Assembly (NCBI RefSeq): GCF_902806695.1
Contig: NZ_CADCXN010000069.1
Coordinates: forward strand, 1 to 64,000
Reading direction: 5' to 3'
From: Candidatus Methylobacter favarea
GTDB lineage: Bacteria > Pseudomonadota > Gammaproteobacteria > Methylococcales > Methylomonadaceae
DNA length: 64,000 nt
Of this stretch, positions 1-64,000 are shown piece by piece. The translations under genes and the position numbers were made by a program. Under the pieces are notes generated by a model. It did no database searches, was not told the origin of the DNA, and saw nothing but the letters and a program-made list of their open reading frames with translations. How positions within the stretch are numbered: the first letter of the stretch is position 1; the number at the start of each line of letters is the position of its first letter.

Positions 1-1
1 G

Positions 2-181
2 TTGAGTGATACGTTTTCCAGGCAAGGGTTGACTCCAAATAAATTGAAATCCACCGTTGTCCTACATATCGGTCAACCGGTCAAGATAGTTGTCGTTGAA
101 CCGGACAGGGTAATTGTCGCCGAACAGGCCGTGGTGACGGCTATCGCAGGCGGCAAAGCTTGGCTATTAACAAAGATATGA
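2..181 (+). CDS. C-terminal end of an unrecognised protein (partial, enters from left edge)
   Basis: One plus-strand frame is open from the first bases of the window for 59 codons and stops with TGA at 179-181. The peptide has a protein-like alternation of hydrophobic and charged residues (for example VVLHIGQPVKIVVVEPD, then AIAGGKAWLL) and looks like beta-strand-rich sequence. I do not recognise the family. A frame this long could be open by chance, so this is a tentative partial gene. It ends shortly before an IS5-type relic, so it may itself be truncated. Confidence 0.35.
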   Translation: MSDTFSRQGLTPNKLKSTVVLHIGQPVKIVVVEPDRVIVAEQAVVTAIAGGKAWLLTKI

Positions 182-249
182 CGCTTGAGGCCCGTTACCT
201 TTTGCCGGCCTCCTAAGCTTTATCTCTGGCGCCATCCGTGTTTGTGACG

Positions 250-452
250 CGTTGAGCATCAACGATGCACAAGCTCGTCTTGGCGCTGCGCCCCGGTTTG
301 AGTCAAGCCGCGCCAGTTCGGCACATCGCTCGGCAGCCTGCGCTGTACCGGTCGACAGTCCGGGAACGCGTTTTCTTGCCGGCACTTTCCAGCAATGGCC
401 TGAGCTGTTCAAATTGTTCTCGATTGATGTCGCTGGGATACACTTTTCTCAT
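250..452 (-). pseudogene. Relic of an IS5-family transposase (N-terminal fragment)
   Basis: On the minus strand an ATG at 452 opens a peptide starting MRKVYPSDINREQFEQLRPL and continuing LLESAGKKTRSRTVD, which is the usual N-terminus of IS5-group (DUF4096) transposases. After residue 34 the reading jumps: a piece resembling the later LPSDVPNWR segment appears at about 309-339 in another frame, and the first frame stops soon after. The intervening coding sequence is deleted and the frame shifted, so no active transposase can be made. No terminal inverted repeats were identified. Confidence 0.6.
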
Positions 453-675
453 GCCCCTGTTATCAAACATATTTAGAAGATATTGAACAGGCTCTTAATG
501 GAAAATAAGCTTTAATAAGCAAACTAAACCCATAAAAATCAGGAACATCGGCGGATAATGAGGCTATAAAGAAAATAGAATAGACGCAGGAATAGACAGA
601 TAACTTCCGGCAACGGAATGTTATCCGTATACTTTCTTGTGTTGTCTTGGATTATAACTATATCAGGAGTGCCTC

Positions 676-3600
676 ATGAGCCGGTTAGTCCGGATATTAT
701 TATTAAGCGCCTTACTATTTTCATCGGTTACTTTAGCCAAACCGTTATCGCTGGAACAGGTGCCCGAACCTCTTAAACCCTGGGTCAACTGGGTATTGCA
801 GGATAATCCTGAACTTGGCTGCCCTTTTATTTATAACAGTTATGAACAAAAACGCTGCAGCTGGCCAACGCAAACGCAGATGGAATTAACACCTGAAAAA
901 GGTATTTTTTCAATCACATGGAAGGTATATCAGGACAGCTGGATCAATTTGCCGGGAGATAGTAGAAACTGGCCGCTTAATGTAACCGTCAATAACAAGA
1001 CCGCGCCGGTTATGGATAGAAACGGGGTTCCTGTAATTAAACTGACAGCCGGCTACTACCAGATCAAAGGCGGATTTTTATGGCATGCTATTCCGGACAA
1101 CTTAAGCATTCCGGTTGATACGGGTCTTGTTAGCCTGAAAATCAATGGCATGGTCATTCAGACCCCGGCTATCAGGGACGGGCAGCTATGGTTAAAAGAA
1201 AGCGAAATAGGTCAAAAAAAACCTGAAAGCCTTCAAAACAGTCTTGATATTCAAGTGTTCAGAAAAATTATTGATGAAGTGCCGCTGCAGGTTGTAACCC
1301 GTCTGGTCCTCGAAGTTTCAGGCGAACAAAGGGAAGTGAAATTGGCCAAGCCGATCCTGGACGAATTTATCCCGCTCGGCTTATACAGTCCATTACCAGC
1401 CCGTCTGGAGCCGGATGGACAGTTATTGCTGCAACTTCGGCCGGGTCGCTGGGAGCTTGACATAGTGGCCAGAAGTGCAAATGAATTGCAGTCTATCCCT
1501 TTAACTGTCGACACTAAGGACTGGCCGAAATCAGAAATCTGGGTATTTGATGCGCGTCCGCAGCTGCGCGTCGTTGAAATTGAGCAGCTTGACGCCATCG
1601 ATGCCGCTCAAACCAATTTACCGGCGGAGTGGAAATCTCTGCCCGCCTATAAAATCGGGCAGGGACAGGCGCTGGGATTTAAAGTGATACGTAGAGGTGA
1701 TCCCGAGCCTGAACCTAATCAGCTTAACTTGACCCGGAAGCTGTGGCTGGATTTTAACGGCGAAGGCTATACCGTCAATGACAGGATCAGCGGCAAAATG
1801 ACCAGTGGCTGGCGGCTTAATGCGCTGCCGCAAACGCAGTTGGGTAAAGTAACCCTGGACGGCAACAGCCAGCTTATTACCCGGCAAACCGGAACGGCCA
1901 AACAGGGTGTGGAAGTCAGAAAAGGCTTGATAGCGCTCGATGCCGACAGCCGTAATGCGGGCAATATCAGCACCATAAGCGCGGTAGGCTGGGAACAAAG
2001 CTTCCATAATGTCAGCGCCGAACTGAACCTGCCCCCGGGCTGGCGTTTACTGGCAGCCAGCGGCGTCGATAATGTGCCGGACAGCTGGATTTCCCGCTGG
2101 ACACTGCTGGATTTATTTCTGGTCCTGATTGCGGCGCTGGCAACCGGCAGGCTATGGAATGTCTATTGGGGACTGTTTGCCCTGATGACCCTGGCTATTA
2201 TCTGGCATGAGCCGGGTGCGCCCCATTTCGTCTGGCTGAACATTCTGGCCGCGACAGCGTTGATTAAAGTGTTGCCGCAAGGGAAATTCCTTAAATTCAT
2301 GAGCTGGTATCGCAATGCCTCCTGGCTGGCGCTGGTTCTTATTACCGTGCCTTTTATGGTCGATCAGATACGCACAGGACTTTATCCGCAACTCGAAAAG
2401 CCGTGGCAAGCTATCATTATGCCCGAATATCCGGCCACGGAAGCAGTGCCCGCGCCGGCGGCGGACAGTGCCGTCATGCCGGAACAGGTGATGAGAAAGT
2501 CAATGTCCGGCTTGCAGGAGCGCAAATATGCGGCCGGCATAGGTAAAAGCGCAGTGAATTTTGAGCGCATAGATCCGACCGCCAAAATACAGACAGGCCC
2601 GGGTCTGCCTCAATGGCAATGGCATAAAGTGTTATTGTCATGGAATGGCTCGGTTGATGCTCAGCAACAGCTGCATTTATGGTATCTCTCGCCAGTAATG
2701 ACCTTGCTGCTGAATTTTATCCGGGTTGCTTTAGTGGTTGCGCTGGCCTTGTTGATGTTTGGCATAGCTGAAAAATTCAGGTTCAAGCTTAAAACAGCCA
2801 TGCCTTTATTATTATGGTTTTTGCTGTTGCCGCTGATGTCCATGCCGTCACAGAATGTTCATGCCCAATTTCCGGACCGGGCCCTGTTGGAGGAATTGAA
2901 AAACAGGCTGCTGGAAGCGCCCGATTGTTTGCCGGGCTGTGCTCAGATTCCGCAGATGAAAATGGCTATTACCGAAAAGGAGATAGCTATTACCCTAAAA
3001 ATTCATGCGCAGCAATCGGTAGCCGTGCCTTTACCTGCAGAATACGAACAATGGTTTCCCGATCAGGTCATTGTGGACGGCGAAATGGCGCAAGGGCTAT
3101 ATCGCAATCACACGGGTTTGTGGATTAACCTGAGCGAGGGCGAACATCAGGTTGTGCTCAGAGGGGCAACGCCTTCATTAACTGAATTTACCTTGCCCTT
3201 ACCTTTAAAGCCGCATCATGTAACCCTGGAAAGCAGCGGATGGCAGGTTATTGGCGTAGAGGAAAATGGCCAGGCTGATAATGTTTTGCAATTCAGCCGG
3301 ATGAACCAGGCTAAAGATGAGGACAGCAAATCTGTGCCGGGCTCCGGGGTTTTGCCGTCCTTTGTCAGACTCGAACGCACTTTGCAACTGGGGCTGGATT
3401 GGCGCATTATTACGCAAATTACCCGCATTTCTCCTCCCGATTCAGCGGTTTTATTAAGCGTGCCTTTGCTGCCGGGTGAAGCGGTTACTACGCCGGGCAT
3501 TCGCGTTAAGGAGGGTAAAGCCGAAATTAATATGCCGGCCCAGCAAACCTTTATGCAATGGGAATCGGTATTGAAAAAGTCGGAGACAATTAATCTTGCC

Positions 3601-4719
3601 GCCGCCCAAACGAATCAGTGGATCGAAGTCTGGAAAGCCGATGTCAGCCCGATCTGGCATATTGAAACATCAGGCATTCCTATAATTCACCAGAATAGTG
3701 ATGCCCGATGGCTGCCGGAATGGCATCCCTGGCCGGGCGAAAAAATCACCCTGCACATAACCCGGCCCGATGCTGTAGAAGGTCAGACACTGACCATCGA
3801 TAGCAGCATACTAGGCATTAAACCCGGGCAGCGCACACAGGACGCTGACTTGAAAATCAGCCTGAGAAGCTCCCAGGGTATGCAGCACACGCTTACCTTA
3901 CCGGAAAAAGCAGTGCTGCAATCGGTAGCCATCAATGGTCAGACTCAGCCAATCCGGCAGGAAGGCAGAAAACTCACAGTGCCGGTTAACCCCGGCAAGC
4001 AGGACATTTCAATTAACTGGCGGCAGGCAACAGCCGTGAGTAGCGTCATAACCACGCCTCTGCTTGATTTAGGCCAGGCAAGTGTTAATACTAATCTGAG
4101 TATCGGCTTAGGCCAGGATCGCTGGGTATTATTTACCTTCGGGCCAAAATTCGGCCCAGCCGTTTTATTCTGGGGCGTGCTGATCGTTATTTTTATTTTA
4201 TCGCTGGGTTTGGGCAAAATCCGGCTGACCCCCTTAAGAAGCTGGCAGTGGTTTTTATTACTGGTCGGACTTAGCCAGATACCCATTGAATCGGCAGGCG
4301 TCGTTATTGCTTGGTTAATATTATTAGGCTGGCGGGCTCAGCAGTCTGTCGCCCAAGCAGAATATTTTAATGCGCTGCAAATTATTATCGCTGCTTTAAC
4401 AATAATCTCATTGGCGATGCTGTTTTTGGCTGTCGAACAGGGCTTGCTGGGTTCGCCCGAAATGCAGATTACCGGCAACCAGTCTTCCGCAACTTTATTA
4501 AACTGGTATCAGGACAGAAGCCCATCAACATTGCCGACAGCAAGTGTTATTTCAGTACCGCTAATTACCTATCGATTATTGATGCTGGCCTGGTCGCTGT
4601 GGCTGGCAGTCTCATTACTCGATTGGCTGAAATGGGGCTGGGCATGTTTTTCAGCTAACGGTCTATGGAAAAAAGGAGTTAAAAGGAAAGCCCTAGTAGT
4701 TGAGCAGGAGCAGAAATAG
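676..4719 (+). CDS. Very large inner-membrane protein with periplasmic domains, unknown function
   Basis: A 1347-residue protein with a good ribosome-binding site (AGGAG, 6 nt before ATG). It opens with a signal peptide (MSRLVRILLLSALLFSSVTLA). Residues about 20-470 are a hydrophilic, beta-rich, presumably periplasmic part. Membrane segments lie at about 475-565 and 670-730, the latter ending in a second signal-like stretch (MSMPSQNVHA). A second soluble part covers about 735-1160, and four or five more membrane segments lie at about 1165-1320. The two halves have a similar plan of exported domain then membrane block. I do not recognise a named family, and no catalytic motif stands out. trmN follows 45 nt downstream and could be cotranscribed, though the link is probably only positional. 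Confidence 0.85.
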   Translation: MSRLVRILLLSALLFSSVTLAKPLSLEQVPEPLKPWVNWVLQDNPELGCPFIYNSYEQKRCSWPTQTQMELTPEKGIFSITWKVYQDSWINLPGDSRNWPLNVTVNNKTAPVMDRNGVPVIKLTAGYYQIKGGFLWHAIPDNLSIPVDTGLVSLKINGMVIQTPAIRDGQLWLKESEIGQKKPESLQNSLDIQVFRKIIDEVPLQVVTRLVLEVSGEQREVKLAKPILDEFIPLGLYSPLPARLEPDGQLLLQLRPGRWELDIVARSANELQSIPLTVDTKDWPKSEIWVFDARPQLRVVEIEQLDAIDAAQTNLPAEWKSLPAYKIGQGQALGFKVIRRGDPEPEPNQLNLTRKLWLDFNGEGYTVNDRISGKMTSGWRLNALPQTQLGKVTLDGNSQLITRQTGTAKQGVEVRKGLIALDADSRNAGNISTISAVGWEQSFHNVSAELNLPPGWRLLAASGVDNVPDSWISRWTLLDLFLVLIAALATGRLWNVYWGLFALMTLAIIWHEPGAPHFVWLNILAATALIKVLPQGKFLKFMSWYRNASWLALVLITVPFMVDQIRTGLYPQLEKPWQAIIMPEYPATEAVPAPAADSAVMPEQVMRKSMSGLQERKYAAGIGKSAVNFERIDPTAKIQTGPGLPQWQWHKVLLSWNGSVDAQQQLHLWYLSPVMTLLLNFIRVALVVALALLMFGIAEKFRFKLKTAMPLLLWFLLLPLMSMPSQNVHAQFPDRALLEELKNRLLEAPDCLPGCAQIPQMKMAITEKEIAITLKIHAQQSVAVPLPAEYEQWFPDQVIVDGEMAQGLYRNHTGLWINLSEGEHQVVLRGATPSLTEFTLPLPLKPHHVTLESSGWQVIGVEENGQADNVLQFSRMNQAKDEDSKSVPGSGVLPSFVRLERTLQLGLDWRIITQITRISPPDSAVLLSVPLLPGEAVTTPGIRVKEGKAEINMPAQQTFMQWESVLKKSETINLAAAQTNQWIEVWKADVSPIWHIETSGIPIIHQNSDARWLPEWHPWPGEKITLHITRPDAVEGQTLTIDSSILGIKPGQRTQDADLKISLRSSQGMQHTLTLPEKAVLQSVAINGQTQPIRQEGRKLTVPVNPGKQDISINWRQATAVSSVITTPLLDLGQASVNTNLSIGLGQDRWVLFTFGPKFGPAVLFWGVLIVIFILSLGLGKIRLTPLRSWQWFLLLVGLSQIPIESAGVVIAWLILLGWRAQQSVAQAEYFNALQIIIAALTIISLAMLFLAVEQGLLGSPEMQITGNQSSATLLNWYQDRSPSTLPTASVISVPLITYRLLMLAWSLWLAVSLLDWLKWGWACFSANGLWKKGVKRKALVVEQEQK

Positions 4720-4763
4720 CATTAGAAAGCAGTTTATAAACCAACATTATTAACAATTGCAGC

Positions 4764-5492
4764 ATGTCAACTTTCCGCTTTCAGCAATTTTCAGTTTTGC
4801 AGCAACGATCAGGCATGAAAGTCTGCACGGATGCCGTTTTATTCGGCGCTATGGCGCCGCTTCATCCTGGCGACCGGGTGCTCGATATCGGTACCGGTAC
4901 CGGCGTGCTTGCGTTAATGGCCGCTCAACTGGGAGCCGCGAAGGTTACAGGCGTGGAGTTAACTCAGGAGGCTTATGAAGAGGCGGGCATTAACTTCAAT
5001 TTGAGCCCGTGGGCGCATCGTATTGAGGCAGTTCATCAGGATATTCAAGGTTTTGCTCTAGCTGCGGACAGTCAATATGACCTGATAATGAGCAACCCGC
5101 CGTTTTTCGCTAATCACAGCAAGACGACAGCTTCACTTAGAAATGCCGCCAGACATACTGATCTATTATCTTTTTCTGATTTAATCAGCAGTGCCGGTAA
5201 ATTACTGGCTGAACAGGGTTTGTTGTATGTGCTGATTCCCATTTCTGCTGTAGAAAAATTTTCCGCTCTGGCATTGGCGGAGGGGTTTTATCTGATCAAT
5301 CGAATTGACTATCGCGGCTATGCCCATACCAGGGCTAAAGTCTCGGCGCTTACTTTCAGTCGCACAGTTGCCGGGATTACAGCAAGGTTACTGACGGTTT
5401 ATGAATCCGTGGGAATGTATACGAAAGAAAGTGAACGTTATTTGGGGAAATTTCTGCTGCGCTTCTCCCCAGGGCGGCAGGCGCAACAATAA
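4764..5492 (+). CDS. trmN: tRNA1(Val) adenine-37 N6-methyltransferase
   Basis: A 242-residue class I SAM-dependent methyltransferase of the YfiC/TrmN6 family, which makes m6A37 in tRNA1(Val). The N-terminus (MSTFRFQQFSVLQQRSGMKV) is typical of YfiC. The SAM-binding motif LDIGTGTGVLALM lies at about residues 40-52, and the catalytic NPPF tetrad (MSNPPFFANHS) at about 110, as expected for N6-adenine methyltransferases that act on tRNA. Length equals the family norm. No clear Shine-Dalgarno precedes the ATG at 4764, but the conserved N-terminus supports this start. Confidence 0.9.
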   Translation: MSTFRFQQFSVLQQRSGMKVCTDAVLFGAMAPLHPGDRVLDIGTGTGVLALMAAQLGAAKVTGVELTQEAYEEAGINFNLSPWAHRIEAVHQDIQGFALAADSQYDLIMSNPPFFANHSKTTASLRNAARHTDLLSFSDLISSAGKLLAEQGLLYVLIPISAVEKFSALALAEGFYLINRIDYRGYAHTRAKVSALTFSRTVAGITARLLTVYESVGMYTKESERYLGKFLLRFSPGRQAQQ

Positions 5493-5533
5493 GCAACGCT
5501 TCCCTGCGTTGCCTGGATTAAACGTTAGCCGAA

Positions 5534-5929
5534 TCAGTTAACTATGCGGTGCCCGCGGCCTCTCATACAGCTGGAGTAGGCTCTTTTATATTGCTGTTCA
5601 GAGCTGAGCCCCTGGTTAGCCCCGCCCCCGAAACCGCCTGCAGCCGCGCCTATGGCTGCTCCACTGGCCGGATTGCCGGTAAAGGCGCCTACAATCGCGC
5701 CGCCGGCTGCACCGATCAGACCGCCTACGCCTGCGCCTATAGCGGTTTCTTTGGCTGCTCCACCCGAAGCGTGGCCGGCAAGTTGCCTGCATTCGGCCAT
5801 ATCCTGGTTAATTCGATAAGCATTCGGATCATTATAGGCATCAACGGTGGGTGTCCATCCTCCATAGCTATAGCAGCCTGAAACCAGAATGCTGCCTATC
5901 AAAGCAATGCTGATTGTTAGTTTTTTCAT
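5534..5929 (-). CDS. Glycine-zipper lipoprotein
   Basis: A 131-residue protein with a lipoprotein signal peptide; lipobox LVSGC puts the acylated cysteine at residue 19. Residues about 60-105 are a run of Gly/Ala with GxxxG spacing (for example GAGVGGLIGAAGGAIVGAF), the glycine-zipper type that forms a helical hairpin in outer-membrane or envelope lipoproteins. The C-terminus carries a conserved-looking YKRAYSSCMRGRGH end. The precise role is unknown; such proteins are usually linked to envelope stability. It stands alone, convergent with trmN. Confidence 0.8.
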   Translation of the reverse strand: MKKLTISIALIGSILVSGCYSYGGWTPTVDAYNDPNAYRINQDMAECRQLAGHASGGAAKETAIGAGVGGLIGAAGGAIVGAFTGNPASGAAIGAAAGGFGGGANQGLSSEQQYKRAYSSCMRGRGHRIVN

Positions 5930-6044
5930 CTTTCTTTACCTTCATTAGTTACTGAGAAAACAAAAAATTAGACCTTCAATTGTTTGTTTAAGTTTAGGCT
6001 AAAATTTATGAATAAAGCATGAATATTGTCTTGGTAACGCCCTA

Positions 6045-8528
6045 TTACAGTTCCCTTAATACCCGCAGAGGTGCTTTATTTACGACGTCCGTAACTCCCC
6101 AATAGCCTGCCAGCCCAACAAATAAAGCGCCTGTTATCGGCAATAATCCCCAGACATATAAATTGGGACTGTAATCCATGTGTATGACCTGAGTATACAA
6201 GGTATAAATAATGGCTTCTGAAATGACTACCGATAACACACCGGCAATCAGTCCCAGCAAGCCAAACTCAATCACGTGAGTTTTCCTTAAAAAGGAGCGC
6301 TTGGCGCCCAGCGTTCTCATTAAAGCGCCATCCTGAATGCGGCTATCCAGGGTGGAATAAACGGCCGCGAACAAAACCGTAAAACCGGCCATCAAGGCAA
6401 AATACAAGAGGTAATTAATAGCCTGGGTTAATTGGGCCAGTATGGTTTTAAACTGCTGTAAAATTAAATCGACTTCCAGAATAGTGGTGCTGGGATATTT
6501 TTTGACTAATGTGTTTAAAAAATTTTTTTGTTTTTCAGGCAAATAAAAGCTGGTCAGATACGTGCTCGGATAGGCATCAAGGGTGCCGGGAGAGAAAATC
6601 ATATAGAAGTTTGGTCTCATCGTATCCCATTGAAGCTTGCGGATGCTGGATACGGTTGCTTTAATTTGTTGACTGCCGACAGTAAATATTAATTGATCGT
6701 TAAGGTTTATTTTAAGGCTATCAGCCAGTTTCTCTTCGACTGAAACGCTCCCGGGCTGCTCAGAGCTCCACCAGTCGCCGGCGATAATTTTATTATCTTC
6801 GGGAAGCTTATGTGTCCAGGTAAGACTGAGCTCTCTATGGGTAGCGTTTTCTCCCTGAGTATCCTTGGTGACAATATGTTGTACCGGTATGTTATTAATT
6901 TCCACGAGACGGCCCCGGACTACAGGGAAAAACTCACTGCTCTTGATCTGCTCTTGCTCCATATCGTGTTTAAATGCCGGTAATTGCTTGGGAAAAATAT
7001 TAAGGGCAAAATGATTAGGGGCATTTTCGGGCAATTGTTTTTGCCAGTTATCGATTAAATCATTGCGTACGGTAAAACTGAGCACCATGGCCACCAGCGT
7101 AATGCTGAAAGCCAGTATCTGGCTAACACTGCTGCGGCTGTTTCGCAGCAGTCCCTGTAATCCAAAGCGCCAGATCAGGCTTATCCGCGGCAATAGTTTT
7201 CGCGCTAAAGCCAGCAGGCTGTAAACCAGCCCAGCTAGGGCCAGCAATGTCATAAAGCCGACGCCGATAATGGTCGCCGTCATTTTAATATCCTTCGTAT
7301 ACCGCCAAATTAATATCGCGATAATAGCGCTAGCCAAGCCATACACCAGCCAGGCGCTGCTGGGCAAGGGTTCCACTTCACGGCGCAACACGCGCAGCGG
7401 CGAAACCTGTTTTAGGCGCAGGATGGGCGGCAGGGCGAAGCCCAATAAAACCGCCATGCCGATGATAAAACCGAAAAATATAGACAATAAGCCGGGATTG
7501 GCGATTTGCCTGGGCAATAAATCTTTTAATAGATGAAATAGCGCTGCCTGCGCAAACCAGCCCAATAGACAGCCCATGGCGCTGGCCAATGTGCCCAATA
7601 CTATAAACTGACTGCTGTAAAGCCAGAGTATTTCCCGCTGCTTACAGCCCAGGCAGCGCAAAATGGCGGTGGCGTTAAAATGCCGTTCCGTATACCGGCG
7701 GGTCGCCATGGCGACGGCGACGCCGGCAATCAAAAGCACGACAATGCTGGATAAGCCCAGATAGCGTTCCGCGCGGCTCAAGGCTGAACCCAGTTCCGGA
7801 CGGTCTTCATGAATATCCATAATGCGCTGGGAGGGATTCAGCCGCGGCTTGATCCAGCGGCTGAATTCGGCCAGCGCCCCGGTTTCGCCAGTAAATTGGA
7901 AAAAGTAATGGACATGACTGCCGGGCTGTATGATTGCAGTCGCCTGCAGATCAGCTTCATTGATCATGATGCGGGGAGAAAAGCTGTAAAAGTCGCCGCG
8001 TTTGTCGGGTTCATAAGTGATGACATTACTGACTGTCAGTTTTTTTTCGCCGACATTCAAAGGATCGCCCAGCTTGAGCTTTAGCGTCGATAAAACGCGT
8101 TTTTCAACCCAGGCCGTGCTTGGCGCCGGGCCTTTTTGCACGGCTGTTTCAGTCCGATAATCCGATGCCGTGATTTTTAAAAAACCGCGCAAGGGATAAT
8201 TAGCGCTAACGGCTTTGATGCCGGCCAATAGCAGTTCGTCATTTTCAATCACAACACTGGAAAATTCAGCCGTTTGCGATTGCGTCAGATTAAGTTGCTT
8301 TGCCTTGTCCAGCCAGTCCGCAGGCAGCGTTGCCGGACTGGCTATCACCAGGTCGGCAGCCAGAAATTCCGCCGCCTGAGTCGCCATAGTGCGTTGCAGG
8401 CGATCGGCAAACACTGCAATTGCAGTTGAGCTGGTGACAGCAATAATTAAAGCCAGCACCAGTATGGTTAATTCGCCGGAACGGCTGTCGCGCCACAACA
8501 GGCGCAGGGCAAGATTAAAGCGGTTCAT
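6045..8528 (-). CDS. ybbP: ABC transporter permease, YbbP/FtsX type
   Basis: An 827-residue permease of the FtsX/MacB superfamily. A first membrane helix (residues about 16-40) precedes a large periplasmic region; three further helices at about 255-375 form the first FtsX core; a second set at about 395-500 is followed by another periplasmic part and a C-terminal FtsX domain with helices at about 695-820. Length and layout match E. coli YbbP. The ATPase partner is encoded just downstream on the same strand, after about 110 nt, although the usual order is ATPase first. The substrate is not known; the location next to tesA suggests a role with lipid or hydrophobic molecules, which is inference. 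Confidence 0.88.
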   Translation of the reverse strand: MNRFNLALRLLWRDSRSGELTILVLALIIAVTSSTAIAVFADRLQRTMATQAAEFLAADLVIASPATLPADWLDKAKQLNLTQSQTAEFSSVVIENDELLLAGIKAVSANYPLRGFLKITASDYRTETAVQKGPAPSTAWVEKRVLSTLKLKLGDPLNVGEKKLTVSNVITYEPDKRGDFYSFSPRIMINEADLQATAIIQPGSHVHYFFQFTGETGALAEFSRWIKPRLNPSQRIMDIHEDRPELGSALSRAERYLGLSSIVVLLIAGVAVAMATRRYTERHFNATAILRCLGCKQREILWLYSSQFIVLGTLASAMGCLLGWFAQAALFHLLKDLLPRQIANPGLLSIFFGFIIGMAVLLGFALPPILRLKQVSPLRVLRREVEPLPSSAWLVYGLASAIIAILIWRYTKDIKMTATIIGVGFMTLLALAGLVYSLLALARKLLPRISLIWRFGLQGLLRNSRSSVSQILAFSITLVAMVLSFTVRNDLIDNWQKQLPENAPNHFALNIFPKQLPAFKHDMEQEQIKSSEFFPVVRGRLVEINNIPVQHIVTKDTQGENATHRELSLTWTHKLPEDNKIIAGDWWSSEQPGSVSVEEKLADSLKINLNDQLIFTVGSQQIKATVSSIRKLQWDTMRPNFYMIFSPGTLDAYPSTYLTSFYLPEKQKNFLNTLVKKYPSTTILEVDLILQQFKTILAQLTQAINYLLYFALMAGFTVLFAAVYSTLDSRIQDGALMRTLGAKRSFLRKTHVIEFGLLGLIAGVLSVVISEAIIYTLYTQVIHMDYSPNLYVWGLLPITGALFVGLAGYWGVTDVVNKAPLRVLREL

Positions 8529-8635
8529 ATTAAGTGCTCATAAAATTATTGGCAAAACCAAAATATAGTAACTACCAAGGGCACGAAGTTTCGTGGTGCA
8601 TTATTTCGGGTGCTTCGTAGCGAAAATAAATATTG

Positions 8636-9328
8636 TCAATTACTTACGATTTTTCCTGAATCCAGCTTGATAGTGCGCTGGCAGCGGCTAGCCAAGACTT
8701 GGTCATGGGTCACGAGAATCAACGTGGTGTTGTTTTCATGGTTAAGTTCGAACAGCAAGTCAATAATATATTCACCGGTTTTACTGTCGAGATTGCCCGT
8801 GGGCTCATCGGCAAAAAGAATGGAGGGCCGGGTGACAAACGCTCTGGCTAATGCCACGCGCTGCTGTTCGCCGCCGGAAAGTTGTTTCGGCGTATGCGCT
8901 AAACGATGCGACAGACCGACTCTATCCAATAACGCAGCTGCTGAGAGTCTGGCATTTCTATCCCCGCTTAACTCCAATGGCAACATGACATTCTCCAGCG
9001 CCGTAAGTCCTTGCAGCAATTGAAAAGACTGGAATACAAAACCTATAAGCTCATTGCGGATGGCCGCTCTGCCGTCTTCATCCATGCCGGTTAACAACTG
9101 TCCATTAAGAATTATGGTGCCGTTGCTGGGCGTATCCAGCCCCGCCAGCAGGCTTATTAATGTGGATTTTCCCGAGCCGGATTCGCCGACAATGGCTATA
9201 CTTTCGCCACAATTGATTATCAAATCTATCGATGACAAGATATGCAAAGTTCCTTCGGAAGTGCTAACCGATTTACCCAGGCTTTCTGTTACTATAATGT
9301 GCTTTAATAATTCTGCTTGAGTTTGCAT
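8636..9328 (-). CDS. ybbA: ABC transporter ATP-binding protein, YbbA/LolD type
   Basis: A 230-residue ATPase, taking the ATG at 9328 (MQTQAELLKHIIVTESLGKS), which matches YbbA better than the upstream in-frame ATG at 9388. It has Walker A GESGSGKST, signature LSGGEQQRVALARA, Walker B LFADEPTGNLD and the H-loop VTHD. It should energise the YbbP permease. Its start codon lies one nucleotide from the start codon of tesA on the other strand, so each gene's translation signals lie inside the other gene. Confidence 0.92.
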   Translation of the reverse strand: MQTQAELLKHIIVTESLGKSVSTSEGTLHILSSIDLIINCGESIAIVGESGSGKSTLISLLAGLDTPSNGTIILNGQLLTGMDEDGRAAIRNELIGFVFQSFQLLQGLTALENVMLPLELSGDRNARLSAAALLDRVGLSHRLAHTPKQLSGGEQQRVALARAFVTRPSILFADEPTGNLDSKTGEYIIDLLFELNHENNTTLILVTHDQVLASRCQRTIKLDSGKIVSN

Positions 9329-9329
9329 A

Positions 9330-9932
9330 ATGATCCGATTATTTTTTGCCGTGATAATTGCGTTAATGTCTATGACTGTTATGGCCAAATCAATTGTGGT
9401 TTTGGGAGATAGTATCAGTGCCGAGTACGGAATTGAAGTAGGACGAGGCTGGGTTTCTTTGGTTCAAAACAAACTGAAGGAAAAAAACAGCGGCTATGCC
9501 GTTCATAATGAAAGCATTAGCGGCGATACTACCGCAGGCGGCCTGGCGCGTATAGATAAGGTTTTAGCCAGGCATCAACCGGAGATCGTTTTACTTGAAC
9601 TGGGCGGTAATGACGGGCTGCGCGGCATACCGCCCAAGGTTATGAAAAACAATCTTGCCGAAATTGTCCGGCGCGCGCAGAAAGCCGACGCCAAAGTGTT
9701 ATTACTCGCCATGAAAATACCGCCCAATTACGGCAAGCGCTATGTGGATATGTTCTATGACGTTTATCCGCAGTTATCGGCGGAATTGGACATCCCCTAT
9801 ATTCCTTTTATCCTGGAAGATGTCGCTCTGATAAAGGAATTAATGCAGCAGGATGGCTTGCATCCCAATCTGAAAGCACAGCAGATTATTGCTGATAAGG
9901 TATGGCCGCATCTGATGCCCCTATTAAAATAA
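9330..9932 (+). CDS. tesA: Multifunctional acyl-CoA thioesterase / lysophospholipase / arylesterase
   Basis: A 200-residue SGNH/GDSL hydrolase. Signal peptide of about 19 residues (MIRLFFAVIIALMSMTVMA) sends it to the periplasm. Block I VLGDSIS carries the catalytic serine, block III LELGGNDGLRG the oxyanion Gly/Asn, and block V DGLHPN the Asp/His pair. Length equals E. coli TesA, whose gene is likewise divergent from and abutting ybbA. It hydrolyses thioesters and lysophospholipids or aryl esters. The HbpS-like gene follows 13 nt after its stop codon and may be cotranscribed. Confidence 0.92.
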   Translation: MIRLFFAVIIALMSMTVMAKSIVVLGDSISAEYGIEVGRGWVSLVQNKLKEKNSGYAVHNESISGDTTAGGLARIDKVLARHQPEIVLLELGGNDGLRGIPPKVMKNNLAEIVRRAQKADAKVLLLAMKIPPNYGKRYVDMFYDVYPQLSAELDIPYIPFILEDVALIKELMQQDGLHPNLKAQQIIADKVWPHLMPLLK

Positions 9933-9945
9933 CAGAGACTTGAAT

Positions 9946-10374
9946 ATGACATTATTAACCTTGAAGAACGCCAACAAAATTATAGAAAAAGCCATTGGCA
10001 AAGCCAGGGAATTAAATATGGCGCCCTTAACTGTGGTTGTTCTGGATACGGCCGGTCATATAAAAGCCATGCAAAGAGAGGATGGCGCGACCATGATCAG
10101 ACAGCAAATCGCCACGGCAAAAGCCTGGGGTGCGGTAAGCATGGGCATATCATCCCGAAGCTTGGCAGGCGTGGCGGAGCACCGGCCGAATTTCATGAAT
10201 GCATTGATAGGCATGGCTGATGGGAAAATAATGCCGGTTCCGGGGGGCGTTCTGATCCGCAATGCCGAAAATAATATTATCGGGTCGGTCGGAATCAGTG
10301 GGGATGTTTCAGATCAGGATGAGCGCTGCGCGATTGCCGGCATAGAATCGGCAGGCTTTGTAGCGGGGGTATGA
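9946..10374 (+). CDS. GlcG/HbpS family protein, cytoplasmic form
   Basis: A 142-residue protein of the GlcG/HbpS (DUF336) family, which includes haem-degrading/haem-binding HbpS and the GlcG protein of glycolate operons. The ATG at 9946 is preferred over the upstream TTG at 9940. Features of the family are the VVVLDTAGHIKAMQREDGA strand-turn near residue 30, KAWGAV at about 60 and the conserved VGGI-like C-terminal block (GGVLIRN, GSVGISGDVSDQDE). No signal peptide is present, unlike the second family member at 54523. Function is not certain; binding of haem or a small aldehyde/acid are both possible. Confidence 0.8.
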   Translation: MTLLTLKNANKIIEKAIGKARELNMAPLTVVVLDTAGHIKAMQREDGATMIRQQIATAKAWGAVSMGISSRSLAGVAEHRPNFMNALIGMADGKIMPVPGGVLIRNAENNIIGSVGISGDVSDQDERCAIAGIESAGFVAGV

Positions 10375-10427
10375 TTGAAAGTTAATAATTCATTGCAGAA
10401 ATTTGCGGGTATAAAAAGGGGATTGAA

Positions 10428-10973
10428 ATGATAGTAACGACGCTAGGCATTCCGGAAGTGCTTATTATTCAGCCCCAGGTGTTCGGCGACAGCCGAGGTT
10501 TCTTTCTGGAAAGCTATAATCAGCAGGCTTTCAATAAGGCTACCGGGCTTAATGTATGGTTTGTGCAGGACAACCACAGCCGTTCGGCCAAAGGCGTATT
10601 GCGCGGCTTGCATTACCAGATCCAACAACCGCAGGGCAAGCTGGTTCGCGTGGTGCGCGGGTCAATATTTGATGTGGCCGTTGACATGCGCAAAAAATCG
10701 CCTACTTTCGGACAATGGGTGGGTGTGGAGCTGAATGAAGAAAATCACACTCAATTATGGGTGCCGCCCGGTTTTGCTCATGGCTTCGTAGTTTTGAGCG
10801 ATGCTACTGAAGTGTTTTATAAAACTACCGATTATTATGCCCCTGAATTTGAGCGCAGTATTATCTGGAATGATCCCGACCTCGCTATAGACTGGCCGAT
10901 TCAGGAAGAACCCCGGCTTTCAGCTAAAGACAACGCCGGTTTGCCGCTAGCGCAGGCCGAGGTTTTTTTATGA
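10428..10973 (+). CDS. rfbC: dTDP-4-dehydrorhamnose 3,5-epimerase
   Basis: A 181-residue RmlC cupin that epimerises dTDP-4-keto-6-deoxyglucose at C3 and C5 during dTDP-L-rhamnose synthesis. Family motifs are DSRGFFLESYNQ near the N-terminus, the catalytic HYQ segment KGVLRGLHYQ, VDMRKKSPTFGQW and the active-site GFAHGFVVLSD. Its stop overlaps the ATG of the export permease (ATGA), so the two are translationally coupled. rfbA, rfbB and rfbD are not beside it, which is unusual and suggests a reduced polysaccharide locus. Confidence 0.95.
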   Translation: MIVTTLGIPEVLIIQPQVFGDSRGFFLESYNQQAFNKATGLNVWFVQDNHSRSAKGVLRGLHYQIQQPQGKLVRVVRGSIFDVAVDMRKKSPTFGQWVGVELNEENHTQLWVPPGFAHGFVVLSDATEVFYKTTDYYAPEFERSIIWNDPDLAIDWPIQEEPRLSAKDNAGLPLAQAEVFL

Positions 10974-11797
10974 ACCCGCATGCGTCTCAGCCCGTTTCAC
11001 TGGCCGCGCTGGCTCGCAGCCTCTGGCGTAATCGCCAGCTCATCATGCAAATGACCAGGCGTGAAGTAGTTGGCCGCTATAAAGGCTCCGTGATGGGTTT
11101 GCTTTGGTCATTTCTCAACCCGGTATTCATGCTGGTCGTTTATACGTTCGTTTTTTCCGTAGTATTCAAAGCCCGCTGGGGCGTCGGCGATGAAAGCAAG
11201 ACCCAGTTTGCCGTGGTTCTGTTTGTCGGAATGATTGTTCACGGCCTGTTTGCCGAAGTGCTCAACCGAGCGCCGGGGCTGATTCTTGCCAATGTCAATT
11301 ATGTTAAAAAAGTGGTTTTTCCATTGGAGATTCTGCCCACAATTACCATGGGCGCAGCATTGTTCCATAGTCTGGTCAGCCTGCTGGTATTGCTGACTGC
11401 CTTCGCCATTTTCAACAGTTATGTGCAGTGGACGGCGGTTTTTATCCCTTTGATCCTGCTGCCGCTGGTCATCCTGAGTCTTGGCTTTGCCTGGATGCTT
11501 GCCTCTTTGGGTGTATTTTTGCGCGATGTGGGCCAAACCATCGGCCTGGTTACTACCGTCATGATGTTTCTATCGCCGGTATTTTTTCCCGTCACTGCGC
11601 TGCCCGAGGAATACCGGCCAATAATCATGGCCAACCCGCTCACCTTTATAATTGAACAGGCGCGTGAAGTGCTTATCTGGGGCCGCTTGCCCGACTGGGC
11701 CGGTTTGGGCATATATACCGGCGCGGCTCTTATGGTGGCCTGGGCAGGCTACGCCTGGTTTCAAAAAACCAGAAAGGGATTTGCCGATGTTTTGTGA
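10970..11797 (+). CDS. ABC-2 type polysaccharide export permease (Wzm-like)
   Basis: A 275-residue membrane protein with six hydrophobic segments. The N-terminal amphipathic stretch (MTRREVVGRYKGSVMGLLW) is the hallmark of Wzm/KpsM/TagG permeases that export O-antigen or capsule. The start overlaps the rfbC stop. The partner ATPase (Wzt) that nearly always follows is absent: the next 180 nt are non-coding and then comes cysC. Either the ATPase is encoded elsewhere or the locus has lost its distal part. Confidence 0.9.
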   Translation: MNPHASQPVSLAALARSLWRNRQLIMQMTRREVVGRYKGSVMGLLWSFLNPVFMLVVYTFVFSVVFKARWGVGDESKTQFAVVLFVGMIVHGLFAEVLNRAPGLILANVNYVKKVVFPLEILPTITMGAALFHSLVSLLVLLTAFAIFNSYVQWTAVFIPLILLPLVILSLGFAWMLASLGVFLRDVGQTIGLVTTVMMFLSPVFFPVTALPEEYRPIIMANPLTFIIEQAREVLIWGRLPDWAGLGIYTGAALMVAWAGYAWFQKTRKGFADVL

Positions 11798-11917
11798 CGA
11801 GGCAGGGTTGACAAGTATTTACTGTGATAATTTTTGAATAACTTTTCAGCCGGAGCTTTCCCTACATGGCTGTAGATAAAACCAAAAGTTAAATAGGGCA
11901 TCTTTATCGGCTATAAA

Positions 11918-11941
11918 GGCGGAGATTTCGGTAAATCCGCC
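11918..11941. repeat. Hairpin between the export permease and cysC
   Basis: GGCGGA/TCCGCC arms with an inner ATTT/AAAT pair and loop CGGT. No thymine run follows on the plus strand, so it is not a classical intrinsic terminator for the permease; it may be a leader structure of cysC or a repeat remnant. Confidence 0.4.
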
Positions 11942-11980
11942 CCGTTGCAATTGTAAACAAGATTATAATCAATTTAATAT

Positions 11981-12646
11981 ATGACTACGAAACCTTTGGC
12001 TTCAACCAATATCGTCTGGCATCATGCCACGGTCACACGCGTGCGCCGCGAAACGCAGAATGGGCATCGCGGCGCCATTATCTGGTTTACGGGTTTATCC
12101 GGCGCGGGTAAATCCACTCTTGCTCATGCCGTCGAAGAAACTTTGCATCAAGGCGGCTGCCGCACCTTTGTACTGGATGGCGATAATGTGCGCCACGGGT
12201 TATGCAGCGATCTGGCTTTCTCAGCTAAAGACCGGCAGGAAAACATTCGCCGCATTGGTGAGGCGGCTAAACTTTTCATGGAAGCAGGAATCATTGTGCT
12301 GACCGCTTTTATTTCACCTTATCAAGCTGACCGTGAACGCGTGCGCGCTATGGTTAGGAAGGGCGATTTTCTTGAGATCTATTGCGATACTTCCATCGAG
12401 GTTTGCGAAAGCCGTGATACCAAAGGCCTCTATAAAAAAGCCCGAGCAGGACAGATTGCCGAATTCACCGGCATTTCCTCTCCTTATGAAGCGCCGCCAA
12501 CTCCTGAACTCACTGTTAACACCGGCGCGGCAAAATTGCCGGCTTGTGTACAGCAGGTAATAGATGAAATGATGCGCCGTGACATTGTTAATAGTTCCGG
12601 GTTTGCTCTTGTACCGAACGTTCCGAATTGTAATTTCAAGGGGTAA
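11981..12646 (+). CDS. cysC: Adenylylsulfate (APS) kinase
   Basis: A 221-residue APS kinase that phosphorylates adenylyl sulfate to PAPS. Walker [10 protein letters not shown] lies at about residues 38-46; [17 protein letters not shown] and [16 protein letters not shown] are the APS-binding blocks; the lid region [10 protein letters not shown] follows. The N-terminal [11 protein letters not shown] is typical of bacterial CysC. The C-terminus carries about 20 extra residues beyond the domain. There is no cysND sulfurylase next to it; PAPS may feed either sulfate reduction or sulfation of an exported glycan, given rfbC and the permease upstream. No clear ribosome-binding site is visible. Confidence 0.93.
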
Positions 12647-13073
12647 AGGACTGATGGATAAATCGTTTGATTTATACTACGTCCAGTTATGCGCACCTAC
12701 TTTAAGCTCCTGGCAAAGCTCTTTCAATAGGTAAGGACTATCATTAATTCCATTGATCATTTTATATCGGAAAATGTAAACAGGTTGAATGTCCCCTTGA
12801 TTTTTTGTTGGTCCTGATGCCCTGCCTGCTTGTCATGACCTTTTACCGCTTTAGCGGAGGCAAGCAGGATCTTATTGTCGTTGAACTAGAAATGCCGCTA
12901 ATCTCGAGCTTGCAAGAGCTTAAGTCTCACCTTAAACTCTCGCGAGATAACGGTTAATTTCGAACTGATTCCGCCTTGATCCAATAATAAGTGTATCGAA
13001 GAGGAAATGTCGCTGCAGGTCCAATCAGAAAAATTAAATCAGGGGGACTGGTGCCTGCAGCCGGGACTAAACG
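12647..13073. other. Intergenic, about 430 bases, one nested hairpin
   Basis: No credible gene. At about 12827-12870 an inverted pair CCTGCTTG/CAAGCAGG encloses a second hairpin CCGC-TTTA-GCGG. The remaining sequence shows no family I recognise. Confidence 0.5.
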
Positions 13074-13340
13074 CTATTTCTTACCGCCCTTGTGGCCGGC
13101 TTCTCTTGCTTCTTCCGGAGTAAATTCATGAGCACTGCCTTTTTCATGGGCGGCTTGGCCGCCCTTGTGACCGGCTTCTCTTGCTTCTTCCGGAGTAAAT
13201 TCGTGAGCACTGCCTTTTTCATGAGCGGCATGCCCTCCTTTACTGGCAATTTCCCGTTGTTTCTCTTCGTCCATTGAAGCAAAACCCCGCTTTGCCGTGG
13301 AGCCTTTTTTATCGTTCGCTGATTGTTTTTGTTGAGTCAT
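13074..13340 (-). CDS. KGG-repeat general stress protein
   Basis: An 88-residue, highly charged protein of the stress-induced KGG family (Bacillus GsiB and E. coli YciG relatives). The ATG at 13340 (MTQQKQSAND) has a GAGG ribosome-binding site 8 nt upstream. After RGFASMDEEKQREIASKGG come two nearly identical 25-residue units of the form KGGxAAHEKGSAHEFTPEEA plus REAGH, ending KGGKK. The units are also near-identical at DNA level (about 75 bp each), so the gene has grown by recent tandem duplication. Such proteins are hydrophilic, disordered and made under desiccation or stationary-phase stress. Confidence 0.85.
   Translation of the reverse strand: MTQQKQSANDKKGSTAKRGFASMDEEKQREIASKGGHAAHEKGSAHEFTPEEAREAGHKGGQAAHEKGSAHEFTPEEAREAGHKGGKK
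13084..13234. repeat. 75-bp tandem duplication inside the KGG gene
   Basis: Two consecutive copies of a 75-bp unit (each beginning around CCGCCCTTGTG and running through CTTCCGGAGTAAATTC) differ at only a few positions. Copy number is likely to vary between strains. Confidence 0.8.
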
Positions 13341-13706
13341 GATCTTTTCCTCACACATATAAATTTAAGTATTATTGAGTGCCTTCTGTAAAATGCGATC
13401 AAAAGGCATTTCTTCTTTTTCTTCCCAAAGAAGTAATTATAAAATACAACAATGCTTGCAACCGCTTCCGTACGGCAGGACACATAAGTAAAAGGTTGCA
13501 GATCCGAATTTCTTGCGCCGCAAATCACAAGAATCAACGCCATTGCAGAGCAGGTGAAACCCGAGTTATTTATCGCTGTTGTTTCACAATTGCAACGCCA
13601 GAGTTTATGACATTGATATAAAAGTAAATAGCGGGGCTGGGAAAATCTGCCGGATGGTTCTTATCCTGGCAAAGGTGGGTGATTCCTGATTCATGAAGTT
13701 CAGGAT
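13341..13706. other. Intergenic, about 365 bases
   Basis: I see no convincing gene. The bases next to 13340 must hold the KGG gene's promoter. A weak inverted repeat (GATTCCTGA / TCAGGATTC, one mismatch) at about 13681-13710 lies just past the end of the 13707 gene and may mark the end of the nif-associated transcript. Confidence 0.4.
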
Positions 13707-14006
13707 TCAAGAAAAAAGATGAACAGAGAGTATCTCTATTATTTGCTCCAGGGTCAGGTTCTCATTTTCTCCGGTGATAGTATGGGCAAAAATGGGATAT
13801 TTCAGGTCTATGCCGTAACATCCTGCGTTCTGGCCAAAGGTGTAGATATAGGCGGAAAGACCAGGCTCGTCACGGCTTCCCAGCTCGATAGCCTGGTAAT
13901 GCTGCTCCTGATTGTTTAATGCCAGGGTATCTTCGCCGTATCGATGCACCAGTTCCAATAACAGGAGCTTAAGCGGAACATCTTTATCAATAGCCCAGAT
14001 ATTCAT
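13707..14006 (-). CDS. Small unknown protein at the end of the nifV gene string
   Basis: A 99-residue acidic soluble protein (MNIWAIDKDVPLKLLLLELV...). It contains VHRYGEDTLALNN and GLSAYIYTFGQNAGCYGIDL, with no Cys pairs, membrane segment or motif I recognise. It begins 14 nt after the RseC-like gene and is the last member of the minus-strand series that starts at nifV, so a role linked to nitrogen fixation or its redox supply is inferred from position only. Confidence 0.7.
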   Translation of the reverse strand: MNIWAIDKDVPLKLLLLELVHRYGEDTLALNNQEQHYQAIELGSRDEPGLSAYIYTFGQNAGCYGIDLKYPIFAHTITGENENLTLEQIIEILSVHLFS

Positions 14007-14020
14007 GCCGGTCCGCAGGC

Positions 14021-14458
14021 TTAAACTTTCTTTACGACGACGGGTCGGGCGTAATAATTCAGTATCAACAGATGCTGCGCTTTATTGATTAACCACAGGC
14101 TAAGTAAAAAACTCAGCAAGGCGCTGCCGGCAATCCATAACTCTGCATACCGGGCATTATTCTCCAGCAGCCAGTCGGCAATGCCGGCACCGGTAAATAG
14201 GGCTATGATCGGTACCATATACAATAGCAAGGAAGCGCGTAGCAACAGGTTTTCATCAATAGCAACGATGACTTGATCGCCGGATTTTAGGTGCATGTCG
14301 CTATCGACCGGCACCGGCTTTTTCTTGAGAACGCTGCCGAATACATCCGTGGTGCATGATGCTTTTTGCCGGCAGCCGCCACATGCGCCGGCTTGCCCGC
14401 TTTCGACCCAGACTTGATGGTTTTCTATTTTCACGACTACCGCGAGTTCTTCTATCAT
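14021..14458 (-). CDS. RseC/MucC-like membrane protein
   Basis: A 145-residue protein of the RseC family (SoxR-reducing/sigma-E regulator type). An N-terminal cytoplasmic part has the cysteine cluster GACGGCRQKASC at about residues 24-35, which could hold an Fe-S cluster. Two membrane helices follow (about 75-95 and 107-127). RseC is also the cytosolic-cluster partner in Rnf-like (Rsx) electron transfer to SoxR. Here it sits 12 nt after a Rieske gene and close to a flavodoxin within a nif-linked string, so a redox function coupled to the Rnf complex encoded 14 kb away is a reasonable inference. Confidence 0.85.
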   Translation of the reverse strand: MIEELAVVVKIENHQVWVESGQAGACGGCRQKASCTTDVFGSVLKKKPVPVDSDMHLKSGDQVIVAIDENLLLRASLLLYMVPIIALFTGAGIADWLLENNARYAELWIAGSALLSFLLSLWLINKAQHLLILNYYARPVVVKKV

Positions 14459-14470
14459 CGCTATGACCTT

Positions 14471-14836
14471 TCAATCGATAAGCGTCAGATGCTTTCCGGC
14501 AAAATAAAGTGTGCCGTCAATTTCTTCCAGACATAGCGATTGCAAGCGTTGTCCAAAACAAAGCGGGCTTTGGCACGCGCCTGTTTTAGGGTCAAAGATA
14601 AAGCCGTGCATGGAGCAGCGCAGATATAAGCCGGATTCATCAAAAATGGCGTCCTGTTCGCAGTTTAAAGGTCTGTGCATGTGTACACAATGGTTGATAT
14701 AGGCATAGACACTGTCTTCAAAAGCAAAAATGATGGCCGAAGTCGGCTGTTTTTTAAAACGGATTTTCCGCGTTAAATAGCTGGTTTTGCGCAGTTCTTG
14801 ATGAGAACACGCCGGGGTTTGTAAGGGTTTGCTCAT
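14471..14836 (-). CDS. Rieske [2Fe-2S] protein
   Basis: A 121-residue soluble Rieske ferredoxin. The ligands are visible as CVHMH (Cys-x-His pattern) and CSMHGFIFDPKTG (Cys-x2-His), spaced as in dioxygenase-type Rieske domains. There is no signal peptide or membrane anchor. Its neighbours are flavodoxin (33 nt upstream) and the RseC-like gene (12 nt downstream); similar Rieske genes occur in nif clusters, where they are assumed to carry electrons or protect nitrogenase. The exact partner is unknown. Confidence 0.9.
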   Translation of the reverse strand: MSKPLQTPACSHQELRKTSYLTRKIRFKKQPTSAIIFAFEDSVYAYINHCVHMHRPLNCEQDAIFDESGLYLRCSMHGFIFDPKTGACQSPLCFGQRLQSLCLEEIDGTLYFAGKHLTLID

Positions 14837-14869
14837 GGCCAGTCCTGATGGGTTAGGTGCAACGAATTG

Positions 14870-15403
14870 TTAATTCCAAGCCTTTGCAAGCATTTTTAAC
14901 CAGCTATCCAGTCTTGCGGAAGTCAGTTCTTTCTGATTTTCCTGATCCAAAGCCAAGCCTACAAAACAGTTATCAACGACTGCTTTAGAGTTTTTAAAAT
15001 TATAGCCTTCGGCATTCCATGCGCCAATCATAGTCGCGCCGCATTGTTTAAACGGTTCATACAAATGGAACATGGCATTTACAAATTCTGCAGGGTAGCT
15101 TTTTTGATTTCCCAGCCCATAAATCGCTACCTTTTTACCGCTGAAATCCTGCCCGGCCAGCTTCGGTAAAAACTCTTCCCAGCTTTCAGTGGCATTGCCG
15201 GTTGATAAACCGGGCAGTTGGCCTTCACCATAAGTGGGCGTGCCTAAAATCAGGGTATCATACGCCAGCATATCGGTCACGGCGGCATTGCGTATATTCA
15301 CCGGTTTTGCGGCAATTTTTGCGGTCAAAACCGTAGCAATATCTTTTGCAATGCGCCGGGTATTGCCGGTATCGGTGCCAAAAAAAATACCTACTTTAGC
15401 CAT
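14870..15403 (-). CDS. nifF: Flavodoxin, nif-associated
   Basis: A 177-residue long-chain flavodoxin. The FMN phosphate loop is GTDTGNTRRIAKD at residues 9-21; LGTPTYGEGQLPG and GLGNQKSYPAEF are the flavin-stacking loops (W/Y type). In diazotrophs such flavodoxins (NifF) pass low-potential electrons to the nitrogenase Fe protein. The symbol rests on its place in the nifV-nifW-nifZ-nifM string; from sequence alone FldA would be equally acceptable. About 100 nt separate it from the glutaredoxin gene upstream, with a GAGGA-like sequence in the gap. Confidence 0.88.
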   Translation of the reverse strand: MAKVGIFFGTDTGNTRRIAKDIATVLTAKIAAKPVNIRNAAVTDMLAYDTLILGTPTYGEGQLPGLSTGNATESWEEFLPKLAGQDFSGKKVAIYGLGNQKSYPAEFVNAMFHLYEPFKQCGATMIGAWNAEGYNFKNSKAVVDNCFVGLALDQENQKELTSARLDSWLKMLAKAWN

Positions 15404-15506
15404 GATGTCCTCGCCAAGGAGCGGTGTACGCCGTTAACAATTAACAAAAAGAGGAGTAATGCGGCGAATGAATTCGCATCGGCATGGACCATTAGTAGTT
15501 GGCATT

Positions 15507-16121
15507 TTAATGCTGTATTTGCAGCAGTCCAGTCTCCTGATTGCGTTGTCTATGCCGCCACTCATCGGGAGTATACGCTTTAACGCTGACAGCATGGAGT
15601 TTGTCTGACGCCAGGGGGCCAGTTAATGTTGCCATGACCAGCTGCTGTTTTTTGACCAATGCCAAATCGCTAAATTGCGAACTGACCACCGTGATCACTA
15701 AATCGCAGCCTTCTCCTTCAACTATCACGTCTGCATCAGTTATACCCTGGCGCACCAGTTGCTCAACTTCGCCGGTAGTTAATGCATCATTTGCGGCTTC
15801 CGCTTTTTTCGGCGCCGCGGCCGTTAATAACGGTAACAAGCTGCCGTTGTTGGACATTGCTTCAATAATATCGCAGCCGCCAACTAATTCTCCGTTCACG
15901 AACAGTTGAGGATACGTCGGCCAGCGGGAAATGCCCGGCAATTTTTCCCGGATAAAAGGCGCTTCCAGCACATTCACATAGGCGTAGGGAATATTGGCCG
16001 CATTGAGCAGACCCACGGCTTTGGCTGAAAATCCGCATTGCGGATTCGCGGGTATCCCTTTCATATACAGGATAATCGGATTAGCCGCCAGTTGTTTGCA
16101 GATTTTGTCTTCGGTTCTCAT
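15507..16121 (-). CDS. Monothiol glutaredoxin-BolA fusion protein
   Basis: A 204-residue protein with two domains. Residues 1-105 are a Grx4/GrxD-type monothiol glutaredoxin with KGIPANPQCGFS (active-site Cys29), WPTYPQLFVNGELVGGCDI and the glutathione-binding loop. After a short Ala/Lys linker, residues about 112-195 are a BolA domain (IVEGEGCDLVITVVS, KLHAVSVKAYTPDEW). GrxD and BolA normally form a [2Fe-2S]-bridged heterodimer; here they are one chain. The gene lies between clpX and flavodoxin in the nif string, which suggests cluster delivery or iron sensing for nitrogenase maturation. Confidence 0.92.
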   Translation of the reverse strand: MRTEDKICKQLAANPIILYMKGIPANPQCGFSAKAVGLLNAANIPYAYVNVLEAPFIREKLPGISRWPTYPQLFVNGELVGGCDIIEAMSNNGSLLPLLTAAAPKKAEAANDALTTGEVEQLVRQGITDADVIVEGEGCDLVITVVSSQFSDLALVKKQQLVMATLTGPLASDKLHAVSVKAYTPDEWRHRQRNQETGLLQIQH

Positions 16122-16149
16122 GGCTGTCTCTTTAAAATTAAACCTATTT

Positions 16150-16257
16150 ATTATCTGGTCAGGAGTAGCCCGTATGAATGAAGCGTAGCGGAATACGGGT
16201 ATTTAGTGCCACACTCATCCCGGATTCCGCAAAGCTACATCCGGGCTACGTTAGTTC
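16150..16257. repeat. Palindromic repeat between clpX and the Grx-BolA gene
   Basis: Two facing units, GTAGCCCGTATGAATGAAGC with CGGAATACGGG and then CCCGGATTCCGC with ATCCGGGCTAC, can fold on themselves and with each other (GTAGCCCG...CGGGCTAC). This is a REP-type dispersed palindrome inserted in the gene string. Confidence 0.65.
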
Positions 16258-17538
16258 TTACTGCTGCCCGGCCTGTTGCCTGAGTTTGGTTTCGGCCTTT
16301 TTTATCAATCTGATCTCGCCTTCCCCTTTAACGACACCGGCATCAACAATACATTGCTCAATGTCTTCGACGGAGGGAATATCAAACATGGTTTTTCTGA
16401 GGATCTGCTCCATGATGCTGCGCAGACCCCGTGCTCCGGTTTCCCGCTCCATGGCTTTTTGGGCGATTTCAACCAGGGCGTCGCGCTCAAAGGTCAGTTC
16501 CACGCCTTCATAGGCAAACAGTTGCTGATACTGGCGAACCAGCGCATTTTTAGGCTCGGTTAACACCTGAATCAAGGCCTCGACATCGAGGGGTTCCAAT
16601 GGCGCCAGCACGGGGAAACGGCCGATAAACTCGGGGATCAGACCGAATTTCCGTAAATCGCTGGGCTGAGTCGCATTCAACATGGCTTCCAGTGCCGGTT
16701 TTTCAGCAGGGTTATTCACTTCAGCATGAAAACCGATTGCCGAATTGGCCGGCACCAGACGCTTTTCGACATGTTTTTCCAGGCCCGGAAAAGAGCCGCC
16801 GGCAATAAACAGAATATTGCGCGTATCAATTGTTGCTTCTCCGTCCTTGTTGCGTTGGCCTTTGCCGGAAATCTTGACGTGAGAACCTTCGACCAGCCTG
16901 AGCAAGGCCTGTTGCACGCCTTCGCCGGAGACATCGCGGGTTCCGGTTTGCTGTTCGGGACTGCGGGCAATTTTGTCGATTTCATCGATATAAACGATGC
17001 CCCATTCGGCATTAGCCATATTGCCTTCCGCGACATCGAGCAACCTGACCAGAATGTTTTCCACATCATCGCCGACATAACCGGCCTGCGTCAGTGTTGT
17101 CGCATCGGCCACCACAAACGGCACGCCGACAATTTTCGCCAGCGTGCTGGCTAATAATGTCTTCCCTGTACCGGAAGGGCCTATTAACAGAATGTTGGCC
17201 TTGCCGATTTCCACATCCTTGTCAAATTCGCCCAGCCCGGCATCGCCGCTTTCGTGCTTGAGACGCTTGTAATGGTTATAAACCGCAACAGACAAAATTT
17301 CCTTGGCCAGATCCTGACCAATAACGTATTGATCAAGATGCGCTTTTATTTTTGCCGGGATAGGCAATGCGCCCTGCATTTCGGAAAGCTCTTTTTTCCG
17401 CCCCCAATTCGTTACGACCTGGTTCGCCAATAATACGCAGGCCCCGCAGATAGTGCCTTCGGCGCCGGCAATCAAAGGTACTGATGCAGACTGATTAATG
17501 CCGCAAAATGAACAGTGTTTGATATCTTTATTGCTCAT
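16258..17538 (-). CDS. clpX: ClpX ATPase, nif-linked copy
   Basis: A 426-residue AAA+ unfoldase. The N-terminal zinc domain has Cys9, Cys12, Cys31 and Cys34. Walker A GPSGTGKT is at 120-127, the GYVG pore loop at 153-156 and Walker [10 protein letters not shown] at 181-189. The ClpP-contacting IGF motif is kept at 268-270, so it can probably still pair with ClpP. The start overlaps the end of nifM. A second clpX next to nifM is also known in Azotobacter nif clusters, where it is linked to turnover of nitrogenase assembly proteins; the housekeeping clpP-clpX-lon locus is expected elsewhere. Confidence 0.93.
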
Positions 17539-18418
17539 GATTGTTTTCCCCGGATTCAGGTATCGGTAAGCCGGCTATCCATGCACGCTGGCAGGTATGG
17601 CGGGCGCGTTCTTTCATTAGCTGACGTATTTTCGGTGTGGCTTTTGCCAGAGACAGAGTTTCAGCCTTTTGTATGCTTTTGCACAGCAGCACATGAAAAC
17701 CGATTTCCGACTTGACCACATTGCTGACTTCACCCTGTTTTAAACTAAACAGCACCGCGTCCAGTTCCGGATAAAGCGTGCCTCGGGATACGGCGCCCAG
17801 AACGCCGCCTTGCAGGGCAGTAGGACACTCGGAATGCCTTAACGCCAGATCGGCAAATTTATACGGTTTTTTATGCAGTTTTCCAGCAAGTTCCTGAGCA
17901 CGCAGTAAAGCCGTCTCACAGGTATTTTCAGGATAATCCGGATTGATACTGATAAAGATATGGCAGGCTTCACGCCTTTCAGGAAGATGGAACTGATCGG
18001 CATGAAGATGGTAATAGATGCCGATTTCGACCTCGCTGATCGCGGGCGCAAGGCTGGCAATTAACTCCAGCACCGTATTGACCTTGCACTGACGATGCAG
18101 TGCCGCCATCAGGCTCGCGGTGTCGAGCCGGTTTTTTTCCAGATCGCCGAGAAAAGCAGACTCATTGTCATAACGGCCGCGAATTTCCTGATAGGCCTGC
18201 CGCAATTCCTGTTCGGTAATAATCACTGCCGCCGCTTCAGGCGCATTCAGCACACGGCTTTCAATCCTGAATTCATTTAAAGCCTGAATTTTTGCCTTGT
18301 TTAACTCGGCCTCCGCCAATTCAGCGGGTGATTTTTTGAATAAGAGTAAAGCCGCTCTTAATAAATTGTAAGATAAATTGTCAGTTTCCAACTGAGCAGG
18401 TTTTTCAATTACAGTCAT
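17528..18418 (-). CDS. nifM: NifM peptidyl-prolyl isomerase for nitrogenase Fe protein
   Basis: A 296-residue protein taking the ATG at 18418, one base after the nifZ stop (TGATATG arrangement); longer in-frame starts would run into nifZ. It has a SurA-like N-terminal helical part and a parvulin (PPIC) domain at about residues 150-250 ([48 protein letters not shown]). NifM is needed to fold and mature NifH. It lies in the classic order nifW-nifZ-nifM and overlaps clpX by about 11 nt. Confidence 0.92.
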
Positions 18419-18419
18419 A

Positions 18420-18899
18420 TCAAAGCTCCGGTTCATGAAATGACTCAGGGTGCGCCGGGGCAAGCGCTGACTCGGGCACTTGCAGAGTTCTGCCCTGAAA
18501 AGCGACATGATATTGAATCAGTTCACTGTCTCTGAGCACCTTAAAAACTTCGCCTTCCGTGCCTTTTGCAAACAAAATATTACCTTGCATTGCCAAATCG
18601 ATAGTGCAAATCACCTTGTCTCTGAACTCAAAGCGGCTGGGATTCCAGGGTTCTTCAATCCCTATCAGTTCTTCCAGACGGCAACCCACCATGCGTCCCG
18701 GGTTCAGGAAATGTACGGTAAAAATAACCTGGTCCTGGAGAAAAGTGCCCACTTCGATAACATTGCCGACACTGCCCCGACGAATCAATAGAGCCCCTGT
18801 TTCCATGCCGGGGTAGGTGCCGTCATTGCGGACGTTTCTGGTTATCCGGACCGTTTCACCAAATTCAAACCGGCCTTCATCGAAGCGTTCGGGTTTCAT
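18420..18899 (-). CDS. nifZ: Nitrogen fixation protein NifZ
   Basis: A 159-residue NifZ. The family block GETVRITRNVRNDGTYPG, RRGSVGNVIEVGTFLQDQVI and PGRMVGCRLEELI lies in the first 85 residues, and a second SH3-like half (FEFRDKVICTIDLAMQGN) follows. NifZ acts in formation of the second P-cluster of the MoFe protein. The start overlaps the nifW stop as ATGA, so the pair is translationally coupled. Confidence 0.93.
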   Translation of the reverse strand: MKPERFDEGRFEFGETVRITRNVRNDGTYPGMETGALLIRRGSVGNVIEVGTFLQDQVIFTVHFLNPGRMVGCRLEELIGIEEPWNPSRFEFRDKVICTIDLAMQGNILFAKGTEGEVFKVLRDSELIQYHVAFQGRTLQVPESALAPAHPESFHEPEL

Positions 18900-19210
18900 G
18901 TTTTTATATCGCTTAAGGAAACAAATGCCGTCTGCGGTTCGCCCATCGCAAATACTTTAAAAACCTTTTCGGTCTGGGCGTCGGATTCGACAAAATCCTG
19001 ATAGGCTCTCTGCAATAATTTGCTATAAACCGCCCTTTTCGGAATTTCATTTTCCGGCATGTCATCACCGGCTTTTTGTATATAATCATGAAAACGCTGC
19101 AAAATATGCAAGCGGTTGACATGCACTACGCCAGGCTCATATTCCAGTTGAAAATATTGTAAAAAGTCTTCGGCAGATTCCAGCTCTTCCATTTCTTCTT
19201 CAAAACTCAT
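18896..19210 (-). CDS. nifW: Nitrogenase-stabilizing protein NifW
   Basis: A 104-residue NifW. Typical features are the acidic start, SAEDFLQYFQLEYEPGVVHV, the signature NRLHILQRFHDYIQKAG and the C-terminal YSKLLQRAYQDFVES. It protects or stabilises MoFe protein during maturation. A GGAG ribosome-binding site precedes the ATG; 108 nt separate it from the gene upstream, while nifZ overlaps its end. Confidence 0.93.
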   Translation of the reverse strand: MSFEEEMEELESAEDFLQYFQLEYEPGVVHVNRLHILQRFHDYIQKAGDDMPENEIPKRAVYSKLLQRAYQDFVESDAQTEKVFKVFAMGEPQTAFVSLSDIKT

Positions 19211-19318
19211 GGCTTTTCTCCGGTAATTAAAGGGGGCAGACTAAAGATAGATCCTGAATTAAAAGGTAGATTGCCGGGATAATTAGTGCTAACGGTCAGT
19301 AATGAATCAGTTATCTTT

Positions 19319-19852
19319 TTAAACATGATCTTGCTCTGATAATAGAAACTTTGGGTCTTCGCCTTTACGCTTGACCACCAGTTCCAGTAATCCCCTTGCG
19401 CCAATCCGGTCTTTGCTGTCCAGAGCCGCCAGTTTTTCAAATATGCTCTGGCTCAAATCCAGATTCTCCATGCGCATATTTAAAAAGCCGATGGCTTTCA
19501 GGGTAAACAGATACAACCTGACCTGAGTTAATAAAGCCGCAGGGGCGCCATTAATATGGCTGGGTTGCAAGTCCCGCCAGTCCTCGGGAAAACCTATCAA
19601 AGGTCTTATCACAGCCAAGGCTTTAAGGGTTGCATTCAATGCATCTTCGAGCCGGTGCTGGTAATAATAAAAACGGTTCAACGCCACCAGTACGTTCAAC
19701 GACTCAGGCGCAAGAAAATAAGCTTTCAGTAACGGCAGCTCGGCATCGCCATTGGCATAATTTTCTGCAGCGACTGCTATTAACGCTTTCACCCCCGCAA
19801 CCTCGGGCTCTTCAAAATACAAGCCCTGTGCTTCAAAATCCAACAGATCCAT
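19319..19852 (-). CDS. TPR-like protein between cysE and nifW
   Basis: A 177-residue helical protein whose repeated helix pairs (AYFLAPESLNVLVALNRFYY, RLEDALNATLKALAVI, LYLFTLKAIGFLNMRMENLD, SIFEKLAALDSKDRIGARGL) look like tetratricopeptide units. The ATG directly abuts the cysE stop (TAAATG), so translation is coupled. Genes of this type recur between cysE and nifW in gammaproteobacterial nif clusters but have no established function; a scaffold role in nitrogenase assembly is inferred. Confidence 0.85.
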   Translation of the reverse strand: MDLLDFEAQGLYFEEPEVAGVKALIAVAAENYANGDAELPLLKAYFLAPESLNVLVALNRFYYYQHRLEDALNATLKALAVIRPLIGFPEDWRDLQPSHINGAPAALLTQVRLYLFTLKAIGFLNMRMENLDLSQSIFEKLAALDSKDRIGARGLLELVVKRKGEDPKFLLSEQDHV

Positions 19853-20641
19853 TTATGCTCCCGCGGCCAGCTTTACCGGACCTTCTTTTCTTGGAATGCA
19901 GACGCTTTCCGCTTCACACACATCACAAATTTCTTCATCTGTTACTTTGCCTCCCATTTGCCTGGCTTCCAGTTCATCAATCCGTTCTATCAAACAGGCA
20001 ATAGCCCTGCCGACCGGATCAGGAATCAAATGATGGTTCAGATCAATGCCGCGCAGGTTTTGTATTTGGGTGCCTTTGCTTTGAATAACCCGCCCCGGAA
20101 TGCCCACTACCGTACAACAAGGCGGAACATCCTTGACGACCACCGAATTAGCGCCGACACGGACATTATTGCCCAGGGTAATGGCTCCAAGAATCTTAGC
20201 TCCGGAACCCACCAGCACATTGTTGCCCAGGGTAGGATGACGTTTTTCCTTGTTCCAGGTGGTACCTCCCAGAGTTACGCCATGATAGAGCGTGACATCA
20301 TTGCCAATTTCCGCCGTCTCTCCGATTACGACGCCCAGCGCATGATCAATGAACAAGCGGCGCCCGATGGTTGCGCCCGGATGAATTTCGACACTGGTAA
20401 ACATTTTGGCCATTGCGGACAGGATTCGGGCAGTCAATTTCCAGTTCGCTTTCCATAAACGGTGACTTATCCGGTGCACCAGCACTGCATGAACACCCGA
20501 ATAAGTCAGCAAAATATCCCAAACGCTGTGCGCAGCAGGGTCACGGCCAAAAACACAATAAATATCTTCCTTCCATTGGCCCAAAAAACCCAGCGGTTGT
20601 TCTGGATTGACAGTTGCATTATCAGACATGACCCTGACCAT
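19853..20641 (-). CDS. cysE: Serine O-acetyltransferase, nif-linked
   Basis: A hexapeptide-repeat acyltransferase that makes O-acetylserine for cysteine, feeding sulfur to NifS. The left-handed helix region spans [39 protein letters not shown] and [21 protein letters not shown] take the ATG at 20641 ([12 protein letters not shown], 262 residues): its A is the last base of the small upstream ORF's stop (TGATG) and GGAG stands 9 nt before it. The ATG at 20629 is the alternative. The C-terminus carries a Cys-rich tail ([16 protein letters not shown]), which is unusual. A nif copy of cysE is known in Azotobacter. Confidence 0.9.
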
Positions 20642-20787
20642 CAGGTAATACTCCAGGCTGTTTGTCCCGGAACAGGCATTCCCGGTATTCTGAAGAATGA
20701 GCCGGGATAACGATCGTCCTGATCGGGTATTTCCAACTCGTCCTTCATCTCCGGCTCGCATGTTTGTGGTTCGCTATATTCATTCAT
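20641..20787 (-). CDS. Unannotated 48-residue ORF coupled to nifV and cysE
   Basis: ATG at 20787 overlaps the nifV stop (ATGA) and the TGA at 20643-20641 overlaps the cysE ATG (TGATG), so ribosomes could pass through all three genes. The peptide starts [20 protein letters not shown] and continues [20 protein letters not shown], ending GQTAWSIT. It is very acidic at the N-terminus ([15 protein letters not shown]), has one Cys and no hydrophobic helix. I know no family for it. The double overlap is the main support. Confidence 0.65.
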
Positions 20788-21923
20788 AACTGTCTCTCCT
20801 GAAGATTTTGATGAAATCGGTTGAGATCGACCGCTTTGGGAGTTTGTTTGGTATCGCTGACAAAGCGTCTGACCTGGATTAATAAGGCTTGCGCCTGTGT
20901 TCGGGTGACCGCTATGCCCATTTGCCGGTAGGCATGAATCACCCCCTGGGTGCCGGAATGCTTGCCTAAAACCAGTTGATGGCTGCGCCCGACTATGGCA
21001 GGGTCAACACCCTGATAATTGTGCGGATCCTTGATCAAGCCATCGACATGGATACCGGCTTCATGACTGAATACATCCTTGCCGATCAAGCTCTTGCGGC
21101 TGCCTATCGCATCGCCCGAGGCATGGGCAACCAATGCCGACAAAGCGGAAAAATGGAATAAATCAACGCCGGTTTCGATACCGTACAGTTGCTTCAAGCC
21201 GACTACCACTTCTTCCAGGGCGGCATTGCCGGCCCGTTCTCCCAGCCCGTTAACGGTAGTATTGACATGAGTCGCCCCTGCCAATGCCGCCGCCAGCGTA
21301 TTGGCGGTAGCAAGCCCCAGATCGTCATGGGCGTGCATTTCGATTTCCATATCCGTTGCGGCCCTTAATTTTTTAATTATTTCAAAGACGCCGAAAGGTT
21401 CCATGATCCCTACCGTATCGGCGAAACGGATTCTGCCGGCTCCTGCGCGCTGTGCGGTTTCAGCCATGCGTATTAAAAAATCCGGATCCGCACGCGAGGC
21501 GTCTTCCATGCCGACGCATACCTCCATGTTCAAGCTTCGCGCTTCATCTACGCAGCGGGTAATGGCATCTAAAACCCACTGCCGGCTTTGTTTGAGCTTG
21601 TGCTGAATATGCTGATCCGATGCCGAGATGGACAAGTCAATCTTATCCACATTTAAGCCTAGACTGCCAAGCAAATCATCGCGGCGCATTCTCGACCAGA
21701 CCAGCAGCTTTGCTGGCAATCCCAATGCCGCAATCGCCTTGATTTCTTCCTGTTCCACAGGCCCCATGGCCGGAATGCCGATTTCCAGTTCCGATACGCC
21801 CAGGCCTGCGAGCTGCGCTGCAATGATGAGCTTTTCGTCCAGCGAAAACGCGACGCCGGCAGATTGCTCGCCATCCCTGAGCGTAGTGTCATCTATGATG
21901 ATGTGGCGAGTTTGAGTTTTCAT
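20784..21923 (-). CDS. nifV: Homocitrate synthase NifV
   Basis: A 379-residue DRE-TIM metallolyase that condenses acetyl-CoA with 2-oxoglutarate to homocitrate, the organic ligand of FeMo-cofactor. [16 protein letters not shown] at residues 11-26 holds the catalytic Arg/Asp; [13 protein letters not shown] holds the metal-binding histidines; [14 protein letters not shown] is the second signature. It is the first gene of the minus-strand string and lies about 40 bp behind a sigma-54 promoter with an upstream NifA site. Confidence 0.95.
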
Positions 21924-21962
21924 AAGATTTTAATCTAATCAAAATGCTGTCAATAGAGAGGA

Positions 21963-21978
21963 AGCAAAACCCTTGCCA
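21963..21978 (-). promoter_or_regulatory. Sigma-54 promoter of the nifV operon
   Basis: Minus-strand sequence TGGCAAGGGTTTTGCT has GG and GC at the exact -24/-12 spacing, followed about 40 bp later by the nifV start. The implied leader is about 30 nt. Confidence 0.85.
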
Positions 21979-22071
21979 ACTGTTTAAGGCTTGAAAATAG
22001 CGATCTGGAGGCGGAGTGTAGGCGGAAGAGTTTACGTCATATCAAACAATGCGAATGATTAAGAGTAAAAT

Positions 22072-22087
22072 TGTAGGAAAACTGACA
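22072..22087. promoter_or_regulatory. NifA upstream activator site for nifV
   Basis: TGTAGGAAAACTGACA matches the NifA consensus TGT-N10-ACA exactly and stands about 95 bp upstream of the nifV -24 element, a usual distance for NifA-dependent promoters. Confidence 0.8.
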
Positions 22088-22236
22088 AATTACAAGTCTG
22101 AGTTTCGCTGAAAAATATGCAGTTTATTTAAATAATAATGGCTCTTGATTTATATAAGAAGTGCACCCTGGCTTAAACAGGAAGATTGGAGTGTATAGTT
22201 TCCGTCGACCCAAACAAAAAACTGAAGAGGTGTTCA

Positions 22237-22365
22237 ATGAGAACTCTCAACCCTCTAAGGCAAGAAGAAAAATACTCTTTACCGTGCTATTTTCAGGAAG
22301 TATTTTTTAGCCAATTCCTAAGCAAATTGTTTAAAGACGCCGGTTTAGCGAAATCGGATTGTTAA
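22237..22365 (+). CDS. Possible 42-residue small protein
   Basis: ATG at 22237 has a good ribosome-binding site (GAAGAGG, 6 nt spacing) and the frame runs to TAA at 22363-22365: MRTLNPLRQEEKYSLPCYFQ and so on, ending LFKDAGLAKSDC. It has two cysteines (one at the C-terminus) and an aromatic central part (YFQEVFFSQFLSKLF) that could form an amphipathic helix. I recognise no family. It lies between the nifV control region and yjdM. The strong Shine-Dalgarno sequence makes it more likely than a random frame. Confidence 0.45.
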   Translation: MRTLNPLRQEEKYSLPCYFQEVFFSQFLSKLFKDAGLAKSDC

Positions 22366-22397
22366 AGCTTGGTAGATCACTTGTACATCAGTAAACA

Positions 22398-22431
22398 ACC
22401 GGGCTTACGCTGCCGCTAATCCGGCCTACGC
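22398..22431. repeat. Dispersed palindromic repeat (CCGGGCTTACGC type)
   Basis: ACCGGGCTTACGCTGCCGCT followed by AATCCGGCCTACGC is nearly the same as the unit at 30248-30281 (CCGGGTTACGCTATCGCTAA then CCCGACCTACG). It is a dispersed REP-like element. Confidence 0.65.
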
Positions 22432-22540
22432 AAGCACTAGAGCAACTCGCCCAACAATCTTGTGTTACCCTATTGCTCTTTTCCCTCAGGGGCAACTCCA
22501 ACACTTGGCATTCAGCCAGGCCCACCAGAAAGGATAAATT

Positions 22541-22879
22541 ATGACCAATCCCCTTAAGTGCCCAAAATGCAGCTCGGAATACGGCTATGAAGACGGAAAT
22601 ATGATTATTTGCCCTGAGTGCGGGCATGAATGGCCTAAGGATGCGGCAGAGGCGCAGACCGAAGGGTTCGTAGTGCGTGATGCTTACGGCAATGTGCTGA
22701 ATGACGGCGATAATGTAACATTGATTAAGGATTTGAAAGTTAAAGGCTCGTCTTCGGTCATTAAGATGGGCGCCAAGGTGAAGATTATCCGCCTGGTTGA
22801 TGGTGATCATAATATCGATTGCAGAATTGACGGCATTGGCGCCATGCAACTGAAATCGGAATTTGTAAAGAAAGCGTAA
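22541..22879 (+). CDS. yjdM: YjdM/PhnA family zinc-ribbon protein
   Basis: A 112-residue protein of the PhnA/YjdM family. The N-terminal zinc ribbon is visible as [20 protein letters not shown] with the second pair CPEC (four Cys), followed by the conserved [20 protein letters not shown] and [20 protein letters not shown] blocks. Despite the phn name, no phosphonate role is established. An AAGGA-like ribosome-binding site precedes the ATG. It lies on the plus strand between the nifV control region and the end of nifS, so it splits the usual nifUSV array and looks inserted. Confidence 0.9.
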
Positions 22880-23152
22880 TGGCGCTAGTCCGGCGGCAGT
22901 ATTTTCCAACCCGTCATTTAAATAACCTCATTACACAAAGAATGCGGCGTAAATAAAATGTTTTTTTAGTCTTTGCCGTTCTCGGCATTGGGCCGGTTTC
23001 ACTCACGGGTTAAACCGGCATGTAGATCATGTAAATGAGGTTACAGGTTTTACCGCCTGGCAGCAGTATTTAGGATAAAAGCAATTAAAAGGGACCGCCT
23101 GAATAAGCTGACCCGCTGCAAGATTCTATTTCCGGTGTATCAACGGTAGCAC
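22880..23152. repeat. Gap with an inverted-repeat element between yjdM and nifS
   Basis: AACCTCATTACA at 22924-22935 is answered by TGTAAATGAGGTT at 23030-23042 (one extra base), and within lies GCCGGTTT-N10-AAACCGGC. The 119-bp piece has the form of a small miniature inverted-repeat element. It lies where the converging yjdM and nifS transcripts must end, but no U-run terminator is evident. Confidence 0.5.
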
Positions 23153-24358
23153 TTAAGCATAAGTCGGTTGAAACGCCTGCTCCGGATTTGCCGCAGGGCC
23201 GTCTCCTTCCCAATACGGCGATAACTTGCGCAAGGTGGCTACGATGCCAGGCATGACTTGCAACACCTTATCGACTTCGGCCATCGTGTTATAGCGTGAA
23301 AAGGAAAAGCGAATTGTGCCGTGCGCCGCCGTGTAGGGAATGTCCATTGCCCGCATTACATGCGAAGGCTCCAGCGATCCCGAGGTGCAGGCCGAGCCGC
23401 TGGATGCGGCGATGCCGGCTTTATTGAGCAGCATCAAAATCGACTCGCCTTCAATATATTCAAAGGCTATATCAGTCGTATTCGGCAAACGGTTGTTCAT
23501 ATCGCCGGTTACAAAACAATGGGGAATCTGCTCGGTAATGCCGCGTTCCAGACGGTCGCGCATGGCTTTGACTTTAGTGTTTTCATACTCGATATATTCC
23601 AGCGCCAATTCACAGGCTTTTCCGAGACCGACAATGGACGCGCTGTTTTCAGTTCCTGCGCGTCGCCCCCGCTCCTGATGGCCGCCGCGCAGTAGGGGCC
23701 GATACCGCGTGCCGCGGCGAAGATACAAAACACCAATGCCTTTGGGCGCATGCAGTTTATGTCCCGATATTGACAACATATCGATTTTGGTGTCCTGCAA
23801 CATCATCGGAATCTTGCCGACCGCCTGTACGGCGTCGGTATGAAACATTACCCCAGCAGCGTTTGCCATGGACGCCATTTCCACGACCGGGAAAATCGTC
23901 CCGGTTTCATTATTCGCCCACATCACCGAGACAATCGCCACCTGATCGGACAGCAAATCTTTATAGGCATTCAGGTTCAGGCGTCCGGCTTTATCGACCG
24001 GCATTCTATGGATCGTGTAACCTTCTTTTTCAAGGTTTTCGCACACGCTTAAAATGGCCGGATGCTCTACCGTAGTGGTAATGATTTCCTTTTTATTCGG
24101 CTGGGCCTTGATCGCGGAAAGAATCGCCGTGGAGTTGGATTCGGTGCCGCAGGACGTAAAAATGATTTCGGAATCATGTTCGCAGCCGATCAAGGACTGA
24201 ACCTGGCCGCGGGCATGTTTAAGCCCCCGTGCTACGCCATCGGCAAATTTATGGATTGATGACGGATTGCCGTATTGCTCAAGAAAATAGGGAATCATCA
24301 CATCGACCACGGCAGGATCAACCCGGGTGGTAGCATTATTATCGAGATAAATGGTCAT
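23153..24358 (-). CDS. nifS: Cysteine desulfurase NifS
   Basis: A 401-residue PLP enzyme that removes sulfur from cysteine for nitrogenase Fe-S cluster assembly on Nif[13 protein letters not shown] starts the protein, [17 protein letters not shown] holds the PLP lysine and [17 protein letters not shown] the active-site cysteine, typical of NifS/IscS class I. The ATG overlaps the nifU stop (ATGA). Confidence 0.95.
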
Positions 24359-25263
24359 GACACAGCCTCTATATTAACCAGTTTCGACATTTCCGATGCC
24401 GGCACGACTTTTATGAATTCGCCCATCACTTCCATTAGACGCTGTTGAACTCCGGCAATCGTCATCGCCGCCATCTGGCAACCGTTACACGCGCCGGTCA
24501 TGTTGACATAAGCGGTGTTGCCGATAACTTCAACCAGTTCTACATCGCCGCCGTCAGCCATCAGCGCAGGTCTTAAGGATTCCAGCACCTGTTCGATTTT
24601 CTTGATGCGCTGCAAATTGGTCAATGGCGCTTTTATCGCCGTGACTTTTGCAGTTTGCTCTATGGGCGCGGCATTCGGGTCAAATTTTTCGCCTTTTTCC
24701 GCCAATACTTTTTCCAGAATCGCTTCGATATCTTCATGGCAAGATGCGCAACCACCGCCTGCTTTGGTAAAGTTGGTCACATCTTCAACGGTGCGCAATT
24801 TATTGGCCCAGACCATTTCTTCAATCATCACCGCATCAATCGCAAAGCATTTACAGACCAATGCACCTTCCTCATGGTCATCTTTCCATTCTTCGCCGCG
24901 ATAATTGGCTATCGCCGCCTGCAGCGCTTCGCGCCCCATCACCGAACAGTGCATTTTTTCGGGCGGCAGGCCTTCGAGCTGATCGGCAATATCCTGATTC
25001 GTCACTTTTAAGGCTTCATCGAGCGTCATGCCTTTAATAATTTCGGTCAGCACCGATGATGAAGCAATGGCGGAACCGCAACCAAAGGTTTGAAAGCCCG
25101 CTTCGAGAATCACTTCGCTGTCATCATCAACCTTCAATGTCAGCCGCAACGCATCGCCGCAACTGATGGAACCCACTTCGCCTGTCGCATTGGCATCCAC
25201 GACCGCACCGGCATTTTTGGGGTTAAAAAAATGTTCTTTTACTTTGTCTGAATAATCCCACAT
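24355..25263 (-). CDS. nifU: Fe-S cluster scaffold NifU
   Basis: A 302-residue three-domain NifU. Residues 1-125 are the IscU-like scaffold ([35 protein letters not shown]); about 130-185 is a permanent [2Fe-2S] BFD-type domain ([21 protein letters not shown]); the C-terminal part is the Nfu domain with [14 protein letters not shown] (CxxC). It assembles clusters for the nitrogenase Fe protein using NifS sulfur. Transcribed behind iscA. Confidence 0.96.
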
Positions 25264-25291
25264 GGCTTTATCCTCGTATTAGCTTGTAACT

Positions 25292-25370
25292 TGTAGGGTG
25301 GGCAACGCTTTTTGCCCACCATTCATTCCATATTGAAGGTCAGTGGGCAAAAAGCGTTGCCCACCCTACA
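25292..25370. repeat. 79-bp perfect inverted-repeat element between iscA and nifU
   Basis: Two 28-bp arms, beginning TGTAGGGTGGGCAACGC and ending GCGTTGCCCACCCTACA, are exact reverse complements around a 23-bp centre. The element abuts the iscA stop codon. In RNA it makes a very stable hairpin between iscA and nifU. Elements of this GTAGGGTGGGCA type are widespread miniature repeats. Confidence 0.85.
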
Positions 25371-25727
25371 TTAAGAACAGGATTTGGTTCCGGTACCTTC
25401 GGCGCTGGTGTTAAACGAAGAGCCGCAAGCGCAACTTTTAGCCGCATTAGGGTTGGTAAACTTGAATCCCGAGCCGTCAATATTGTCGAGAAAGTCGATG
25501 GACATGCCATCGAGCATCGGCATACTGACCGGATCGATAAACACTTTCACGTCGCCGCAATCAATGATGGTATCTTCCGGCGTGTGGCTGGCTTCAAGCT
25601 TCAAACCGTATTGATAACCTGAACAGCCGCCATCAGTGACTTCTATCCGCAAACCTGCTGAAGGTGTTTCCGAGCCGGCAATGAAGCGGTTGACAGCGTT
25701 AATGGCCTTTTCTGTTAATGTAATCAC
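25371..25727 (-). CDS. iscA: A-type Fe-S carrier IscA, nif-linked
   Basis: A 118-residue HesB/IscA protein. The three conserved cysteines are seen in DGGCSGYQYGL and in SCACGSSF. The start is GTG at 25727 (reading MITLTEKAINAV), with AGGAG 7 nt upstream; the nearby ATG is out of frame. As in Azotobacter (iscA-nif), it heads the nifU-nifS operon and lies behind a sigma-54 promoter with an upstream NifA site. Confidence 0.93.
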   Translation of the reverse strand: MITLTEKAINAVNRFIAGSETPSAGLRIEVTDGGCSGYQYGLKLEASHTPEDTIIDCGDVKVFIDPVSMPMLDGMSIDFLDNIDGSGFKFTNPNAAKSCACGSSFNTSAEGTGTKSCS

Positions 25728-25771
25728 ACATGTCTCCTGAAGGGTTTGGCATCGTTCTTGTAAATATTTAA

Positions 25772-25787
25772 AGCAACCTGTATGCCA
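25772..25787 (-). promoter_or_regulatory. Sigma-54 promoter of iscA-nifU-nifS
   Basis: Minus-strand TGGCATACAGGTTGCT fits the -24/-12 consensus with exact spacing. The -12 element lies about 45 bp before the iscA GTG. Confidence 0.87.
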
Positions 25788-25891
25788 TTTCGTAATTTAT
25801 GTGTAATAGATTGTTTAATAAGGAATTAACAAAGCAGCTTTACAATAAGCAACGCACAATCAAACAGGTTTTAATCACACAGAGCTGACAA

Positions 25892-25907
25892 TGTAAGCTT
25901 TGCTACA
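25892..25907. promoter_or_regulatory. NifA upstream activator site for iscA-nifUS
   Basis: TGTAAGCTTTGCTACA is an exact TGT-N10-ACA site about 105 bp upstream of the -24 element. It also lies only 18 nt before the plus-strand NifZ-like gene. Confidence 0.82.
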
Positions 25908-25924
25908 AAAACAGGAGATAAGCA

Positions 25925-26188
25925 ATGAAAATAGAAGATTTAGAGTTGGGCGATGTCGTTTATGCCGCAAAAACGATCGTTGATGATGGCTCCATACCGG
26001 ATGGCGTCGAAGGCGAGATATTGGCCGAAGCTGGAACGCGCGGCGTCCTCACCCTGATCGGGCATGTGGAAGCAGAACCCCATCGCAGCGTTTTTCTGGT
26101 GCGCTTTGAAGATAAGAACATGAATCTGGGCAATCCCATTGGCTGCTGGGTTGAAGATTTGATGGTTGAACCGAGGCTTGGCAATTAG
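25925..26188 (+). CDS. Small NifZ-like protein
   Basis: An 87-residue protein resembling the first half of NifZ: LELGDVVYAAKTIVDDGSIP, GEILAEAGTRGVLTLIGHVE and GNPIGCWVEDLMVEP parallel the NifZ blocks with the NDG, the GT-x-G turn and the IGC-x-EDL end. It has AGGAGA 7 nt before the ATG. Divergent from iscA-nifUS and right beside a NifA site, it is very likely nif-related, but full-length nifZ is at 18420, so this would be a shortened paralogue. The assignment rests on motif spacing only. Confidence 0.65.
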   Translation: MKIEDLELGDVVYAAKTIVDDGSIPDGVEGEILAEAGTRGVLTLIGHVEAEPHRSVFLVRFEDKNMNLGNPIGCWVEDLMVEPRLGN

Positions 26189-26215
26189 GCAATCGCTGAA
26201 CGAATCTTTCCGTTA

Positions 26216-26256
26216 TAGTAGAGGCGTGGAGATGCAATATTTTGCATCTCTACTAC
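26216..26256. repeat. Hairpin repeat after the NifZ-like gene
   Basis: GAGATGCAA-TAT-TTTGCATCTC with outer GTAG...CTAC pairs. It may serve as a transcription end for the NifZ-like gene, though it lacks a clear U-run, and it resembles the GTAGAG...CTCTAC class of dispersed repeats. Confidence 0.5.
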
Positions 26257-26744
26257 CAGCGCAATCAGAGCTTTGCCATTCATTCCAGCTCTTCGGCTAT
26301 GTTCAGCAAAGCCTTGGCCAAGAATTTAATCAGATCTGTCGCCAGGGATAAGCCGTGTCCAATCCTGTCAGTTCATCGCTAACCATTTTTGAGGTAGCGA
26401 TATCAGGCTCTGACTCTGATACTATTAAACTGCATTGATTAACACTGCCCTTTCTTTTTTCCCCGGCAGCGAAATACCGGCCGATTATTTATCCTGCGTA
26501 TTTCCAGTCGGGTTCAAGTTCAAAGCTGAATTAAATAACTTCCAAGTCATATTTTTGGTAAGAGAAGTAGGGGGAATTGTCTTTTTTCAGCATTTCAATA
26601 GCGCTGAAGAAGAATGATTTGATTTCCTGGGAATATAAAGGAGAGTGGCTTTAACGCGCTTATCTTGATTCAGCGATTTCTGGGCGTGTCAATATTGCTT
26701 AAAACAGAAGGTGCTTTTTATCTTAAATTTTAAGGAGATATTTC
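26257..26744. other. Intergenic, about 490 bases
   Basis: A short frame at 26435-26617 has no start signal or recognisable content. An imperfect inverted pair (CGCTAACC...GGTAGCG) lies at about 26370-26399. I see nothing else. Confidence 0.4.
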
Positions 26745-27056
26745 ATGTTGAAAAATAATCTGTATATGGCATTACTTGCCTCTTTATTTATAGCCGTCTT
26801 TTCTTCCACTTCCATAGCCCGGTCCGAGGTAGAGCAACAAGAGGAGTCCTTTAGTGAAACTCCTCAAGAGTTAACCGGCAGAGTAGGCGATGTGCCTGTT
26901 TTTTCTCATATCTACGGCGCTGATTTTATGACAGAGCAGGAGCGTTGCGAGTATTTACTGAAGCTTGATGGTATGAAAACCCGGCAAGAACGGGATGCGT
27001 TTCGGGCTAAACATCACGAAAAAATAGACTTGAGGCGCAAACAGAAAGGCGGCTAA
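26745..27056 (+). CDS. Small secreted protein, unknown
   Basis: A 103-residue protein with a clear signal peptide (MLKNNLYMALLASLFIAVFS, cleavage near SIA-RS) and an AAGGAGA ribosome-binding site. The mature part is charged: an acidic section (SEVEQQEESFSETPQEL), then FSHIYGADFMTEQERCEYLL and a basic end RKQKGG. The pattern MTEQERxEYLxKLxGMKTRQ ERDAFR is seen in short periplasmic proteins of unknown role. A strong hairpin follows at 27112-27145. Confidence 0.8.
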   Translation: MLKNNLYMALLASLFIAVFSSTSIARSEVEQQEESFSETPQELTGRVGDVPVFSHIYGADFMTEQERCEYLLKLDGMKTRQERDAFRAKHHEKIDLRRKQKGG

Positions 27057-27111
27057 AAACTAACTATTGATCAGTATCTGATAATGTAGTAACTGGCTAT
27101 GTCCCGACCTA

Positions 27112-27145
27112 TTCCGCTCGCCAATGGCATAGCCGGCGAGCGGAA
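27112..27145 (+). terminator. Strong hairpin after the small secreted protein gene
   Basis: TTCCGCTCGCC and GGCGAGCGGAA form an 11-bp perfect stem around a 12-base loop. It lies between convergent genes (26745 plus, bfr minus) and may stop both; no U-run follows, so termination is inferred. Confidence 0.5.
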
Positions 27146-27226
27146 CTGATACAGTCTTACTGTGAAGCATCAATGGGCAATGCGGTACAGAATTGGAAGT
27201 TCCGAGTCCACCCGTGGCGAAGCTCT

Positions 27227-27691
27227 TTACATCTGAGATTGTAAATAATTTTGCAACCCCACTTTATTAATCAATTCGAGTTGAGTTTCCAGCCAGTCGA
27301 TATGTTCTTCTTCGGATTCCAGGATACTGGAAAACAGTTCGCGGCTAATAAAATCACTCACGGTTTCGCAATAGGCAATGGCTTCTCTGAGCAGGGGGGC
27401 GGCGAGTTGTTCGAGTTTTAAATCACACTCGAGCATTTCCTGGGCATGCTCGCCTATCATCAATTTGCCGAGATTTTGCAGGTTGGGCAGGCCTTCAAGA
27501 AAAAGAATGCGCTCGATAATTTGATCGGCATGTTTCATTTCATCAACTGATTCGTGGTATTCCTTTTCGTTAAGACTTTTAAATCCCCAGTTTTTATACA
27601 TTCTGGCATGAAGAAAATACTGATTGATTGCTGTCAGCTCATTTTCCAGAGCTTTGTTGAGGTATTCAATGACTTTGGAATCGCCTTTCAT
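27227..27691 (-). CDS. bfr: Bacterioferritin
   Basis: A 154-residue bacterioferritin. The start [20 protein letters not shown] matches the family exactly and has AAGAGA upstream; the longer frame to 27748 is not needed. Ferroxidase residues lie in [29 protein letters not shown] and [13 protein letters not shown]; Met52, the haem ligand, is kept. It stores iron, and its gene follows bfd after 185 nt containing a hairpin, next to the rnf operon. Confidence 0.95.
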
Positions 27692-27789
27692 AAAATTATC
27701 TCTTGTCTGATCGTTAAGGAAGGAAGTGATTTGTGGCAATGGGGTCAATTCTTCGCTTACCCTGAATCTCGGATACAGCAGTAAATGAA

Positions 27790-27816
27790 GGTAGATTTAT
27801 AGATTATAAATCTACC
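27790..27816. terminator. Hairpin between bfd and bfr
   Basis: GGTAGATTTAT-AGATT-ATAAATCTACC is an 11-bp perfect stem that lies between the bfd stop and the bfr start and could terminate or attenuate read-through from the rnf-bfd transcript. Confidence 0.55.
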
Positions 27817-27875
27817 ACGAAAACAGGAAGTTCACGAAAAAAAGCCATGACCTTAGCGTAAAAACTTCGGGTTCT

Positions 27876-28106
27876 TCATACCCTTCCTATTTTTATGGCT
27901 TGCTGTGAAAGTACATCTTTCATGATTAAGGGAGGTGATAGCCTGTTTTCATGACAGTTAAGCAGAGTCATAACTTCTTTATTGCATTTGCCGCAATCCT
28001 TGCCTATTCCTAAACAATGAGCCAGTTTTTTCCGCGTACAAACGCCATTTTCAATAGCGGTTAAAATCTGCGAGTCGGTGACTGCCTTGCAAATGCATAT
28101 ATACAT
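27876..28106 (-). CDS. bfd: Bacterioferritin-associated ferredoxin
   Basis: A 76-residue [2Fe-2S] protein. The cluster ligands are CIC near the N-terminus and CGKC after about 32 residues, the Bfd/BFD-fold pattern. It reduces bacterioferritin haem to release iron. It starts 29 nt after rnfH, so it probably belongs to the rnf transcript. This would tie iron release from Bfr to nitrogen-fixing conditions, when demand for Fe-S clusters is high. Confidence 0.92.
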   Translation of the reverse strand: MYICICKAVTDSQILTAIENGVCTRKKLAHCLGIGKDCGKCNKEVMTLLNCHENRLSPPLIMKDVLSQQAIKIGRV

Positions 28107-28135
28107 CTTGCTTCCCCTGGATCCTGTTGGATGAA

Positions 28136-28396
28136 TTAGCGTCTGCGCCGCTGCACCTGTTGTGGATCGGCCGTTATCTGCCGATAAATCTCCACCCTGT
28201 CGCCCTCCTTAATGAGGGTATCCAGCGCAGCAATTTTGCCGAATACGCCCACTTTCTGGCAGGTCAGGTTTATTTCGGGATAAAGTTTTAATACACCGGA
28301 CAAATTGATGGCTTCTTCTATGGTACTGTTATCAGGCACTTCCAGACGCATCCATAGTTGTCTATCGACTTCTGCGTAACAAACTCCGACATTCAT
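28136..28396 (-). CDS. rnfH: RnfH family protein
   Basis: An 86-residue ubiquitin-like-fold protein of the RnfH family: VGVCYAEVDRQLWMRLEVPD, the KVGVFGKIAALDTLIKEGDR core and VEIYRQITADPQQ-RRRR end are typical. It sits at the end of nif-linked rnf operons. Its biochemical role in Rnf is not established. It begins 16 nt after rnfE. Confidence 0.92.
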   Translation of the reverse strand: MNVGVCYAEVDRQLWMRLEVPDNSTIEEAINLSGVLKLYPEINLTCQKVGVFGKIAALDTLIKEGDRVEIYRQITADPQQVQRRRR

Positions 28397-28412
28397 GATA
28401 ATTCCTCATCGA

Positions 28413-29102
28413 TTATTCAGTTATAGCTTCGTTTACCAGGATGGATTGCGCTTTTCTCTGCGCAAGTTTTTGATCTATCAGACGTTTGCCGACAATCAGA
28501 AAAGCCAGCATGATGAATCCGCCAGGCGGCAGAGCCATTAATAAAAAGCCTTTGTAGTCGGGAATAACAGTGACTTCCAGAAACCTGAACGACTCGCCCA
28601 GCAATAATGACGCATTGGCGAACAGGGTGCCCGAAGCGCTGATTTCTCTTGCCGCGCCGAGGGCGACAAGAACGAGGGTAAAGCCTGCGCCCATCATCAG
28701 GCCGTCCCATAAGGCATGTTTTACCGGTTGTTTGGAGGCAAAGGCTTCGGCGCGGCCTAAAAGGGCGCAATTGGTGACGATTAACGCTATAAACAGGCCC
28801 AGTACCTTATAGAGTTCGTGCGCCCAGGCATTCATTAAAATATCGACTAAAGTCACCAGCGCGGCGATCAGCAGCACAAAAATCGGGATACGGATTTCGC
28901 CGGGAATTAAATGCCGCGTTAGGGAAATCAGGCCGTTGGACGCAGTGATGACAACCAGTGTCGCAAGACCCATGCCCAAACCATTGGTGGCCGTTCCGGT
29001 TACGGCCAACAACGGGCAAAGCGCCAGATTTTGCCCGAATACGATATTGTTGTTCCAGAGGCCGTCGCTGGCAATTTTACGATAGGTTTCTGATATGAAC
29101 AT
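28413..29102 (-). CDS. rnfE: Rnf complex membrane subunit RnfE
   Basis: A 229-residue membrane subunit with six helices. It begins MFISETYRKIASDGLWNNNI with GQNLALCPLLAVTGTATNGL, carrying the conserved Cys of the RnfA/RnfE pair that binds a [2Fe-2S] cluster in the membrane; GRAEAFAS is also conserved. Together with RnfA it carries electrons across the membrane in the ion-motive ferredoxin:NAD oxidoreductase. Confidence 0.95.
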   Translation of the reverse strand: MFISETYRKIASDGLWNNNIVFGQNLALCPLLAVTGTATNGLGMGLATLVVITASNGLISLTRHLIPGEIRIPIFVLLIAALVTLVDILMNAWAHELYKVLGLFIALIVTNCALLGRAEAFASKQPVKHALWDGLMMGAGFTLVLVALGAAREISASGTLFANASLLLGESFRFLEVTVIPDYKGFLLMALPPGGFIMLAFLIVGKRLIDQKLAQRKAQSILVNEAITE

Positions 29103-29162
29103 GTCGAATTCCTCAAGGATTAATGGCTTTCAAATTAAGACGAGACAGTTTAGGGTTAAGCT

Positions 29163-29900
29163 TCACTCATTGTCGGGACTTAGGCCGGCAACCGGATTGA
29201 TCAGTTGCGCCTGATGGGCTTTGAATAACTGCAAGCTGCGATAAATTGCCTGTACTGACTTGCGCGGCGTGATGGTCGCCCCGGCAAACTGATCGAATTC
29301 ACCGCCATCTTTTTTGACGGCCCATTGTGCCGCGCTTAAATTGTCCAGGGAGCGGCCGACAAAATTTGATATCCAGTCCGACTTTGCGGCCTCGATTTTA
29401 TCGCCCAGGCCTGGCGTTTCCTTGTGGCTGAGTACACGCACGCCCAGAATATTGCCATTACGGTCTATACCTGCAATCATGTTGATTGCGCCAGAATAGC
29501 CGTCCGGTGCGGTAAATTTAAAACACACGGCAGTGACATCGCCGGACTTTTTAGCGATATAAACTGTTGTTTTGTTCGCGCCGATATTGTAGTCAGCGGA
29601 TGGAATGGTCAAGGTATCTTGCAGCATGTCATTATCATGAAGAGCGGCTGGCACGACTTCTTCCAGCGATTTTGCTAAATCTTCAGCCAGCCGCTGTTGA
29701 ATGGCGCCTTCTGTACTGCAATTGGTCACGCCCAGCAGCACGCTGGCAAGCAAGGCGAAGCCCGCTAGAATTCCTGTTTGAAATTTCAGGGTGGGTCTGA
29801 GCTTTTCCAGGTTCGACGGTTCCAGCCAGTTTTTCAGGAATTCCCGGTAAACCGCAATTTTTTCTTTCAGGCATTGGAAGGTTGCGGGATCACATCTCAT
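29163..29900 (-). CDS. rnfG: Rnf complex flavin subunit RnfG
   Basis: A 245-residue subunit with one N-terminal membrane helix at about residues 43-60 and a periplasmic FMN-binding domain. The covalent FMN site is AGATITPRKSV near residue 207, where the threonine is flavinylated; SHKETPGLGDKI is the other family block. The N-terminus is about 35 residues longer than usual, so a later start is possible. It is separated from rnfD by an unusually large, repeat-filled 373-bp gap. Confidence 0.93.
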   Translation of the reverse strand: MRCDPATFQCLKEKIAVYREFLKNWLEPSNLEKLRPTLKFQTGILAGFALLASVLLGVTNCSTEGAIQQRLAEDLAKSLEEVVPAALHDNDMLQDTLTIPSADYNIGANKTTVYIAKKSGDVTAVCFKFTAPDGYSGAINMIAGIDRNGNILGVRVLSHKETPGLGDKIEAAKSDWISNFVGRSLDNLSAAQWAVKKDGGEFDQFAGATITPRKSVQAIYRSLQLFKAHQAQLINPVAGLSPDNE

Positions 29901-30273
29901 GGCTTAGGCTCTGGCTCAAACATTTAAAATTTAGATCGTTTCCACGCTCTAGCATCATTGTCCTCAGTTAAAAACATCGTCGTTCCGGCAGAGCCTGATC
30001 CGGTCAGGGATTCACTCCGGGCTTTCCTGCCCGGAGCCCTTCGGGTAAATGCAAATCCGTTCCTGACGGATTAGTCACACCGGGCCATCCTGCCCGGAGC
30101 CCTTCGGGTCAATGCCAATCTGTTCAAGACAGATTGGTGCCGGGGAGAGCCGGACTAATTCGCCTGGAGCGAATTTGGATGTGCGAAGCCCGAACCGCAA
30201 GGATGCAGTGAGCAGCCCAGAAGCCAGGGAAGGCACGGCTACTATTGCCGGGTTACGCTATCGCTAACCCGAC
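29901..30273. repeat. Repeat cluster splitting rnfG from rnfD
   Basis: This gap inside the rnf operon holds two direct copies of a structured unit (30015-30076 and 30077-30139), each made of CCGGGC/GCCCGG stem, CCCTTCGGG mini-hairpin and a third stem. A further copy in reverse orientation lies at about 30153-30195 (AATTCGC-CTGGA-GCGAATT). A REP-like palindrome CCGGGTTACGCTATCGCTAA begins at 30248. The third stems read AATCCGT/ACGGATT, AATCTGT/ACAGATT and AATTCGC/GCGAATT, so paired bases change together. Confidence 0.8.
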
Positions 30274-31347
30274 CTACGATTTCGGGATTTCAAGGGCTTT
30301 GCCTTTGTGGTCGCGCCCGTAAATACGCGGCCGGATGTAATGATCTATCAGCGGTGTCGCTGCATTCATCAACAGTACGGCAAAACCCGCTCCTTCGGGA
30401 TAGGCGCCCCAGGTACGAATTACGAACATCAGCAGACCGCAGCCCGCGCCGAAAACCAGCTGTCCTGCCGGCGTATTCGGCGAGGTAACATAGTCGGTGG
30501 CAATGAAAAAGGCCACGCACATCATCGCGCCTGAATTCAAATGCAGAAATGGACTGATATAATGCTGGCTGTCCATGACATGAAAAATGCCGGCCAACAG
30601 CGTAACTGTCAGCAATAAGGCAAGCGGAATATACCATTGAATAATATTTTGGCGGATCAGCCAGACCCCGCCCAGACCCAGCAGCAATGTCGAGGTTTCA
30701 CCCAGGCTGCCGCGCGTCCAGCCGATAAAATTAAGCAATGCGGAATAATCCTGCAAAATTTCCGGAAGCAAACGGTTTTGCGAGAATTCAGTTTTGATAA
30801 AACCGAGCGTCGTCGCGCCGGTGCTGGCGTCGATATCGGCTATTCCGGTAAAAGTAATACGCAAGCTTTCAGCAAGACCCGGCGAAGCCGGAAAAAACAA
30901 CGGCGATACATTCGCCCAGGTCGTCATTTCCATAGGAAAGGAAATCAGCAAAGCGACTCTCGCCAGCATCGCGGGATTAAACAGGTTTTGTCCAAGGCCG
31001 CCATAAACCTGTTTGCCTAAAACTATAGCCAGCCCGGCGCCGACCACGCCGAGCCACCACGGCGCCCAGGGCGGCAGCGTTATCGCCAGCAGCCATCCTG
31101 TCAATACTGCTGAGCCGTCCATAATGACGGGTTTGGCAACTCTGCCCGCCAGACGCAGGCAGAAGGCTTCGAAAAAAACAGCCGATAAGACGGTAATAAT
31201 AAACAGATTCAAAGCCGGCCAGCCAAAACACCAGATCCCAAACGCGGTGGCAGGCGACAGCGCCAGCATGACTTGCCACATAATATGACTAACGCTGGTT
31301 TTAACGCCTACATGCGCGCCGCTGCTGGGTTTTATATAAGCGATCAT
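30274..31347 (-). CDS. rnfD: Rnf complex membrane flavin subunit RnfD
   Basis: A 357-residue integral membrane subunit with about ten helices. The covalent FMN attachment motif is DASTGATTLG at about residue 170. GYIKPSSGAHVG-type start (here MIAYIKPSSGAHVG) is typical. It overlaps rnfC by ATGA (31344-31347). RnfD passes electrons between RnfC/B and RnfG. Confidence 0.95.
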   Translation of the reverse strand: MIAYIKPSSGAHVGVKTSVSHIMWQVMLALSPATAFGIWCFGWPALNLFIITVLSAVFFEAFCLRLAGRVAKPVIMDGSAVLTGWLLAITLPPWAPWWLGVVGAGLAIVLGKQVYGGLGQNLFNPAMLARVALLISFPMEMTTWANVSPLFFPASPGLAESLRITFTGIADIDASTGATTLGFIKTEFSQNRLLPEILQDYSALLNFIGWTRGSLGETSTLLLGLGGVWLIRQNIIQWYIPLALLLTVTLLAGIFHVMDSQHYISPFLHLNSGAMMCVAFFIATDYVTSPNTPAGQLVFGAGCGLLMFVIRTWGAYPEGAGFAVLLMNAATPLIDHYIRPRIYGRDHKGKALEIPKS

Positions 31348-32885
31348 ACCAATGCCCCTTGCTCGGCTTTTAGCCGTTCCCGCTCTGCCTTTGCCGCCAG
31401 ACGGGCCAGCTCTTCCTCGCGCTGTTGCAGAGCCATGCGCTCCAAGCGCGCGTTGCGCGCATCGATCAGGCGCCTGGTTTGCTCGGCTTTATGCTGCGCC
31501 TGCTGTCTGGCCATGACTTCGCCCGAGGCATATTTAAAATACTGCACCAGCGGAATATTGGAGGGACAGATATATGAGCAGCAACCGCAACTGATACAGT
31601 CTTTCAAGCCTAAATCTACAGTTGCCTCCAGTTGATTGGTGCGAATAGTATTCGCCATATCCAGAGGCCGCAAGCCGGCGGGACACACGCTGACGCAACT
31701 GGCGCAGCGGATGCAGGGCTGTTCATCAGTATTTTTCAATTCACTTTGTGTTAGCGCCAGAACGCCGCTGGTGGCTTTGACGGTAGGTAGTCCTGTATGC
31801 GGCATAGCATCGCCCATCATCGGGCCGCCCATAATGATGCGCGCGGTTACTTCCGGATTCACTTCGCAAAAATCGAACAGTTCAGAGATTAACGTGCCGA
31901 AAGGAACTTCCACATTCATCGGACGTTTCACTGCGCCGCCCGCTACCGTAATCACCCGGCCAAGCAAAGGCTGTCCATGACGAATTGCTTTATGGACGGC
32001 ATAAGCGGTGCCGACATTATGAATAGTCACACCGATTTCGGAGGAACGGCAGCCAACGGGAACTTCCCTGCCTGTTACATAACGGATCAATTGCCGGTCC
32101 CAACCCATCGGGTAGCGGGTCGGAATCTGGATGACCTTAATCAGAGAATACGGCTTTGCTGCAGTCTTCATGGCAAGAAAGGCGTGCGGTTTGTTGTCTT
32201 CAACCGCCACCACGGCGTTTGTGGTTTTTATGCCGGGCCGTCCCCCTTCGGGTAAATGCAAATTCGCTCCCGGCGAATTTGTCATGCCGTGCAGCATCAA
32301 ACGCACTCCGTCGATAATCTGTTCGGCGCGTTCCTGCATCAGGCGGTCATCGCAGCATAAATAGGGTTCGCATTCCGCCCCATTAATGATCAGGGTATCA
32401 ATATGGTTTTCACGCCCCATATTGAGCTTGACCGCAGTCGGAAACGTTGCGCCGCCCAAGCCGACAATGCCTGCCGCGCCGACGCGCAAACTGATATCTT
32501 CGGGCGCTAGCTGGAACGGGTCTGTGATGACAGGGCTTGCCAGCCATTCGTCTTTGCCATCGGTTGCAAGCACGATGGTTCGAATCGGCAGAGCGGACGG
32601 GTGGGGCGCCGGATAATCGTTTACATCAAGAATGACGCCCGAGCTCGGGGCATGGACGGGCGCGGAAATCATGCCTTGACTATAGGCCAATAATTGTCCT
32701 TTCAGCACTTTTTCACCGACTTTAATCACGGGCTCCGCGGCTTTGCCGACATGCTGCTGCAGCGGAATATATAATTTTTTCGGCAAAGGGAAGTTGCTTG
32801 CTATCGGCAGCGCCGCCGTCGCGGCTTTGTGCTCCTCGGCATGGACACCGCCGCGAATACGCGGTTTCGAGAAAAAACTTAACAT
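31344..32885 (-). CDS. rnfC: Rnf complex NADH-binding subunit RnfC, with an inserted repeat
   Basis: A 513-residue peripheral subunit. FSKPRIRGGVHAEEHK begins it; GRENHIDTLIINGAECEPYL holds the FMN/NADH-site glycine and glutamate region; two [4Fe-4S] motifs are CIRCASCVSVCP and CISCGCCSYICP at about 375-425, followed by a charged helical tail. Around residues 201-220 the chain reads HGMTNSPGANLHLPEGGRPG, where relatives go almost directly from the helix to IEDNKP; this piece is encoded by a dispersed hairpin repeat (32231-32289). The frame is kept, so the protein is probably functional. Confidence 0.94.
   Translation of the reverse strand: MLSFFSKPRIRGGVHAEEHKAATAALPIASNFPLPKKLYIPLQQHVGKAAEPVIKVGEKVLKGQLLAYSQGMISAPVHAPSSGVILDVNDYPAPHPSALPIRTIVLATDGKDEWLASPVITDPFQLAPEDISLRVGAAGIVGLGGATFPTAVKLNMGRENHIDTLIINGAECEPYLCCDDRLMQERAEQIIDGVRLMLHGMTNSPGANLHLPEGGRPGIKTTNAVVAVEDNKPHAFLAMKTAAKPYSLIKVIQIPTRYPMGWDRQLIRYVTGREVPVGCRSSEIGVTIHNVGTAYAVHKAIRHGQPLLGRVITVAGGAVKRPMNVEVPFGTLISELFDFCEVNPEVTARIIMGGPMMGDAMPHTGLPTVKATSGVLALTQSELKNTDEQPCIRCASCVSVCPAGLRPLDMANTIRTNQLEATVDLGLKDCISCGCCSYICPSNIPLVQYFKYASGEVMARQQAQHKAEQTRRLIDARNARLERMALQQREEELARLAAKAERERLKAEQGALV
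32231..32289. repeat. Hairpin repeat inserted in frame within rnfC
   Basis: Plus-strand CCCTTCGGGTAAATGCAAAT runs into the 9-bp stem CAAATTCGC-TCCCG-GCGAATTTG. It is the same element as those at 30037-30072 and 30099-30137 in the rnfG-rnfD gap. Confidence 0.8.
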
Positions 32886-33433
32886 ACAGCGCGGCTCGCT
32901 TCAGGCAAAACGGGTTTGGCCCATCGCCAGTTACGCAAAGTGACTTCAACCGGGTGCATTTGCAGGCATTCAGTCGGGCAGACGTCGATACATTTTTTAC
33001 AGGCGATACAGGCATCGGCAACCACGGCGTGAATTTGCTTGGGCGCGCCGACAATGGCATCGGTAGGACAGACTTTAAAACAACGGGTACAGCCTGTGCA
33101 GGTGGCTTCGCTAACCTTGGCAACCAGTAATTCGGGCTCCTTTATTTCGCTTAAATCCAGGTCCAGCCCTAATAAAGCGGCGATTTGCTCCGCCAGGGCG
33201 CTGCCTCCGGGAGGACATATCGTCGCGGGCGCTTTACCCTCGGCCAATGCTTCGGCGGCCGGCCGGCAACCTGGAAAACCGCATTGCCCACATTGTGAAC
33301 CAGGCAGCAAGGCTTCCAGTTCATCGATAACCGGGCTGCTTTCAACTTTTAAATAACGGGCGGCAATACCCAGCAACAAGCCTAGAAATAGCCCTAACAC
33401 TGTTAAACTTACAATAGCGGATAAAACATACAT
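32879..33433 (-). CDS. rnfB: Rnf complex ferredoxin-like subunit RnfB
   Basis: A 184-residue subunit with an N-terminal membrane helix. The CGQCGFPGCRPAAEALAEG plus CPPGG motif binds the first [4Fe-4S] cluster; CTGCTRCFKVCP and CIACKKCIDVCP bind two more. It accepts or donates electrons from ferredoxin or flavodoxin. Its stop overlaps the rnfC start by 7 nt. Confidence 0.95.
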   Translation of the reverse strand: MYVLSAIVSLTVLGLFLGLLLGIAARYLKVESSPVIDELEALLPGSQCGQCGFPGCRPAAEALAEGKAPATICPPGGSALAEQIAALLGLDLDLSEIKEPELLVAKVSEATCTGCTRCFKVCPTDAIVGAPKQIHAVVADACIACKKCIDVCPTECLQMHPVEVTLRNWRWAKPVLPEASRAVC

Positions 33434-33448
33434 AGTTTTTCCCCGTAA

Positions 33449-34042
33449 CTATTTACTGTAAAGTCCTGCAAAACCCATAAATGCCAGCGATAAAATGCCG
33501 GCGGTAATGAAAGCAATCGGCGTGCCTGAAAATAATGCCGGGACTGCCATTAACGCCAGCCGCTCCCGCAAACCGGCAAAAAGCACCATTACCAAGGTAA
33601 AGCCCAACGCCGAACCAAAACCAAAAACCATGCTTTGCATAAAACCAGATTGCTCTTGTATATTTAATAAGGCCACGCCCAAAACCGCGCAATTGGTGGT
33701 AATCAGCGGCAGGAAAATGCCCAGTATCTGATACAGTACCGGACTGGTTTTATGCACGACCATTTCGGTAAACTGCACGACTGCTGCAATCACCAGAATA
33801 AATGCGAGTATGCGTAAAAATTGAATATTCAAGGGCGCCAGAATAAAATGCTCCAGCAGCCAGCTGGTCATGGCCGCCAGAGTCAACACAAAAGTTGTCG
33901 CAAGGCCCATGCTCAATGCCGAATCCAGCTTTTTCGAGACACCCATAAACGGACACAGACCGAGGAACTTCACCAGAACCACGTTGTTGACCAGAGCCGT
34001 GCCTAATAAAAGTAGAAGATATTCACTCACCGTTGTTTCCAA
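33449..34042 (-). CDS. rnfA: Rnf complex membrane subunit RnfA
   Basis: A 197-residue protein with six membrane helices, homologous to RnfE in inverted topology. [20 protein letters not shown] carries the conserved Cys for the shared [2Fe-2S] cluster. It is the first gene of rnfABCDGEH and is transcribed divergently from nifLA behind a sigma-54 promoter. Confidence 0.95.
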
Positions 34043-34071
34043 GCTGTTTTCAGAACTGTTTACAAGACCAC

Positions 34072-34087
34072 AGCATCAATTATGCCA
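34072..34087 (-). promoter_or_regulatory. Sigma-54 promoter of the rnf operon
   Basis: Minus-strand TGGCATAATTGATGCT has GG and GC at correct -24/-12 spacing; the base before TGC is A rather than T. It lies 30 bp before the rnfA start. Confidence 0.78.
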
Positions 34088-34164
34088 CTATAAATTTTGT
34101 GCAGAGGCAGCAAGCCTGTAAGCCAAGGGCTATGCAAAAACAGCCCAAATCAGTGCATGAAAAC

Positions 34165-34180
34165 TGTTGCAAGTAATACA
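34165..34180. promoter_or_regulatory. NifA activator site 1 in the rnfA-nifL region
   Basis: TGTTGCAAGTAATACA is an exact TGT-N10-ACA match, about 78 bp from the rnf -24 element and about 135 bp from the nifL one. Confidence 0.78.
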
Positions 34181-34203
34181 TATCGTTATAGATAAAAATA
34201 ATT

Positions 34204-34219
34204 TGTCGTAAACCTTACA
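34204..34219. promoter_or_regulatory. NifA activator site 2 in the rnfA-nifL region
   Basis: TGTCGTAAACCTTACA is a second exact TGT-N10-ACA match, 39 bp from site 1, about 117 bp from the rnf -24 element and about 97 bp from the nifL one. Confidence 0.78.
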
Positions 34220-34315
34220 AAATCTCATGCTTTATAAACGTGTTCACTTCATAGCTTTGCTTAAAACTAAAGGTGAGTCCAATGCTGGAATTATGTGAAA
34301 TAGGAGTGTTGAGGT

Positions 34316-34331
34316 TGGCGTTATAATTGCT
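34316..34331 (+). promoter_or_regulatory. Sigma-54 promoter of nifL-nifA
   Basis: TGGCGTTATAATTGCT fits the -24/-12 pattern with exact spacing; the nifL start follows about 50 bp later. Confidence 0.75.
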
Positions 34332-34380
34332 AGTGATATTAACTAAAGTATTCAGAAGTCCTCACACCCAGTCATAACTT

Positions 34381-36000
34381 ATGAAAAAAACTTCCTTGCG
34401 ATTTTTACAGGCACATACCAACATGGCAAGCGTCATCAGCGAACTTGCGCCTGATTTGTTTGGAGAAGGGCATAAGGTTGATAGCGACCGGACGCCTTAC
34501 AGCCTGTTTGTTGAAGCGGTTGAACAGGTGCCGATAGCTATTTCAATTACCGATAAAAAAGCCAGAATTCTTTACGTTAATGAAGAGTTTTCCAGAGTCA
34601 CCGGTTATCAGCCTGAAGATGTGCTGGGCGAAAACGAATCAATATTATCGGACAAACGCACCCCCAAAGAAGTGTATTATGATTTATGGCATACCATCAG
34701 GAGCAAGAAAATATGGCGCGGAACATTATGCAACCGGCATAAATCCGGTCATCGCTATCTCGCTGATTTGACTATAGCGCCGATGTTAAATCAGCAAGGG
34801 ACGGTTACTCACTACATAGGCATGCATAGGGATATTACCCGGTCTCATGAATCTGAAAAAAGAATAATTAATCAAAAATTATTGATTGAATCGGTGATTA
34901 ATTCATCGCCCTTGGCTATGGTGGTTATTGACAATCAGGATCGGGTGATTTTAGATAATCATAACTATAAGGCGCTGGTCACGGATCTTGATAAAGGCGA
35001 GCCTGCACTTTATTTTTTACATAAACTGCGAGAGGAAATGGGCGATTTATGGTCGCAGTTACAAGGTGATGAACAGGGTTTTGCTAACCGTGAATTTAAA
35101 ATAGAAGGCAAAGGGAACGGGATATCGCACTGGTTTTCCTGTGCCGGAAACTGGTTCATGGAGAATGAAGTAAATGCCGATGCGTTTTTTGAAAATACTT
35201 CGAAGCAGTATCTGATACTGACCATAACCGATATCACGAGGCAACGCCGACAGATGGAAGAGCTGCATATTCAGACTTTAAAAACCCTTATGTCTGAGGA
35301 TGAGCGAGTGCGCAGCATAAGGGAAACATTGCTGGGTGCAATACACCAAATTCAAATGCCCATGAATCAAATCAGGGCTGCCGAGCAGATTTTAAAACAC
35401 AGGCAGGGAGAGCAGCAGGCGGGCCTGCTGCAGATATTGCAGCAGATTCAGCACTCGGGAGAAGAAGCCGTTTCCACTATGCAAAAATGTATTCCCGAGA
35501 TTCTGCAAACCGCTGTTATTCACGTTAACCTGAACCAGATTCTGCATGACGTACTGTTACTCAGTAATCAGCGTATCTTTAGTAATGGTATAGACGTGCA
35601 TTGGCAGCCGCTTGCGCAATTGCCCTGCATGCTGGGTTCTGAAAATCGCCTGCGCATATTATTCAAGCAATTGATAGACAATGCGATTGAAGCCATCAGC
35701 GAGTCGGATTGTACGCAGCAGCGGCTCAAGATTACTACGAATGCCGACGCTGATTTGATTTATGTCAGCATTGAAGATACCGGGCCGGGGATTCCGGTCG
35801 ATAAGCGCGCAAAAGTATTTGAACCTTTTTATACCACTCGCCCCATGGGAGGCACTCAGGCCGGAATGGGGCTGGTTATGGCAAAGGAAATTGTTAACCA
35901 GCACCAGGGATTTATTGATATAGATCCAGGTTATGCTCAGGGATGCCGGCTCAGGATAAGTTTTCCCCGGCACAGACAGAAGCCCGGGGGTCTGGACTAA
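34381..36000 (+). CDS. nifL: Nitrogen fixation regulator NifL
   Basis: A 539-residue anti-activator that blocks NifA under oxygen or fixed nitrogen. PAS1 at about residues 40-160 (VPIAISITDKKARILYVNEE, ENESILSDKRTP) binds FAD as redox sensor; PAS2 spans about 165-290; the H-like domain has AIHQIQMPMNQIRA, keeping the His of the Azotobacter protein; the GHKL nucleotide domain shows QLIDNAIEAI, DTGPGIP and GMGLVMAKEIVNQHQG. The start at 34381 lacks a strong ribosome-binding site; ATG at 34423 is an alternative. The stop overlaps the nifA start (TAATG). Confidence 0.95.
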   Translation: MKKTSLRFLQAHTNMASVISELAPDLFGEGHKVDSDRTPYSLFVEAVEQVPIAISITDKKARILYVNEEFSRVTGYQPEDVLGENESILSDKRTPKEVYYDLWHTIRSKKIWRGTLCNRHKSGHRYLADLTIAPMLNQQGTVTHYIGMHRDITRSHESEKRIINQKLLIESVINSSPLAMVVIDNQDRVILDNHNYKALVTDLDKGEPALYFLHKLREEMGDLWSQLQGDEQGFANREFKIEGKGNGISHWFSCAGNWFMENEVNADAFFENTSKQYLILTITDITRQRRQMEELHIQTLKTLMSEDERVRSIRETLLGAIHQIQMPMNQIRAAEQILKHRQGEQQAGLLQILQQIQHSGEEAVSTMQKCIPEILQTAVIHVNLNQILHDVLLLSNQRIFSNGIDVHWQPLAQLPCMLGSENRLRILFKQLIDNAIEAISESDCTQQRLKITTNADADLIYVSIEDTGPGIPVDKRAKVFEPFYTTRPMGGTQAGMGLVMAKEIVNQHQGFIDIDPGYAQGCRLRISFPRHRQKPGGLD

Positions 36001-37544
36001 TGTCGGGGCGTACACAATTAATCGAAGCCGAGCTGGATACCTTGTACCTTATCAGTCAGGTATTAAACAGTACGCATGACTTGTATGCGAAATTGCAAGC
36101 CGTTCTGGAGATGCTCCATAAAAGGTCAGGTATGCGTTCCGGTATGATAACGCTGCGAGAAATTGAAAGCAGCAGCATGATTGTCAGCGTTGTCCATACA
36201 AACGGCGCAGGTAAATTTTCCGAGCCGGTCAGATACAATCCAGGTGAAGGATTAATGGGCGCCATACTCGATGAGGGCAGTACGATTGTTGTTGACAAGG
36301 TATCTGAAGAGCCGCGTTTTTTAGGTCGTATGGGCTTGTATAAGCCCGAGTTACCTTTTATCGGCTCACCGATCTACATAGAAGAAGGCGATACCATCGG
36401 CGTGCTGGCAGCCCAGCCTGATAACAGTTTGTTTCTGGGCGAGCGTGCCCGGTTTATGGAGATGATTGCCAATTTGATTGCGCAAAGCGTCAAAATGCTG
36501 CGGGTAATCGAACGCAATCAGCGCAATCTGTTGAGTGAGCGGGATCAACTCAAACAGGCGTTGATCAAAAACTATAGCTTCGAGAATATCATTGGCCATT
36601 CGCTGCCAATGTTAAAAGTGTTTGATGTAATACGCCAGGTTGCCAAATGGAATACCACGGTATTAATTCGAGGCGAATCAGGAACCGGTAAGGAGGTGGT
36701 CGCCAATGCGATTCATTTTAACTCAGGCTGTGCCGGCGGCCCATTTTTAAAACTGAATTGTGCAGCCTTACCCGACACCTTACTGGAATCGGAATTATTC
36801 GGGCACGAAAAAGGTGCATTTAGCGGCGCCCTAAGCCAGCGTAAAGGCCGTTTTGAATTAGCGGATAACGGCACCCTGTTTCTCGATGAAATCGGTGAAA
36901 TTTCAGCCTCATTCCAGGCAAAACTGCTGCGCGTATTACAGGAAGGCGAATTTGAACGGGTGGGCGGCACCCAAACCATCAAGGTTAATGTTCGCATCAT
37001 TGCCGCGACCAATCGCAATCTTGAAGAAGAAGTCACCGAAGGCAAGTTCAGGGAAGACCTGTACTACCGGCTTAATGTCATGCCTGTGCAGATGCCCGCC
37101 TTACGCGACAGGACTGAGGACATTCCGCAGCTATCCGAATTCCTGCTCGGCAGAATTTCTGAGCAGCAAGGCGGGCGGCCTCTGGAAATCAAGGAAAGTG
37201 CGATACGCATATTAATGAAACACAACTGGCCAGGCAATGTCCGGGAACTGGCAAACCGGCTTGAACGGGCGGCAATCATGAGTCCCGATGGCGTCATTGA
37301 TCGTGATGTCATGGTCAATTCCGGCCTGGAAGATGTTGTGGCGCAGGCAGGGCTTAACCTTAAACCCCAAAAATCGCTGGCAGTTGACTTTAATGATGAA
37401 AACATGGATGACCGTGAACGGGTTATTGCCGCCCTGGAGCAAAGCGGTTGGGTTCAAGCCAAAGCCGCTCGTCTGCTGAATATGACGCCAAGACAAATCG
37501 CTTATCGGATTATGACCCTGGATATTACCATGAAACAAATTTAA
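36000..37544 (+). CDS. nifA: Nif-specific transcription activator NifA
   Basis: A 514-residue sigma-54 activator, starting at the ATG that overlaps the nifL stop. A GAF domain covers about residues 20-165. The AAA+ domain has GESGTGKE at 225-232 and the sigma-54 contact loop reads GAFSGA at 272-277, where GAFTGA is usual; LFLDEIGE is Walker B. No Cys-rich linker of the oxygen-sensitive alphaproteobacterial kind is present, consistent with control by NifL. The C-terminal Fis-type helix-turn-helix (AAARLLNMTPRQIAYRI-like) recognises TGT-N10-ACA. nifB does not follow, unlike Azotobacter. Confidence 0.96.
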   Translation: MSGRTQLIEAELDTLYLISQVLNSTHDLYAKLQAVLEMLHKRSGMRSGMITLREIESSSMIVSVVHTNGAGKFSEPVRYNPGEGLMGAILDEGSTIVVDKVSEEPRFLGRMGLYKPELPFIGSPIYIEEGDTIGVLAAQPDNSLFLGERARFMEMIANLIAQSVKMLRVIERNQRNLLSERDQLKQALIKNYSFENIIGHSLPMLKVFDVIRQVAKWNTTVLIRGESGTGKEVVANAIHFNSGCAGGPFLKLNCAALPDTLLESELFGHEKGAFSGALSQRKGRFELADNGTLFLDEIGEISASFQAKLLRVLQEGEFERVGGTQTIKVNVRIIAATNRNLEEEVTEGKFREDLYYRLNVMPVQMPALRDRTEDIPQLSEFLLGRISEQQGGRPLEIKESAIRILMKHNWPGNVRELANRLERAAIMSPDGVIDRDVMVNSGLEDVVAQAGLNLKPQKSLAVDFNDENMDDRERVIAALEQSGWVQAKAARLLNMTPRQIAYRIMTLDITMKQI

Positions 37545-38266
37545 GTAATCTCTGTCCAGTTCTCCGATAATGCTCTCCTGAATGCTGGACGGTACAGTTT
37601 GTGTTGATTCCATCTGTTTTAAAAGGGCACTATTTTGCATCTCTGCATGATAAGCTGAGATTTGTAAGATTTTCTGAAGAGTTTGGGCAGCCATGTCATT
37701 TTAAAAGTCAGGTTTAAACAGCATAATTGGATTGATAAGACTGTCAAATTTTCAAAATGTCAAAACACGAGTTGACAAACTTGGGCAAGGCGGCGAGTGC
37801 AGAGAGGAGTACAGAATTTTGGTTTATAAAGATTCTTGCAAGCGCCGCGGGGGCGCCTTGTTAGGCGGGGTTATGGGGAATGCCGACGATCGGTCATATA
37901 TAAAATAGCAAAGGCGAAAAGGGCCAGCTTTGGATAATGGAGACGTCCGAGCACCGAGGCGCCAGGATGGTCGCTCCACGGTCACCGGCTTCGGATAAGC
38001 CGCCCAGTGCTCGGGATTGGAAGAGGTGATTAGGCATTACTGCCAGCGCAGGGTTGTGAAGGGGCGGACTCGCGGCGGCAATCGACCTGCAGATGACGAT
38101 CCGCCTTCAAGTCCGGCTGCGTGGCAGCAGAAAATACGAGACAAGATTGCTCCTTAAAACTAAGGGCGAGCTGCGGCTGCCACAGTGCCGGAATAGCTCA
38201 TCATGGCAGGGGTTAAGATACAAGATTGGGGTTCGTACTGCGCCCCAAATCTGCGAGCTATATATA
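37545..38266. other. Gene-poor stretch after nifA, about 720 bases
   Basis: No credible gene. At 37786-37866 CAAGGCG and CGCCTTG are inverted, followed by GTTAGGC. The region around 37900-38110 is more GC-rich than its neighbours and carries several short palindromes. It looks like decayed mobile or foreign DNA, but I recognise no coding remnant. Confidence 0.4.
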
Positions 38267-38644
38267 TTACGTATTATCTGGCTGTTCTTTGGACAAGTGT
38301 TTGTTGATGACAGAAGGCAGCTGTTTGGGCGATTTAATACGTAACTGTTTATTGATATTGAATCGTCCAAACACAACTTCAATATCATTTACTGTGACCC
38401 CGAATTCTTTTGCCAGGAATCGAACCATATGATCGGTTGCTCTGCCTCCTACCGGCGTGGCGGTGACGCTCACTTTGAGCTGATGACCTTTAGGCTTGCC
38501 AATGGCGTCCTGTTTTGCGCTGGGCGTACCAAGAATATTAAGCACCAGGATGTCGCCATCCCAGGCACAAAAAGAATCTATCGCCAATCCTTTGCGCCCG
38601 GCGTTGCCTTCGGATTTTGATTTTGTTTTTTTCGGTTTTGCCAC
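38267..38644 (-). CDS. DUF167 family protein (YggU-like)
   Basis: A 125-residue protein. After a basic N-terminal tail (MAKPKKTKSKSEGNAGRKG) it has the DUF167 core: WDGDILVLNILGTPSAKQDA, HQLKVSVTATPVGGRATDHM and VRFLAKEFGVTVNDIEVVFG, then NKQLRI. In the usual family the motif is V.P.A....I.G......KV.V.APP..GKAN..L...LA; here it is close. Function unknown. It is isolated in the repeat-rich stretch. Confidence 0.82.
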   Translation of the reverse strand: MAKPKKTKSKSEGNAGRKGLAIDSFCAWDGDILVLNILGTPSAKQDAIGKPKGHQLKVSVTATPVGGRATDHMVRFLAKEFGVTVNDIEVVFGRFNINKQLRIKSPKQLPSVINKHLSKEQPDNT

Positions 38645-39083
38645 AGAATCTAGTTAATGTAGAGATAAATTTCCTGATGGACTGAGTTGGGACCATATGG
38701 CGAGCATAAGGTATACGCATCGCGTATCATTTCCAAAAAGTTCCGAAAAGGATTTAAAGGAGACGCTATGAACATCTTATAATACTAAAAAATTACCGGG
38801 GACAAGGCGTAATCGCTTTACCGGTCTTGACGCAATTGACGGGTTGCGTGCCTCAGCCTATCCTATGGTCCTGTACCCATTGGAAAAGTGCATAGGGAAT
38901 AACATGATGATACCGGAGTTTGTTGATAAGGGGACGTAAACCAAATGTAGGGCATGCATCCCGGTACCTTTTGAGAATGATAAAGCATCATTCACCCGCC
39001 CATTGAACGCCGTTAAGCCCGGCATAATCCTCAATTTTCGAGCCCCGGCGTTAGGAATAATCGCCGTCATCCTGTGGCATAGT
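38645..39083. other. Intergenic, about 440 bases, downstream of a transposase relic
   Basis: Short unrelated frames only. The stretch lies 3' of the RAYT relic on its strand and may contain its scrambled remainder, but no RAYT C-terminal motif is readable. Confidence 0.4.
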
Positions 39084-39281
39084 TCAGATCGCCTGAATAT
39101 GACCGGGTAATATGACCAGCGCATCGACCTCAAAAGGCAATTGACTCCAGCGATGCCAAATTGTAGCTCGCAAATAATCTCGCCCCCTGTCACTCGCCAA
39201 AATGCCCGCCCGCCTTTCTGTCACCCTGGTAAATAAAAATGACCACCCACCCGGTACATAACAACGACGATAATCGGACAA
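39084..39281 (-). pseudogene. Relic of a REP-associated tyrosine transposase (RAYT)
   Basis: A 65-codon frame begins MSDYRRCYVPGGWSFLFTRV and reads through FEVDALVILPGHIQAI, which matches the N-terminus of RAYT (Y1 transposase) proteins, where VLLPDHLHAIW carries the metal-binding HxH motif. The motif is decayed to GHIQ, the frame stops at once after it, and the catalytic Tyr half is missing. RAYTs are thought to mobilise REP palindromes, of which this window has many. Confidence 0.75.
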
Positions 39282-39370
39282 GACAGTCTCCGAAAAAATG
39301 CCCTGCTACGGTGAGATTTTGCGAATTCATGTTCGCGCGCTCCGCGGCATTGTCTGGTTAGACGTACTTT

Positions 39371-39916
39371 TCAGTCAACATCCCTTCTGATTTTGTCTGC
39401 AATCTCATCGGCTTCCCTCATCAAATCAAAGATTTGCTTTTTTATATTCGCATATCTGGCCCATTCCTCGGGCATTGCTGTTTTAATTTTATCTATATCT
39501 ACTGGTTTGGCATAACCATCAAGATAGGCTTGTATTTGCGCTTTCAAAGCTTTTTGTTCTTGCTCATCTTCCACTTTGGTCTCGATGAACTCTTGCCAAT
39601 CCTTTGATCCCTTCTTTGAATTGCAGTCACGACAGCAGGGAAGTAGATTGCCGATTTGATGGCCATAGCCACGAAATTGAGAATCCTTTACCAGGCCAAT
39701 AAGATGATCCCAGGTTTGCGCATGGCCACCGCAGTAAACACAAATAAGAGCATCGTCAGGATTCTGCCCCAAGAGCCTTAAAGCAATATTCAGCATTTGT
39801 GAATCGTAGTTATCATTGGGTGCGAGCGCAGAAGCAAATGCACGATTAATTGTGGTCTTTCTCTTTTGAAAAATTGAGTATGGCTTGAGATGAGTTTTGA
39901 TGCTTTCTTTTTTCAT
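39371..39916 (-). CDS. HNH endonuclease domain protein
   Basis: A 181-residue protein with a treble-clef HNH fold: CVYCGGHAQTWDHL gives the first CxxC and the catalytic DH, then GNLLPCCRDCNSKKG gives the second zinc pair and conserved Asn. The N-terminal 60 residues are helical; the C-terminal part has a charged coiled section (KKQIFDLMREADEIADKIRR). Such stand-alone HNH proteins act in defence or mobile elements; no methylase or partner gene is adjacent. It lies in the low-density, repeat-scarred stretch and is likely acquired. Confidence 0.85.
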   Translation of the reverse strand: MKKESIKTHLKPYSIFQKRKTTINRAFASALAPNDNYDSQMLNIALRLLGQNPDDALICVYCGGHAQTWDHLIGLVKDSQFRGYGHQIGNLLPCCRDCNSKKGSKDWQEFIETKVEDEQEQKALKAQIQAYLDGYAKPVDIDKIKTAMPEEWARYANIKKQIFDLMREADEIADKIRRDVD

Positions 39917-40040
39917 ATGCTAGAGATGATTCACTTGTTTACATCTAAAGAGTTATTAAACAGATCGGTCTATCACTCATTTTTCATAATATACAAATAT
40001 ATACATAGACGACTTAATGCTCAGTGTTTAAGCTGTTATT

Positions 40041-40715
40041 TCACCCACACTTACTCTCCCCGCAATTCAAACAAGTCATACACCCATCCATCAACACCAT
40101 GGCCTTGGTGCTGCACTTGTTGCAGAGCACGGCTTTTTCCGGGAACGCCTGGCCTTCCGACTCGCCATGCTGGGCTTCGAATTCGCGGCGTTTTTGGTCA
40201 AGAAACTTTTTCTGGTGGTCGGTCATCGCTTCCGGCTTGATCATGCCGATGTGTTTCAGGTGCGATTCGATGGCGTAGCCGATTTCGGCGACCAGCGACG
40301 GCATGAATATGCCGCCTTTTTTGAAATAGCCGCCGCGCGGGTCGAATACCGCTTTCAGCTCTTCGACCAGGAAGCAGGAATCGCCGCCTTTGCGAAATAC
40401 CGCCGAGATAACGCGCGTCAGCGCCAGCACCCATTGGAAATGCTCCATGTTTTTGGAGTTGATGAAGATTTCGTAAGGGCGGCGCTCTTCGTAGGGGGTG
40501 CCCTGGTTCAGGATGATGTCATTGATGGTGATATACAACGCATGTTCCGACTGCGGAGTTTTGATCTTGTAGGTTGAGCCTACCAGCACTTCGGGCCGCT
40601 CGACGTTTTCGTGCATGTGCTGCGGCGACTGCTGTTCTTCCTGCTTGGCCGCTTTGATGTCGTCTTTGTTCAGGACTTTGTAGCTGACGATTTTTTTGGT
40701 GATTTTATGTGCCAT
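40041..40715 (-). CDS. nrdJb: B12-dependent ribonucleotide reductase, C-terminal subunit NrdJb
   Basis: A 224-residue protein corresponding to the C-terminal section of class II RNR, encoded separately as in Pseudomonas aeruginosa. It has the TSCPD-type domain (YEIFINSKNMEHFQWVLALT, RKGGDSCFLVEELKAVFDPR) and ends in a Cys-rich tail CNKC...CMTCLNCGESKCG, which includes the redox cysteines that re-reduce the active site. It starts 16 nt after nrdJa. Confidence 0.9.
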   Translation of the reverse strand: MAHKITKKIVSYKVLNKDDIKAAKQEEQQSPQHMHENVERPEVLVGSTYKIKTPQSEHALYITINDIILNQGTPYEERRPYEIFINSKNMEHFQWVLALTRVISAVFRKGGDSCFLVEELKAVFDPRGGYFKKGGIFMPSLVAEIGYAIESHLKHIGMIKPEAMTDHQKKFLDQKRREFEAQHGESEGQAFPEKAVLCNKCSTKAMVLMDGCMTCLNCGESKCG

Positions 40716-40731
40716 TTTGATATATCTCCCC

Positions 40732-42882
40732 TTAGAATTTACCGTAATAGCCTTCTTTCAAGGCATCGAACAGGTTCGCGGCGCTGTGGATTTCGCCGTC
40801 GTATTCAATCTCGTCATTGCCTTTAAATTCGGCTACCGAGCCGTCTTCAAGCGTAAATTGATAGGTGGTGTTTTCCAGATCGGATTCCTTGACCAGCACG
40901 CCCTGGAATGCTTCCGGATTAAAGCGGAACGTGGTGCAGCCTTTCAGTCCCTTGTCATAGGCATATTCATAAATAGACTTGAAGTCTTCATAAGGGAAAT
41001 TAGTCGGCACGTTAGCCGTCTTCGAAATGGAGGAATCGATCCATTTTTGCGCGGCGGCCTGGATATCGACATGCTGTTTCGGACTGACATCATCGGCGGC
41101 GATAAAATAATCCGGCAATTTCTGCTCGGGATTGTCGCTGTAAGGCATGGCGTCAGGATTCACCAAAGCCCGATAAGCCAAGAGCTCAAAGGAAAAAACA
41201 TCCACTTTTTCCTTGGATTTCTTGCCGGCGCGGATCACATTGCGCGAATAATGATGGGCAAAGCTGGGTTCAATGCCGTTGCTGGCATTATTGGCCAGCG
41301 ACAGCGAAATAGTGCCGGTCGGCGCGATGGAGCTGTGATGGGTGAAACGGGCGCCGGTTTCAATCAATTCGGCGATCAGCGCAGGCTCTTCCTTTTCCAG
41401 TTGCTGCATGTAGCGGCTGTATTTGGCGAATAAAAGTTTGCCGGGAACCTGATCGCCTATTTTATAGCCGTCGGCAATCATTTCCGGGCGTTTATGCAGC
41501 ATTTCCCCGGTGATCGTAAACAGTTGCTCCATAATCGGGGCGGGGGCTTTTTCCTTGGACAGAGCCAATCCTGCTTTCCAGCCTTCCACTGCTAGAATCC
41601 TGGTGACGTCTTCAGTAAATTGCAGCGATTGGTCATCGCCGTATCTCATGCCCATCATCGTGACGGTCGAGCCCAGCCCCAGATAGCCCATGCCGTGCCG
41701 GCGCTTGCTGATAATTTCCTCGCGTTGCCCGGCCAGGGGCAGGCCGTTGACTTCAACCACATTATCCAGCATTCGCGTAAAAATCCGGATGGTTTTACGG
41801 TAAGTATCCCAGTCAAAATGCGCTTCGCCAGTAAAGGGTTTTTTAACGAAGCGGGTCAGGTTGATTGAACCCAACAGGCAGCTGCCGTAAGGCGGCAGGG
41901 GCTGTTCGCCGCAGGGGTTGGTGGCGCGGATATTTTCGCAAAACCAGTTGTTGTTCATTTCATTGACTTTATCGATCAGAATAAATCCGGGTTCGGCATA
42001 GTCATAGGTTGAGGTCATGATAATATCCCACAAACGGCGCGCAGGCAGGATTTTGGTAATCCGGCAGGCAACCAGCCCGTCATTGTTGACGACATATCCG
42101 TCCTTGCCGGGAAGATCGCGCCAGATGATCTGCTCCTTATTGCTTAAGTCCAGTTTATCCAGTCTGACTTCTATTTCGGTGACAGGAAATGATAACGGCC
42201 AGGGCAGATCGTTTTTTACGGCTTCGACAAATTCAGTGGTAATCAGCAGGGACAGATTAAACTGGCGCAGCCGGCCGTTTTCGCGTTTGGCGCGGATAAA
42301 CTCAACCACGTCAGGATGACCCACATCAAAAGTGGCCATTTGCGCGCCGCGCCTGCCGCCGGCAGACGATACGGTAAAACACATCTTGTCGTAAATATCC
42401 ATGAACGACAGCGGCCCGGAAGTATAGGCGCCTGCGCCCGAAACATACGCGTTTTTGGGACGCAAGGTCGAGAATTCATAGCCGATGCCGCAGCCGGCTT
42501 TCAAGGTAAGCCCGGCTTCATGCACCTTGTGCAGAATATCATCCATGGAATCGGCGATAGTGCCGGAGACGGTGCAGTTAATCGTCGAGGTCGCCGGTTT
42601 GTGCTCCAACGCTCCGGCATTGGAGACAATGCGCCCGGCCGGAATAACGCCTTGCCGCAGGGCCCATAAAAATTCCTTGTAATGCTGTTCCTGTTTATTT
42701 TTACCTTTTTCCACTTCGGAAAGTGCTTTGGCAATGCGTTGATAGGTTTCGTCAATAGTGGCATCCAGCGCTGCCCCATCCTTGGTCTTCAAGCGATATT
42801 TAGTATCCCAGATATCCATTGACGCATCCTGAAAAGGTATCTCGGTTACAGTGTTTGCGATAACATGAAGTTGTGCTGTCAT
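40732..42882 (-). CDS. nrdJa: B12-dependent ribonucleotide reductase, catalytic subunit NrdJa
   Basis: A 716-residue class II (adenosylcobalamin) ribonucleotide reductase catalytic chain. Motifs are TSTINCTVSGTI (first redox Cys), GCGIGYEFSTLRP, RATNPCGEQPLPPYGSCLLG with the catalytic N-C-E set, and ASNGIEPSFAHHYSR. It works with or without oxygen, which suits a microaerophile. GAGGAG precedes the ATG. A pair of NrdR boxes lies about 85-130 bp upstream; I found no cobalamin riboswitch. Confidence 0.94.
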   Translation of the reverse strand: MTAQLHVIANTVTEIPFQDASMDIWDTKYRLKTKDGAALDATIDETYQRIAKALSEVEKGKNKQEQHYKEFLWALRQGVIPAGRIVSNAGALEHKPATSTINCTVSGTIADSMDDILHKVHEAGLTLKAGCGIGYEFSTLRPKNAYVSGAGAYTSGPLSFMDIYDKMCFTVSSAGGRRGAQMATFDVGHPDVVEFIRAKRENGRLRQFNLSLLITTEFVEAVKNDLPWPLSFPVTEIEVRLDKLDLSNKEQIIWRDLPGKDGYVVNNDGLVACRITKILPARRLWDIIMTSTYDYAEPGFILIDKVNEMNNNWFCENIRATNPCGEQPLPPYGSCLLGSINLTRFVKKPFTGEAHFDWDTYRKTIRIFTRMLDNVVEVNGLPLAGQREEIISKRRHGMGYLGLGSTVTMMGMRYGDDQSLQFTEDVTRILAVEGWKAGLALSKEKAPAPIMEQLFTITGEMLHKRPEMIADGYKIGDQVPGKLLFAKYSRYMQQLEKEEPALIAELIETGARFTHHSSIAPTGTISLSLANNASNGIEPSFAHHYSRNVIRAGKKSKEKVDVFSFELLAYRALVNPDAMPYSDNPEQKLPDYFIAADDVSPKQHVDIQAAAQKWIDSSISKTANVPTNFPYEDFKSIYEYAYDKGLKGCTTFRFNPEAFQGVLVKESDLENTTYQFTLEDGSVAEFKGNDEIEYDGEIHSAANLFDALKEGYYGKF

Positions 42883-42965
42883 GGGGCTGCTCCTCTGGAC
42901 GTTAAAATTGAGTTGAAATAAGCATTAAATCAGCAGATTAGCGAATAGGCGATCACAGCTTATTC

Positions 42966-43013
42966 TGTCTATATCTAGTATTTTCTTTAATATTATAACA
43001 CAATATATAGTGT
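42966..43013 (-). promoter_or_regulatory. Pair of NrdR boxes upstream of nrdJa
   Basis: ACACAATATATAGTGT at 42998-43013 is an almost perfect NrdR box palindrome; a weaker partner, TGTCTATATCTAGTAT, lies at 42966-42981. Centre-to-centre spacing is 32 bp, three helical turns, as is usual for NrdR pairs that repress ribonucleotide reductase genes. Confidence 0.8.
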
Positions 43014-43355
43014 TATGTGAATAGATAATGAGCCGACAGGCAATAAAAATAAGCTACAGCGCTTGCCTGCGGTTATCTTGAAAAATTTCTTCTGGCATCC
43101 CGGATGCCAGAAGAAGCTAAAATAAATACCTTTCGGTTTTGACTCAAACTCAACTTTAGGGTAGCTTTTGCTGGAATCAAAGACGTAGGCTGTATTGGTG
43201 GTCCAGGTATGATTTTTTTATCTGTAGAAAGTGATAGCGACTTATTAACTTTACATTTCTTGTAGAGATCGGGCATAAACGGGAATCGTCGTTTAGGCCA
43301 CGGGTTTTATGATTCTTAAGTGTTTATTTATAAAGATTGGTTGATCCGGGAGGAG
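43014..43355. other. Intergenic between nrdJa control region and the 43356 gene
   Basis: A 10-bp inverted repeat GGCATCCCGGATGCC-like (TCTGGCATCC/GGATGCCAGA) at about 43091-43112 forms a strong hairpin. Nothing else is recognised. Confidence 0.45.
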
Positions 43356-43583
43356 ATGGATTTGAATACATACTTCACTAAAGTAATGAACCGGCAAGAC
43401 GGTATTTCAGCCGCTATCGGAGATATAGACCTAAAGAATTACCTGGCCATCATTTTTCAGCTAGGAATTGTTGCCCTGTTGTTACGGCAACTTCATATTG
43501 AAAGCGCCGCCTTTCTGCGTCTTGCCATACTGGTATTTGGGGGCTTTGCTCATACTGCCATTGCGTTTGCGTTAAACCCGTAG
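43356..43583 (+). CDS. Small membrane protein, unknown
   Basis: A 75-residue frame from ATG at 43356 (GGGAGGAG is directly before it; a GTG at 43320 gives 87 residues). MDLNTYFTKVMNRQDGISAA is hydrophilic; then LAIIFQLGIVALLLRQLHIE and LRLAILVFGGFAHTAIAFAL are two hydrophobic segments. It could be a two-helix inner-membrane protein or the remaining N-terminus of a larger transporter. No family is recognised. Confidence 0.45.
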   Translation: MDLNTYFTKVMNRQDGISAAIGDIDLKNYLAIIFQLGIVALLLRQLHIESAAFLRLAILVFGGFAHTAIAFALNP

Positions 43584-44249
43584 CTTGTCTAGATATTGGG
43601 CCTGTAAAATTAGATTAGCGGCGGTGATTGCAAGGAACGGCCGAATCCGGCAACCCGCAAGATATAGAGCTCATACTATCTGGATATTGCAGGTTCTGAA
43701 CATGTAATAGGTTTCTTGTGACTTATAAAATGGGCTGGCGCCCTTTAAGGTAAATTCCCATGGGCGCCGTCGGCATTTGATAGAAGTCCTGGTTGCCCCA
43801 TCCGGTTTCAAGGTGGTCAATGCTGAAAAAGTCCTTATTAATCAGTCGAAAATCATCCGCTATATCAACCCTTTTTACAACGCTACTGATATCCCAGCCG
43901 TGGCTTACCAGCTAGTTATTTTCACCTGGTTGCTTTTGTCTAGGCCCCGTTACCCCTCATTGAAGCGGTGCATCTGCTGTTAATTAATATTGCCGTTAAA
44001 AACAAAGGTGAAAAATCCGATTAATTATATTGTTCATCATGACCCGTATATTATTCATCGTGCGACTAAAAAGTTGAGCGGAGCTCTCGGGATAGGGTAG
44101 AGGTAGTTAATTCCAATTTTGCTGCCTTCTAGCGCCCCTGTTTCAGCCGGTCTTTCTGACTATCAACAAACTGCAACTGGCCTTGCAAAATAGTCAGATA
44201 GTAAATGGCTTAAGGAAGTAAAGCTTTAAAATTTGCTCAGTCAGAAATG
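43584..44249. other. Intergenic, about 670 bases
   Basis: No convincing gene; a frame at 43777-43983 lacks a start signal. Inverted GGCGCC copies at about 43740-43775 are the only structure noted. Confidence 0.4.
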
Positions 44250-46001
44250 TCATTCAACCAGAAAATCCCCGCTTTGATGTTGCCACATCGCATAATATTT
44301 GCCTCTTAAATCCAATAATTGATGATGTGTGCCTTGTTCAATAATATTGCCGTGATCCAATACTACAATACGATCCATGTGCAAAATTGTCGAAAGCCGG
44401 TGAGCAATTACAATAGCGGTTTTATCTTTGATCAAGTCAAAAATAGCCACCTGGATGAGCTTTTCAGTTAGAGAATCAAGCGCGCTGGTTGCTTCATCAA
44501 GCACTACAACAGGCGCGTTTTCCAGAAAGGCGCGGGCAATGGCAATGCGTTGTTTTTCTCCTCCGGAAAGTTTTACGCCGCGTTCGCCGACCATTGTTTC
44601 AAACCGATCAGGCAAGCTGCTGATAAATTCCAGGCTGTGAGATTTGCGAGCGGCATTAATGAGTTGCTCGTCCGGAATATCGCGGCCGAGAGTAATATTA
44701 TCTCTTATTGAACGGTGAAATAAATCGGATTGTTGTGGCACGACCGATATTTGCTTCCGCAATGAGCTCAAAGTTATATCTTTTGCTGCTATGTCATCAA
44801 ACCGAACCGTGCCTTGTTGCGGCTCGATGAAGCGAAATAGCAGTTTGGACAAAGAAGACTTACCTGAGCCTGACTGACCTACCAGCGCCACTTTTTCCCC
44901 TGGGTTCACCCTCAAACAAAAGTTCTCAAATAATTTTTTCGGATGAGGATGTGCGCAATAGGTAAAGTGAATATTGTTAAAATTAATCGCCCCTTTGGTT
45001 ATGGTTAAAGGTCTGGCGTGGCTTTCATCTGTTTCAATGTCGGTCGGATTGAAAAGTTCCGCCATTTCCATCGCATCTGCCAGGGCCGAAAAAAAAAGCG
45101 GGAAATTACGACCAAATCCCCATAGACGTGAAATCAGAATTATCATGACAGTTTGAAATAAGACAAATTCTCCAACCTGAAAATTGCCTGCTTTCCACTT
45201 TTGAATTATCAAATAGACTAGAAGTAATTCCATGCCAAATGTCATCAATCCCTGTACAGCAAATGATATAAACATAAATTTAAAGGATGTTTTCTTGGTT
45301 TGATAAACCTGATCTGATGCCTGATTAATATTGACTTGCTCACTAGGTTCCAGCGCAAAGCTTTTGACAATAAAAATATTACTGAGGGCATCAGACAAAA
45401 CACCTCCCAATTTCGAATCGCTTTGAGCAACTGATTTATCAAAGCGCATTTTCCAGATGGAATAGGTAATGTTCCAGGTCATAAAAACTACCGTCCATAT
45501 CAGAAAATAAAAAGCGAACTCGCGCTGCTGCCGGTAAAAAATGCTAAAAGAAATAGTAATGGTCAGAATGTTCATGAAACACTGGAAGAATACCCACTCC
45601 AGTATAATTTCATAAGAGTGGCAAAAGCGATTTACTTGTCGGATTAGACTGCCGGAAAAATTTTTCTCGAAAAACGCATAGTTATGATTTTTCAGCACAT
45701 GGAAGCAACGCTTCCCCAGCATATTGGCACCCCCTGCTCCAAGCGGAACCATGACTATTTCGACTAAGCGCCATAATAGCCACGTCCCAGCATAGATAAA
45801 TCCAATAAATTTAAGATTTTCAAATAAAGTAGCCAGGGTAGTTTCGGAATAAGGTTCTGCCAGTCCGTTGGCAATATTTTTATAGTACAGGGGCACGGAC
45901 AGATCCAGAAAGGTAATAGAGGCTAAAGCGCTTAAAGCAATTAGAAAAAACCATTTTCTCTGCCAGATGACCTGGCTGTATTCTTTAAACAATATCTCCA
46001 T
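44250..46001 (-). CDS. ABC exporter, fused permease-ATPase
   Basis: A 583-residue half-transporter of the MsbA/HlyB type. Six membrane helices occupy about residues 15-300 and the nucleotide-binding domain 330-580: Walker A GQSGSGKSS, Q-loop SVVPQQSDLF, signature LSGGEKQRIAIARA, Walker B VVVLDEATSALD and H-loop IAHRLS. It should work as a homodimer exporting a lipid, peptide or drug; nothing nearby reveals the substrate. It is divergent from nirB. Confidence 0.9.
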   Translation of the reverse strand: MEILFKEYSQVIWQRKWFFLIALSALASITFLDLSVPLYYKNIANGLAEPYSETTLATLFENLKFIGFIYAGTWLLWRLVEIVMVPLGAGGANMLGKRCFHVLKNHNYAFFEKNFSGSLIRQVNRFCHSYEIILEWVFFQCFMNILTITISFSIFYRQQREFAFYFLIWTVVFMTWNITYSIWKMRFDKSVAQSDSKLGGVLSDALSNIFIVKSFALEPSEQVNINQASDQVYQTKKTSFKFMFISFAVQGLMTFGMELLLVYLIIQKWKAGNFQVGEFVLFQTVMIILISRLWGFGRNFPLFFSALADAMEMAELFNPTDIETDESHARPLTITKGAINFNNIHFTYCAHPHPKKLFENFCLRVNPGEKVALVGQSGSGKSSLSKLLFRFIEPQQGTVRFDDIAAKDITLSSLRKQISVVPQQSDLFHRSIRDNITLGRDIPDEQLINAARKSHSLEFISSLPDRFETMVGERGVKLSGGEKQRIAIARAFLENAPVVVLDEATSALDSLTEKLIQVAIFDLIKDKTAIVIAHRLSTILHMDRIVVLDHGNIIEQGTHHQLLDLRGKYYAMWQHQSGDFLVE

Positions 46002-46186
46002 AACTAGCCCTTCCTCCTCAGCGTTGGAAATTTTTAACAGAATACCATGTTAGCTTAAGCTATAAATCGGTAAAAATACTTATCGTTTATACTTAAATTG
46101 AAAAACAGAACCGACTTTTTGCTCAGTGGGATGTTAAGTGATATTGCCCTTTTTCCATGCATACGGTTGCACCATGTAAGCATTTT

Positions 46187-46203
46187 TGCACAAAAATGAT
46201 GCG
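46187..46203. promoter_or_regulatory. NtrC-like binding site upstream of nirB
   Basis: TGCACAAAAATGATGCG agrees at 14 of 17 positions with the NtrC consensus TGCACCAAAATGGTGCA and is centred about 110 bp before the predicted transcription start. A half site, TGCACCA, lies at 46168. Confidence 0.65.
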
Positions 46204-46278
46204 TATGATTTGCTTTAATATTTCAATCCTTAAATTTCTGATGAAGTTGCTTATATAAAGTCAAAGGTTTATAGAAAG

Positions 46279-46294
46279 TGGCATGCTGATTGCT
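46279..46294 (+). promoter_or_regulatory. Sigma-54 promoter of the nirB operon
   Basis: TGGCATGCTGATTGCT matches the full consensus TGGCAYG-N4-TTGCW. The nirB start lies 42 bp downstream. Confidence 0.88.
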
Positions 46295-46335
46295 GCTATT
46301 TTCAAATAGCATTAACTTGGTCAATGAGGTTTGAC

Positions 46336-48873
46336 ATGAGCGCAAAACAAGTATTAATCGTCATTGGTAATGGCATGGTAGGTCAGAGCTTTCTTGCCAG
46401 CCTCGTTGACAGCGGACTTAATGATCATTACAAAATAGTGACATTCTGTGAAGAGCCCAGAGCGGCTTATGACCGGGTGCATTTATCCTCCTTTTTTTCC
46501 GGCAAAACTGCGCAGGATCTGTCTCTGGCTGAGCCTGACTTTTTTGAAAAAAACGGCATCACCATTTATATAGGCGATAAAGCTGCCAGAATTGATCGCG
46601 ACAATAAAACCGTTACTTCTTCCAAGGGCGTGGCCATTCAGTATGACAAACTGGTTATAGCGACAGGTTCCTACCCATTTGTGCCGCCGGTTCCGGGACA
46701 TGACCGGAAGAATTGTCTGGTTTACCGTACCATCGAAGACCTTGAAGCCATGACGGTTGCTGCCAAAACCGGCAAGGTCGGCACTGTCGTCGGCGGTGGT
46801 TTACTGGGTCTGGAAGCCGCAAAGGCGCTAAAAGATTTAGGGCTGGAAACGCATGTGGTCGAGTTTGCGCCCCGGTTAATGGCCGTGCAACTGGATGATG
46901 CCGGGGGCGCCATGCTCAGGCATAAAATTGAACAGCTGGGCGTCCTTGTTCATACCGGCAAAAACACCAGCATTATTACTGATGGCGAGCAGTGCGTTAA
47001 CAAAATGTGCTTTGCCGATGGTGAAGAACTTGAAACCGACATCGTGCTGTTCTCGGCAGGTATTCGTCCGCGTGACGATATAGCCCGCGATTGCGGCTTG
47101 GAAATCGGCCCGCGCGGCGGCATCGCCATTAATAACCAATGTCTTACGTCAGATTCTGATATTTACGCGATTGGCGAATGCGCCTTATGGAATGGCATGA
47201 TTTATGGTCTGGTAGCCCCAGGTTACGCCATGGCGCGTACGGTTGCCGCCGATTTGGCCGGCAATGAAGCCAGCTTTACCGGCGCTGACATGAGCACCAA
47301 ACTGAAACTGATGGGTGTTGATGTCGCCAGTATCGGTGATGCCCATGCTAAAACCCAGGGCGCTTTGGTTTATACCTACCAAAATGGCGCCAGTGAAGTT
47401 TATAAACGCCTGGTGGTCAGTCAAAATAAAAAGCAGCTGCTGGGTGCTGTATTGGTGGGAGATGCCTCAGGCTACGGTACGTTATTGCAGTATTGCCTGA
47501 ACGGTATTGAGCTGCCGGAAAATCCGGATGCGCTGATTTTACCGCCGCGTTCCGATGAATCAGTCGGTTTAGGCCCCGATGCCCTGCCGAATTCCGCTCA
47601 AATCTGTTCCTGCTATGATGTGACCAAAGGCGCCATTTGCCAGGCTATAGAAGCAGGCAGCACGACCCTTGGCTCTTTAAAGGAAAAAACCAAGGCTTCG
47701 ACAGGATGCGGCGGCTGCGCGCCTTTACTGAAAGCAGTCATGAACTGCGAACTGGCAAAGCACGGCTATGTAGTCAATACCGATATTTGTGAGCATTTTG
47801 CCTATACCAGGCAGGATCTTTACAATCTGATTATGGTTGAACAGATTAAAACCTTTGATGAATTGCTGGAAAATCACGGCAAAGGCAAAGGCTGTGAAAT
47901 CTGCAAACCGACCGTCGGCTCTATTCTGGCTTCGTACTGGAATGAATATATCCTTGAAAAAGAGCATATCGGGCTTCAGGATACCAATGATACCTTTTTG
48001 GCCAATATGCAAAAAGATGGCACGTATTCAATAGTGCCGCGTATTACCGGTGGTGAAATCAATCCCGATATGCTGATCGCACTAGGGCAGGTGGGCAAAA
48101 AATATAAACTCTATACCAAAATTACCGGCGGCCAGCGCGTGGATATGTTTGGCGCGCGAGTCGATCAATTGCCGCATATCTGGAAAGAACTTATCGCTGC
48201 CGGCTTTGAATCCGGCCATGCCTACGGCAAATCACTGCGCACGGTTAAATCCTGCGTCGGCAGCACCTGGTGCCGCTATGGCATCGACGACAGCGTCGGT
48301 TTGGCTGTGGAACTTGAAAACCGTTACAAGGGCTTGCGTTCGCCGCACAAATTAAAGTTTGCCGTGTCCGGCTGCACGCGCGAATGCGCGGAAGCGCAGG
48401 GTAAGGATGTCGGCGTGATTGCAACGGAAACCGGCTGGAACCTGTATGTCTGCGGCAACGGCGGCATGAAGCCGCGGCATGCGGATTTATTTGCCACCAG
48501 TCTGGATAAAGAGACTCTGATTAAATATATTGACCGGTTTTTGATGTTTTATGTAAGAACCGCCGACCGTTTGCAACGCACAGCGGTATGGATGGAAAAT
48601 ATGGAAGGCGGTCTGGATTATCTGAAGGCAGTGATCATTGAGGACAAGCTGGGGCTTTGCGAGCAACTGGAACAGCAAATGCAGTATGTTATTGATACCT
48701 ATCATTGCGAATGGAAAACCACCATTGAGGATGAATCAAAACTGAAGCGGTTCCGGCATTTTATCAACAGTGATAAAGCCGATGATAATGTGGTGTTTGT
48801 AGAGGAGCGTGGACAAATTCGCCCCGCTGATGAAGAAGAACGCAAACATTTTAAAATAGTGGAGGTGGCTTGA
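46336..48873 (+). CDS. nirB: Assimilatory nitrite reductase large subunit
   Basis: An 845-residue NAD(P)H nitrite reductase, starting at the ATG at 46336 (GAGG 6 nt upstream). The FAD/NAD part (IGNGMVGQSFLASL, VVGGGLLGLEAAKAL, DIYAIGECA) covers about residues 1-400. A BFD [2Fe-2S] domain CSCYDVTKGAI...TGCGGCAPLL follows at about 420-470, with a second site KGCEICKP. The ferrite reductase part has the sirohaem-[4Fe-4S] ligands CVGSTWC and CTREC near 635-685. It reduces nitrite to ammonium. Confidence 0.95.
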   Translation: MSAKQVLIVIGNGMVGQSFLASLVDSGLNDHYKIVTFCEEPRAAYDRVHLSSFFSGKTAQDLSLAEPDFFEKNGITIYIGDKAARIDRDNKTVTSSKGVAIQYDKLVIATGSYPFVPPVPGHDRKNCLVYRTIEDLEAMTVAAKTGKVGTVVGGGLLGLEAAKALKDLGLETHVVEFAPRLMAVQLDDAGGAMLRHKIEQLGVLVHTGKNTSIITDGEQCVNKMCFADGEELETDIVLFSAGIRPRDDIARDCGLEIGPRGGIAINNQCLTSDSDIYAIGECALWNGMIYGLVAPGYAMARTVAADLAGNEASFTGADMSTKLKLMGVDVASIGDAHAKTQGALVYTYQNGASEVYKRLVVSQNKKQLLGAVLVGDASGYGTLLQYCLNGIELPENPDALILPPRSDESVGLGPDALPNSAQICSCYDVTKGAICQAIEAGSTTLGSLKEKTKASTGCGGCAPLLKAVMNCELAKHGYVVNTDICEHFAYTRQDLYNLIMVEQIKTFDELLENHGKGKGCEICKPTVGSILASYWNEYILEKEHIGLQDTNDTFLANMQKDGTYSIVPRITGGEINPDMLIALGQVGKKYKLYTKITGGQRVDMFGARVDQLPHIWKELIAAGFESGHAYGKSLRTVKSCVGSTWCRYGIDDSVGLAVELENRYKGLRSPHKLKFAVSGCTRECAEAQGKDVGVIATETGWNLYVCGNGGMKPRHADLFATSLDKETLIKYIDRFLMFYVRTADRLQRTAVWMENMEGGLDYLKAVIIEDKLGLCEQLEQQMQYVIDTYHCEWKTTIEDESKLKRFRHFINSDKADDNVVFVEERGQIRPADEEERKHFKIVEVA

Positions 48874-49208
48874 TGGCGCATTGGGTGGACGTTTGCAGCG
48901 TTGATGATTTACAGCCCAATTCCGGCGTTTGCGCACTGATTGAAGGTCAGCAGGTAGCTATTTTTTACATGCCTAAAGAGAAAACCGTTTATGCCCTGAA
49001 CAATTACGATCCTTTCGGCAACGCCAATGTGTTATCGCGCGGATTAATCGGCGATATTAAGGGTCAACCGGTCGTGGCATCGCCTTTATACAAGCAGCAT
49101 TTCAATCTGCAAACAGGCGCCTGTCTTGAAGATGAAACCGTCACTATCCCTGCCTATGACATTCGTATTGAAAATGGTCGGGTCAAAGTCAGCATTAATG
49201 CGGAATAG
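48873..49208 (+). CDS. nirD: Nitrite reductase small subunit
   Basis: A 111-residue NirD, a Rieske-fold subunit without cluster ligands (no CxH or CxxH), as in E. coli. ATG at 48873 overlaps the nirB stop (TGATG) and GGAGG lies before it. VYALNNYDPFGNANVLSRGL and VASPLYKQHFNLQTGAC are typical. Confidence 0.93.
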   Translation: MAHWVDVCSVDDLQPNSGVCALIEGQQVAIFYMPKEKTVYALNNYDPFGNANVLSRGLIGDIKGQPVVASPLYKQHFNLQTGACLEDETVTIPAYDIRIENGRVKVSINAE

Positions 49209-49212
49209 ATCT

Positions 49213-50142
49213 ATGAATTATAAATATTACATTGCTGATGCATTTACCAACCAGATCTTCAACGGCGCCCAGATTGCAGTGTTCCCCAATGCAGATGGCC
49301 TAAGCCATCTGCAAATGAAACTGGCTGCCAAAGAACTGCATTTATCCGAAACCGTATTTGTATTTCATGAAGGCAAAGATACCAAAAGGCGCATGCGTAT
49401 ATTCACGCCTAAAGGTGAAATTGATTTTGCCGGGCATCCGGTAATTGCTACAGCTTTTGTCCTGGCTTCCTGCGGTGATATTGAGTTAACAGGAACATTC
49501 ACGCCGATTGTTTTTGAGCAAAACAGCGGGCCTATCAACACCAATATCACCAACGACAACGGCAAGCCTGTGTTTATACAATTTACCCGCAAGGTTTCAC
49601 CTATTGTTGATCGCTTTGCCCCGCCTGATGGCGAACTGGCCAGTTTTCTTTCCATACCGCAGGGACAGATTGATCATAAAAAATATAATACGCGGTTGGT
49701 TTCGTGCGGTTTTCCCTATCTTGTTGTGCCTGTTTATAACTACGAAGCCGTTCGGTCGGCAAAATTTAATTATCAGGCCTGGAGTGAGTCCGTTGCGCCG
49801 CAAACAGCAGCCCAGGAAATACTACTGTTTTCGGCCAGGACCCCTTTTCAGGATGCCGACTTCAATGCTCGCCTGTTCGGGCCCAATATAGGCTTGCATG
49901 ATGATCCGCCGGTTGGAACTGCCATGCCGGCTTTCGCGGCGTATTTATGTTCTTTCGATCAGTTGAAAAAAGGCACCTACACATTTGCTGTAGATCGGGG
50001 CGAGATAAACACTCGCCGCAGTGTGATCAATCTGGAAATGGATCATAAGCGCGAAGATACGTTAACCATCAGGGTGGGCGGGGAAGCGGTAATGGTGGCT
50101 GAAGGTACAATTCATGTGCCTGCCGTCGAAAATATTTCTTAA
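49213..50142 (+). CDS. PhzF family isomerase-like protein
   Basis: A 309-residue PhzF/DapF-fold protein. The start MNYKYYIADAFTNQIFNGAQ is typical and begins 4 nt after nirD; EKHLSETVF-type block (here ELHLSETVFVF) holds the catalytic Glu, then RIFTPKGEIDFAGHPVIATA and GLHDDPPVGTAMPAF. The family includes PhzF isomerases and many enzymes of unknown substrate. Its presence inside a nitrate/nitrite assimilation operon has no obvious explanation. Confidence 0.9.
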   Translation: MNYKYYIADAFTNQIFNGAQIAVFPNADGLSHLQMKLAAKELHLSETVFVFHEGKDTKRRMRIFTPKGEIDFAGHPVIATAFVLASCGDIELTGTFTPIVFEQNSGPINTNITNDNGKPVFIQFTRKVSPIVDRFAPPDGELASFLSIPQGQIDHKKYNTRLVSCGFPYLVVPVYNYEAVRSAKFNYQAWSESVAPQTAAQEILLFSARTPFQDADFNARLFGPNIGLHDDPPVGTAMPAFAAYLCSFDQLKKGTYTFAVDRGEINTRRSVINLEMDHKREDTLTIRVGGEAVMVAEGTIHVPAVENIS

Positions 50143-50249
50143 CCAAGCCATTTTCATTTAATCAGAAAAGTGCGAAGCATTAAAATTTTGCTTCGTATTT
50201 GCGTCTGTGAATAGACATTTTGATATGAAATTCAGGAGAATCCACTTAA

Positions 50250-51512
50250 ATGACAGTAAATAATATTAAGGTAGATCGGATGAAACGGCGACTGGTTGTT
50301 ATTGGTAACGGCATGGCCGGTATGAGAACCGTTGAAGAAGTGTTATCTGCTGCACCTGATAAATATGATATTACTGTTTTCGGCGCCGAGCCTTACGGTA
50401 ACTATAATCGAATCATGCTGTCTTCGGTACTGTGCGGTGATAAAACCATAGAAGATATTGTCATGAATGACCGGCAGTGGTATGCCGATAACGGCATCAG
50501 TCTTCATGCCGGAGCGGATAAGGCGGTAGTACGTATAGAGCGGAGAGCGCGTAAAGTTTATGCGCTGGATGGAACCTGTGCTGAATATGACCGCCTGTTA
50601 ATTGCTACTGGTTCCAAGCCTGTTATTGCGCCTATTCCAGGTAATGATCTGGAGGGAGTAATCAGCTTTCGTGATATTTTGGATGTTAATAAAATGCTGG
50701 CCTACAGCAGACAACATAAGAAAGCGGTAGTGCTGGGCGGCGGTTTGTTAGGTCTCGAAGCAGCGAATGGCCTTGTGCTCAGGGGCATGGATGTTACCGT
50801 TATTCATAATAGCGAAGTTTTGCTGAATCGGCAGATGGACAGAAAAGCCGGCAAGATGTTGCAGACAGCTCTTGAACAGCGGGGCCTGAAATTCAGGATG
50901 GCCGCTACGTCTCAGTGCCTGATGGGTGACGAAAAGGGCCATATCACAGCTGTACGCTTTGAAGACGGCAGCGAACTGGAGTGCGACCTGTTTGTTATGG
51001 CGATAGGCGTGCGCCCCAATATTTCCCTGGCTCAGGAAGCAGGACTGTATTGCGAGCGGGGCATTGTAGTCAATGATACGCTGCAAAGCTATGACCCAGC
51101 TATTTATGCGGTAGGAGAATGTATCCAGCATCGCGGCGATACATTTGGTCTGGTGGCTCCGCTGTTTGAGCAGGCGAAAGTCTGCGCCAATCATCTGAGC
51201 GCGCATGGCGTTGCTGAATACAGCACTTTACCTGCTGCCACCAAACTCAAGGTGACGGGCATCAATCTGTTTTCCGTGGGAGATTTCCTGGGTGATGAAT
51301 CCTGCGAAGCCGTTCATTTTACCGATCCGTCTATGGGAATTTATAAAAAACTGATTATCCGGGATAACAAATTGATGGGCGCCGTGCTTTATGGGGATAC
51401 GGCCGACGGCATGTGGTATCAGGAACTGCTGGAAAAAAAGAAAAATATCAGCGATATAAGAGATGTGCTTATCTTTGGTCAAGCCTACCTGACTGCAGCC
51501 GAGGCAGCCTGA
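50250..51512 (+). CDS. nasB: FAD-dependent NAD(P)H reductase of assimilatory nitrate reductase
   Basis: A 420-residue pyridine nucleotide-disulfide oxidoreductase similar to the first 400 residues of NirB: VVIGNGMAGMRTVEEVL, the FAD-binding GxGxxG; VVLGGGLLGLEAANGL, the NAD-binding fold; and PAIYAVGECIQH. It lacks the BFD and sirohaem parts. Its stop overlaps the nasA start (TGATG), so it is very likely the electron-input subunit of NasA. The symbol follows Klebsiella/Bacillus usage. GGAG precedes the ATG. Confidence 0.85.
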   Translation: MTVNNIKVDRMKRRLVVIGNGMAGMRTVEEVLSAAPDKYDITVFGAEPYGNYNRIMLSSVLCGDKTIEDIVMNDRQWYADNGISLHAGADKAVVRIERRARKVYALDGTCAEYDRLLIATGSKPVIAPIPGNDLEGVISFRDILDVNKMLAYSRQHKKAVVLGGGLLGLEAANGLVLRGMDVTVIHNSEVLLNRQMDRKAGKMLQTALEQRGLKFRMAATSQCLMGDEKGHITAVRFEDGSELECDLFVMAIGVRPNISLAQEAGLYCERGIVVNDTLQSYDPAIYAVGECIQHRGDTFGLVAPLFEQAKVCANHLSAHGVAEYSTLPAATKLKVTGINLFSVGDFLGDESCEAVHFTDPSMGIYKKLIIRDNKLMGAVLYGDTADGMWYQELLEKKKNISDIRDVLIFGQAYLTAAEAA

Positions 51513-54190
51513 TGGCCGATAACACAGCAGCATTTAAATCCGTACAAACTACCTGCCCTTATTGCGGCGTAGGCTGCGGTATTAATGCCTTGGTCGATGA
51601 ACAGACTCATCAGGTCGAAATAACCGGCAACCCGTCTCATCCGGCCAATTTTGGCCGCCTTTGCTCGAAAGGTTCGGCGCTGGGAGAAACGGTTGAACTT
51701 AAAGGCCGACTGCTGCAGCCCAGAGTGTATGGCCGTGAGGCCAGTTGGGGGGAAGCGCTGGATCTGGTGGCTGACTCTTTAATCAGTACGATTGAAAAAT
51801 ATGGGCCTGATGCTGTCGCTATTTATGGCTCGGGACAACTGCTGACTGAAGACTACTATGTGGCCAACAAGCTGATGAAGGGCTTTATCGGCAGCGGCAA
51901 TATGGATACCAACAGCCGCTTGTGCATGTCTTCTTCCGTGGCCGGCCATAAACGCGCTTTTGGTTCAGATACGGTTCCGGGCTGCTATGAAGATTTTGAA
52001 CAAGCCGAACTGATTATATTGATTGGCTCGAATACCGCCTGGTGCCATCCGGTCAGCTTTCAGCGTATCAGAGCCGCAAAAGAAGCCAATCCGCAGTTAA
52101 AAATTGTCGTTATCGATCCGCGCCGCACTGTCACCTGTGATATTGCTGATTTGCATTTACCGCTGGCAATAGGCAGCGATACCATCCTGTTTAATGGCCT
52201 GCTGCATTATCTTGGCAGGAAAGATCTGCAGAATCAGGCCTATATCGAAAAATATACCGAAGGTTTTTCCACCGCGCTGGAAGCTGCCGCCATTAGCAGC
52301 GGCACCATTGAAGGTGTTGCCGCGCAATGCCGGCTCAATGTAAATGATCTGCAACGCTTTTATCACTGGTTTGCCCGTCATGAAAAAGTCATGAGCCTGT
52401 ATAGTCAGGGTGTAAACCAGTCTTCTTCGGGTACTGACAAGGTCAATGCCATTATCAATTGCCACCTGGTCACCGGCAGAATTGGCAAGCCCGGCATGGG
52501 GCCTTTCTCGCTGACCGGACAGCCTAACGCGATGGGCGGCCGTGAAGTCGGCGGTTTATCGAATCAATTGGCCGCCCATATGGATTTTGCCCGTAACGAC
52601 GATATCGAGCGGGTAGGGCGTTTTTGGGGCAGTAAGACTATTGCCCGCAAACCCGGCTATCCCGCCGTGGAACTTTTCGACGCCATTCATGACGGCAAAG
52701 TAAAAGCCGTCTGGATTATGGGCACTAACCCGGCTGTCAGTCTGCCCAATGCCGACAAGGTCAAGCAGGCTTTACAGCACTGCGATTTTGTTGTTGTCTC
52801 GGACTGTATTGCCAATACCGATACCACAGCTCTGGCGCATGTATTGCTGCCGGCCCAGGGCTGGAGTGAAAAAGACGGCACCGTGACCAACTCCGAGCGC
52901 TGCATTTCCCGGCAGCGAGCCTTGTTCAGTCCTGCCGGCGGCGCCAAGCCCGACTGGTGGATAATCACTCAGGTCGCACGGCGCATGGGCTATGAACAGG
53001 CTTTTCATTATAAAAATACCGCCGAGATTTTCCGTGAACATGCCGCGCTTTCCGGGTTTGAAAACAATGCAGAGCAGGGCCTGCGCGATTTTGATATATC
53101 GGCTTTTGCTGATATCAGTCAGCAGGAATATGACAATTTCCAACCGATCCAATGGCCTGTAAATCGAACGCATCCACAGGGCAGGGCGCGGATTTTTGAT
53201 GACGGCAAATTTTATACCGCCACGGGCAAAGCCCGGTTTATTGCCATAGAGCCGAGGCTGCCTGTCAATCTGCCTGATAAAGTCTATCCTCTGGTACTGA
53301 ATACCGGTCGGCTGAGGGATCAGTGGCATACCATGACCCGCACCGCCATCGCCGCAAAGCTGAATCAGCACAAGCCCGAGCCTTTTGTTGAAGTGCACCC
53401 GACCGATGCAAGGCGCCACGAATTATTACCCAATACCCTGGCGACCATTGAAAGCCGGTGGGGTTCAATGGTCGCCCGTGTGCAGATCACTGACAGCCAG
53501 CAACAAGGCAGTCTGTTTGTGCCGATGCACTGGACGGGGCAATTAGCCAGCCGGGGACGTATGGGCGCCTTAGTCAATCCTGTTGTTGACCCGGTATCGA
53601 AACAGCCGGAATGCAAACATACGCCTGTCCGCATCGAGGCGTATCAGCCGGTTTGGCATGGCTTTATCCTGTCGCGGCGCGAGCTGAATATTACAGAACC
53701 TGAGTATCTGGTCAAAATCAAAGGCGAGCAATTCTACCGCTATGAACTGGCTGGTGAGACTTTGCCGGAAAACTGGCAAGATTGGGCCAGAAAAAACCTG
53801 TGGAACACACCGGTGGAAAATTCCCAGTGGCAGGAATATCAGGACTCCGGCATAAATAATTACAGGGCTGCGCACATTGTTGATAATCGTCTGGAAAGCT
53901 TGATTTTTATAGGGGGCGATATCAATCTTCCAGAACGCAGCTGGCTGACCAGTCTGTTTGCACATGCAGAATTAGAGAAAGATGACCGAAAATCCCTGCT
54001 TACGGGCCTGCCGCCTCTAGGTGTTCCCGATATAGGACCTGTCGTCTGCGCCTGCTTTAATGTAGGTGAAAAAACCATACAGACTGCTATCAGGGAAAAA
54101 AATCTTAGAACCCCTCAGCAGGTAGGCCAATATCTTAAGGCAGGTACCAATTGCGGCTCCTGTGTGCCTGAGATTAAGGCGCTGTTATAA
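51512..54190 (+). CDS. nasA: Assimilatory nitrate reductase catalytic subunit
   Basis: An 892-residue molybdopterin oxidoreductase reducing nitrate to nitrite. The N-terminal [4Fe-4S] motif CPYCGVGCGINALVDE plus LCSKG; NTDTTALAHVLLPAQGW and the MGD-binding domains follow; the last 60 residues form a BFD-type [2Fe-2S] domain (CACFNVGEKTIQTAI, TNCGSCVPEIKALL) that docks with the reductase. No signal peptide, so cytoplasmic. No nitrate transporter gene is in the operon within the window. Confidence 0.94.
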   Translation: MADNTAAFKSVQTTCPYCGVGCGINALVDEQTHQVEITGNPSHPANFGRLCSKGSALGETVELKGRLLQPRVYGREASWGEALDLVADSLISTIEKYGPDAVAIYGSGQLLTEDYYVANKLMKGFIGSGNMDTNSRLCMSSSVAGHKRAFGSDTVPGCYEDFEQAELIILIGSNTAWCHPVSFQRIRAAKEANPQLKIVVIDPRRTVTCDIADLHLPLAIGSDTILFNGLLHYLGRKDLQNQAYIEKYTEGFSTALEAAAISSGTIEGVAAQCRLNVNDLQRFYHWFARHEKVMSLYSQGVNQSSSGTDKVNAIINCHLVTGRIGKPGMGPFSLTGQPNAMGGREVGGLSNQLAAHMDFARNDDIERVGRFWGSKTIARKPGYPAVELFDAIHDGKVKAVWIMGTNPAVSLPNADKVKQALQHCDFVVVSDCIANTDTTALAHVLLPAQGWSEKDGTVTNSERCISRQRALFSPAGGAKPDWWIITQVARRMGYEQAFHYKNTAEIFREHAALSGFENNAEQGLRDFDISAFADISQQEYDNFQPIQWPVNRTHPQGRARIFDDGKFYTATGKARFIAIEPRLPVNLPDKVYPLVLNTGRLRDQWHTMTRTAIAAKLNQHKPEPFVEVHPTDARRHELLPNTLATIESRWGSMVARVQITDSQQQGSLFVPMHWTGQLASRGRMGALVNPVVDPVSKQPECKHTPVRIEAYQPVWHGFILSRRELNITEPEYLVKIKGEQFYRYELAGETLPENWQDWARKNLWNTPVENSQWQEYQDSGINNYRAAHIVDNRLESLIFIGGDINLPERSWLTSLFAHAELEKDDRKSLLTGLPPLGVPDIGPVVCACFNVGEKTIQTAIREKNLRTPQQVGQYLKAGTNCGSCVPEIKALL

Positions 54191-54522
54191 ATCACTAAAT
54201 TCCGCAAGTACAAGCTGATCGCAACGGCTTAAATGCCGATACAGTGGCCGCTGGACAAGAACATATTTATGCAGATCGTCCAAGTCATACTCATGCCGGG
54301 AAAGGCATCGGAGGTTTTTATCAGGCTTAGCAACTAAGCCTGGTATGTAGTGGTTTCAACTGATTCAGGCTTATAAACCAGAGGTTATATGTTTTTATGG
54401 ATATGCTGTAGTATGTTAACCGCGGGTTGAATCTAACAATTAATAATTACTTCATTTCGCGTTCCACTTTGATGCTAAAAAGAATTACTTTTTCTTGTCT
54501 CAATCTGAAGAGGGGTACACCA
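54191..54522. other. Intergenic between nasA and the secreted HbpS gene
   Basis: A 9-bp perfect hairpin CAGGCTTAG-CAA-CTAAGCCTG at 54322-54342 may end the nas transcript; no U-run follows. No gene seen. Confidence 0.5.
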
Positions 54523-55299
54523 ATGTTAAAAAAACTTACTATTTCAGCAGCCGTTGTCGCGCTTTGCGCTCTCCATAATAGCGCCAATGCCGATGATAGT
54601 CATGCCTGTAAAGGCTTACCTTCATTTGAAGACTTCAAAACTGCGCTAACAGCCGCACGAGGTCAGGAAAACGGCGGATTCGATTTCGATATGTGGGGAA
54701 CCCTTGTGAATCGTGATGGCGTAGTTTGCGCGCTTGCAAAAACAGGTTCTGACCGCGGTGATCAATGGCCGGGCAGCCGGGTAATTTCTGCGCAAAAGGC
54801 GAACACGGCTAACGCATTCAGTCTGCCGGGTTTCGCCTTGTCAACAGCGAATCTTTATTCAGCCACTCAACCTGGAGGCAGCTTGTTTGGATTGCAGGAA
54901 AGCAATCCTGTCGATACCGAGGCTGCATACAAAGGGCCATCAAAAAATTATGGCAAAGACTCCGATCCTTTAGTGGGCGAAAAAATCGGTGGCGTTAATG
55001 TTTTTGGCGGCGGACTGGCTTTATATAATGATCAGGGAGTTTTAATAGGCGCGATAGGCGTGAGCGGTGACAGTTCATGCGCTGACCATAATATTGCCTG
55101 GAGAACCCGGGATGCTTTAGGCCTTGACCATGTACCCGCAGGCGTGGGTGATATCACTCTGCCTCCGACTGCTTTCAAGGATAATATTATTTTTGATATT
55201 GCCGGTAACATCAGTGCAAGCGGCTGGGGTCATCCGGCCTGTGGCGGGAATAGCGCAACAGCAAATACTCAAGTTTTAGTTGACGCACCCTTAAACTAA
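54523..55299 (+). CDS. Secreted GlcG/HbpS family protein
   Basis: A 258-residue protein starting at ATG 54523 (GAAGAGG upstream). A signal peptide MLKKLTISAAVVALCALHNS with cleavage after ANA exports it. The mature part is a GlcG/HbpS (DUF336) domain expanded by loops: SFEDFKTALTAARGQENGGF, MWGTLVNRDGVVCALAKTGS, GGGLALYNDQGVLIGAIGVS and GDSSCADHNIAW. Several Cys could form disulfides. It is a longer, exported relative of the protein at 9946. Haem binding is known for HbpS, but substrate is not certain here. Confidence 0.85.
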   Translation: MLKKLTISAAVVALCALHNSANADDSHACKGLPSFEDFKTALTAARGQENGGFDFDMWGTLVNRDGVVCALAKTGSDRGDQWPGSRVISAQKANTANAFSLPGFALSTANLYSATQPGGSLFGLQESNPVDTEAAYKGPSKNYGKDSDPLVGEKIGGVNVFGGGLALYNDQGVLIGAIGVSGDSSCADHNIAWRTRDALGLDHVPAGVGDITLPPTAFKDNIIFDIAGNISASGWGHPACGGNSATANTQVLVDAPLN

Positions 55300-55316
55300 A
55301 AATTAATAATGCCAGA

Positions 55317-55345
55317 ATTGGGTTGCCATAGAGTGGCAACCCAAT
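55317..55345. terminator. Hairpin between convergent HbpS and multicopper oxidase genes
   Basis: ATTGGGTTGCCA-TAGAG-TGGCAACCCAAT is a 12-bp perfect stem shortly after the HbpS stop. A second hairpin, AACCGCTG/CAGCGGTT at 55431-55462, lies next to the oxidase stop. They probably end the two transcripts. Confidence 0.6.
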
Positions 55346-55489
55346 CTCGCTTATCGACTCGCCGCATCGGTAATATACCCGATAATAAACAGCTACCTCT
55401 ATGCACTTTATTTATCATGAAAGCACAAAGAACCGCTGCATAGATACAGGGCAACAGCGGTTACAAAGAAAACAAATACGTTAAAGCGA

Positions 55490-57268
55490 TTATGAACGTT
55501 TTTTTGTTAAAAACCATGTATTTGCTGCTTTCACCAAAGTTTCCACCAAGTTACGGGTGCGCTCATAAATCCAGCGCCGTTTGATTACCGCCATATAACT
55601 CAATAGTCCCAGAATAATACCCCAGGATAATTTTCCCATCACTGAACTTTCTGATGCGGTTGCAGCAGGAACAGGGGGATTTCTTACAAATTCATTGCGC
55701 ACAGCGACCTTGGCAGGCTGGTATGTTGCTTTCTGGTCAGTCAAGCCCAAACTTTGCCACGCATCAAAATCTTGCCAGATCGGATATTTTCTTTGCCAAA
55801 ATTCTTTAGTGAAGTAAGGTGCCAGGCTCATGCCGTGTAACTCGGGAATGCCTTTTTCATTAAGAAATTTTTTATATACGACTAAACTGATATCGCCGCC
55901 TTCAGCAACACCATTCGTAGTAAATGCTTTTTCCACATGATCATGAAACATCCATACCCCTTCGCCGAAACTGTGCAATCCGTCATCAACTCCGCTTAAT
56001 TCCAGATCCAGCCGCTGAGCGGGCTCTATGCCATGCACATCCCGGGTGATATAGGAACCCGGACCATTATCAACGCCATCATAGTGGGTTGCGGTAGGTT
56101 TGTGGCCATGCAAATGTAAAGCAAGGGTTTCCTGACCGCCATTGTAAACGCGCAGTTTAACCTTCTGATCCGGTTCTATTTCAATGAGCGATTCCCTTAA
56201 GGTATAGGGGAAAGAGCGGCCGTTAAGCATAAAGTAATCATCGGTGGCTTCGGTAACGTCATAATCCATATTCAGATGCTGCGCAATCAGGCGCGGATCA
56301 TTGGCTGATCTCGCGGCGACTTCATGCAGTTCCTTATCCGCAGTTTCATAATGCAGGTCATATTCTCTGGCATATTTTTCAAGAACAGCCACGGAAGGAT
56401 GACGCACCTGACCGGCGCCGACATTAAGAGTCTGCGGCCAATTGTTGGGACGATTTTCTTCTACGACAAAAATTCCCTGCAGCCCCATAGGAATATGGAC
56501 GTGAGGCTGGACATGGCAGTGATAATACATGGTGCCTGGTTGTCGTGGTTTAATGACATAGGTTTTACTGTCACCCGGCATAACATCCATCGAACTGGTT
56601 TGTCCAACGCCATCATTACCGCCGCCGCCATGATCCATAAAGGGGTGGTCAATTCCATGCAAGTGAATGGAGTGGGGTAAATAATGGGTGTTTTCCAATA
56701 TTATCCAGATTACGTCATCCTGCTCAACGCGAATGGCTGGCGATGGCACACGCAACAAGGAATTGGCTACGGGTTCATAAAGACTGAGAGTAGACATATC
56801 CCGTGTTTTGGGTGTAAAAACCCAAAAAGTGGGCTGAATTCCCGGCGCGATATCAAATGTGGTTACGGGTTCTTTGACTTCGGGCGAATGGCCATTGAGT
56901 TCAGCAACTTCAAGCTTGATAATGATTTTATCAGGATCGCCGTCGCCGTCAACATCGTCAGACATAGTAACTGCATCCGCGGCCAGCTGGGTCTCCATCA
57001 ATGTTTCCATGGAAATGTTATTGGTGCCCTTGACAAAGGCCGCAATGTCAGCAGGATTATCGGGGTTACAGAGCCGTGATTCCTGGATGGTGACGCCATC
57101 GATGACTTGTTCCTGGCGCCATTTTGGATCAGTAAATTCAGAACAGACTTCTTCCACAGCTCCCATCTTAACCTTGGCCGTAGGAGGCAAATCATTGGCT
57201 GCCTGACTCTCCGGATACATAAGGAATAAGGAAGCACTCCAAATAAGAGTAAGAAGTTTTTTGTGCAT
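55490..57268 (-). CDS. Multicopper oxidase with C-terminal membrane anchor
   Basis: A 592-residue exported protein with signal peptide MHKKLLTLIWSASLFLMYPE (cleavage near QAA). Two cupredoxin-like domains are seen: the first with HSIHLHGIDHPF and YYHCHVQPHVHIPMGLQGIF, the second with LALHLHGHKPTATHYDGVDN and WMFHDHVEKA. The HCH and paired HxH motifs supply type 1 and trinuclear copper ligands; the second domain has no Cys. An acidic DVDGDGDPDKI loop near residue 100 resembles a calcium site. A C-terminal helix (SWGIILGLLSYMAVI) and basic tail anchor it. The substrate may be metal ions or phenolics; not a standard CopA or CuNIR. Confidence 0.85.
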   Translation of the reverse strand: MHKKLLTLIWSASLFLMYPESQAANDLPPTAKVKMGAVEEVCSEFTDPKWRQEQVIDGVTIQESRLCNPDNPADIAAFVKGTNNISMETLMETQLAADAVTMSDDVDGDGDPDKIIIKLEVAELNGHSPEVKEPVTTFDIAPGIQPTFWVFTPKTRDMSTLSLYEPVANSLLRVPSPAIRVEQDDVIWIILENTHYLPHSIHLHGIDHPFMDHGGGGNDGVGQTSSMDVMPGDSKTYVIKPRQPGTMYYHCHVQPHVHIPMGLQGIFVVEENRPNNWPQTLNVGAGQVRHPSVAVLEKYAREYDLHYETADKELHEVAARSANDPRLIAQHLNMDYDVTEATDDYFMLNGRSFPYTLRESLIEIEPDQKVKLRVYNGGQETLALHLHGHKPTATHYDGVDNGPGSYITRDVHGIEPAQRLDLELSGVDDGLHSFGEGVWMFHDHVEKAFTTNGVAEGGDISLVVYKKFLNEKGIPELHGMSLAPYFTKEFWQRKYPIWQDFDAWQSLGLTDQKATYQPAKVAVRNEFVRNPPVPAATASESSVMGKLSWGIILGLLSYMAVIKRRWIYERTRNLVETLVKAANTWFLTKKRS

Positions 57269-57678
57269 GCTAGGACCTCGGTGAATACACTTTATACATA
57301 AGTTATAACGCGCTACTAAATAAAAGCGCTAGAGTCGTTATTTCTGCTATTTTAACTGAATACCGCGGAGAAGTCTTTCGTGGCGTTGGAAGATAACAGA
57401 GAAATAATGGGGATAGGTTTTGCATTAATGCGCTGTTTGAGCGATTTATATTAACAAAGTTCACTCAATTTAAGTGAACTGAAAGGAAGATAACTTTGAA
57501 GAAAATCACTCTTAATTATCCGATTTTCAATGGTGACCAAAGCCGGCAAATCGCCTGATCTTGTTCAGCAAATGAAGACCTCAGTTAATTCATGATTAAT
57601 GAAAAAGTCGAAACTCTTCTGGATATCGTTAATAATGTCCGATTATTTAATGGATAGGGTTGGATATAAACGCCGGAT
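57269..57678. other. Control region between the multicopper oxidase and smc
   Basis: About 410 bases with no gene. An exact inverted repeat, AGTTCACT-N7-AGTGAACT, at 57458-57480 looks like an operator; see separate entry. Confidence 0.5.
57458..57480. promoter_or_regulatory. Operator-like palindrome
   Basis: AGTTCACTCAATTTAAGTGA followed by ACT is a perfect 8-bp inverted repeat with a 7-bp spacer, a form common for dimeric repressors. It lies 190 bp before the oxidase start and 200 bp before smc; the regulator is unknown. Confidence 0.45.
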
Positions 57679-60600
57679 ATGAAGCTGGAAAAAATCAAAC
57701 TTGCAGGGTTTAAATCCTTTGTTGATCAGACGATAATTCCTGTTACCGGTAATTTGACAGCGATTGTCGGGCCCAATGGCTGCGGCAAATCCAATATTAT
57801 TGATGCCGTACGCTGGGTAATGGGCGAAAGTTCCGCCAAACATCTGCGCGGCGGCAGCATGGCCGATGTTATCTTTAACGGTTCCTCTACCCGCAAGCCG
57901 GTGAGCACGGCTTCGGTAGAGCTGGTTTTTGATAACAGCGCAGGCAAGGCGGGCGGCGAATATTCCCAGTACAGCACCATTGCGATTAAACGGCAAGTCA
58001 GTCGCGATGGACAGTCCCTGTTTTTGCTGAATGGCGCCCGCTGCCGGCGCAAGGATATTACCGATATTTTTCTTGGCACGGGTTTAGGTTCCAGAAGCTA
58101 CGCCATTATCGAGCAGGGCACTATATCGAGAATGGTTGAAGCGAAGCCGGAGGAATTAAGAATTCATATCGAAGAAGCGGCCGGCATTTCCAAATACAAG
58201 GAACGGCGCAGCGAGACTGAAACCCGTATGAAGCACACCCGGGAAAATCTGGAGCGGCTGGCTGATTTGCAAGAGGAAGTTGAAAAACAGCTTAAACATT
58301 TGCAAAAGCAAGCGGAAAAAGCGGAAAAATATACGCAACTGAAAAAGCAGGAGCGTCAGTTCAAACTAGAGCTGTTGGCGATGCGCTGGAGCAGCTATCA
58401 TCAGGCCGCGCAACAGCTGGAAATAAAATTGCAGGAAGCCGCTGCTGAACATAATCGCTTGTTTGTTCAATTACTGAACATCGATAATGCGCTGGAGGAA
58501 AAACGCGCTGAACATAAAACGCAACAGCGGCAATTAAACAGCCTGCAGGGCGATTATTACCATATTGTTGCAGAAGTCGGCAGCCTGGAACAGACGATTA
58601 AACACAATGAAAGCAACCATCAGTCTACCCGGCTTGAAATAAGCCGCTCACATGAGCAGTCAAGCCACTCACTGGCTGAGCTTCAAACCGATTTGCAGCA
58701 ACTGGAAGAAATCAAAGCGGCCTTGTTCGAAGCCGAAGCAGACTTGATTAATGCCGAGGAAAGACAAACGGAGATTTTACAGCATCAGCAGCAAACCCGG
58801 CAGCAAAGGACTGCCTGGCAGGAGCAATGGGAAGCCTACCGGACGTTAAGTTCAAAATACAAGGAACAGGCTGAAGTGCAGCGGGTCAAAACGGCGCAGC
58901 TGGAAAACCAGAACCGGCAGTTGCAAATTCGCCTGGATAAATTACATAACGAGCGCAATGAGCTGTCATCCAGCCGCTTGCAAAGCGAGATTGAGGTGCT
59001 GGATGGCGCTATTGAAACCATTGAATCGCAGCGAGCCGATCTACAAAGCCAGCTCGAACAGCTGCATCAGCAGATTCGCGACCATCGCCAGCAGCTAAAG
59101 CAGCTTCATGATGAATTGCATGACCGGCGTTCCGAAATACACACGGTGAAAGGTAAAATTACTTCGCTGGAACTATTGCAGCAACACGCCATGGGCAAAG
59201 ACAATAAAAATCTGGGAATGTGGCTGCAATCCGTGGGTCTGACCGATAATACGCGGCTGGCGGAATTCCTGGATGTGGAAGCCGGCTGGGAAAGCGCCGT
59301 TGAAACCGTTCTAGGCAGCTATCTGGAAGCTGTTTGCCTGGAAAGCGCCGATCAGATAATCCCGCATCTGGAGCGCATAATAGATGCATCGGTGACGCTA
59401 TTTGAAACCGGACCAGGAGCCATTTCCGGATCGGACAGCCGGCTTAGCCCATTGCTCGATAAGATAGCCGCACACCGGGATTTAAGCAATTTATTGACGG
59501 GCGTTTATTGTGCAGCGGATAGTAAAACGGCCCGGGAATTATCAGTCCAGCTAAAACTGCATGAGTCGATTATTAGCCCGGACGGCGCCTGGTTTGGGCC
59601 TGGCTGGGTAAAAATTCTTCGAACCAGGGACAGTAAAACCGGTATTTTGCAGCGTGAGAAGGAGCTAGGCTTATTAAGGCAGCGGCAGCAGCAGTTGCAG
59701 GATGAAATTGCAGCGTTTGAAGAGCAGCTGGAGACTACAGAAGCGAGCCTGAAAGATGCCGAAGTTAATCGCGAAGCCATCCAGCAGCAGGACGCTATTT
59801 TAAGCAGCGAGCTGTCGGCAAGAAATTCTGAACTCAGCGCGCATTCGGCGCGCCTGGAGCAACAGCAGCGCCGTCTGGATCAGGTTGATAATGAAATAGA
59901 AGACATACTCGCGGAAACCGGTGAAAATGCTGAACTGTTAGCCGCGTGCCGATTGCTGCAGGAAGAAGCCGAACAGGTGATACAGCAGCAGGAGCAAAAA
60001 AGGCAAAGCCTGGAAGCGCAAAATCAGGAGCTGCAGGCCCAGCAACAGCGCACCGAGCAAACCGTTAATGAAGCAAGACAGCAGGTGTATGCCGTTAAAA
60101 CCCGGATTGAGTCGCTGCGCTCTTCTGAAGCCTCAACTGCAAAACAAATTGCTCGATTACAGATTCAGTATCAGCAATTCACTGTGCGCATTGCTGAACT
60201 GGAGGATAAGCTGCAACAAACTTCGACGCCGTTGCAGGAAGAAAAAAATAAACTGGAACAGGCAGTTACAGACAAAAATCAGCTGGAGCTCAGGTTAAAA
60301 CAGCAGCGTATGCTTCAGGAAGAAATCGAATCTGCGCTAACGCAGTTATCTGAAGAACATGCCCGGGTACAGCAGACCCTGGGAAGACAGAAAGACGCGC
60401 TGGACAACCGGCGTTTTGAACTTCAGGAAAGTAAGGTTCGTCAACAGACAGTCGGCGAGCAGCTAAAGGAAATCGATGCCGATGCCGAACAGGTATTGAA
60501 AACCCTGCCTGAACAGGCCGATGAGCAAAGCTGGAAAAGAAAAGCCGACGATTTAAGCGGTCAAATTGAACGCCTGGGTACCATCAACCTGACAGCGATT

Positions 60601-61188
60601 GAAGAATATAAATTGCAATCCGAACGAATGAACTTTCTTAATGCCCAGCATGCGGATTTGATGGAAGCATTACAAATGCTGGATCAGGCGATTAATAAGA
60701 TTGATAAGGAAAGCAGGCTGCGTTTTAGAGAAACCTTCGATAAAATAAACAGCGGTTTGAGGGAAAAATTCCCTAAATTATTCGGCGGCGGCCAGGCTTA
60801 TCTGGAATTGACCGAACAGGACCTATTGGAAGCGGGAGTTAATATTATTGCCAGACCTCCCGGCAAAAGGAATAGCTCCATTCATTTATTGTCGGGTGGA
60901 GAAAAAGCCTTAACAGCCGTGGCGCTGGTGTTTTCAATTTTTGAACTTAATCCGGCGCCTTTTTGCCTTCTGGATGAGGTCGATGCGCCTCTTGATGATG
61001 CCAATGTCGGGCGGTTTTCAAAAATGGTTGAAGAAATGTCGGCATCAGTTCAATTTTTATATATTTCTCATAACAAGGCGACAATGGAAATTGCAAAACA
61101 ACTGGCAGGTGTTACTATGAAAGAACCGGGTGTGTCCCGGATGGTCGCAGTTGATATTGAAGAAGCAGTGAGTCTGGCGGAAAGCTGA
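57679..61188 (+). CDS. smc: Chromosome partition protein SMC
   Basis: An 1169-residue SMC ATPase for chromosome condensation and segregation. Walker A GPNGCGKSN is at residues 31-39; two long coiled coils (about 165-505 and 650-1000, rich in Gln, Glu and Leu) flank the hinge at about 510-650; signature LLSGGEKALTAVAL and Walker B FCLLDEVDAPLDD lie near residues 1070-1105. Most enteric bacteria use MukB instead; SMC is usual in other gammaproteobacteria. Its stop overlaps the zipA start (TGATG). Confidence 0.96.
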   Translation: MKLEKIKLAGFKSFVDQTIIPVTGNLTAIVGPNGCGKSNIIDAVRWVMGESSAKHLRGGSMADVIFNGSSTRKPVSTASVELVFDNSAGKAGGEYSQYSTIAIKRQVSRDGQSLFLLNGARCRRKDITDIFLGTGLGSRSYAIIEQGTISRMVEAKPEELRIHIEEAAGISKYKERRSETETRMKHTRENLERLADLQEEVEKQLKHLQKQAEKAEKYTQLKKQERQFKLELLAMRWSSYHQAAQQLEIKLQEAAAEHNRLFVQLLNIDNALEEKRAEHKTQQRQLNSLQGDYYHIVAEVGSLEQTIKHNESNHQSTRLEISRSHEQSSHSLAELQTDLQQLEEIKAALFEAEADLINAEERQTEILQHQQQTRQQRTAWQEQWEAYRTLSSKYKEQAEVQRVKTAQLENQNRQLQIRLDKLHNERNELSSSRLQSEIEVLDGAIETIESQRADLQSQLEQLHQQIRDHRQQLKQLHDELHDRRSEIHTVKGKITSLELLQQHAMGKDNKNLGMWLQSVGLTDNTRLAEFLDVEAGWESAVETVLGSYLEAVCLESADQIIPHLERIIDASVTLFETGPGAISGSDSRLSPLLDKIAAHRDLSNLLTGVYCAADSKTARELSVQLKLHESIISPDGAWFGPGWVKILRTRDSKTGILQREKELGLLRQRQQQLQDEIAAFEEQLETTEASLKDAEVNREAIQQQDAILSSELSARNSELSAHSARLEQQQRRLDQVDNEIEDILAETGENAELLAACRLLQEEAEQVIQQQEQKRQSLEAQNQELQAQQQRTEQTVNEARQQVYAVKTRIESLRSSEASTAKQIARLQIQYQQFTVRIAELEDKLQQTSTPLQEEKNKLEQAVTDKNQLELRLKQQRMLQEEIESALTQLSEEHARVQQTLGRQKDALDNRRFELQESKVRQQTVGEQLKEIDADAEQVLKTLPEQADEQSWKRKADDLSGQIERLGTINLTAIEEYKLQSERMNFLNAQHADLMEALQMLDQAINKIDKESRLRFRETFDKINSGLREKFPKLFGGGQAYLELTEQDLLEAGVNIIARPPGKRNSSIHLLSGGEKALTAVALVFSIFELNPAPFCLLDEVDAPLDDANVGRFSKMVEEMSASVQFLYISHNKATMEIAKQLAGVTMKEPGVSRMVAVDIEEAVSLAES

Positions 61189-61883
61189 TGGATAAAGAAA
61201 TATTGAGAATTGTAATCATTGCAACCGGTCTTGTAGTCATTATCGGCATGTTGTTATGGGCTTACCTGAAAAATAAAAAATCACGGCGGGATCTGGATTT
61301 TTTTAGTGACAACGACACCGTTAGCCATATTGATGAATCGTTAAAAGTTCATACTGATAACGATGACTTTGACATTGTGCCGTTAGGGTCTGCGAAACAC
61401 AGTAGCGGAGGTGACAAATCCAAGAGATATTATGGGCATCATGACGATTATGAGGCGCCGGAAGCCGAAGAAATTGAGCCGCCGCCACGCTTTGTTGCTC
61501 CCGCCATCATTCAGTTCAGCCTTGTCGCCAAAGCCGAGCAGGGGTTTAAGGGCACCGACTTGGTTAATGCCTTTGAGCTGGTTGGCCTTGAATATGGCAA
61601 TTTAAAAATATTTGAGCGCGTGGATGCCAACCGCTTAGTGGATTTCGGCGTGGCCTGCATGGTTGCGCCAGGCACTTTTCCGGATAAAAACCTGGAATCC
61701 TTCTATTGTCCGGGACTAGTATTTTTCATGCAGCCCGGGGAACTGGATAATGCCCAGGCGGTTTTTGACGATTACATAGAAACCATTCAGTTGCTGGCTA
61801 CACAACTGGGTGGGGTTGTCCGTGATCATCAAAGCCAGCCGCTAACGGACGCTACTATTCAATTAATACGTCAAAGCCTGTGA
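61188..61883 (+). CDS. zipA: Cell division protein ZipA
   Basis: A 231-residue divisome protein with an N-terminal membrane anchor (ILRIVIIATGLVVIIGMLLW), a charged linker and a C-terminal FtsZ-binding domain from about residue 105 (IIQFSLVAKAEQGFKGTDLV, VDFGVACMVAPGTFPDKNLE, YCPGLVFFMQPGELDN). It tethers FtsZ to the membrane. The linker is shorter than in E. coli. Translation is coupled to smc by the TGATG overlap. Confidence 0.93.
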   Translation: MDKEILRIVIIATGLVVIIGMLLWAYLKNKKSRRDLDFFSDNDTVSHIDESLKVHTDNDDFDIVPLGSAKHSSGGDKSKRYYGHHDDYEAPEAEEIEPPPRFVAPAIIQFSLVAKAEQGFKGTDLVNAFELVGLEYGNLKIFERVDANRLVDFGVACMVAPGTFPDKNLESFYCPGLVFFMQPGELDNAQAVFDDYIETIQLLATQLGGVVRDHQSQPLTDATIQLIRQSL

Positions 61884-61933
61884 AACACCCAGGGCTAAAA
61901 GCTAAAGCCGCAAGGCGCCAGACCGGAAAGTAG

Positions 61934-63979
<2,046 letters not shown>

Positions 63980-64000
63980 TAAAAATTTCCCCGTTTTATC

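Follow-up and report, generated by a model that had tools for sequence, protein, structure and literature searches.

How does a hairpin-forming repeat come to lie within the reading frame of a conserved gene, and is such a case one of a kind? This question is raised by the rnfC gene of Candidatus Methylobacter favarea, which is found in a stretch of 64,000 nucleotides (contig NZ_CADCXN010000069.1, positions 1 to 64,000), in the following called the window. A preliminary description had claimed that the hairpin repeat of the gap between rnfG and rnfD also lies within rnfC, is read through in frame, and adds about 20 residues at a place where other RnfC proteins are short.

The Repeat Copy Within rnfC

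The rnfC gene (31344..32885, minus strand) has 513 codons, and both the ORF list and the profile matches place it across the repeat copy as one open frame. It lies in what we take to be an rnfA-B-C-D-G-E operon, between rnfB and rnfD, the gene names other than rnfC being our assumption. Profile searches identified the product as full-length RnfC/RsxC (NF003454, E=1e-166; TIGR01945, E=8.8e-162) with the Pfam domains RnfC_N and Complex1_51K, and the best Complex1_51K stretch stops at residue 201, adjoining the insert.

A repeat search of the window grouped a copy at 32219-32281 with the tandem units at 30012-30137 as one family, and a covariance model recovered the rnfC copy in its own genome with E=6.4e-14, so that the proposed identity of the two repeats was borne out. 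The proposed edges (32231-32289) had to be moved to 32228..32281 (minus strand) by comparison with full units in relatives, that is, by alignment with their one-unit and two-unit alleles and by the covariance model. The copy comprises 54 nt, equal to a 63-nt unit minus 9 nt in hairpin 3, and encodes residues 202-219 (TNSPGANLHLPEGGRPGI), thus 18 residues and not about 20; H199-G200-M201 are part of normal RnfC and lie outside the insert. The unit starts with CAAATTC directly after a TGA (32282..32284, minus strand), which is formed by the second and third base of the Met201 codon together with the base that follows and is the presumed insertion target. Its end is a mutated TAA (GGCATAAAAACC).

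In an AlphaFold2 model of RnfC, the only protein modelled (43 sequences, mean pLDDT 69), residues 202-222, with the insert, are predicted to form a loop between a helix (187-201) and a strand (223-229), with pLDDT below 50 at residues 205-217. The five best Foldseek matches of this model were all RnfC chains.

Length, Hairpins, and Copies of the Repeat Unit

The full unit is 63 nt long (CAAAT...RTGA) and contains three hairpins according to an alignment of 38 of the 47 copies found, namely AAATCTG..CAGATTT, CCC-GAA-GGG, and one that is variable; two of the three keep their pairing through changes on both sides. In a mixed set of 38 copies, 95.8% of the cells were paired, double changes occurred in 11 of 18 pairs, and the covariation score was 0.399 versus 0.164, a score reached by none of 500 shuffles. 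For coding copies (38 of the 51 sequences given, 34 distinct) the pairing was 97.1%, again with 11 of 18 pairs double-changed and none of 500 shuffles reaching the score; both tests used the structure derived from the 38 mixed copies, some of which recur in the coding set. When the rnfC copy of the window was folded alone, no significant structure was detected (z=-1.34). The structural evidence for the unit comes from covariation across copies and not from the fold of this single copy.

Counting of copies, as had been suggested, revealed 29 covariance-model matches at E<=0.01 in the genome of the window, 24 of them at E<=1e-7. The five remaining matches are weak, and a related second element is among them. 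The pattern CCCTTCGGGTNAATGCNAAT is present in 26 of 151 family genomes, and a reversed control pattern had no matches. The rnfG-rnfD gap contains a full 63-nt unit (30012..30074, minus strand; covariance model E=1.1e-22) and a second, tandem unit (30075..30137, minus strand; E=1.5e-18), both found by the repeat search. Beside this pair lies a diverged third element with another middle part (30151..30215, plus strand), which is a weak covariance-model match (E=4.3e-4) and forms the inverted-repeat pair I3 with the rnfC copy.

The third element belongs to a second dispersed family (GGACTAATTCGCC.GGAGCGAATTTGGA, then another tail), which was observed at window positions 30151-30215 and elsewhere in the same genome at C124:23732-23811, C97:10080-10160, and C91:38152-38231. 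It adjoins the 63-nt unit in several places, has the first hairpin in common with it, and gives weak model matches. Two further repeats were seen in the window. Positions 25292-25370 hold a perfect inverted repeat with 28-nt arms and a 23-nt loop (TGTAGGGTGGGCAACGCTTTTTGCCCAC), perhaps another REP-like element, and positions 13084-13233 hold two tandem 75-nt copies that are 93% alike, perhaps a repeated protein motif.

The RnfC Site in Relatives

For a survey of the site 80 named relatives were fetched, and a script could parse the site in 64 of them, leaving 16 unparsed. A short loop (as in LMLHGMETENAVVAIE) is present in 52 of the 64, while four have 8, three have 14, three have 21, and two have 42 additional residues. 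The solved RnfC structures of Azotobacter (8ahx), Clostridium tetanomorphum (7zc6), and Acetobacterium woodii (9eri) are all gapped at the insert site as well. The gap that had been expected at residues 201-220 thus exists, with a precise span of 202-219, and the residues of the insert were seen neither in these three structures nor in the 52 relatives with the short loop. The allele with 21 additional residues corresponds to one full unit and that with 42 to two, whereas those with 14 and 18 are shortened units. The alleles with 8 additional residues (L076, L078-L080) hold an unrelated palindrome, GTAGAGACGCGATTAATCGCGTCTCTAC or a near variant. All 13 RnfC inserts that were read are multiples of three and free of stop codons, whereby the reading itself demanded a matching downstream frame.

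With up to 2 mismatches, the palindrome GTAGAGACGCGATTAATCGCGTCTCTAC was also observed as a separate dispersed repeat in 6 of 61 sampled family genomes (G022, G026, G038, G041, G047, G050). It is absent from the genome of the window, and the carriers of the alleles with 8 additional residues lie outside the 61-genome sample.

A quick RnfC tree of 66 rows was calculated after removal of duplicates and of entries with an unparsed site or ORF (L125, L131-L133, L136, L138, L140-L142, L144, L146-L150). On this tree the state of the unit (9 rows) requires 8 changes, at least four of them being forced by well-supported branches, and the state of the palindrome requires 4, at least two of them being forced in the same way. 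Close pairs differ in state (L074/L084, L081/L135). Both states fit the tree no better than shuffled labels, and therefore gain, loss, and exchange at the site are indistinguishable. Judged from these sequences, the RnfC site is a repeated landing place for elements. The first 38 nt of the rnfC unit of the window are identical to five of seven rnfC units at other loci, and each of the further copies from the same genome that were compared shows 5 or more mismatches to them. Therefore, the rnfC insertion looks old and later shortened, doubled, lost, or exchanged, and not like a fresh jump.

Copies in Other Protein Families

The copy in rnfC is no lone case, as 13 protein families carry the unit in the frame designated +0. 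This result is based on 248 distinct copies from the fetched loci without L013-L041, and thus on a survey and not a census. Coding families were defined with ORF and codon filters, clustering, and naming by NCBIfam and Pfam profiles, and the terms "internal," "tail," and "leader" were assigned by eye. Some loci came from searches that favored ATG-type copies or the +0 peptide, and for this reason a frame-neutral subset was counted apart.

Internal +0 sites were found in RnfC, HrcA (one to three units), TilS, ComF/GntX, a spermine-synthase-like membrane protein, RsmD, PepN, and YlqF, and N-terminal +0 copies in HypA, TrhP (tandem units), the ABC permease PedC, Uma2, and a Ham1/RdgB family protein. 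Translation of the unit would yield TNSPGANLHLPEG peptides, and the predicted protein junction at the unit edge in a carrier is ...QER followed by MTNLSGTDLHLPEG. The genome of the window has four coding units in three genes, i.e., rnfC, the spermine-synthase-like gene (two units), and the RdgB-like gene. Copies at two other loci could be assigned to sampled genomes, the HrcA copy of L166 to G109 and the HypA copies of L171 to G024:C1. Empty orthologues were demonstrated for the RnfC and HrcA sites among the 13 families.

The ORF filter was passed by 92 copies, of which 63 are in +0. The other 29 include C-terminal tails in frame -2 in a histidine-kinase and a tetrapyrrole-methylase cluster (one member of each was scanned), leaders upstream of the likely start (L269/L220, L305, L159), copies adjoining assembly Ns (L052), a tandem copy that is out of phase upstream of hypA (L046), ORFs of doubtful status, a probable false match (L291), and antisense internal copies.

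In three PedC genes from three genomes, AGGAG or GGGAG directly precedes the unit's own ATG, and the family profile starts only at residue 40, past the unit (L048); both observations speak for an N-terminal extension that is translated. The extension is less certain in HypA, TrhP, Uma2, and RdgB, where the copies could be untranslated leaders with a downstream start.

Several arrangements were observed in addition. In the RsmD gene at L280:1106-1939, the DPPFG motif is directly followed by a tandem pair of sense units, and another unit, in antisense, is situated close to the C-terminus; all three are in frame. The TrhP loci L296, L300, and L224 have N-terminal tandem arrays, and the number of units varies between species. 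At the hypA loci L042, L043, L046, L066, and L167, one to several tandem units with a spacing of 63 or 64 nt end at the hypA start; hairpin 3 takes in the start region ATGCATGA, with a possible effect on translation initiation.

Junctions of the Insertions

The HrcA site allows a direct comparison of empty and filled alleles. HrcA was found in 52 of the 61 sampled genomes, and in 34 of these 52, including the genome of the window, the alignment of the protein with the filled query is split into two pieces, between which about the unit is left out. At the DNA level, the empty allele GAGCGCATGAACCAGGGC (L352) stands against a filled allele of another species (L047), which consists of GAGCGCATGA, 63 nt ending in GGCATGA, and ACCAGGGC. 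The two differ by exactly 63 nt, located 3' of a TGA, which fits a 60-nt element with duplication of the TGA and a 63-nt element without duplication alike.

In 9 of the 13 coding families (HrcA, RnfC, HypA, PedC, RdgB, TrhP, ComF, TilS, RsmD), the first unit comes directly after a TGA; in the other four this triplet is TCA (two families), GCA (one), or ACA (one). The motif ATGAC spans the left junction in six of the 13 families. The rule is weaker for the 121 noncoding copies than in genes, because these are preceded by GCA in 60 and by TGA in 37 cases; 87 of them end in TGA. As the unit in genes mostly follows a TGA and usually ends in TGA, single as well as tandem insertions add multiples of 21 codons. 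Long terminal inverted repeats were not found among the aligned units. The genome of the window has three Y1_Tnp matches, and their fetched flanks contain no unit.

Reading Frame and Translation

Of 11 internal sites, eight have the unit in the sense frame +0 (TN..G..LHLPEG), none in another sense frame, and three in antisense, i.e., the second unit in ComF, the third in RsmD, and one in a DUF4912 protein. These three show that the frame bias is no absolute rule. The expectation was derived from a simulation in which units were placed 3' of every TGA, on either strand, in 25 genes of the window; among the frame-open insertions, 13.1% were in +0 with 89 noncoding donor units and 33.1% with 42 coding donor units. 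In the frame-neutral searches, seven of eight internal sites were in +0, where the expected fraction is 0.131 with noncoding donors (P 4.7e-6) and 0.331 with coding donors (P 0.0025). For all 11 internal sites the respective values are P 9.9e-6 or 0.0084, and if the C-terminal tail of the histidine kinase (frame -2) is counted as internal, seven of nine sites are in +0 (P 1.9e-5 or 0.0079).

An in-frame TAG is present in 34 of 67 distinct noncoding 63-nt units. The 42 coding units have no TAG by selection; the wider coding set was chosen for openness, and thus its lack of stops is no independent evidence. Five RnfC and eight HrcA loci, however, were found with a DNA pattern that is blind to the position of the TAG, and all of them are open. 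Together with the frequent TAG in noncoding units, this strongly implies that the peptide is read. From this conservation of the frame we infer that the insert is translated, and the claim that the repeat is read through in frame holds in the sense that the full-length RnfC ORF is open across the unit. A codon-position test gave no clean third-position signal, with mixed coding/noncoding ratios of 2.0, 0.69, and 1.14.

Proposed Origin and Alternative Explanations

Quite probably, the feature in rnfC represents a copy of a small mobile repeat that occurs in Methylobacter and its relatives and is tolerated inside proteins. The unit is most likely non-autonomous, a hairpin element entering next to a TGA; insertion would occur 3' of the TGA, and a transposase may act on the unit in trans, using it as a single-stranded substrate flanked by hairpins. 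Insertions in the xTG|A phase would be read as a polar, turn-rich peptide, TN.(S/P)G..LHLPEG..AG.P, and they would be kept because this peptide does no harm at a protein end or in a loop on the surface, while insertions in other phases would mostly be purged. The peptide probably has no catalytic role. A single entry of the unit into RnfC within the Methylobacter group is probable; later the unit would have been cut down to 14 and 18 residues, doubled to 42 residues, lost, or exchanged. In other species, an unrelated palindrome would have entered RnfC at the same place.

We put forward, tentatively, a more far-reaching possibility, namely that the unit is a dual-coded mobile element, selected as a three-hairpin DNA or RNA and also as a portable 21-residue peptide in one frame. 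As insertion would occur beside TGA and the unit ends in (A/G)TGA, an ATGA target, be it a start or an internal Met codon, would regain a start-like codon and receive a complete in-frame unit, and the element could thus spread through coding sequence at little cost.

Three other explanations have to be considered. The unit could be a regulatory RNA element, for example an attenuator or a stability hairpin, that is kept in operons and selected for the sense orientation, with the coding copies as a by-product. The strong covariation, the sense orientation at 8 of 11 internal sites, and the units found in tandem upstream of hypA and between rnfG and rnfD would be in accordance with this explanation. 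However, orientation alone leaves unexplained that eight of eight sense insertions are in one of two frames (P 2e-5 or 0.004), the presence at the same gene, RnfC, is patchy among close relatives, and a comparison of window positions 29800-32500 with Rfam yielded nothing up to E=1, so that we regard a regulatory origin as unlikely. A different view is that the insert is transcribed but not translated, because the ribosome hops from the ATG before the unit to the ATG after it and produces a protein that is devoid of the peptide. Palindromic elements in the mitochondria of the yeast Magnusiomyces, which are mentioned in PMC6649704, are a precedent for such translational bypassing, the hairpins are maintained, and identical ATG codons flank the unit in HrcA and in most RnfC alleles. 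Yet the flanking codons are unlike in PedC, PepN, the spermine-synthase-like gene, and the rnfC of the window (ATG/ATA), and the conservation of frame and the lack of stops in the RnfC and HrcA inserts described above make bypassing very unlikely.

The last explanation, which we consider hardly credible, does without any element and attributes the inserts to a length-variable RnfC loop that resembles the repeat by chance or to assembly errors in metagenome bins. All eight named unit-bearing rnfC loci are indeed from metagenome-assembled genomes, but these are eight separately assembled records with the unit at the same codon, and the match to the repeat is at the DNA level and includes the hairpins. 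We thus favor insertion of a small mobile repeat that is tolerated within proteins.

Comparison With Known Systems

The occurrence of such insertions means that conserved enzymes can gain loops or tails of 21 residues in one step. The carriers belong to a free-living lineage with cultivated members; closely related species offer empty and filled alleles for comparison, the number of tandem units varies, and the frame bias can be measured. In such a lineage the old question whether inserts of this kind are neutral, selected, or targeted becomes directly testable.

Elements of the IS200/IS605 type and elements mobilized by RAYTs have hairpins near both ends, insert 3' of a short target without duplication, and have a target-like end. 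The methanotroph unit resembles them in its hairpins near both ends, in its presumed insertion 3' of TGA, and in the target-like end. The association with a Y1 transposase that characterizes these elements was not seen, as the fetched flanks of the three Y1_Tnp matches in the genome of the window contain no unit.

Intragenic copies have also been described for REPs, and passages of Di Nocera (2013, PMC3733652) report REPs inside ORFs as well as different REPs at about the same recB site in two Xanthomonas. The string "Methylo" is absent from the main text of that article. Many intergenic units lie between the arms of a CGTC-type palindrome (CCGGCA before the unit, GCCGGAATGACG behind it), and with a loose pattern both arms were found in 38 of 121 noncoding copies, which is reminiscent of REPs of the GTAG/CGTC type. 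However, a REP is a palindrome of 20-40 bp with a GTAG/CGTC tag at one end, while the unit has 63 nt, three hairpins, a TGA end, and no tag in genes, so that it falls outside this class. For the gammaproteobacterium Coxiella, passages of PMC5896051 describe QMITE1 and QMITE2, small non-autonomous repeats of which some lie in frame in ORFs; they are 150-400 bp long, have direct repeats as well as inverted repeats at their termini, and the in-frame cases in the middle of ORFs that are named there are hypothetical proteins. The methanotroph unit shares with them that it is a small gammaproteobacterial repeat found in frame in ORFs, but it is shorter.

Protein-coding palindromes were reportedly called a unique feature of Rickettsia in the title of an earlier paper. 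The elements in question, RPE-1 to RPE-7 of Rickettsia and WPE of Wolbachia (PMC3767692, PMC6649704), are small palindromic repeats in many unrelated genes, which according to passages of PMC3767692 leave the frame intact and lie at solvent-exposed places; the same passages mention that orthologues may hold different repeat groups and that ATGAC is a frequent motif in RPE-4, RPE-6, and RPE-7. Compared by description, the methanotroph unit is alike in being a dispersed palindromic family with in-frame copies in several unrelated, likely functional ORFs, and the ATGAC at its left junction in coding families is reminiscent of RPE-4/6/7. It differs in its length of 63 nt, three hairpins, tandem arrays, and its free-living gammaproteobacterial host, and perhaps in its strong bias for one frame. 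Among the papers listed by a search of openly accessible literature on Methylobacter repeats and on coding palindromes in bacteria, none was recognized as dealing with the methanotroph repeat. The presence of different repeats at one site of orthologues is precedented by the Rickettsia and Wolbachia elements and by intragenic REPs, whereas a three-hairpin 63-nt unit with TGA junctions, a single-frame bias, and methanotroph hosts is new, as far as our literature searches reach.
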